Source: Rhodobacter sp. (GTDB taxonomy: Bacteria > Pseudomonadota > Alphaproteobacteria > Rhodobacterales > Rhodobacteraceae). From it: a DNA stretch of 37,098 nt. The stretch spans positions 1 through 37,098 of the forward strand of contig JAIYDR010000402.1 of NCBI GenBank assembly GCA_027487395.1. The letters run 5' to 3'. Numbering within the stretch: the first letter of the stretch is position 1; every line of letters begins with the position of its first letter. Below the pieces are notes generated by a model. It did not search any database. It saw only the letters and a program-made list of their open reading frames with translations, and was not told the DNA's origin. The position numbers and the translations under genes are program-made. Positions 1-37,098 of the stretch are shown here, piece by piece.

Positions 1-249
1 GCCTTCCTCGGCGTCGCCGATAACGTGGTTGAGGTTGTGGATTGGAGCGCGGATATCCCCGCCGATCTGGTCGAAAAGATCAAAACGACCGAGGCCGCGA
101 TTGCAGACGGCAGCTTCAACCCCTTCACCGGCCCGATCACCAAGGCTGATGGCAGCGAAGGTGTGGCCGCAGGGGCCCCGCTTGCCGATGCCGACATCGT
201 GGCGATGGATTGGCATGTGAAGGGCGTTGCCACGCCTTTGCCGCAGTAA
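1..249 (+). CDS. BMP-family ABC transporter substrate-binding protein, C-terminal part (truncated by window edge)
   Basis: Open frame from base 1 to TAA at 247-249; C-terminal sequence VDWSADIPADLVEKIKTTEAAIADGSFNPFTGPI resembles BMP-family lipoprotein C-termini; followed directly by ATPase and two permeases. Confidence 0.75.
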   Translation, partial: AFLGVADNVVEVVDWSADIPADLVEKIKTTEAAIADGSFNPFTGPITKADGSEGVAAGAPLADADIVAMDWHVKGVATPLPQ

Positions 250-260
250 GGGTCTGACCG

Positions 261-1778
261 ATGCCCGCGCCGCTCCTTTCCCTGCGGGGAATGACCAAAA
301 GCTACGGACAGATCAGGGCCAATCGTGGCATTGATCTGGATGTGGCCCCTGGGTCCATCCACGCCATCTTGGGCGAAAACGGCGCGGGCAAATCTACCTT
401 GATGAAGCTGATCTACGGGGTGGAAACCCCGGATGAGGGCCAAATCTTGTGGCATGGCGCGCCCGTGCGCCTGTCATCGCCAGCCGATGCCCGCCGCTTG
501 GGCGTCGGCATGGTGTTTCAGCATTTCTCCTTGTTTGAAACGCTGACCGTGGTCGAGAATATCTCGCTGATCGTTCCGGGCGCAAAATCTGCGCTGGCCG
601 ATCGCATCCGTGCGCTTGGCCACGACTTCGGGCTAGAGGTTGATCCCTTTGCCCATGTCCATGCCCTGTCGGTGGGCGAACGCCAAAGGGTGGAAATCAT
701 CCGTTGCCTGATGACCGACCCCAAATTGCTGATCCTCGACGAACCCACATCGGTGCTGCCGCCGCAGGCCGTGGGGCTGCTGTTTGACACGCTGCGGCGG
801 TTGCGCGATGGCGGGGTGTCGATTCTGTTTATCTCGCACAAACTGGATGAAATTCAGGCCATCTGCGACCGCGCCACCGTATTGCGCGCGGGTCAAGTGA
901 CTGGCCATGTCGATCCGCGCGACCATGACGCCCACGCGCTGGCGCTGATGATGATCGGGCGGGACATGCCGCCGCCGCTGCACGCCGATCCGCGCCCCGC
1001 TGGAAAGGTGATGCTAGAGCTTTGCGGGCTGGACTATCAGCCTGACGATCCCTTTGCCACGCCACTGTCGGGGCTGACTCTGACCCTGCGCGCGGGGGAA
1101 GTGTTGGGGATTGCTGGCATCTCGGGCAATGGGCAGGCGGACTTGTCGCGCCTGATCTCAGGCGAGGTGCGCTTGCCCGCCGCCCGCCGCGATGAGGTGC
1201 GGATGATGGGCCAAGGCGTCGGCCATCTGAACCCCGCCGAACGCCGCACATTGGGCTTTGCCTTTGTGCCCGAAGACAGGCTTGGCCGTGGCGCCGTGCC
1301 GGAAATGACGTTATCTGACAACAGCCTGCTGACGGCGCATGGGCAAGGGATGCTCAAACGCGGCTTCATCGACCGGCGGGCCGAGGTGGCCTTTACCGAA
1401 GCCTGCATCCGCGACTTCGATGTCCGCACCCCGGGACCCGAGGCCGAAGCGGGGGCACTCTCAGGCGGCAATCTGCAAAAGTTCATCGTCGGGCGCGAAA
1501 TGTCGCTGAAACCGGACCTCCTCTTTGTGGCCCAACCCACTTGGGGCGTCGATATCGGCGCGGCAACGGCGATCCGGCAAAGGCTGGTTGCCTTGCGCAA
1601 TGCCGGGGTGGCGGTGCTGGTGATCTCTGAGGAATTGGAAGAGTTGTTCGAAATCTGTGACCGGATTCAGGTGATCCACAAGGGGCACCTGTCCCCCTCG
1701 CTTGATGCACGCAGCACAAGGGCCGAGGATGTGGGGCGCTGGATGATCGGGGCGCAGGCAGAAGGGGCTGTCGCATGA
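261..1778 (+). CDS. ABC transporter ATP-binding protein, duplicated ATPase domains (nucleoside/BMP-type importer)
   Basis: 505 aa; Walker A GENGAGKST, signature LSVGERQRVEI, Walker B LLILDEPTSVL; second degenerate ATPase half, as in YufO/RbsA-type proteins. Confidence 0.9.
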   Translation: MPAPLLSLRGMTKSYGQIRANRGIDLDVAPGSIHAILGENGAGKSTLMKLIYGVETPDEGQILWHGAPVRLSSPADARRLGVGMVFQHFSLFETLTVVENISLIVPGAKSALADRIRALGHDFGLEVDPFAHVHALSVGERQRVEIIRCLMTDPKLLILDEPTSVLPPQAVGLLFDTLRRLRDGGVSILFISHKLDEIQAICDRATVLRAGQVTGHVDPRDHDAHALALMMIGRDMPPPLHADPRPAGKVMLELCGLDYQPDDPFATPLSGLTLTLRAGEVLGIAGISGNGQADLSRLISGEVRLPAARRDEVRMMGQGVGHLNPAERRTLGFAFVPEDRLGRGAVPEMTLSDNSLLTAHGQGMLKRGFIDRRAEVAFTEACIRDFDVRTPGPEAEAGALSGGNLQKFIVGREMSLKPDLLFVAQPTWGVDIGAATAIRQRLVALRNAGVAVLVISEELEELFEICDRIQVIHKGHLSPSLDARSTRAEDVGRWMIGAQAEGAVA

Positions 1779-2866
1779 TGCCGATGCTGATCCGGCGCGA
1801 CCGCGCCTCGACCAAGGCGGCGGTGTTGGCCCCGGTGGTCGCCGTGCTGGCGGCGATTGTCGTCAACCTGTTGTTGTTCATGGTCATGGGCAAAGACCCG
1901 GTGGCGGTGTTCTACGCCATGCTGCTGGAGCCGTTCCTCAGTTGGTCGTCCTTTTCTGAGGTGCTCTTGAAGATGGGGCCGCTCTTGCTGATCGCGCAGG
2001 GGTTGGCCATCGGCTTTCGCGCCAAGGTGTTCAACATCGGGGCGGAGGGGCAGTTTATCCTTGGCGCCATCTTCGCCTCGATCATCCCGGTCTATTTCCC
2101 ACAGGCGACGGGGGGCTGGATCTGGCCTGCCATGCTTATGCTGGGGGCTTTGGGCGGGATGCTTTGGGCCGTGGTGCCTGCCTTTTGGCGGGTACGGCTG
2201 AATGCCAATGAAATCCTTGTCACCTTGATGATGAGCCTGATTGCCGTGCAGGTGCTGAACTACCTGCTCTTGGGCCCGTGGAAAGACCCGGCGGGGTTCA
2301 ATTTCCCGCAATCGGTGATGTTCCAATATGATGCGATGGTGCCAATCCTGCTGCCCGGAACGCGGGTCAACGTGTCCTTGCTGCTGGCCTTTGCCGCGGC
2401 CATTCTGGCTTGGGCCTATATGCAGCGCAGTTTTGGCGGCTATCAGTTCCTTGTCGGCGGCCTTGCCCCCCGCGCCGCCGCCTATGCTGGATTCTCCGAG
2501 GCGAAGGCCATCACCCTATCCCTTTTGATCGGCGGCTTTGCTGCGGGTCTTGCAGGCGCGGCCGAGGTCGCGGGTCCCATCGGGCAATTGCAACGCTCCA
2601 TCTCGACCGGCTACGGCTATGCGGCGATCATTGTGGCCTATCTGGGTGGGCTGCATCCGTTGGGGATCGTCGCGTCATCCTTGCTGATGGCAGCGCTGTA
2701 TATCGGCGGGGACAATGCGATGGTCTCTGCCGATCTGCCGGTTGCGGCGGTGCGGGTGTTTCAAGGGACGGTGCTGGTGTTTTATCTGGCCGCCGTCACC
2801 TTCGTCCGCTTCCGGCTTGAGTGGCCCGGGTCATCGGGTGCAGAACGCGGGAGCAAAGGCGCATGA
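1775..2866 (+). CDS. ABC transporter permease (BMP/nucleoside type, YufP-like)
   Basis: Hydrophobic 363 aa with FRAKVFNIGAEGQFILGAIFAS motif; ATGA overlap with preceding gene. Confidence 0.88.
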   Translation: MMPMLIRRDRASTKAAVLAPVVAVLAAIVVNLLLFMVMGKDPVAVFYAMLLEPFLSWSSFSEVLLKMGPLLLIAQGLAIGFRAKVFNIGAEGQFILGAIFASIIPVYFPQATGGWIWPAMLMLGALGGMLWAVVPAFWRVRLNANEILVTLMMSLIAVQVLNYLLLGPWKDPAGFNFPQSVMFQYDAMVPILLPGTRVNVSLLLAFAAAILAWAYMQRSFGGYQFLVGGLAPRAAAYAGFSEAKAITLSLLIGGFAAGLAGAAEVAGPIGQLQRSISTGYGYAAIIVAYLGGLHPLGIVASSLLMAALYIGGDNAMVSADLPVAAVRVFQGTVLVFYLAAVTFVRFRLEWPGSSGAERGSKGA

Positions 2867-3774
2867 CCGGACTTTCCTTTATCCTTGCAGGCATGCTGGC
2901 AGCGGCGACACCCTTCTTGCTGGCGGCGCTAGGCGAATTGGTGGTGGAACGCTCTGGCGTGCTGAACCTTGGCGTTGAGGGGATGATGGCCCTCGGCGCA
3001 GTGGTAGGGTTTATTGTGGTCTATCACGGCGCGGGCCATGTCATGGGCTTTGCGGCGGCAGGCTTGGCGGGCATGATGCTGGCGCTGATCTTTGGCTGGC
3101 TGGCCTTGGGCTTTCGCGCCAATCAGGTTGCGGTGGGGCTGGCGGTGGGCATCCTTGGGCAAGGGATGTCCTCGCTGATCGGGAATTCCTATGAAAGCTT
3201 GACTATCACGGGCCTGCCCAAACTGTCGGTGCCGGTCTTGTCTGACCTGCCGGTGGTCGGCGGGTTGTTTTCACAAGACATCGTTGTCTGGCTGTCGCTG
3301 TTGGTGACCTTGGCGATTTGGGCGATGTTTCGCTATTCCCATCTCGGCCTTGTGCTGCGTGCGGTGGGGGAAAATCCGCAAGCCGCCCACGCCATCGGCT
3401 ACCGTGTCATTGCGCTGCGCTATGGGGCGGTGATGTTTGGCGGCGCGATGGCGGGCTTTGCCGGGGCCTATGCCGCCACGGTGTACACCCCACTCTGGGC
3501 GGATGGCATGATCGCGGGGCGCGGCTGGATTGCGCTGGCCTTGGTGGTGTTTGGCACATGGTTGGCGGGGCGGGTGTTCTTTGGCGCCTGCCTGTTTGGG
3601 GCGGTCTCGCTCGCCAGTCTAGTTGCGCAGACCGAGGCATGGCCAGTCCCGTCGCAGCTTTTGTCCAGCCTGCCCTATCTTGTGACGATCATTGTTCTGG
3701 GGATCATCACCTCTAACAAGCGGCTGCTCAAGGAAAACGGCGTGGCCTCATTGGGCGAACCCTTTGGCAAGTAA
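2863..3774 (+). CDS. ABC transporter permease (BMP/nucleoside type, YufQ-like)
   Basis: ERSGVLNLGVEGMMALGAVVGF motif; ATG at 2863 overlaps previous TGA (ATGA). Confidence 0.88.
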   Translation: MTGLSFILAGMLAAATPFLLAALGELVVERSGVLNLGVEGMMALGAVVGFIVVYHGAGHVMGFAAAGLAGMMLALIFGWLALGFRANQVAVGLAVGILGQGMSSLIGNSYESLTITGLPKLSVPVLSDLPVVGGLFSQDIVVWLSLLVTLAIWAMFRYSHLGLVLRAVGENPQAAHAIGYRVIALRYGAVMFGGAMAGFAGAYAATVYTPLWADGMIAGRGWIALALVVFGTWLAGRVFFGACLFGAVSLASLVAQTEAWPVPSQLLSSLPYLVTIIVLGIITSNKRLLKENGVASLGEPFGK

Positions 3775-4416
3775 CGAGAAGGCGTAGAAGCGTCATCCAA
3801 ACGGGGCTGCGCCCATGCGCCCCAATAGCGTGTCCCTTGAAGGGCTGCGGCCTGGGGTGGACCACCGGCCGCAGGACAGGCCGAGACGACCGCCAAAACA
3901 GTCTTGGCGGCAGATATGGGTTGGTCTGAACCGCCAGAAAACCAACACCTCCCAAGTATTCTTGCTTGCAGCCTGTGATTGGCTTGCGCATTGGAACCGA
4001 GACTGTCCGACGTCCGTTTTCCTGCCACCAAAGGCGGCACATCGGCCTTGGCCGCATCGACTCAAAGGCAGTAACAGGCGTGACAGTCGCAGCATTTATC
4101 CCATACCGCGCTGCACGCACCGCCCCCACGCCTGCAGAATCTCCTACTCAGATGGACAGAACACAAATCCTACCAGTGACCGAGATCTATACTTAATGCT
4201 GTATAATATTCTTTTTTAAATTCATTCATATCTTTTTCCACAACGACACATTGGGACCGGGAATGCGAAGAACTTAGTAGGATCAGCATTGGTCAGCTTC
4301 GGATGGAGGGCGACCCCTACATCCTGCTGCCGTCGAACGAACAGGACCAAACTGACCATAGGCTGCCACGAAGAAAACGCCAACTTGCTGTTATTCACTT
4401 TCTGGGACACCTGCCA

Positions 4417-5547
4417 ATGCCGAATGATCTAAGCTTTACCGGAGAACGCTTTGTTCCGGGCATCACCGGCAATATATTTCTAGAACACCTGCACAGGTAT
4501 GTGCTGGCAGCGCGGATTGTGGCGGGTAAAGATGTGTTGGATATCGCTTCGGGCGAAGGTTTCGGTTCAAGCCTGCTGGCGCAAGATGCCCGCAGCGTCG
4601 TCGGGGTTGATATCTCACAAGACGCTGTAAGACATGCCAAAAACAAGTATCGAAATCCACGCCTACGCTTTGAGGCGGGGTCTGTCACTGCAATTCCTCT
4701 GCCTGACGCGTCGGTTGATGTCGTTATCTCCTTCGAGACGATCGAACACATCGCAGACCACGAAGTGATGCTTGCAGAGTTTAAGCGAGTATTGCGACCG
4801 GGTGGTGTCTTAATGATCTCGACGCCTGACAAGGCGATATACTCTGATCGTCCGGGCTACACAAATCCATTCCATGTGCGGGAATTGTATCGCGATCAAT
4901 TCCACACCTTGCTTTCCAACCAGTTCGCCCATGTAAAAATGCATGGCCAAAAGGTGCACTTCGGCTCGCTCATCGTTGCCGAGGATGCCAGTGGCCAGTT
5001 CACAGAAACCAACTCGCGCACAATGCAGACGGTTTCAGGTCTTGCTGACGCGCTTTACCTTGTGGCCGTCGCCTCGGATGCACCAGCCGCCGCCGTGGCG
5101 ATGAGCGGACTTTTCTCGCAGGATATTCAAGCATCCGAAGCGGTCTTGGTCCGAGTGGAACATGAGTTGGAGCGCTTCATTGCCGGCGGAGACCAAATCA
5201 AACGGTCGATGCCACGCCTGCCAGAACTTGATGAGGCGACGACTGCAAGAGAGGCTGCCCTGTTTGAGGACATCAAATGGGCGTCCGCCAAAATTGCCAC
5301 CTTTCAGCGCAATAACTGGATGTCACGCGCTCCACTGCTAACGCTTATCGGCAGAATGATCAAAGTGCGGCTACTCTATGCGCTGTCTCGCTCAACACTC
5401 TTTTCTGATCGGCGCCGCGCGACGTTCTTCCGCTCGGCCGAAAAGCGCGATCCAATGTTGCTGTCAGCGCGGTTGGACCGGTTTTGCCAGCAGTTCTTCA
5501 CGCGCATCGAACAAAGCAGTTCTCTGTCCGCTGACCCGCGCGACTGA
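4417..5547 (+). CDS. class I SAM-dependent methyltransferase
   Basis: VLDIASGEGFGSSLLAQDARSVVGVDIS (motif I), IPLPDASVDVVISFETIEHI, RPGGVLMISTP; start taken as ATG 4417 (MPNDLSFTGERFVPG) rather than the longer ORF. Confidence 0.85.
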   Translation: MPNDLSFTGERFVPGITGNIFLEHLHRYVLAARIVAGKDVLDIASGEGFGSSLLAQDARSVVGVDISQDAVRHAKNKYRNPRLRFEAGSVTAIPLPDASVDVVISFETIEHIADHEVMLAEFKRVLRPGGVLMISTPDKAIYSDRPGYTNPFHVRELYRDQFHTLLSNQFAHVKMHGQKVHFGSLIVAEDASGQFTETNSRTMQTVSGLADALYLVAVASDAPAAAVAMSGLFSQDIQASEAVLVRVEHELERFIAGGDQIKRSMPRLPELDEATTAREAALFEDIKWASAKIATFQRNNWMSRAPLLTLIGRMIKVRLLYALSRSTLFSDRRRATFFRSAEKRDPMLLSARLDRFCQQFFTRIEQSSSLSADPRD

Positions 5548-5774
5548 ATTATTCAGCCCAAGATCACTTTGACGATCAATGTGCCCAACAGCAACCAAAC
5601 CGGCCACTTTGGCGGGCGCATCGGCGGCTTTGACTTAAGCCCAGACTAGCCACCCGCAGGACGAGGGCCGAGGGCCTTACCGGACAAGATTTGCGGGCTT
5701 GCCACGCGCACTGAGCGTATTTCTTGTTTGAGGAAAAGGCAGCACGCGGCCCTAAAAGAGGGAAAGGGTAATCC

Positions 5775-5790
5775 CCCCGTTTTAACGGGG
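5775..5790. terminator. palindrome CCCCGTTTTAACGGGG, possible terminator downstream of the GMC gene
   Basis: Perfect inverted repeat just beyond the minus-strand stop at 5806; no clear U-tract. Confidence 0.35.
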
Positions 5791-5805
5791 CGCGGAACAC
5801 CTGCC

Positions 5806-7548
5806 TCAGGCCGTTCCGCGCGCATTGGCAAGCAGCGCCTCGCGCAGAGCGGAGCGGTCGGTGGCGTAGTCGCGCGTGATGGCGGGACTGCGCTGCCGCG
5901 TCGCCCAATCGGCATCGGCCAGCAAGGGCGCATCGGATGCCTCTGGCAGATGCCTGCCCCGGACCAGATCGGCCATGCGTTCGGCCATCGCCAAGGTCGG
6001 TGCGTTCAAATCGCCCGCCGTCGCCTGCGGCATGACCGAGGCGTCGATCACCCGCAACCCCGCCATCCCCCGCAGACGGCCATCGGGCAAGGTGACGGAG
6101 GCCTCATCCGTGCCCATCCGACAGGTGCCACAGGGGTGGTAGGCGCTTTCCAGTTTGTGCTTCAGGAAATCGTCGATCTCTTCCGCACCGGGGGCCAATT
6201 CCCTGCCGCGATAAGGCGCAAAGGCGCGTTGGGCGAAAATCTCGCGCGTGTGGGCGATGCAGGCGCGAAACTCCAGCCAGTCATCCTCATGGCTCATGTA
6301 GTTGAACCGCACGCGCGGCAGGCTTGCGGCTTGGGCATCGCGCAGCCGCACCCATCCCCGGCTTTTCGACCGTTTGGTACCGACATGCACTTGATAGCCA
6401 TGACCCGAGGCCAGCGTTTTGCCGTCATAGGAAATTGCCAAGGGCAGGAAGTGATACTGGATATCGGGATAGACGATCCCGGCGCGGCTGCGGATATGGC
6501 CGCCGGTTTCAAAATGATTGGTCGCGCCAAGGCCCTTGCGGGTGAGCAACCATTCCACCCCGATCTTGGCTTTGCCCATCAGGCTGAGCTGCGGATAAAG
6601 GCTGATGGGTTGCAGGCATTCTTGCTGAACGTACAACTCCATATGGTCCATCAGGTTTTCCCCGACGCCGGAAGAGTGCTGCACAACCGGGATGCCATGC
6701 GCGCGCAACTCGGCCTCAGGCCCGATGCCAGAGCGTTTCAGGATGGTGGGCGACATGATCGAGCCTGCCGACAGGATCACCTCACACCCTGCCCGCGCGA
6801 CGCAGGCCGCCCCTTTGTGCCGGAAGGCCACGCCGACCGACCGCTGCCCTTCGGTCAGCACCCGTTCGACCAAGGCCCCGGTCAGCACCCGCACGTTGCC
6901 GCGCGCCATCGCAGGGCGCAGATAGCCCACCGCGGCCGACCAGCGCCGCCCCTCGCCCACGTTCATCTCCATCGGGCCAAAGCCTTCGTGCTGGCGTTGG
7001 TTCATGTTCGGGCTTTGGGCATAGCCTGCCTGCACCGCAGCATCGACAAAGGCATGATAAAGCGGGTTCTTTTCGGGTCCGCGTTTCACCTTGATCGGGC
7101 CATCGCTGCCACGCAAAGGCCCACCCTCGCGCACCGATTCCAACCGCTGGAAATAGGGCAGCACGTTGGACCAGCGCCAACCATCGGCGCCCAAAGCCTC
7201 CCACAGCTCATAATCCATGGGATTGCCGCGCACCCAGCACATGCCGTTGATCGATGACGACCCGCCCAGCCCAAGCCCGCGCGGCAGATTCACACATCGG
7301 CCATCAAGGCCCGGCTCCGGCTCGGTCTGCATCCCCCAATTGAAGCGTTTGGTGTTCATCGGAATGGTCAGAGCCGAGGGCATGGCAACGATCACCGCCT
7401 GGTCATCACCCCCGGCCTCCAGCACCAAGATCCGCAGCTTGGGGTCTTCGCTCAGCCGGTACGCCAGCACGCAGCCAGCAGAGCCTGCACCAATGATGAT
7501 ATAGTCATAACTGCCTTCGTCGCGGCTGTCAGAGGCCATCTTGGTCAC
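5806..7548 (-). CDS. GMC-family FAD-dependent oxidoreductase (choline dehydrogenase-like)
   Basis: DYIIIGAGSAGCVLAYRLSEDPKLRILVLEAG, GLGGSSSINGMCWVRG, C-terminal YHPCGTCRMG...RVIDASVMP. Confidence 0.92.
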   Translation of the reverse strand: MTKMASDSRDEGSYDYIIIGAGSAGCVLAYRLSEDPKLRILVLEAGGDDQAVIVAMPSALTIPMNTKRFNWGMQTEPEPGLDGRCVNLPRGLGLGGSSSINGMCWVRGNPMDYELWEALGADGWRWSNVLPYFQRLESVREGGPLRGSDGPIKVKRGPEKNPLYHAFVDAAVQAGYAQSPNMNQRQHEGFGPMEMNVGEGRRWSAAVGYLRPAMARGNVRVLTGALVERVLTEGQRSVGVAFRHKGAACVARAGCEVILSAGSIMSPTILKRSGIGPEAELRAHGIPVVQHSSGVGENLMDHMELYVQQECLQPISLYPQLSLMGKAKIGVEWLLTRKGLGATNHFETGGHIRSRAGIVYPDIQYHFLPLAISYDGKTLASGHGYQVHVGTKRSKSRGWVRLRDAQAASLPRVRFNYMSHEDDWLEFRACIAHTREIFAQRAFAPYRGRELAPGAEEIDDFLKHKLESAYHPCGTCRMGTDEASVTLPDGRLRGMAGLRVIDASVMPQATAGDLNAPTLAMAERMADLVRGRHLPEASDAPLLADADWATRQRSPAITRDYATDRSALREALLANARGTA

Positions 7549-7904
7549 TCGATGATGGCGTAATACTTGACCATGGGCACGGGCTGTCGCCAGTAGCCGC
7601 GGAACCCTTTCGGAATCAAGAAAGCGGACCCCGGCCCATAGGTGGCGGAAAAACTGTCGCTTTCGATGGAAACCTCGCCTTCCAGAACCACCATGAATTC
7701 GTCGCAGGGGTAGTCGTCATACCATTCGGTATAGGCCGAGGAGCGCCAGATGCCGACTTTCAGTTTGGCCTCTGGTCGGGTGAAATAGGCGTGATCAAGG
7801 CCGAAGGGCTGCCCCTCGATCAGCTTTGCTGTTGGCAAGGCAACCGGAGCGGCAGTCAGAAAGTCACCGGGACCGGTGGCAGAGAAGGTAATCGGATCGG
7901 GCAT
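7545..7904 (-). CDS. cupin-domain protein
   Basis: Small beta-rich protein with DEFMVVLEGEVSIESD...YGPGSAFLIPKGFRGYWRQ; overlaps the GMC start; start chosen at MPDPITF (ORF extends to 7946). Confidence 0.75.
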   Translation of the reverse strand: MPDPITFSATGPGDFLTAAPVALPTAKLIEGQPFGLDHAYFTRPEAKLKVGIWRSSAYTEWYDDYPCDEFMVVLEGEVSIESDSFSATYGPGSAFLIPKGFRGYWRQPVPMVKYYAIIE

Positions 7905-7935
7905 GACATGTGCCTTGGCGTCAGGGAAAAGGAGA

Positions 7936-7960
7936 CCCTTGGCCAAGCAAAGGCCAAGGG
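7936..7960 (-). terminator. 9-bp perfect stem hairpin between binding-protein gene and cupin gene
   Basis: CCCTTGGCC-AAGCAAA-GGCCAAGGG; on the minus strand it follows the stop at 7986 and is followed by TCTCCTTTTCCC. Confidence 0.5.
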
Positions 7961-7985
7961 AGAAGAGCGGTGCACCGGTGTTAGG

Positions 7986-9098
7986 TCAGCCGGACTTGAT
8001 CTCTTGGAAAATGCGGGTCAGTTCGCGTTCTTGTTCTGCGTTCAACGCTTTGGGCGCCCAGAGCCGACTGATGGTTTCCGCATCGGGATAGATCGCCGGA
8101 TCCGCCAAAACCGCCGGATCGACAAAGGCATTGGCCGCCTTGTTGGCATTGGCATAACCGATATAATTGGTGCAAGCGGCAATGACTTCGGGCTGCATCA
8201 GGTAATTCAGAAAGGCGTGGGCATTGGCGCTGTTTGGCGCATCGGCCGGAATGCACATCACGTCAAACCACAACGGCGCGCCAGTCTTGGGCACCGCATA
8301 GACAAGGTTCAGATCAATCCCTGCCTCTGCCGCGCGGTTCTTGGCGACGGCATAGTCACCGGACCAAGTGTTGGCGGCGCAAACCTCTTCGTTGGGGAGT
8401 AATGTCAGATACTGTTCATTGTCGAACGAGGAGATGTGCTCTCGCATGCCTTTGAAGAGGTCGACCACCAACTTGTATTTTGTGGTGTCGGTCGTATCGG
8501 GGTCCTCACCCAGATACTTCAGCACCATCGGCACAATATCCCTTGGGCTATCATGGATCGACAGGCCGCACTCGGCCAAAAGCGCGGCGGTTTCGGGGTT
8601 GAAGATCAACCCCATATCCTCGAAATCCGCGTTCGGAATACGCGCTTTGACCATATCGACGTTGTAAGAGAACCCAACCGATCCCCACATATAGGGTGCT
8701 GAGTACTTCAAGCCTGGGTCCCAAGGCTCAAGGATTTTCAAAAGATCGGGGTCGAGATTGGACCACAATGGCAAAAGGCTGCGGTCCAAGGGGGCAAAGG
8801 TTCCCACCTGCAACAGCATCGGCATCGAACGACCCGCCACATCAACCACATCATAGCCGGTAGACCCGGCCAGCAGCTTGGCCTCACCCTCTTCATAGGT
8901 CGAATAGGTGTCATAGACTGGCGTGATGCCGGTTGCTGACTCAAAATCGGCGAGGGTCGTCTCGCCGATGTATTCGGCCCAACTGTAGATATTCACCGTG
9001 CCAGCATCCGCATAAGAAGGCCGCACATAAGGTATCGCAAGACCGCCAGCGATCCCGCCCAAAGTGGCACGTCTGGTTAACTTCATGTCATCCCCCAT
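7986..9098 (-). CDS. PotD-like extracellular solute-binding protein (polyamine/quaternary-amine type) with Tat-like signal
   Basis: TRRATLGGIAGGLAIPYVRPSYA signal; VNIYSWAEYIGETTLADFESATGITPVYDTYSTYEEGEAKLLAGSTGYDVV typical of PotD/PotF. Confidence 0.85.
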   Translation of the reverse strand: MGDDMKLTRRATLGGIAGGLAIPYVRPSYADAGTVNIYSWAEYIGETTLADFESATGITPVYDTYSTYEEGEAKLLAGSTGYDVVDVAGRSMPMLLQVGTFAPLDRSLLPLWSNLDPDLLKILEPWDPGLKYSAPYMWGSVGFSYNVDMVKARIPNADFEDMGLIFNPETAALLAECGLSIHDSPRDIVPMVLKYLGEDPDTTDTTKYKLVVDLFKGMREHISSFDNEQYLTLLPNEEVCAANTWSGDYAVAKNRAAEAGIDLNLVYAVPKTGAPLWFDVMCIPADAPNSANAHAFLNYLMQPEVIAACTNYIGYANANKAANAFVDPAVLADPAIYPDAETISRLWAPKALNAEQERELTRIFQEIKSG

Positions 9099-9235
9099 TT
9101 GCGGCGCTTGACGCCAGCCCACCGGCACGAGATCGCACCGGCGGTGAATTCTGATGGATGTTGATCGGGCCAAAGTGCAGGTGACAAGTGGCATCTCTTC
9201 CACTACCGTTACCTGAAGTTACGGAAGCCCTGCCG

Positions 9236-10183
9236 ATGCGAAAGCTGCCATCTCTTACCGCCCTGCGCGCCTTTGAGGCGGTGGCGCGCCATGGCAGCAT
9301 TTCGGCGGCAGCGGCAGAGTTGAATGTCACCCGCCCCGCGATCAGCAAGCAGGTGGCGTTGCTTGAACGGGACTTGGCCTGCCCGCTCCTGCAGCGCGAT
9401 GGCAACCGGATTTCGTTGACCGCAGCGGGCGAGGCCTTTCAGAACGGGTTGCGTCAGGCGTTTGATCTGATCACCACTTCCGTTGAAGGCCTGAGCCGCC
9501 ACACGGCGCAAGGCGAACGGGTCCGCGTGCTGGTCTGCCGCGACTTTGCCTCCAGTTGGTTGGCGGGACAGGTCGGCAAGTTTCTGATCGGCAACCCCGG
9601 CATCTCGGTCGAAATCACCGCCGAGCGGAACGGCAATTTCCGACTGGGCGAAGACTTTGATTTCCGCATCTTCTATGGGCCAGAGGGCCCCACGTTACCT
9701 CCGGGCCTTGATCAATCCGAACTTTGCCGCTGGGTCGATATGCCGGTCTGCGCGCCGGGGTTGGCCGAAGACACCCTGCGGTCGGGCAAGAACCTGGCCG
9801 AGGCACCGCAATTGGTGGATGCAAATTATGACATTTGGCCGGATTGGTGCGCCTATGCGGGGATGACGCCCGGCCCGTCACGGCAGCGAACCTTGTTCAA
9901 CGAAACCAACCTCTGCATGTCTGCGGCCGCTGCGGGCAGCGGCATCGCGATTGGCGACAGTTTTCTGCACATGCCCCTGATCCGACAGGGTCATTTGACG
10001 GTGCCGTTCAAGGTCGGGCTTCTGAGCGCGCAGGTCTATTCGCTGTATTCGCCCTTGCTCTCAGACCCAACCAAAGCCGCGCGCCGCTTTGAAGGCTGGC
10101 TGCGCAGCGCAGTGAAGAGCCATCAGTCGACCATTCTGGACGAACTTGCAGCCCTTGGCATTCAGGTTGTCGGGCGGAAATGA
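9236..10183 (+). CDS. LysR-family transcriptional regulator (GcvA-like)
   Basis: LPSLTALRAFEAVARHGSISAAAAELNVTRPAISKQVALLE helix-turn-helix; divergent from the binding-protein gene. Confidence 0.9.
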   Translation: MRKLPSLTALRAFEAVARHGSISAAAAELNVTRPAISKQVALLERDLACPLLQRDGNRISLTAAGEAFQNGLRQAFDLITTSVEGLSRHTAQGERVRVLVCRDFASSWLAGQVGKFLIGNPGISVEITAERNGNFRLGEDFDFRIFYGPEGPTLPPGLDQSELCRWVDMPVCAPGLAEDTLRSGKNLAEAPQLVDANYDIWPDWCAYAGMTPGPSRQRTLFNETNLCMSAAAAGSGIAIGDSFLHMPLIRQGHLTVPFKVGLLSAQVYSLYSPLLSDPTKAARRFEGWLRSAVKSHQSTILDELAALGIQVVGRK

Positions 10184-10315
10184 TCGCGGGATCAGCCTTT
10201 GACAGGGTTCTTTGCCCAAACAGACCCCACAGCCTTTGCGGGGTTAGCACCTGCGACTGCGCCGACCATGCCACCTTCTGGCCGTCTCTGCGGCACAATG
10301 CACAGCCCGCCAAAG

Positions 10316-12766
10316 CTATGCCTTTATGCGGCAGTTGGTGGGATCGTAAAGCGGGGTCAGGCTGACCCTTGCCGCCACGCGTTCTGAGGCGACTTCCAAC
10401 TCGTAGTCGCCGCTCAGCACGAACTCCTCGGTCACGCCCTCGGGGTGGCGGACGTAGCCCATGCCGATAGGTTGCCCAAGGCTGTGGCCGAACCCGCCCG
10501 AGGACAGCCAGCCCACGCGCTGCCCGTTACGATAGATGGTTTCGCGGCCCAAAAGGATCACCTCGGGATCAGTGACGGTGAAGGTGGCCAGCCGCTTTTT
10601 CACCCCACCGGCCATCTGTGCGGCCAAGGCATCGCGCCCGATAAAGGGGATGCCGGATTTCATCTTGCAGGCCCACAAAAGCCCCGCCTCAACCGGGGTA
10701 TGGTCCGGGCCAATATCCGCCCCCCATGCGCGATAGCCCTTTTCCAGCCGCAGGGTTTCAATCGCGCGGTAGCCTGCGTTGACCAGCCCCAGATCGGCCC
10801 CGGCGGCCATCAGCGCCTCATAGACCGTCACGGCCATATCGCTGGGCAGGTGAAGTTCCCAGCCAAGCTCGCCCACATAGGTCACGCGCAGCGCGAGAAG
10901 TGGGCAGTTTGCCACCGAAATCCGCCGGGCCGAGCCAAAAGGTAGTGCTGCGTTGGACAGATCATCCGGCGACACCCGCGCCAAAATCTCCCGCGCGTTG
11001 GGCCCCATCAGCGACAGCACCGAGAAGGCAGAGGTGACATCGACCAAGTGGCAGTTTGCGCCTTGCGGGATGTTGCGGGCAATCCAGTCGAAATCATGGG
11101 TGGCAAAGCCGGTGCCGGTGACGATGTAGAACTCATCCTGCGAAACGCGGGCGATGGTGACATCCGCCTCAATCCCGCCCTTGCGGTTCAGCATCTGGCT
11201 GTAGGTCAGCCGCCCCACCGGCCCATCGACATTCCCCGCCGCGATGCCGTTCAGCACCTTAGCCGCATCCGGCCCTTTGAGCGTGAATTTGGCGAACGAG
11301 GTCTGGTCGATCAGAACGGCGGCACTCCGCGCGGCGCGGTGTTCGCGGCCCACGGCCTCAAACCAGCCGGGGCGCTGATAGGAATAGCGGTCCACCGGAG
11401 CCTCACCTGCGGTCAGATCGGCAAACCAATTCGGACGCTCCCACCCCAGTTTTTCGCCAAAACACGCCCCCGCTGCCTGCAAATGCGCGTAAAGCGGAGA
11501 GCGCCGCGTCGGTCGGGCCGAACGGTGTTCCTCGGACGGCCAAGCGATGGTGTAATGCTTGCCATAAGCCTCCATCGTGCGGGCGCGGACCCAATCGGTG
11601 GATTGGTGCACGCGGCCAAAGCGGCGAATATCGACAGGCCAAAGATCAAACGGCGGCTCGCCCTTGGCCACCCATTCCGCCAGCGCCATGCCCGCCCCCC
11701 CACCCGAAGCGATGCCAAAGGCGTTGAAGCCTGCGCCCACAAACAGGTTTCGCAACTCCGGCGCCTCGCCCAAGATGAAATTGCCATCGGGGGTAAAACT
11801 TTCGGGTCCGTTGATCAGTTGCTTGACGCCCGCAGTGGCAAGGGCGGGCACGCGGGCCAGCGCGTTTTCCATGAATTGGGCGTAGTGGTCCCAATCCGAG
11901 TTCAGAAGTTCGAAATGGAACTCCGCCGGGATGCCGTCTGTCGCCCAAGGCTTGGGGTTCGGCTCATAGCCGCCCCAGACAAGGCCGCCAACATCCTCTT
12001 TCCAATAGGTCAGCCGGTCGGGATCGCGCAGAGTGGGCAGGTTGGGCGTCACGCCGTCGATCTTTTCGGTGACCATGTATTGGTGTTCCACAGACACGAG
12101 CGGAACATTGACCCCGACGGTGGCGGCAAGCGTCCGGGTCCATTGACCGGCGCAGAGGACGATCTTTTCGCATTCGATGGTGCCAGACGGGGTTTCGACA
12201 CCGCGGATGCGGCCATCTTCCACGATGATGCGGGTGACGGGGGTATCTTCAAAGAACTTCACCCCGGCCATCCGCGCGCCTTTGGCAAGGCTTTGGGTGA
12301 TGTCGGACGGGTTCGCCTGCCCATCAGTGGGCAAATAGGCGGCCCCCACCAGATCGTCAATGGTCATCAGGGGCCACAACTCCTGCGCCTCGGATGGCGT
12401 CAGCAGGTGCATTTCCAGACCAAAAGAATGGGCGGTGGTGGCTTGGCGCTTCACCTCGGTCCAGCGTTCGGCGTTGCAGGCGAGACGCAGCCCGCCATTC
12501 ATCTTCCAGCCGGTTTGCAGGCCGGTCTCCGCCTCCAGCCGTTTGTAAAGGTCCACCGAATAGCCCAAAAGTTGGGTGATATTGGCCGAGGTGCGCAACT
12601 GCCCCACCAAGCCCGCCGCGTGGAAAGTGGTGCCAGAGGTCAGCTTTTTTCGCTCCAGCAGCACGGTATCGGTCCAGCCGAGCTTGCCCAGATGATAGGC
12701 GGTGGAACAGCCGATGATGCCGCCCCCGATGATCACGGCCTTGGCGGTTTTGGGCAGGTCGGTCAT
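10316..12766 (-). CDS. FAD-dependent oxidoreductase with C-terminal GcvT/aminomethyltransferase domain (dimethylglycine/sarcosine dehydrogenase-like)
   Basis: N-terminal AVIIGGGIIGCSTAYHLGKLGWTDTVLLE (DAO fold), SGTTFHAAGLVGQLR; C-terminal GCV_T-type sequence; about 816 aa. Confidence 0.9.
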   Translation of the reverse strand: MTDLPKTAKAVIIGGGIIGCSTAYHLGKLGWTDTVLLERKKLTSGTTFHAAGLVGQLRTSANITQLLGYSVDLYKRLEAETGLQTGWKMNGGLRLACNAERWTEVKRQATTAHSFGLEMHLLTPSEAQELWPLMTIDDLVGAAYLPTDGQANPSDITQSLAKGARMAGVKFFEDTPVTRIIVEDGRIRGVETPSGTIECEKIVLCAGQWTRTLAATVGVNVPLVSVEHQYMVTEKIDGVTPNLPTLRDPDRLTYWKEDVGGLVWGGYEPNPKPWATDGIPAEFHFELLNSDWDHYAQFMENALARVPALATAGVKQLINGPESFTPDGNFILGEAPELRNLFVGAGFNAFGIASGGGAGMALAEWVAKGEPPFDLWPVDIRRFGRVHQSTDWVRARTMEAYGKHYTIAWPSEEHRSARPTRRSPLYAHLQAAGACFGEKLGWERPNWFADLTAGEAPVDRYSYQRPGWFEAVGREHRAARSAAVLIDQTSFAKFTLKGPDAAKVLNGIAAGNVDGPVGRLTYSQMLNRKGGIEADVTIARVSQDEFYIVTGTGFATHDFDWIARNIPQGANCHLVDVTSAFSVLSLMGPNAREILARVSPDDLSNAALPFGSARRISVANCPLLALRVTYVGELGWELHLPSDMAVTVYEALMAAGADLGLVNAGYRAIETLRLEKGYRAWGADIGPDHTPVEAGLLWACKMKSGIPFIGRDALAAQMAGGVKKRLATFTVTDPEVILLGRETIYRNGQRVGWLSSGGFGHSLGQPIGMGYVRHPEGVTEEFVLSGDYELEVASERVAARVSLTPLYDPTNCRIKA

Positions 12767-12767
12767 G

Positions 12768-13640
12768 TCAGCTTTCCAGGTAGGCGGCAAAGGCCGCGCG
12801 GTAGATGTCCAGATTGTCCGCCGTATAGGCGGCATAGTCGAAGTCGAGGTCGGAGTGTATTTCCTGCACCATGCTCCACATCGCCTCGCGCAGGGCGCTG
12901 GCAGCCTTCATCGCGCGATAGCGCCGCCAGAGGTCGGCATCCGGTGGGACCCCAAAATAACGCTGCAGCATCTGCGTCTCATGCTCCGGCGTCAGGCCAT
13001 TGTTGGCGGCAAGCCCACCCAGATCGAAGAGGGGCGAGTTGAAGCCGGCATAATCCCAATCAATGAGCCATAGCCTTTCGCCATCATCCAGAAAGTTGGC
13101 GGGCAGCAGGTCATTATGGCCAAAGACCAGATCGACCGGTCCCACTGCCCGTTCCAATGCTTCGGCCTGTTCCAGCAAGGCAGGGATGATCGCCAGATGG
13201 CGGCTCACCCCATCGCGCAAGGTGGCGGCATAGTCGCGCAGCACATGGAACACCCAAAACATAAGCACCGGCCCGCGCAGATGCTGTGGGATAATCCGAT
13301 GCACCCGCGCCACCAGATCGATCACCCGCTCAAAGGTCTGCGGCGCGCGGATATCCTCGGCGGTGAGGGTGCGGCCTTGCACAAAGTCGATGACCATGGC
13401 CCCGGCTTGATGATGCAGCACCGCGGGTGATATCCCCGCCGCATGGGCGGCGCGGCTGGCGGAAAGCTCATTAAACCGCAGGATTTGATGCACCGGGATG
13501 TCATCGCCGATCCGCACCACCATCCGTTGGTCCTGATCCGTCACCAAGAAGTTGACGTTGGTGATGCCACCGCCCAAGCGCGCGGCCGTGATCGGACCGC
13601 GCCAGATCGGCAGAGAGTGGACCTTGTCCAGCGGTGTCAT
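12768..13640 (-). CDS. choline/ethanolamine kinase-like phosphotransferase
   Basis: GGGITNVNFLV, LVFGHNDLLPANFLDDGERLWLIDWDYAGFNSPLFDL (catalytic and DFG-like regions). Confidence 0.85.
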   Translation of the reverse strand: MTPLDKVHSLPIWRGPITAARLGGGITNVNFLVTDQDQRMVVRIGDDIPVHQILRFNELSASRAAHAAGISPAVLHHQAGAMVIDFVQGRTLTAEDIRAPQTFERVIDLVARVHRIIPQHLRGPVLMFWVFHVLRDYAATLRDGVSRHLAIIPALLEQAEALERAVGPVDLVFGHNDLLPANFLDDGERLWLIDWDYAGFNSPLFDLGGLAANNGLTPEHETQMLQRYFGVPPDADLWRRYRAMKAASALREAMWSMVQEIHSDLDFDYAAYTADNLDIYRAAFAAYLES

Positions 13641-13833
13641 GCGCCCTTGTTCCTGCGATAGCCGTGTTGCCGGGATTGTCGGTTGGGATGGTGCAAACTG
13701 CAAAGCAAGCTGTCAAATTCTCCGTGGTGCTTTTTTGAATGGTTGTGAAACGGATGGGAAGTCAGAGAATGACCCAACCAACCGAACACAACGCCCACAG
13801 CCTGTCCGAAACAGAATGCGAACGCTCCCTGCA

Positions 13834-14782
13834 TCATCTGTTGGACAAAACCAGCTCTGCGCGAATGGCAAAGCGGTCGGCAAAGGCATCGACCAGGGGG
13901 TCCTGCACCAGAAACCGGGTGGGAGAGACGCAAACCTGCCCGGCATTTCGGAACTTGTCGGGGATGATCGTTGCGGCGGCAAGGTCCAGATCAGCATCGG
14001 CAGTCATGATGACAGGCGCATGGCCACCCAGTTCCATCGTCGCGCGTTTCATGTGCAACCGTTCAAGGGCCGCAAGATGCTTTCCGACCGGGGGGGACCC
14101 GGTGAAGCTGATTTGCGGATCACAGGATGCGGGATCAGGTACTCCGAAATCTCGGTCGGAACGCCAAAGACCAGATTGGCGACGCCCGCAGGCAGGCCAG
14201 CATCGGCAAAGGCGCGGATCAGTTCGACCGGGCTGGCGGGGGTTTCCTCGGGCGCCTTGACGATGATCGAACAGCCCGCCGCGAGGGCCGCTGACAGCTT
14301 GCGCACCACCTGATTGATCGGAAAGTTCTAGGGCGTGAAGGCCGCCACAGGCCCGACCGGCAGCTTCAGCGTCATCTACAGCACATCCGGGGCGCGCGAT
14401 GGGATGACCTGCCCATAGGTCCGCTGCGCCTCACCTGCGAACCCGTCGATGATATCTGCCCCGGCCAATGCTTCCAGCCGCGCCTGCGCAAGCGGTTTGC
14501 CATTTTCTCGGACCATCAGGCTGGCCACGTCTTCGGCCCGTCCACGAAGGATATCGGCTGCCCTGCGCATCAGCTTGGCCCGGTCATGGGCCGAGGTTCT
14601 ACGCCAGAGATGAAACCCCCGGTCCGCAGCGGCCAGGGCCGCATCCTGATCGTCGCGACTGGCATGGGTGACATTGCCGATGCGGTTGGCAGTAGCGGGG
14701 TCCGATACGGGAATGACCCTCCCGTCAGCGGCTGGGGGCCATTGGCCGTCGATGAACAGCAGCGTATTGGGATAGGGATCAT
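13834..14782 (-). pseudogene. aldehyde dehydrogenase (succinate-semialdehyde dehydrogenase-like) pseudogene, 3' truncated
   Basis: ALDH sequence spread over three frames; amber codons at 14376-14378 and 14328-14330 (the second inside TP*NFP for TPWNFP); frameshifts around the RKISFTGS region and near the 5' end; C-terminal part missing. Confidence 0.88.
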
Positions 14783-16710
14783 GGCTTGGCCTTTCGATCG
14801 GTCTGAAACATCGGCCCGCCCTTGATGCGTGGAAAGCCGTAGCCGTGAACCTGCACAAGGTCGATGTCAGAGGCCGCCGCAGCAATGCCTTCGGCAAGGA
14901 TCACACGCCCTTCTGCCGCCATGGCACCAATCAGGCGGTCTACGATCTGCGCGGGTGGCAGCCCCCCCCCGGAGCGAACCAGCGGCGCGATAATCTGCAC
15001 AGCGTCCGCCGAAGGGCGCGGGGTGCGGTCGCCCGGGGCGTAGTCATACCAGCCGCCGCCGGATTTCTGCCCCTTGCGTCCAGCCCGCACCAGCAGATCG
15101 CCGGGAGTCTCGGGCAGCGCCTCGCCGCGCGCACGCGCGGCCTCTCGGTTCATGAAGCTTATGTCGAGCCCGGCCATATCCTGCATCTCGAACGGCCCCA
15201 TGGCATAGCCAAACCCGCGCATGGCCGCATCGATATCGGCATGGGGCACGCCTGCCAGCAGCATCGCCTCGGCCTCAGCGCGGCTCCGTTTGAGGATGCG
15301 GTTGCCGATGAACCCTTCGCAGATGCCTGATTGCACGGGCACCTTGCCCAACCGCCGCGCGAGGTCAAACGCCGAAGCCAGAACCGTGGGTTCGGTGTCG
15401 GGCAGCGGGATGATCTCCAGCAGTTTCATCACCTGTGCCGGGCTGAAGAAATGCAACCCGATGCAGCGGTCAGGGCCGGATATCCCGTCAAAGATCTGCC
15501 GCGGGTCAGTATAGGACGTGTTGGTGGCAAGGATCGCATCGGCGCGGCAAAGGCGGCCAAGGTCGGCAAAAACCGCGCGCTTGATCGCTAGATCCTCGAA
15601 CACAGCCTCAACCACCAGATCGCAGGCTGCCAGCCCATTCAGTCCGACTGCGCCAGTCACGCCGGCCATCCGCTCTGCCGCCATGGCTTCGGTCGTCCCC
15701 CCCCGTCGCGCGGCGGCATCGAAGATGCTCTTGACGGTGGCAAGCCCGCGCTCCAGCGCCGGGGCATCGCGTTCAGACAGGATCACGGCAAAGCCCGCGT
15801 TGCGAAAGGCCGCTGCAATGCCGCTGCCCATCGTGCCGCCACCCACGACCCCCACGGTCGCCACGGGGCACGGATCGATCCCGCGCAGGACGGCAGGGCG
15901 AGCGGCGGCCCGTTCGGCAAAGAACAGATGGCGCAAGGCGGCGGCCTCTTCTGTTGCCCGCAAGGCGAGGAAGGTCTGCCGTTCATGGCGCAAGCCTTCG
16001 GCCAGACCGTTCGCGACCCCATGGCGCACCGCTTGCAAGGCGGCCAGGGGCGCGCTCTCGCCTTTGGACGCCTTCGTGATGCGGGCGGCGGCGGACTCCC
16101 AAAAGGCCGGGCCGGGGTCGGGCTGGGGGCTTGGCGACCGCCGCGGCGGCAGAGCGGTGGCAAAGGCCACTGCAGATTCGGTCAATGGTCCCTCAACAAT
16201 CTGGTCCAGCAGCCCGACCGCCGCCGCGCTGGCGCTGCCCAGCATCGCGCGCTCGGCGATCACGGGCAGGGCAGCCTCCAGCCCAATAAGGCGCGGCAGG
16301 CGTTGCGTGCCGCCTGCGCCCGGGATGAGGCCCAGATTGACCTCGGGCAGGCCCAACGTCGCCCCCGCCAGCGCCACCCGGTAGTGGCAGGCAAGTGCGA
16401 GTTCCAGCCCACCCCCAAGCGCCTGACCATGAATCGCGGCAATCCAAGGTTTCGCCGAGGATTCAATGGCGGCGATCAGATCAGGCAAGGTCGGCGCCTC
16501 GGGCGGGCGGTCGAATTCGGCGATGTCTGCGCCGCCGACAAACAGCTTGCCCTCGCCTCGCAGAACGATGGCGGTGACCGCTTCGTCTGCCGCAAGCTCT
16601 TGGAAAAGAGCAAGCAACCGGGCGCGCACCACCGTTTTGAGGGCATTCACCGGTGGATTGTCGATGGTCAGGACGGCAATGGGTCCATGTCGATGCAAAG
16701 TGACGGTCAT
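14779..16710 (-). CDS. FadJ/FadB-like enoyl-CoA hydratase / 3-hydroxyacyl-CoA dehydrogenase
   Basis: N-terminal crotonase domain (IAAIHGQALGGGLELALACHYRVA), central VGVVGGGTMGSGIAAAFRNAGFAV Rossmann motif, GLHFFSPAQVMKLLEIIP. Confidence 0.92.
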   Translation of the reverse strand: MTVTLHRHGPIAVLTIDNPPVNALKTVVRARLLALFQELAADEAVTAIVLRGEGKLFVGGADIAEFDRPPEAPTLPDLIAAIESSAKPWIAAIHGQALGGGLELALACHYRVALAGATLGLPEVNLGLIPGAGGTQRLPRLIGLEAALPVIAERAMLGSASAAAVGLLDQIVEGPLTESAVAFATALPPRRSPSPQPDPGPAFWESAAARITKASKGESAPLAALQAVRHGVANGLAEGLRHERQTFLALRATEEAAALRHLFFAERAAARPAVLRGIDPCPVATVGVVGGGTMGSGIAAAFRNAGFAVILSERDAPALERGLATVKSIFDAAARRGGTTEAMAAERMAGVTGAVGLNGLAACDLVVEAVFEDLAIKRAVFADLGRLCRADAILATNTSYTDPRQIFDGISGPDRCIGLHFFSPAQVMKLLEIIPLPDTEPTVLASAFDLARRLGKVPVQSGICEGFIGNRILKRSRAEAEAMLLAGVPHADIDAAMRGFGYAMGPFEMQDMAGLDISFMNREAARARGEALPETPGDLLVRAGRKGQKSGGGWYDYAPGDRTPRPSADAVQIIAPLVRSGGGLPPAQIVDRLIGAMAAEGRVILAEGIAAAASDIDLVQVHGYGFPRIKGGPMFQTDRKAKP

Positions 16711-16739
16711 CTGTATCTCCTTGCGCTTGGCTTTGGTCA

Positions 16740-18478
16740 GGCGGGTGCGACTTCGTGATCCGGTTTCGGCGCGTGTGCCCCGTCTCGGCAACCGATCACA
16801 CCCTGCGCCACTAGCGCGTCGATCCGCGCGGCATCAAGCCCAAGCACGTCGCAGAGGACATTCCGGGTGTCTTCGCCTGGCAATGGCGGTGCTTTGAGCG
16901 GGTGCCCCTGTTGCGCGGCAAGCCCCTACGCGGGTCCGATCAGCGACACCGGGCCAAGCTCGGGGTGTTCCAGCCGTTGGATGACCCCGCGTTCGACCAT
17001 TGATTTGGCCTGCAAGGCTTCAGAAACCGACTTCACCGGGCCTGTGGGCACATCGGCGGCATCACAGGCGTCAAGCCAATGCGCCATGGGACGGTCGTCC
17101 AGGATGGCCTGCACCCTATACAGCAGGTTTGGCCGGTTCAGCGCGCGCTGGTGCGACGTGACATAACGCGGATCGCGGGCCAGATCAGCGCGCAGGAGCA
17201 CCCTTTTGCGGGAATCGCCGGACATCCGGTCGTTGCCGACAGTTAGGGCAAAGGGGCCATCTGGTGCGGTAAAGAGTTGATAGCGCACGACGGTCGAATA
17301 GGCGTTGCCATAGCGTTTGGCTTCCATTCCAGCATTCAGCTGGGCACTTCGGACATTGACCAGCAGGTTCAGTGTTAAAGCCAATATGGCCACGTCGATG
17401 AACTGGCCGACCCGCGTCTCCCGCCGCCGGTACAGCGCTGCCAGCACCGATTGAGTCGCAACCATCCCGGCAACCACATCCGTGAAAGCGACGCCCAGCC
17501 GGTTCGGAGGATCGTCTGCTGCCGCGGTGATCGCCATCAACCCGCTTTCGGCCCGCATGATGAAGTCATAGCCCGGGCGCGCAACCTCTGGCCCCGTCTG
17601 TCCACAGCCCGAGATCGAGCAATCGGCGATGCCGGGGTTGATCTTTTGGATGTCCTTATGGTCGATGCCGCGCCGGTCCGCCGTTCGTGCGCGAAGGTTC
17701 TTAACCACCACATCGGCGCGGGCGGCAAGCTCCATGACGATGGCGCGGCCTTCGGGTGATTTCAGATCCAGCGCGATGCTGTGCTTGCCGCGATTTGGGC
17801 CAAGGTCATGGGTGATCAAGATCAGGCCTAACTTCAGCCGCGACTGAAGGTCGGCCAGAACCTCCATGATCTGCGCTTGCACGGTCATATCCAGCGCGGT
17901 TGTCGGCTCATCGGCGATCAGAAGGTCGGGGTCCTTGACCACTGCCATAGCGATCATGACGCGCTGGCGCATTCCGCCGGAAAACTCGTGCGGATACGGG
18001 TTCAGCCGCTGTTCGGGCTGCGGGATGGTGACCCGCGCCATCAGGTCCTTGGCACGGTCAAGCGCCGCGCGGCGCGACAGGTCGGGGTTGTGCACACGGA
18101 CCGCCTCGGCAATCTGGTCGCCCACGATCATCAGTGGGTTCAGCGACGAGAGCGGGTCCTGAAAGATCATTGCAATCCGCGATCCGCGAGAACCGCGCAG
18201 GTGGCGCAGGTCGTGCCGGGATAGGCCCAGAATTTCGCTTCCCTTGAATCGCACCGATCCGGTCACGCACGCGTCTTTGATCTGAAGGCCCAGGGCCGCC
18301 AGCATGCCCACCGACTTGCCAGATCCGAATTCGCCGACGATGCCCAGCACCTCGCCATGATCCACCTGCAGACTAATGCCGCGCACCGCATCCGAGCCCC
18401 CCCGTTTCGACCATAGGCCACGCGCAGGTCGCGCACCTCGAAAAGGGTGGACGCGTGTTCATTTCGACATCGGGTCAA
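16740..18478 (-). pseudogene. chimeric pseudogene: peptide ABC transporter ATPase (DppD/OppD) N-terminal part fused in frame to CaiB-type CoA-transferase C-terminal part
   Basis: ORF 16926..18386 reads GEFGSGKS...FSGGMRQRVMIAMA...LLIADEPTTALD...LILITHDLG then directly NRGKHSIALDLKSPEGRAIVMELAARADVVVKN (CaiB); frameshift near 18400 separates FEVRDLRVAYG from the rest; amber at 16926-16928 with plausible CaiB C-terminus continuing to TGA near 16740. Confidence 0.85.
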
Positions 18479-19069
18479 AGCAATCGTGCAGGCCGTCGCT
18501 GATGAAGTTGACGCCCAGCACGATGGTCATGATGCCAAGCCCTGAAGGGGTTGCTCTGGCGTCCAGTCGTCCGGGGCTAGGCAGGATGCCCCATTGCACC
18601 GAAAACACATAGAGCAAGGCTAGGCCCATCCAGAACACCGGAATGGAGGATCCGATCAAGGCAAACATCTGTGCGGCAAAGTCGATCACCGTGTTTTGGA
18701 CATGGGCGGCCAGAACCCCAAGCCCGATGCCGAACGTCGCCCCCACGATCATCGCCGCAGTGACCAGTTCCATTGTGGCGGGCGGAAAAGAACATCCTGC
18801 GCCACGGGCCGACGGGTGCTGAAGGATTTACCCCTGTCGCCAGTCTGCAGGTCGCCGATATATGAGCCCAAGCGTTCGGGAAGACTGCGGTCCAACCCCC
18901 ACTTCGCCTTGGCCGCCACAACCACCTCGGGGTTGTTCATCTGGCGGTCCGACATGATGGCGGTCCGGAGACCGCCCTTGGTCACGCGGATCAGTCGGAA
19001 GGCCAACGTGACAATTCCCAGCACAAGGAACGGCATAGCGATCAGACGGCGCAGGATGTTGCGGGTCAT
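18459..19069 (-). pseudogene. DppB-type permease pseudogene fused to the C-terminal end of a DppC-type permease
   Basis: MTRNILRRLIAMPFLVLGIVTLAF...GDRGKSFSTRRPVAQD (frameshift near 18775) MELVTAAMIVGATFGIGLGVLAAH...IPVFWMGLALLYVFSVQWGILPSPGR, then LGIMTIVLGVNFISDGLHDCFDP, which is DppC-like. Confidence 0.75.
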
Positions 19070-19237
19070 CGCCGGGTTCTTTCGGGTCTTGGCGGTTGGA
19101 ACGGTGGACTCTTCGCGGCGCGTATTCACACCGGGCGGACGGGCCGTCTACCTAATTGAAATCAAGTTTCAAATGCTCGTGCCTGCAGCTTGTCGCGTCT
19201 GTCGGAAATCGAAGAAAGCGACATCGGAAGGAAGGCG

Positions 19238-20116
19238 ATGCGAAAAAGGGCGTTACCTGTGCAAGGCGCCGAAGCGGTAGAGGCCAGCAATCCAGCGGCC
19301 TCGCTGACACGCGGTCTTGATATCCTGCGTGCTTTTGCAGCCAATGACGCCACACTCGGCAATCAGCAACTCATTGAGAGGACCGGCCTACCCAAGGCCA
19401 CGGTTTCCCGGCTGACAGCAACGCTGGTGTCGTTGGGCTATCTGCACCACGACACATAGCCTCGCCGCTACAGTATCAGGCCTGCCACGGTTTCGCTGGG
19501 CTATTCGGCGTTGAGTTCCAGCGCCGTGGTGCACAAAGCGCAGCCGCTGATGCAGGAGTTGGCCGACCGGATGGGTGTGGCACCGGCGCTTGGCACGCGC
19601 GACGGGCTGGAGATGGTCTATCTGGCCAACTGCCGGTCACAAAGCCCGGTGTTGTTGCGGCGGAACGTCGGCGCGCGACTACCAATCTGGCGCACAGCGA
19701 TGGGTCTTGCCCCTCTTGCCGAAATGCGGCCTGAAATCCGCGACGATGTGGCGGCGCAGATCATCTTGGCGGAACCAGAGCATGAAACCCGCATCCGCGC
19801 CTCGCTGGCCGATGCGATCAACAGCGACCGCCAGCACGGCTTTGCAGCGACCTTCGGCACCTGGTTCAGCTATATCAACGCCGTGGGCGTCGCCTTCCGA
19901 CCGTCCGATGGATCGCCACTCGTCGCCATCACCTGTGGTGAAATCGTCGATATCATCCCTCAGGATGCCTGCATGTCCAGAATCGGCCCTGATCTTGTCA
20001 GGGTCACCGCACATCTGCGGGCAAGGCTGAATGGCCAACTCGAACTGACGGCTGCCCAGCAACTCCCGTCCAGTCCTGTGGCGGGCAGCACCTCGATGGC
20101 GACGGCGCCTTGGTAA
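19238..20116 (+). pseudogene. IclR-family regulator interrupted by an in-frame amber codon
   Basis: SLTRGLDILRAFAANDATLGNQQLIERTGLPKATVSRLTATLVSLGYLHHDT*PRRYSIRPATVSLGYS; TAG at 19457-19459, same frame continues with an IclR effector-binding domain. Confidence 0.85.
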
Positions 20117-20256
20117 AGATGAAACGGCCGGACAACATGGCCCATATCCAACCCGGGCATTATGGCGCCCCCCTTGCCGACCCCAACTGTCGTGGACTGG
20201 CGCTCGGATCACAGGCGCCGCCGCACCGGACCTTGCCACAACGGGCGGCAGACGCG

Positions 20257-20270
20257 CATTGTCGACAATG
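20257..20270. promoter_or_regulatory. perfect palindrome CATTGTCGACAATG, candidate GntR/FCD-type operator
   Basis: Self-complementary 14-mer within GCGCATTGTCGACAATGTGC, intergenic. Confidence 0.4.
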
Positions 20271-20510
20271 TGCCTCCAAAGGATCAGCAACGCAATCGAG
20301 CTTGCTTAGGATCTGAATGATGCACATCGGTCGGATTGCGCGAGCGATACGGCCGCGATTCACACGGTTGTCGCCAGATTGCAGGACGCGCAGTCATCAT
20401 CTCGGTGCAACCACGATCGGACCGCGCACTTTGACTTTGGAACGCTGACGTGCATTTCAAGAGAGGCCAGCTGTCCGATTGCCATTGTCTCGTTGGGTGA
20501 ATGCAGTTCA

Positions 20511-22082
20511 ATGTATTTGCACCGAGCCACGGGTCGGGAAGACGAACAGGTTCACCAAGAAAACGATTGGGTCCTTCCTTACTCGATGGAACATTCCGAA
20601 TCCGCACTATTCGCGCCCTGCAGCCTGTCCTTCTTCGGAACCCGCCAGAGCGATTTGCTGCGCGATTTCATACGCTGCGCCAAACTCCATCTCGGCTTGA
20701 AATCCCTCGCCTATGTGTCGCCATCGCCGGGTCAGGTGCACAAACCGGCAGGGATGACGGGCAAAGGCGTACTACAGGTCATGGCCGCCGAAGAGCTTGG
20801 CCTTGATCGTGTGCCGATTTCTCTGGGTGCCGTGGGTCGTGCATTGGCTGGACGGCTTTCAGACATGCCCGACCAGTCCATTCTGGCCGTGGACATGGGC
20901 TGGGGATTGCATACGGCTTCGGCCACGGCAAACTTTGAAGGCTGGATGGGCATTGCGCATGAACTGGTCGAACAGTCCGGCCACACGGTGGTATCGATCT
21001 ATAACCGCAGCCTGCTGATCGACGAACATCTGATGGCGGCGCTTCGCGGCCATTCCGCTGTCCTGACGTCCGAAGGCGTGGTGAAAAACCCGCATTGGCT
21101 TCCGCCGCACCTCAACGAAAAGGGTACGCTGCGGGAACAGGTGAATTTCTGGCTTGGCGGCTTGTCGCCCAGCCTTGCGCGCAACAGCCCCATTGCCGAC
21201 AGCCACGCTGCCGAAGGCGCTGATCCGAGGTGGCTGCTTGGTCGCCGGGCTGAAGAAAAGGTCATCCCCAAAGAAGAGGCTCTAAGGGAACGCTGGAAGA
21301 TCCGCTGCTTCGGGCGGCTGCGGGTCTATCGCGCCGATGGCAGCCAGATTCATTGGGCGGCCTCAGGTGGGGCCACGACCAAAACTAAGACGCTGTTCGC
21401 CTATCTGCTTCAGCAAGGTGGCAAGGGCGCGCGGGCCGATGATCTGGCCGACCTTCTGTGGCCAGAGGCTGAAAAGGTCGAAGCCGCGCGAAACCGTCTG
21501 TATCACACGATCCGCTGTCTGCGTCAGGCTCTGGAAGGCGGTCTGCCAGAACGTGGGGTTGGCTACGTGCTGCGCGACGGAAGCAGTTATGTGCTGGTCC
21601 CGCCGGAACGCAGCTGGCTGGACATATCGACCTTTGAACAGTTGTGCCGGCAATCCCAGACACACCTGAAGACAGGCGATCTGGACGAAGCCTTGATCTG
21701 CCTGCGCGCAGCCGACCGGCTGTATACTGGCGATTTGTTCGAGGACATTCCTGCCGAATATGTCGATGACCAGGAACGGGATTGGTGCTGGACTCGGCGC
21801 TACTGGCTGCGCGACATGTCCCTTAAGGTGCAACGCGACGCGGCCCGCATCTACCGCGCCCGGGCAGACTATTCTGCAGCCTTGGTGCACTGCCGCAAGG
21901 CGCTGGCGATGGACCCCTTGGCCGAGTTCGCACATGAAGAGTCGATGCAGGTCTTCGCAGCGCAAGGCCGACGCGAGGCAATCGACCGCCAATTCGCGCT
22001 GTACCTTGATTCGCTGTCGCGGTTCGACAACCGACCGCGCAGCGAGGCGCTGGTTAAGCTTCACCGCAGTTTAACAGCATGA
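20511..22082 (+). CDS. BTAD-domain (SARP-like) transcriptional regulator with N-terminal MEDS/DcmR-like sensory region
   Basis: C-terminal IRCFGRLRVYRADG...LFAYLLQQGGKGARADDLADLLWPEAEKVEAARNRLYHTIRCLRQALE plus BTAD helices; N-terminal VVSIYNRSLLIDEHLMAALRGHSAVLTSEGVVKNPHWLP resembles MEDS; start uncertain (20379, 20511 or 20586). Confidence 0.75.
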   Translation: MYLHRATGREDEQVHQENDWVLPYSMEHSESALFAPCSLSFFGTRQSDLLRDFIRCAKLHLGLKSLAYVSPSPGQVHKPAGMTGKGVLQVMAAEELGLDRVPISLGAVGRALAGRLSDMPDQSILAVDMGWGLHTASATANFEGWMGIAHELVEQSGHTVVSIYNRSLLIDEHLMAALRGHSAVLTSEGVVKNPHWLPPHLNEKGTLREQVNFWLGGLSPSLARNSPIADSHAAEGADPRWLLGRRAEEKVIPKEEALRERWKIRCFGRLRVYRADGSQIHWAASGGATTKTKTLFAYLLQQGGKGARADDLADLLWPEAEKVEAARNRLYHTIRCLRQALEGGLPERGVGYVLRDGSSYVLVPPERSWLDISTFEQLCRQSQTHLKTGDLDEALICLRAADRLYTGDLFEDIPAEYVDDQERDWCWTRRYWLRDMSLKVQRDAARIYRARADYSAALVHCRKALAMDPLAEFAHEESMQVFAAQGRREAIDRQFALYLDSLSRFDNRPRSEALVKLHRSLTA

Positions 22083-22204
22083 TGGATTAATTTATAATAT
22101 TTTTCAGACAGTTAGAAACTAAAGAAAAACCAAAGATGAATGCTGCATGTTGGATTGCGACTCGGTTCAAAGGACCGTTTCCATAGTTCTGCTGGGAGGA
22201 CAGA

Positions 22205-23455
22205 ATGAACACCATGACCCCGGCGAAAGCCTGTCCATTCTCCAATGCCGCCACGGATTTCGATCCGTTCGATCTGACTGACCCCTTTCCCTTCTATGCT
22301 TATGCCAGGGACGAAGCGCCGGTCTTTTTCTCGGAAAAGCTGGGCTACTGGGTTGTCTCGCGCCATGCTGACATCAAGGCCGTATTCGACAACTGGCAGG
22401 TCTTCTCGTCCGAGAACGCCCAAGCACCGATCCGCCCGATGGGAGAACCTGGTCGCGCGGTGATGAAGGCCGGCGGATTCACCGCCTATTCCGGCCTCTC
22501 GGCCCGCATCCCGCCGGATCACAGCCGCATCCGCAAGGTCGCGCAAAGCTGTTTTGGCCCGCGCCGATTTAAGTCCATCGAGCCGCAGATCTATGAGATC
22601 GTGAACCGCGAGATCGACAAGTTCGCCCATCAGGGCCGCGCCGATTTCTTCCGCGACTTCGCCTATGATGTCCCTGCCTATGTGTTGTTCCGTCTGGTCG
22701 GCGTGCCGGAGTCTGACGTACCAAAGGTCAAATCCTGGGCTGTCAGCCGCGCCTTGCTGACCTGGGGCGACCTGAACGACGAAGACCAAGTACCACATGT
22801 CCACAACATGGTGGACTATTGGGCCTATTGCCGCGCCCTCGTTGCCGCCGCTCATGAAACCCCCGGCGACAACCTGCCAGGTGACATGGTGCGTGCGCAA
22901 TTGGACGGCGCAGAGATCACCGACGACGAGATTGCCGGGGTTCTCTACTCTGTGCTGTTTGCCGGGCATGAAACGACGACAACCTTGCTGACCAATGCCC
23001 TGCGTGAAGTGCTGATCCGCCGCGACCAGTGGGAACTGTTGAAGGCAAATCCTGAAAAGTGGGCGGCTGCGACTGAAGAATTCTTGCGCTTCAGCCCGTC
23101 TATCGTGTCGTGGCGGCGCAGGGCCTTGCAGGAGACCGAAATCGGTGGCGTTTCCATCCCCAAAGGCGCGAATATCCTGCTGCTTCTGGGATCAGCCAAC
23201 CGCGATGCCGGGGTGTTCGCTCAGCCCGATACACTCGACATCGACCGCGCCAATGCCCGCAATCATCTGTCTTTTGGTTATGGCATCCACTTCTGTCTGG
23301 GTCAGCAACTGTCCAAGATGGAATTTGCCATCGCGATGAAGGAATTGGCCCGCCGCCTGCCCTCGCTCCGCTTGGTGCCGGATCAGGACTTCGCCTTCGG
23401 GCACAATACCTCTTTCCGCATTCCGACTGCGCTGCACATCGAATGGGACTTGTGA
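22205..23455 (+). CDS. cytochrome P450
   Basis: I-helix AGHETTTTLL, EEFLR, heme-binding FGYGIHFCLGQQLSKME; RBS GGGAGGA before ATG. Confidence 0.95.
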   Translation: MNTMTPAKACPFSNAATDFDPFDLTDPFPFYAYARDEAPVFFSEKLGYWVVSRHADIKAVFDNWQVFSSENAQAPIRPMGEPGRAVMKAGGFTAYSGLSARIPPDHSRIRKVAQSCFGPRRFKSIEPQIYEIVNREIDKFAHQGRADFFRDFAYDVPAYVLFRLVGVPESDVPKVKSWAVSRALLTWGDLNDEDQVPHVHNMVDYWAYCRALVAAAHETPGDNLPGDMVRAQLDGAEITDDEIAGVLYSVLFAGHETTTTLLTNALREVLIRRDQWELLKANPEKWAAATEEFLRFSPSIVSWRRRALQETEIGGVSIPKGANILLLLGSANRDAGVFAQPDTLDIDRANARNHLSFGYGIHFCLGQQLSKMEFAIAMKELARRLPSLRLVPDQDFAFGHNTSFRIPTALHIEWDL

Positions 23456-24531
23456 TGACTGCCCCCGCCCAAATGACCATTGATCCCCGCTTCATCCTGC
23501 CCTTCGAGTCCGCGACGGTGGCAGATCATCCCCGCATGGGCGGCAAATGCGCCAGCCTTGCCCGCATGATCGCCTTAGGCGTTCCGGTGCCGCGCGGCTT
23601 TGCCGTGGCGACCGATGCCTATGCCGCGCATCTGGCCGCAACGGGGCTTGAGGCTGCGATCCGTGAGGAGTTGTCGCACCTCGACACCCACAACGTGACG
23701 GATGAGGAGGCCCGGTCCCAAGCCATCCGCCGTCTGGTGACCGAGCGCACCATGCCTGCAGATGTGGAAACCGCCATTCGCGCAGCCTATGCGCTGATGT
23801 CGCCCGGCAATGATCTGCCCGTCGCCGTCCGCTCCTCCGCCACGGCCGAAGACATGCCCGACGCCAGTTTTGCCGGCCAGCAAGACACCTATCTGTGGGT
23901 CGTCGGCGCGGATGAGGTGGTGGACCGCGTCCGGTCCTGTTGGGCCAGCCTCTTTACCGCCCGCGCCATGAGCTATCGCGCGGACCACAACCTCGGCCAG
24001 ATCGAAGTGCTGATGGCGGTCGCCGTGCAGGAAATGGTCGACGCCCGCAGCGCAGGCGTCGCCATGACGCTGGACCCGATCAACGGCGACCGCACCAAGA
24101 TCGTGATCGACGCCTCATGGGGCCTTGGCGAAAGCGTGGTTTCGGGGGAGATCACGCCCGACAACTTCACCGTCGAAAAGGTCATGATGCAGGTACAAAA
24201 GCGCCGCATCGCTGAAAAGACCCATGAAATCGTCGCCGATCCCGCCGCCCGCCGCACCATCGACCGCGAGATCGAAGAAGGCCGCCGCAGCTTGCCCAGT
24301 TTGTCGGATGACGAGGTGATCGCAGTGGCGCAACTTGCGCGGCGGCTCGAGAAAGCCATCGGTGGGGCGCAAGACCTTGAATGGGCGATTGACCAACAAG
24401 GCCGCCTTGTCGCGCTGCAATGCCGTCCGGAAACGGTCTGGAGCCAAAAGAAAGCCGCGACGCAAACCTTTTCCATGGGGATCGAAGGCGTGCTCGGCAC
24501 GCTCTTGGCCCCGATCCAGAACAAGCTCTGA
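23455..24531 (+). CDS. stand-alone PEP synthase-like ATP-grasp (PEP/pyruvate-binding) subunit
   Basis: VAVRSSATAEDMPDASFAGQQDTYLWV, MTLDPINGDRTKIVIDASWGLGE, DLEWAIDQQGRLVALQCRPETVWS; 358 aa; ATG overlaps P450 TGA. Confidence 0.9.
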   Translation: MTAPAQMTIDPRFILPFESATVADHPRMGGKCASLARMIALGVPVPRGFAVATDAYAAHLAATGLEAAIREELSHLDTHNVTDEEARSQAIRRLVTERTMPADVETAIRAAYALMSPGNDLPVAVRSSATAEDMPDASFAGQQDTYLWVVGADEVVDRVRSCWASLFTARAMSYRADHNLGQIEVLMAVAVQEMVDARSAGVAMTLDPINGDRTKIVIDASWGLGESVVSGEITPDNFTVEKVMMQVQKRRIAEKTHEIVADPAARRTIDREIEEGRRSLPSLSDDEVIAVAQLARRLEKAIGGAQDLEWAIDQQGRLVALQCRPETVWSQKKAATQTFSMGIEGVLGTLLAPIQNKL

Positions 24532-24557
24532 ACAACACCTCTCGGGGAGGAGAGACC

Positions 24558-26372
24558 ATGACCGCAAAGACCAGTTTTCCCAGTGCCTATGACCTTGCCG
24601 CACCGGCAGGGGCAGAGGCATGGCGCGACCTGTACCCCTATTATCTGCTGTTCGCCGACAATCGCCGCGCGGAAGAGGACGGCAAGTTCTGGTTCTGCGA
24701 CAGCCAGCACTGGCCGAACCCGTTCAAGCCGTTTGACGCGGTGACGGTGGAATATGCGGTCAAATGCTTGGGCCAGTACAACACCCGGCACTACCTTGTG
24801 CCGCCTGCCAATGGCGTCGATTTCCGCATCCACAACGGCTATGTCTATATGTCGCCCGTTGGGGTTGCGCCGGAAAACATCGGCCCCCGCGTGCCGCAAT
24901 TCATGGACCGCGCCGGTCACTATTTCATGAATTGGGACAGCCTGCTCGACAACTGGATGGTCAAGGTCAAGGCCACCATCGCCGAGATGGAGGCGCTGCG
25001 CTTTGACGACCTTCCCGAGGTGGTGCCAGTAGAATGGGTCAAGGGCGGGCTGGGGATCGACAACACCGTGCCGCTGTCAGAAACCTATGACAAGGCGATC
25101 CAACTGCTGTACCGGACGTGGAATTACCACTTTGAATTCCTCAATCTGGGCTATGCGGCCTATCTCGATTTCTTCGGCTTCCTGAAATCGCAATTCCCGA
25201 CCATCTCGGACCAAGCCATCGCCAAGATGGTGCAGGGTGTGGACAGCGACCTTTTCCGCCCGGATGATGAATTGAAGAAACTGGCCAAGCTGGCAGTGTC
25301 CTCAGGCGTGGCAGCGCATCTGTCGGCGGGGTCAGTCGATCAAGTGCTGGCAGCGATGGCGGGCAGTGCGGCGGGTCAGGCTTGGGTTGCCGCTTGGGAC
25401 GGCGCGAAAGACCCGTGGTTCAACTTCACCTCGGGCAACGGCTTCTACTCCGACGACAAATACTGGATCGAACACCTCGATATCCCGATGGGCTATATCC
25501 ACGACTATGCCGCCCGCGTGGCCAAAGGGGAAAGCATCGACCGCCCCACCGCCGAAATCGCGGCAGAGCGTGACCGCATTACCGCCGAATACCGCGAGCT
25601 TCTGGACGCCGAGGCGCAGGGTGCCTTTGACGGCAAGCTCGGACTGGCGCGGACTGTGTTCCCCTATGTGGAAAACCACAACTTCTACATCGAACACTGG
25701 TCGATGTCGGTCTTCTGGCGGAAGATGCGTGAATTGTCGGCGGTCTTCCACCGTGCAGGCTTCTGGGAAAATGCCGATGACATGTTCTATCTGAACCGGA
25801 ACGAAGTGCGCGATGCGCTGTTCGATCTGGGCATGGGTTGGGGCGTGGGCGTTCCAGCCACCGGTCCGACGCATTGGCCAGCGGAGATCAAGCGCCGCAA
25901 GGCGCTCCTGACCGCGCTGCAATCGGCCCCGCCGCAGCCCGCGCTGAACGCCCCGCCTGAGGTGATCACTGAGCCCTTCACCATCATGCTCTGGGGGATC
26001 ACGACAGACGCTGTCAAGAAATGGCTGACAGGCTCCAGCGACGCGACAAAGCTGGAAGGCATGGCAGCCTCTCCCGGCGTGGTCGAAGGCCGCGCACGGG
26101 TGATCCGCTCGGCCAATGACCTTGGCCTGATCGAAGAGGGCGAGATCCTTGTCACCCCCGTGACCGCACCAAGCTGGGCCCCAGTGTTTGGCAAAATCCG
26201 CGCCACGGTCACCGACATCGGCGGCATGATGAGCCACGCCGCCATCGTCTGCCGCGAATACGGCCTGCCTGCCGTGACGGGGACGGGCACCGCCTCCAGC
26301 ACCATCAAGACCGGGCAGATGCTGCGCGTCGATGGCACGACGGGTGAGGTCACGATCCTGACCGCCGCCTGA
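24558..26372 (+). CDS. PEP-utilising-enzyme mobile (phosphohistidine) domain protein; phenylphosphate synthase PpsA-like
   Basis: 604 aa; C-terminal VTDIGGMMSHAAIVCREYGLPAVTGTGTASSTIKTGQMLRVDGTTGEVTIL with swivelling-His motif; no C-terminal PEP TIM-barrel; RBS GGGGAGGAGAG. Confidence 0.88.
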   Translation: MTAKTSFPSAYDLAAPAGAEAWRDLYPYYLLFADNRRAEEDGKFWFCDSQHWPNPFKPFDAVTVEYAVKCLGQYNTRHYLVPPANGVDFRIHNGYVYMSPVGVAPENIGPRVPQFMDRAGHYFMNWDSLLDNWMVKVKATIAEMEALRFDDLPEVVPVEWVKGGLGIDNTVPLSETYDKAIQLLYRTWNYHFEFLNLGYAAYLDFFGFLKSQFPTISDQAIAKMVQGVDSDLFRPDDELKKLAKLAVSSGVAAHLSAGSVDQVLAAMAGSAAGQAWVAAWDGAKDPWFNFTSGNGFYSDDKYWIEHLDIPMGYIHDYAARVAKGESIDRPTAEIAAERDRITAEYRELLDAEAQGAFDGKLGLARTVFPYVENHNFYIEHWSMSVFWRKMRELSAVFHRAGFWENADDMFYLNRNEVRDALFDLGMGWGVGVPATGPTHWPAEIKRRKALLTALQSAPPQPALNAPPEVITEPFTIMLWGITTDAVKKWLTGSSDATKLEGMAASPGVVEGRARVIRSANDLGLIEEGEILVTPVTAPSWAPVFGKIRATVTDIGGMMSHAAIVCREYGLPAVTGTGTASSTIKTGQMLRVDGTTGEVTILTAA

Positions 26373-26380
26373 TCCTGACA

Positions 26381-26407
26381 GCGGGCTGTCCCGATGGGAT
26401 GGCCCGC
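26381..26407 (+). other. intercistronic 12-bp-stem RNA hairpin
   Basis: GCGGGCTGTCCC-GAT-GGGATGGCCCGC, continuous pairing if G-U wobbles are allowed; lies between stop 26372 and likely start 26435. Confidence 0.5.
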
Positions 26408-26434
26408 CCCACTGCCCAAGGAAGCGCCCTGCCG

Positions 26435-27031
26435 ATGTCTGTTCTCCCAAATTCTCGCTATGATGCCGTCTGGCGGCGTGCCGAACCCTATATGCGTGCC
26501 CGCAAGAACGACGTGCATGTGCCCTTGTCCTTCGACTGGGCGCAGCGCCTGCTGGATGCCCACCCCAACGCCGACCGCGATATCGTCTCGCTTGCCATCC
26601 TGCTGCATGACATCGGCTGGTATTCCATCGACATGGCCGACATCATCGAAAAGGGCTTTGGTCCCAATATGATGCAATCCGATGTGCGTTTCCTGCACGA
26701 AAGCGAAGGCGTTCGGCTGTCGCGCCCCGTTCTGCAGGACACCGGCTGGGCTGAAGATGTGATCCTTGCCGTCGCCGAAATAATCGACGGGCATGACACA
26801 AGGCCCGAAGCCCGCCACCTGAACGACCGTCTGGTGCGCGATGCCGATAAGCTGTGGCGCTTTGGCGTGACGGGGGTTTCCGTCGCCTGCGACTGGTTCA
26901 AGATGACCCCGCGCCAATATGCTGACCGGCTGGAGCATCAGGTGGCCCAGTTGGAAACCGAAGCAGGTCGCGCTTGGGCGGCGCAGGAATTGCGCGCCAC
27001 GCGTGTCACCCTCAAGCTGAACGTGATCTGA
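26435..27031 (+). CDS. HD-domain protein 1 (dinuclear-type metal ligand pattern)
   Basis: DVHVPLSF...LAILLHDIGWYSID...RFLHESEG...IIDGHDTRPEA...VRDADKLWRF. Confidence 0.82.
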   Translation: MSVLPNSRYDAVWRRAEPYMRARKNDVHVPLSFDWAQRLLDAHPNADRDIVSLAILLHDIGWYSIDMADIIEKGFGPNMMQSDVRFLHESEGVRLSRPVLQDTGWAEDVILAVAEIIDGHDTRPEARHLNDRLVRDADKLWRFGVTGVSVACDWFKMTPRQYADRLEHQVAQLETEAGRAWAAQELRATRVTLKLNVI

Positions 27032-27043
27032 AGGACCAACCCG

Positions 27044-28486
27044 ATGGAAATGTTCATCGACGGCGGCTGGCGCTCTGCGGTGTCCGGCGCGACCCAGCCT
27101 GTCACCAACCCGACCACGGGGGATGTTATCGATACCGTTCCCACCGGGGATGCGGTGGATGCCGATCTGGCCATCCGCGCCGCCGACCGGGCCTTTGCCC
27201 ATTGGCGCATGCTTCCCGTGGCCGAACGCGCCCGCCTGCAACGCCGCGCCGCGCAATTGATGCGCGACCATGCCGACCGCATTGGGCGGGTGCTGACTGC
27301 GGAACTCGGCCGCCCTGTGGCAGCGGCGGTCACGGAAATCCAACGCTCGGCGGACCTGCTGGACGTTTATGCTGAGGAAGGGCTGCGCCTGCATGATGAG
27401 GTGATCCTGAGCCAACCCGGCGAAAAGATCATGGTCCGGCGCGAGCCTGTGGGGGTGGTGGTCGCCATTACACCCTTCAATTACCCCATTACGCTTTTGT
27501 GCTTCAAACTTGGCGCGGCGCTGATTGCGGGCTGCACCGTGGTGGCAAAACCCGCCGAGGATACGCCGCTCTCGACCCTGCTCTTGGCGGAACTGTTCCA
27601 CCAAGCGGGCTATCCGGCGGGATGTTTCAATGTGGTCACGGGGCGCGGGCGCGGGATCGGCATGGCGATGGTCAATCACCCCATCCCCGGCAAGGTGGCC
27701 TTTACCGGCGGCACAGCCGCAGGCAAAGCCATCGCCGCCGCCGCGACGGGCACGGTCAAGCGCGTGACGCTGGAATTGGGCGGCCAAAGCCCCGCCATCA
27801 TCTGCGCCGATGCGGACCTAGCAAAAGCCGCTGCTGCCATCGCGCGGCATGGCTTCGCAAACTCTGGCCAATTCTGCTACCGGGTGAACCGGGTCTATGT
27901 GGAACGCCCAGTCTATGACGCCTTCCTGTCGGCCCTGCTGGCCGAGGTGGCCAAGATCACTGTGGGGGATGGCCAGACCGACCCCGTCACCATGGGCCCG
28001 ATGGTCAACGCCAAGATCTTCGGCAATGCCTTCGGCCAGATCGCCGATGCCCGCGCCAAGGGGGCCCGCATCTGCTGTGGCGGGGATCGGCTGACGGGTG
28101 GCCTCTACGACAACGGCTATTTCCTGCCCCCCACCGTGATCGCCGACACCGACCATTCCATGCAGATCATGACCGAGGAAACCTTTGGCCCCGTCCTTGG
28201 CATCATGCCGGTGGACAGCGCGGCAGAGGCGCTCACCCTCGCCAATGACACGATCTATGGCCTTGCGGGTTTTGTGTTCACGGCCAACGTCGGGCGCGGT
28301 CTGGCGCTAGCGGAACGGATCAACGCCGGATCGGTCTGGGTCAATGACATCCACCGCTCTAACCACTCCGCCCCATTTGGCGGGATGAAGCAATCGGGGA
28401 TCGGCCGCGAAAAGGGCCGCTATGGGGTGGAAAGCTATCTGGAATACAAGACCGTCTACCTGACCTACGATGAGGGTCTGGCATGA
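27044..28486 (+). CDS. NAD(P)-dependent aldehyde dehydrogenase
   Basis: AITPFNYPITLLCFKLGAALIAGCTVVAKPAEDTP, VTLELGGQSPAIICADADL, FANSGQFCYRVNRVYVE, EETFGPVLGI; intact 480 aa. Confidence 0.95.
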   Translation: MEMFIDGGWRSAVSGATQPVTNPTTGDVIDTVPTGDAVDADLAIRAADRAFAHWRMLPVAERARLQRRAAQLMRDHADRIGRVLTAELGRPVAAAVTEIQRSADLLDVYAEEGLRLHDEVILSQPGEKIMVRREPVGVVVAITPFNYPITLLCFKLGAALIAGCTVVAKPAEDTPLSTLLLAELFHQAGYPAGCFNVVTGRGRGIGMAMVNHPIPGKVAFTGGTAAGKAIAAAATGTVKRVTLELGGQSPAIICADADLAKAAAAIARHGFANSGQFCYRVNRVYVERPVYDAFLSALLAEVAKITVGDGQTDPVTMGPMVNAKIFGNAFGQIADARAKGARICCGGDRLTGGLYDNGYFLPPTVIADTDHSMQIMTEETFGPVLGIMPVDSAAEALTLANDTIYGLAGFVFTANVGRGLALAERINAGSVWVNDIHRSNHSAPFGGMKQSGIGREKGRYGVESYLEYKTVYLTYDEGLA

Positions 28487-29073
28487 CTCCGCGTGACCTT
28501 GCCCTATGGCGCGCGGCGCGGCCTTGGCTGGATGTGCGCTCCAACGACATCCACACGCTGATCGCGTGGCGGCTGGCGGCGCGATTGATGCTGCTGCGCC
28601 CCGAAGCGGATGAGGCCGTGGTGCTGCCCGCCATCATCCTGCATGACACCGGCTGGAAGCAGATGCCGCAGGAGAAGCTGGCGCTGGCCGTGGGGCCAAA
28701 GGCGCAATTCCCCGAACTGCAACGCGATCATGAACTGGCGGGTGTTGCGATTGGCGCAGAGATCCTGACCCGTCTGGCGCTTGGTCTGGACGACAAGGCC
28801 ATCCTTGCGATCATCGATGGTCATGACACAACCAAGGACGCACGATCAGCGGAAGATGCCATCGTTAAGGACGCCGACAAGCTGTGGCGCTTTACCCCGC
28901 ATGGGGTGGCGACCATCGGCGGCTGGTTTGACACACCCGCGCCCGAAACTTTGGCAATGCTGGAAGATTTCGTCCTGCCCTCGTTCTTGACGCCCGAAGC
29001 GCGGATCATGGCGCAGGGCTTTTTGGCCGAAGGCTGGGCCTCGGCGGAACGCGATGAGAGGATGATGGGATGA
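28483..29073 (+). CDS. HD-domain protein 2, paralogue of HD-domain protein 1
   Basis: NDIHTLIAW...AIILHDTGWKQMP...QRDHELAG...IIDGHDTTKDA...VKDADKLWRFTPHGV; ATGA overlaps on both sides. Confidence 0.82.
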   Translation: MTPRDLALWRAARPWLDVRSNDIHTLIAWRLAARLMLLRPEADEAVVLPAIILHDTGWKQMPQEKLALAVGPKAQFPELQRDHELAGVAIGAEILTRLALGLDDKAILAIIDGHDTTKDARSAEDAIVKDADKLWRFTPHGVATIGGWFDTPAPETLAMLEDFVLPSFLTPEARIMAQGFLAEGWASAERDERMMG

Positions 29074-29822
29074 GCGGTCTTGATCTGGCAGGCAAGCGCG
29101 TGATCGTCACGGGGGCTGCAGGTGGTCTGGGACGCGCCTTTGCTGAGGCCTTTGCCCGTGAAGGCGCGCGCGTGGTGGTGGCCGATATCAACCTGAAAGG
29201 GGCTGAGGAAACGGCGGCAGACATCGGCACGGCGGCACTTGCCGCGCAAGTGGATGTGACTTCGCAGGCGTCCACCGCTGCTTTGGCGGCACTAGCGGCG
29301 GAACACCTCGGCGGAATCGACGTGCTCGTGAACAACGCCGCCATCTATGCCGGGTTGGAGCGTAAGGGCTTTGAGCAGATCGACGAAGCCGTCTGGGACC
29401 GTGTGATGGCCGTCAACGTCAAGGGCCCGTGGCAAATGACCCGTGCCGTGGCCCCATATCTGCGCGCGGCGAGCGGTGGGGCGGTGATCAACGTCTCCTC
29501 CGCCACGGTCATGAGCGGATCGCCGGATTGGCTGCATTACGTCAGCTCCAAAGGGGCCGTCATCGCCATGACCCGTGCCTTGGCGCGGGAATTGGGGAAT
29601 GACCGGGTGACAGTTAACGCCCTCGCCCCCGGTTTTACACTGACCGAAGCCAGCCTTGGCCTGATGGAGGATGCAGCGAGCTACGGCATCACGCGCGGCG
29701 CAATCAAACGCGCGGCGGGGTCGGATGACATGGTGGGGGCGGCGCTGTTCCTTGCCTCACCTTTGGCCAGTTTCATCACCGGACAGACCCTCATCATCGA
29801 TGGCGGACGCCAGTTCCTGTAA
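29070..29822 (+). CDS. short-chain dehydrogenase/reductase
   Basis: GKRVIVTGAAGGLGRAFAEAFAREGARVVVADI, VLVNNAAIYAG, YVSSKGAVIAMTRALARELG, C-terminal TGQTLIIDGGRQFL. Confidence 0.95.
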   Translation: MSGLDLAGKRVIVTGAAGGLGRAFAEAFAREGARVVVADINLKGAEETAADIGTAALAAQVDVTSQASTAALAALAAEHLGGIDVLVNNAAIYAGLERKGFEQIDEAVWDRVMAVNVKGPWQMTRAVAPYLRAASGGAVINVSSATVMSGSPDWLHYVSSKGAVIAMTRALARELGNDRVTVNALAPGFTLTEASLGLMEDAASYGITRGAIKRAAGSDDMVGAALFLASPLASFITGQTLIIDGGRQFL

Positions 29823-29831
29823 GGACCAAAC

Positions 29832-29960
29832 ATGCCCCTGATCCCCTTTGTCGAACCCGACGGCTCCCGTCGGGCGGTTTCCGCACATGCCTGCGAAAGC
29901 CGGATGGCCGCCGCCTACGCCAAGGTGGCAAGGAATGTCTTGCAGGTGGCACCGCGATGA
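29832..29960 (+). pseudogene. [2Fe-2S] ferredoxin remnant lacking the cluster-binding core
   Basis: MPLIPFVEPDGSRRAVSAHACESRMAAAYAKVARNVLQVAPR* resembles the ferredoxin N-terminus (FVEPDG.RR.V.A..GES.MAAA) but has none of the CX5CX2C cluster cysteines; ATGA overlap with reductase. Confidence 0.7.
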
Positions 29961-31216
29961 GCGGCGTGGTCATCATTGGTGCTGGCCATGCAGGGAGCCA
30001 ATTGGCCGTATCCTTGCGGGCCGAAGGCTATGCAGGCGCGGTGATGCTGATCGACGCCGCGAACACCCTGCCCTATCACAAGCCGCCTCTCTCCAAGACT
30101 TTTCTGAAAGACCCCGCCGCGCTGCCCCAACCCCTGCGCGCCGCATCCGCCTATGATACGGTGGGGGTGGTGCGGCGGACAGGCACAGTCAGTGCCATCG
30201 ACACCACCGCGCAGAGCGTGACGCTGGACGGCGAACCCCTGCTCTATGGTGATCTGGTGCTCGCGACCGGGGCGCAGAATCGGATGCTGCCGGACCTTAC
30301 AGGGGCCTCCAATGTCTATAGCCTGCGCGATCTGGCCGATGCCGAACGGTTGCGCGTGGCCTTGGACTCAGCCCAAAGGGTCACCGTGATCGGTGGTGGC
30401 TTCATCGGGTTGGAAACGGCGGCAGCACTGGCAGCCATGGGCAAATCGGTGACTGTGCTTGAATCCGCGCCGCGTGTGCTGGCGCGGGTGTCGGCCCCCG
30501 AAACCTCGAACCGAGTCACATCGACGCTGGCCGATCTGGGTGTGACCCTGCAAGCGGGTTTTCAGGCGCAAGGGTTCAGGCGCGCCGGCGATCAGGTGAT
30601 TGCGGTTGAGGGTGCTGGTGGTGACATTCCTTGTGACCTCTTGCTGGTAGGAATCGGGGCTTCGGCCACTGTGCATCTTGCGCAAGCAGCGGGCATTGCA
30701 TGCGGAGCGGGCATCCTTACAAACCCACATCTGCAGACAAGCGCTGCGCATGTATGGGCCATCGGCGATGTGGCCGAAACCCCGAATTGGCTGGCGGACG
30801 GAGCAGCAGTGCGTCTCGAAAGCGTTCAGAACGCGACCGATCAGGCCCGCCATCTCGCACGGCATCTTGCGGGGGCAAAAATCGGACCCTTTCGGACAGT
30901 GCCATGGTTCTGGTCCGACATCGGGCCGTTGAAGCTGCAGATCGCGGGCCTGCCCCTCCATGCGGACCGCAGGCTGGTGCGCGAGGATGGCGCAAGGCTG
31001 GCGGTGTTTCATCTGGCGGGCGACCGGCTGGTCTGTGTTGAGACGCTAAACAGCCCAGCCGAGCACATGATCGCGCGGCAGCTCATCGACGGCAGCCATA
31101 GGCCACCGGATGCCATATTGCTGGATGGCCCCGCTGCGGTGAAAGCGTGGTTGGCGCAGGGCGGAAAGGGTGTTGGTGTTCCCCAAGAACAGGGTAAGTC
31201 AGCTGCATTGATATAG
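29957..31216 (+). CDS. NAD(P)/FAD-dependent ferredoxin reductase (P450 electron transfer)
   Basis: VVIIGAGHAGSQLAVSLRAEGYAGAVMLIDAANTLPYHKPPLSK, RVTVIGGGFIGLETAAALAAMGKSVTVLE, VWAIGDVAE. Confidence 0.92.
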   Translation: MSGVVIIGAGHAGSQLAVSLRAEGYAGAVMLIDAANTLPYHKPPLSKTFLKDPAALPQPLRAASAYDTVGVVRRTGTVSAIDTTAQSVTLDGEPLLYGDLVLATGAQNRMLPDLTGASNVYSLRDLADAERLRVALDSAQRVTVIGGGFIGLETAAALAAMGKSVTVLESAPRVLARVSAPETSNRVTSTLADLGVTLQAGFQAQGFRRAGDQVIAVEGAGGDIPCDLLLVGIGASATVHLAQAAGIACGAGILTNPHLQTSAAHVWAIGDVAETPNWLADGAAVRLESVQNATDQARHLARHLAGAKIGPFRTVPWFWSDIGPLKLQIAGLPLHADRRLVREDGARLAVFHLAGDRLVCVETLNSPAEHMIARQLIDGSHRPPDAILLDGPAAVKAWLAQGGKGVGVPQEQGKSAALI

Positions 31217-31271
31217 AGCGAAAAGGGCCGCTTGACCCTTCCCCGTGCGGTGTGAACCGATCCGTGTTGGC

Positions 31272-31508
31272 CGGAGGCTGAACACCGATCGGCACAACAT
31301 CTTCATCGAGCGCCTTTGCCGGTCCCTCAAGGGTGACTGTGTCAATCTGCACGCTTGGGAAACCGGGGCACAGGCAAAGGCCGACGTTGGACAATGGATC
31401 ACCTTCTAGAACAACCTGCAGCCCCACGCCGCCCATGGCGGTCAACCGCCCTGTGTGGACTGCTTCAACGCAACCCAAACCGATCAGCAGGTGCAGGAAG
31501 CACCTTAA
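31272..31508 (+). mobile_element. degenerate IS3-family transposase (OrfB) C-terminal fragment
   Basis: NIFIERLCRSLKGDCVNLHAWETGAQAKADVGQWITF*NNLQPHAAHGGQPPCVDCFNATQTDQQVQEAP; in-frame TAG at 31407-31409 where FYN is expected. Confidence 0.8.
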
Positions 31509-31614
31509 ATCATCCCAGAAACTGTCCCAGAGATGGGCAGTAGCTCACCCCGACGGGACTGCCTATCCTTAGCCTCACCCCTCATTTTCATTGGGGATAT
31601 TCAGCCTGACAGGA

Positions 31615-32253
31615 TCACCAGCGCAGGAAACGATGCCCCAGATAAGCACCACTTGCACCCACCAGCCCAATCGCCATGCCATACCAAGACACAAAGAACA
31701 GCGGCGAATCCTCGGTGCAGTGCAGGGCATAACCACCAGCGACGAATGCGCCGACGGCGATGCCCAGCAAGGCACCGGTCTGCACAGGACGCGTGGGCGC
31801 TGCGCGGCGCAAGAGGACAATTCCCGCCGCAAGCGGCAGCGCCGACAACAGCGTTATTGAGGCAAGGCAGGCCATCGCAGTATTGCCCATCAACTCGGCC
31901 AATCGGGGGCCATCGGCCACGACAAGCCGTTGCAGCGCCAAGGCAAGGGCCGCCGCAATCGGAACCGCCAAAGGCCACGCCTTAATGTGTCCCTCGGGCC
32001 GCGCGGAGCGCAGCGCCAGCCAGATTGCAATCACAGAGAGCAGGGCGGGCAGAACGGTCTTTGCCTGCACCGCCAGATGCTGCCATGCCCCGGCCATGTC
32101 CGCGCGCAGACCTAAGCCCGCAAAGAATAGCCCCAATCCCAGTGCTGCCAGCGACGCCATTCCCCCCGCTGCCGCTGTGGGGTGAAACCGCGCGGGTGCA
32201 GGTCGTGCGGCAAGATCACGGATCAGATCATCTGTTGTCTGCCGCGTGGTCAT
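31615..32253 (-). CDS. nrsF: NrsF-like (DUF1109) membrane anti-sigma factor
   Basis: Hydrophobic multi-helix protein overlapping an ECF sigma gene; two cysteines at residues 129 and 179. Confidence 0.82.
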   Translation of the reverse strand: MTTRQTTDDLIRDLAARPAPARFHPTAAAGGMASLAALGLGLFFAGLGLRADMAGAWQHLAVQAKTVLPALLSVIAIWLALRSARPEGHIKAWPLAVPIAAALALALQRLVVADGPRLAELMGNTAMACLASITLLSALPLAAGIVLLRRAAPTRPVQTGALLGIAVGAFVAGGYALHCTEDSPLFFVSWYGMAIGLVGASGAYLGHRFLRW

Positions 32254-32882
32254 TTCATCATCCTTTCGGCAAAGCCCGACAGTCGCCGCATGGCCCGATG
32301 CAGCACGACGCGCGTCGCCCCTGCCGACAGGCCCAACGAAGCGCCCGCCTCTTCAGCGCTTTTGCCATCCAGTGCAACCGCCCGCACCAACCCGGCAGAG
32401 CGGGCGTCGATCAGGCCAAGCATCACTTCGGTATCCCGATCCGTCAGCGGAACCGCAGCGTTCTCTTCGGGCAGAACATCGGCAAATTCCTCAATCGGCA
32501 GGGTCACTGTGGCGCCGCGCTTTCGAAAGGCATCCACCACCTTGTAACGGGTCAGTGCGTAAAGCCACGGCCTGACCGGCGCATCCCGCCGCCATGTCTG
32601 ACGCTTCAGGTGGATCGCCAATAGAACCTCTTGCAGAATGTCCTCATGCTGGTCGGGCGGCAGACCGCCGCCGCGCCGACGGATCACGGCGCGCAGGGTG
32701 GGTGTCACGATATGCAGAAAACGCGCGAAAGCCGCGCCATCCCCGTCATTGGCGCGGGCCAGCAGCGTCTCCCAGAGGTCATCCTGCTGCAGCCGATCCT
32801 CCATCCCTGACGCCAGCACCCTAACTGACATGGGTAGTGCAGGACAGTCACGGCTGAGTGAAGCCGCAAAGGCCGCCATCAT
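32250..32882 (-). CDS. sigF: ECF sigma factor, SigF-like
   Basis: DQHEDILQEVLLAIHLKRQTWRRDAPVRPWLYALTRYKVVDAFRKRG (region 2) and EEAGASLGLSAGATRVVLHRAMRRL (region 4); start 32882 gives ATGA overlap with the thioredoxin-like gene. Confidence 0.9.
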   Translation of the reverse strand: MMAAFAASLSRDCPALPMSVRVLASGMEDRLQQDDLWETLLARANDGDGAAFARFLHIVTPTLRAVIRRRGGGLPPDQHEDILQEVLLAIHLKRQTWRRDAPVRPWLYALTRYKVVDAFRKRGATVTLPIEEFADVLPEENAAVPLTDRDTEVMLGLIDARSAGLVRAVALDGKSAEEAGASLGLSAGATRVVLHRAMRRLSGFAERMMK

Positions 32883-33298
32883 CCCGCCGCTGCCAAGGCG
32901 GTATCGAACAAGGCTTGAATCTCGGCCTTGCCGGTTCCGGCCACGATGCGCCCAATCTCTTGCCGTCCCTTCAGCGCAACCAGAGTAGAGCGGCGGGGGA
33001 TTTTCAGGGCGCGCGACAAGTCACCTTCGCCGTACTGGTCCCAGTCCACGACGATGAAACGGACTTTTTCTGAATACGCCGGGTTTTCGGCCATCAGTTT
33101 GGCGATCACGCGTTCCTGAGCGGCGCAGGTGCTGCACCAGCTTGCCCAGAAGTCGAGGATGACCACCTGACCCGCATCCATCGCCGCTTCGGCCAAGCCG
33201 GGCGTATAGAAAGTGCGGTCATCGGCGCGCAAAGGACCCGCCAGAAACAGGGCCGGAACGGACAAAAGCAGGCTGCGACGGTGCATAGGATACCTCAT
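32879..33298 (-). CDS. thioredoxin-fold periplasmic protein
   Basis: Signal peptide MHRRSLLLSVPALFLAGPLRA; ILDFWASWCSTCAAQERVIAKL (CxxC). Confidence 0.88.
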   Translation of the reverse strand: MRYPMHRRSLLLSVPALFLAGPLRADDRTFYTPGLAEAAMDAGQVVILDFWASWCSTCAAQERVIAKLMAENPAYSEKVRFIVVDWDQYGEGDLSRALKIPRRSTLVALKGRQEIGRIVAGTGKAEIQALFDTALAAAG

Positions 33299-33301
33299 GT
33301 T

Positions 33302-34012
33302 TCAGATGCTGACAGAAAGATCGACCAACCACGCGGGCAGGACCTGCAGCGCGGCTGCCTCAATCACATGGTTCAGGCCAAGGAAAAGCGCGGCCCCGAC
33401 TGCGATAAAGACCCAGCCCATGACGGGCCGTGCGCGGGCCGATAGGGCCACAACGCGCCCCATGTTCCGCCGCAGCCAGCCACGCAGGCCGTAAGCCGCA
33501 AAAAGGATCAGCGTCGCCACCCCTGCGCCAAACAGTGCCATGACCAAAGCGGCGCGGCCAAGGTTTTCGCCCGTGCTGGCCAAGGCAATCGCCGCGCCGA
33601 GGGTTGGGCCAATACAGGGACTCCAGACTGCGCCCAGAAGCGCGCCACCCAGAAATTCAGCCCCAAGACCGCGCGATGTGGCGGCAATGCGGGCATCTGC
33701 AACGGTGGCCAAACCGTTGGCGGCCACGGCGAAATGCCGCCCCAAGGCGGGCAGGGCAAGAACCGCGCCGAAGCCAACCATGACCAAGGCTGCGATGCGG
33801 GTGACATCCTCGGGATAAACTCCAAAGGCCGGCCCGATGGCTGCGATGGCCGTCCCAAACAGCACAAACGAAAGCACCATGCCCGCTGCAAGGGCCAGCG
33901 GCGCACGCCGATCGGTTTGCAGGGAACTGGCCAGAACGATGGGCAGAACCGGCAGGACGCAGGGGTTGATCAGCGTCAGCAACCCGGCAAGATAGGCAAA
34001 GATCAGGTCCAT
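33302..34012 (-). CDS. ccdA: cytochrome c biogenesis protein CcdA / DsbD-type membrane protein
   Basis: LAGLLTLINPCVLPVLPIVLASSL and GAVWSPCIGPTLGAAIALAS (paired Cys-Pro motifs). Confidence 0.9.
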   Translation of the reverse strand: MDLIFAYLAGLLTLINPCVLPVLPIVLASSLQTDRRAPLALAAGMVLSFVLFGTAIAAIGPAFGVYPEDVTRIAALVMVGFGAVLALPALGRHFAVAANGLATVADARIAATSRGLGAEFLGGALLGAVWSPCIGPTLGAAIALASTGENLGRAALVMALFGAGVATLILFAAYGLRGWLRRNMGRVVALSARARPVMGWVFIAVGAALFLGLNHVIEAAALQVLPAWLVDLSVSI

Positions 34013-34450
34013 CTAGGCTTGCGCCCCCCGGTCCAACCCCAGCGCATGATCGACCGACCACCGCCCCGGACCACGGGCCACGACTGCAAGCAACGGCGCG
34101 GCCCACAGTCCATGCGTCATCCACGCGTCCGGATAGACAAAGATTTGGATCACCGCCGTCATTGCCACCAGCCCCAATGCCGATAGCCGCGCAAGCAGGC
34201 CAAGGATCAACAGGACGGGCAAGAGATGCTCTGCCACCGTCGCCATCACAGCCGCCGCCTGATAGGGGATGATCGGCAGAGCATATTCATGTTCAAACAG
34301 AAACCAGGTGGAGTCCTTGATCCAGAACCCCTCGACCTTGGTTTGTCCTGATTGCCAGAACACCAAAGCCGGAAAGACCCGCAACATCAGGGCCACAAGA
34401 GCATCGGGTATCGCCGTCAGGGCCTGATTCAGCCGTGTGATTGCGGTCAT
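34013..34450 (-). CDS. DoxX-family membrane protein
   Basis: [20 protein letters not shown]...[41 protein letters not shown]. Confidence 0.87.
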
Positions 34451-34453
34451 CTC

Positions 34454-35203
34454 TCACTCCCTTACGTCAACAATCGCGCCTGCCCGCATCAGCATCACCA
34501 GCATGGCCTGCGGGTCATGGCCGACCTCGGTCCTTTGCGCAGCAGCGGCGGCGATGGACAGCGGCTCACCAGCCTGAAGGGCGCGCAGCAGCGCGGCATC
34601 CCCCGGACCGACAGCGTGAACAGGCACTGCAAACGACGCATCACGCAGGATGAGGGCGGTCTCGGGGCCAGTGGCCAAGGGCTGGCTTTCCCGACCCGGT
34701 TGGTTGCGCGCCCAGATCGACACCGCAGGATGGGAAAGGGCGAGCAGGGTCACAGACGGATGCAGGGTCAGCCGCACGCGATCCGGATCGGCACTGGCCA
34801 GCCTTGCAGGATCAACCGGCAGCGCGTCAGCGGCGTGAAAGGCCCGCCCGCGCGCATATTCGATCCGGGCCACATCCCCCAGATAGGGGTAAGCGGCCAA
34901 AGGCGGAAACCCCTGCAAGAAGCTTGCAAAACCTTCGCCCCATTCATGTAGGATCGGCGTTTTCGGACGGTCCGTTTCGGCGTAAAGCCGTGCCATCGCA
35001 GCGAAGAACGCCTCACCAACCAGCCGCTGAATCACCGGAAAGCGCGTGGCCAAAGCCCCCGTCAGACCGACGGCCACATTGTTGCGATAAACGGCAAAGC
35101 GGCGCTCGACCTCTTCGGCGTGGCGGGCTGTCAGGCCAAGGGGAAGCACACCTCCGCGAAGGGCGGCATCGAACTGCGCGACGAATTCAGAATGCGCGGG
35201 CAA
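34454..35203 (-). CDS. bufC: DUF2063 (HvfC/BufC-like) MNIO partner protein
   Basis: [43 protein letters not shown]...[23 protein letters not shown] start at 35203 overlapping BufB is a guess. Confidence 0.85.
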
Positions 35204-36059
35204 GGCTCTGTCCCCCTTGCGCCAGAATGGCCCCGGCCCGCCGCGCCTCAGCCGCCAGCACGGACCAGTCGGGCAGGTCATTGTCCCATTCCACCAGCGT
35301 GGGCCGGGGACCGGCTCTGGCGATCACCTCGGCATAAAGCGCCCAAACCGGGTCCGCGACGGCTGCTGCATGGCTGTCGATCAAAAGCGGACCAGAGGGC
35401 AGCGCCTCAGCATCATGGCCGCCAAGGTGAATCTCCCCAACCAGATGCAGTGGAAACGCTGCCAACCATGCCTGTGGATCGGTGCCATGATTGGTGCAGG
35501 ACACAAAGACATTGTTCACGTCGAGCAAGAGTCCGCATCCGGTGCGACGTGCAACTTCGGCCAGAAACGCAGTCTCGGGGATCGTCGACTGTTCAAAGCA
35601 CAGATAAGTCGCGGGGTTCTCCAACAACATCCGCCGCCCGAGCGCGGTCTGCACCTGATCGACATGGTCACACACCAGACGCAGCGTCTCCTCGGTATAG
35701 GGCAGCGGCAGCAGGTCGTTCAGATATTCGGCCCCCCGACCCTCCACCTCATGACTGGACCACGCCAGATGTTCCGAAAAGCTGTCAGGTTGATAGCGGT
35801 CACAGAGGCGGCGCAGACGGTCCAGATGGTCGCCATCCAACCCCCGCGCCCCGCCAATCGACAAACCTACCCCGTGGATCGACAAGGGATGATCCGCCCG
35901 GATCGCAGCAAGCTGAGCATGAGGCAATCCGCCTGCCCCCATGTAATTCTCGGCATGCACCTCAAAGAACCCGATCCCCGCCGCATCGGCGCGGATCGCG
36001 GCGAAATGCTGGGGCTTGAAGCCCACGCCCGGTATGTTTGGCGGCAAGGTTGGCAACAT
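35187..36059 (-). CDS. bufB: MNIO-family (DUF692) RiPP-modifying iron enzyme, BufB-like
   Basis: [12 protein letters not shown]...[15 protein letters not shown]...[12 protein letters not shown]...FSEHLAWSS...[19 protein letters not shown]...[10 protein letters not shown]...IDSHAAAV. Confidence 0.92.
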
Positions 36060-36126
36060 GACACATCCATCAGGTTGGAAGAAGGCGCGCGGACACCCCG
36101 CGCGCCACCTTTGGTCAGGCATTAGG

Positions 36127-36435
36127 TCAGGCCTTAGGAACGTCGCGCATCAGCGCCTCAAGCGATCCGGACCGCGCCATGCCGTCCTCGCCCGCAGGCA
36201 GTTCCATCGTCACACAGGTTCCAGCGGGAACCAGTTTCCACGCATTGCCCTGATAGTCTGCCTTCGACGTGCCAGCGCAAGTCGTGCCGGGACCGGCGGC
36301 ACAGTCATTCTGCCCGGCCAGTGCCACGCCGAAGCACTTTTCCATATCTTCAGCCATCACTGGCGTTGCAGCCATTGCGCCAAGCGCACAAGCCAGCGAA
36401 GCCCCAAGAACGAGGCGGGATGTCATCGCAGTCAT
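36127..36435 (-). CDS. bufA: bufferin precursor (DUF2282)
   Basis: Signal peptide then [49 protein letters not shown] with four cysteines. Confidence 0.92.
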
Positions 36436-36485
36436 GTCAATCTCCCTGTCAAAACGGAAAGGCCTGTTTGCCCTTCATCAAGCAG

Positions 36486-36511
36486 TTCGCAGACAAAGGC
36501 GCTCGCATTAC
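36486..36511 (-). promoter_or_regulatory. candidate SigF-type promoter upstream of bufA
   Basis: Minus strand GTAATG-N16-CGAA, about 50 bp upstream of the bufA start; similar to the GTAACC-N16-CGAA element I recall for Caulobacter SigF (from memory). Confidence 0.35.
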
Positions 36512-36696
36512 AGGGATCGCGCCTTCGTGATCTATGGCCCGATAAATGAAACTCGGCAAAGAAACCATAGATGGTGATGGCGGCTGGCCGAGGCTGATGA
36601 TCTCTGGTTATGTTCTTTAGCGGTAGGAAGGGGAGCGTTGGTCCTTTTGAACGGTCGGCTCAGCGCCTCCCCCCACTCAAAGCTGAAGGGTTCTGG

Positions 36697-36729
36697 CTTG
36701 ACCGATTGGCTCGCTGCCAATCGGTCAAG
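36697..36729. repeat. perfect 13-bp inverted repeat with 7-nt loop
   Basis: CTTGACCGATTGG-CTCGCTG-CCAATCGGTCAAG. Confidence 0.7.
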
Positions 36730-36744
36730 AAGTTTGCAGTATCA

Positions 36745-36956
36745 AGCCCGCCGATCCAGCGCCAGTATTGCACGATGAGAGGGTCGCTCAGGCCCAGGGA
36801 CTGGCGCAACCCTTCCAGCGCAGCTTCGTTCGACTGGGTGCCCATGATCATCATTGCCACGTCGCCAGGCAGGATGTTGGTGACAGCAAAAGTCACCAGC
36901 GTGATCAGGAACCGCGTCAAGATGACCGACAGAAGCCGGTTCAGCACATAGGTCAT
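36745..36956 (-). pseudogene. DppB-type permease N-terminal fragment
   Basis: MTYVLNRLLSVILTRFLITLVTFAVTNILPGDVAMMIMGTQSNEAALEGLRQSLGLSDPLIVQYWRWIGGL; homology stops after about 70 aa. Confidence 0.75.
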
Positions 36957-37098
36957 GGCAGACAGGCACCGTGAATGTGGCGTTCGTCATTGATCTCTTC
37001 GCGCGCCGGATCGTGGGCTGGCGCGCCTCAACATCGATGAAGACGCAGTTTGTCCTCGACGCACTTGACCAGGCAATCTGGCAAAGAAAGACGAACGA
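36953..37098 (+). mobile_element. IS3-family transposase (DDE integrase core) fragment, runs off the window
   Basis: SWQTGTVNVAFVIDLFARRIVGWRASTSMKTQFVLDALDQAIWQRKTNE, typical IS3 OrfB core. Confidence 0.88.

Follow-up and report, generated by a model that had tools for sequence, protein, structure and literature searches.

An operon of a Rhodobacter genome resembling the phosphorylation-initiated p-cresol pathway of Corynebacterium glutamicum

The 37,098-nucleotide stretch of a Rhodobacter sp. contig that we analysed (hereafter, the window) harbors, at positions 20511-31216, a tightly packed plus-strand operon of ten genes, from a BTAD regulator to a ferredoxin reductase, in which a cytochrome P450 is combined with a two-component kinase and two HD-domain proteins. 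Which pathway does this gene set encode, and is it an undescribed one, as an earlier note on this DNA had proposed? The gene content, the conserved linkage of the genes, the clade membership of the kinase, the conserved catalytic residues and the lower-pathway genes in the same genome all point to a described route: the window very likely carries a catabolic operon of the Cre type, with p-cresol or a close 4-alkylphenol as the substrate. The gene order is BTAD-P450-I-H-HD1-ALDH-HD2-SDR-Fd(remnant)-FdR:

20511..22082, +, BTAD-domain transcriptional regulator, start codon not certain (PF03704, E 2e-13)
22205..23455, +, cytochrome P450, CreJ-type (PF00067; match to PDB 5xjn/5gwe; motifs)
23455..24531, +, ATP-grasp subunit of a two-component dikinase, CreI-type (PPDK_N PF01326, E 3.5e-108)
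24558..26372, +, phosphohistidine/substrate subunit, CreH-type, 604 aa (PF00391 at residues 525-596; NF006150, 1067 bits)
26399..27031, +, HD1, probable CreD-type phosphohydrolase (PF01966; HD tree; motif)
27044..28486, +, aldehyde dehydrogenase (Aldedh PF00171, E 4e-163)
28483..29073, +, HD2, second HD hydrolase, a paralogue of HD1 (PF01966; separate clade in the tree)
29070..29822, +, SDR, probable benzylic alcohol dehydrogenase in the CreG position (adh_short_C2 PF13561)
29832..29960, +, ferredoxin remnant, 42 of 102 residues (alignment with L036, L037, L038 and L072)
29957..31216, +, FAD-dependent ferredoxin reductase in the CreE position (Pyr_redox_2 PF07992 and Reductase_C PF14759)

All these ORFs are on the plus strand and, with the exception of the ferredoxin, all are open. 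The P450 and ATP-grasp genes are joined by TGATG; the ALDH/HD2, HD2/SDR and ferredoxin remnant/reductase pairs are joined by ATGA, and the remaining junctions of the enzyme block are gaps of 9-26 bases. The ORFs, Pfam matches and junctions thus bear out the reading of the named genes as one plus-strand operon behind a BTAD regulator. Directly upstream, at 16926-20116 of the window, an ABC-transporter ATPase is fused in frame with a CoA-transferase III domain, accompanied by truncated permease fragments and by the C-terminal domain of an IclR protein that lacks the HTH part; by their sequence, these could be either gene remnants or a product of misassembly.

A scan of genome contigs yielded 461 relatives of the 604-aa H subunit. 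Selection was by resemblance to the window kinase, the 80 best being retained, and 63 of these have enough flanking sequence. In 61 of the 63 well-flanked relatives, the P450 gene is accompanied by the genes of both kinase subunits, one or more HD proteins, an SDR and an ALDH, so the linkage is not due to chance. An intact operon is also present in Bradyrhizobium sp. BTAi1 (L042). The recurrence, traced from the 604-aa protein as the earlier note had suggested, speaks against novelty of the P450/kinase/HD combination. The most common gene order among the 63 relatives is exactly that of the window, and a BTAD regulator precedes the P450 in 45 relatives, with an IclR regulator present in 13; the ferredoxins and ferredoxin reductases diverge so much that their counts are minimum values. 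The relatives come from four phyla (Pseudomonadota, Bacteroidota, Chloroflexota and Actinomycetota). At the nucleotide level, the window resembles its four nearest relatives only within positions 20775-31162, so the surroundings of the operon differ in each of them. Among 385 sampled genomes of the window's class, the Cre-type H subunit was detected only in the window's own genome, and two others encode a full-length homologue with 43-45% identity.

The catalytic His560 of the H subunit is located within the motif GGMMSH, which is present in all of the best 80 of the 461 relatives, and the ATP-grasp subunit gene adjoins the H subunit gene in 63 of the 63 well-flanked ones; the NF006150 profile scores above the cut-off in one of 14 named control genomes, a result that is not counted as evidence here. 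A quick maximum-likelihood tree of the H subunits unites all P450-linked kinases, together with those of two P450-less loci (L078 and L091), in one tight clade (hereafter, the Cre clade). Rifampicin phosphotransferase and PEP synthase share the ATP-grasp and swivel His domains but are single polypeptides with other substrates, and the sequence match is confined to the 100-residue swivel region.

The best match of the P450 in a PDB sequence search is 5xjn/5gwe (489 bits), which we take to be CreJ (CYP288A2) of C. glutamicum, and the next group of structures scores 277 bits. The window P450, 5xjn and the relatives have in common the FTAYSG, PP[DE]H, SR..xTWG and heme-Cys motifs, the first three of which are missing or changed in other P450s. 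Searches for the C. glutamicum cre locus with the 5xjn sequence recovered P450s of at most 73% identity and no identical one; the connection to this bacterium is made through the published annotation, the gene order and the P450 structure that we regard as CreJ.

In C. glutamicum, creCDEFGHIJ corresponds to cg0637-cg0645, and the gene list read from cg0645 to cg0637 gives J-I-H-G-F-E-D-C; the annotated products are P450 system subunits, 4-methylbenzyl phosphate synthase subunits, 4-hydroxybenzyl alcohol dehydrogenase, phosphohydrolase and benzylaldehyde dehydrogenase (PMC7764795, which cites Du et al. 2016 and Li et al. 2014 for the Cre p-cresol pathway). The Cre enzymes are the kinase CreHI, the P450 CreJ with CreEF, the phosphohydrolase CreD, the alcohol dehydrogenase CreG and the aldehyde dehydrogenase CreC, and they are described as the p-cresol pathway of C. 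glutamicum (PMC9549646, PMC8796525). A tblastn search against plasmids identified two Rhodococcus plasmids with ~64% identity in the kinase subunit and ~55% in the P450, on which the clusters are annotated as IclR-P450-ATP-grasp-PEP-utilizing-SDR-2Fe-2S Fd-FAD reductase-HD-ALDH, the same order as that published for cre from cg0645 to cg0637. The window SDR is ~61% identical to the SDR of these clusters, but for the ALDH (~40%) and the ferredoxin reductase the identity to the Rhodococcus and Microbacteriaceae counterparts is no more than 35-42%, so these two may be separate recruitments. On both Rhodococcus plasmids, the cre-like cluster is flanked by toluene-4-monooxygenase-type genes (L032:1958-6442 and L033:16658-21180) that would supply it with p-cresol from toluene.

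The window and the Cre system each combine a two-component aryl kinase, a class I P450 with its reductase, alcohol and aldehyde dehydrogenases and, probably in the case of the window, a phosphohydrolase in one cluster; among the relatives in public data, the actinobacterial ones retain the published cre gene order. The window operon differs in having a BTAD regulator, its own gene order and a second HD paralogue, in the ferredoxin that is broken in this assembly, and in the greater divergence of the ALDH and the reductase. A lower pathway for 4-hydroxybenzoate is encoded in the same genome, on contig C248, where pobA and pcaGH score above or near the curated cut-offs (pobA, 658 bits against a cut-off of 539; pcaH, 361 against 296). 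Given the match in content to the p-cresol pathway (PMC7764795, PMC9549646, PMC8796525), the view of the operon as an undescribed pathway has to be abandoned: a homologous pathway, albeit not this exact cluster, already has a characterised substrate.

By homology, the CreI-type ATP-grasp subunit would present ATP, and His560 of the CreH-type subunit would take the phosphate and hand it to the phenol hydroxyl, yielding an aryl phosphate. This would be in keeping with the mechanism of HpeHI and PpsAB, where ATP is presented by the ATP-grasp subunit and its beta-phosphate moves to the swivel His and from there to the phenol (PMC12167813). With electrons delivered by the ferredoxin reductase through a ferredoxin, the P450 would then oxidise the phosphorylated substrate at its para side chain. 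HD1 would strip the phosphate in the manner of CreD, and the SDR and ALDH would turn the benzylic alcohol first into the aldehyde and then into 4-hydroxybenzoate. The latter would proceed to ring cleavage via PobA and the protocatechuate 3,4-dioxygenase encoded elsewhere in the genome. The phosphorylation of a hydroxyl by the ATP-grasp/His pair, as surmised in the earlier note, is probably right, and processing of the phospho-intermediate probably holds for an HD protein. The SDR and ALDH presumably do have an oxidising role, as proposed, but on the main route rather than on side products.

HD1 contains the H/HD/H/HD/D motif at residues 40, 69-70, 100, 131-132 and 148, and the motif is retained in HD2 as well. 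In the HD tree, HD1 groups with the HD gene that, in actinobacterial clusters, occupies the creD position next to ALDH, and HD2 belongs to a second group that is also found in some actinobacterial clusters; because the two fall in separate groups, both with actinobacterial members, they are old paralogues. Two HD genes are present in 52 of the 63 well-flanked relatives, and HD2 is probably a phosphatase for a second phospho-intermediate. A PDB sequence search detected no significant relative of either protein. Assignment to the Cas3 or YqeK type was considered and rejected, the family matches being weak and far under the cut-off.

It is possible, although we do not favor this option, that the phosphorylate-oxidise-dephosphorylate logic is the same and the natural substrate is another alkylphenol or a lignin-derived methoxylated phenol rather than p-cresol. 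HD2, the BTAD regulator and the deviating ALDH would then mirror such a difference; the second HD paralogue is indeed widespread among the relatives, regulator and gene order differ outside Actinomycetota, and the C. glutamicum system itself oxidises a range of p- and m-alkylphenols (PMC9549646). Conversely, the window operon shares its P450 motifs and kinase clade with the actinobacterial clusters, and pobA and pcaGH suit 4-hydroxybenzoate as the end product.

The ferredoxin raises a separate question, namely, whether the Cre-type operon of the window is functional. At 29832-29960, an in-frame internal deletion has removed 60 codons and, with them, all Fe-S cysteines, and the remnant, which has no Pfam match, shows extra local substitutions compared to the intact 102-residue ferredoxins of the close relatives L036, L037, L038 and L072. 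The ferredoxin remnant recognised in the earlier note is thus real, and the reductase is intact in the window, with the ferredoxin intact in the close relatives. Because the local ferredoxin is broken, electrons would need another one, for which a [2Fe-2S] ferredoxin encoded on contig C208, with 35% identity to that of an intact relative, is a candidate, and the window copy of the operon may not work as it stands. That this copy is a decaying, non-functional operon is nonetheless doubtful. The loss of the Fe-S cysteines and the truncated or fused genes immediately upstream argue for decay; however, the other operon genes are open, with 87-97% protein identity to L036 except for the regulator and the reductase, the C208 ferredoxin could substitute for the local one, and the deletion itself may be an artefact given that the assembly is fragmented (430 contigs).

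It seems rather unlikely that the non-actinobacterial form is a functionally distinct, BTAD-regulated branch of the Cre pathway that acts on a phenol other than p-cresol and splits the phospho-intermediates between two HD phosphohydrolases. Far less probable still is an undescribed pathway in which the P450 acts first, by hydroxylation or dealkylation, and the new hydroxyl is then phosphorylated, the order put forward in the earlier note: the gene content by itself does not dictate which step comes first, but the closest relatives of the window P450 and kinase are those of the characterised pathway, which starts with phosphorylation according to PMC9618137 and the title of a reference in PMC7764795. 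A hydroxyphenylethanone (Hpe) or anaerobic phenol (Pps) pathway can be effectively dismissed, because, although the kinase family is the same (PMC12167813) and the window H subunit is 47-48% identical to those of L034 and L035, the operon lacks carboxylase genes and its kinase lies outside those groups in the tree.

HpeHI of Rhodococcus rhodochrous GD02 is a homologous two-component dikinase with a catalytic His (PMC12167813, PMC9618137), but the Hpe genes represent a biotin-dependent carboxylase route without a P450; the Rhizobium locus L035 combines a kinase of this kind with biotin-carboxylase and HAD genes. The phenylphosphate synthase PpsAB (Thauera type) likewise involves a homologous kinase, with a proposed mechanism, but is linked to phenylphosphate carboxylase genes, as is the Azoarcus kinase of L034. 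Neither type of carboxylase gene is present in the window operon. The L034 and L035 kinases fall outside the Cre clade, together with two alphaproteobacterial kinases and one from Rhodococcus; the outer branching order is unsure because the outgroup branches are long. An H subunit of a two-component kinase, 48% identical to that of the window and encoded in an unannotated record of a Rhodococcus sp. JS3073 plasmid (L135:8001-9809), lies beyond the Cre clade at the tip of a long branch.

Alphaproteobacteria, Bacteroidota and Chloroflexota thus appear to encode, in the form of a conserved operon, the phosphorylate-first alkylphenol pathway characterised in Corynebacterium. This provides many natural variants of CreHI and CreJ, enzymes already applied to selective alkylphenol oxidation. 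One concrete, testable question is posed by the conserved second HD paralogue, and another by a Rieske-containing variant found in two relatives. In L091:8881-14427 and L078:8878-13753, the Cre-clade kinase pair is followed by an SDR and then by a VanA-type Rieske oxygenase; P450 and HD genes are missing from both loci, and an HAD hydrolase comes next in L091. This arrangement suggests a variant of the phosphorylate-first pathway in which, possibly, the Rieske oxygenase acts on the phosphorylated phenol.
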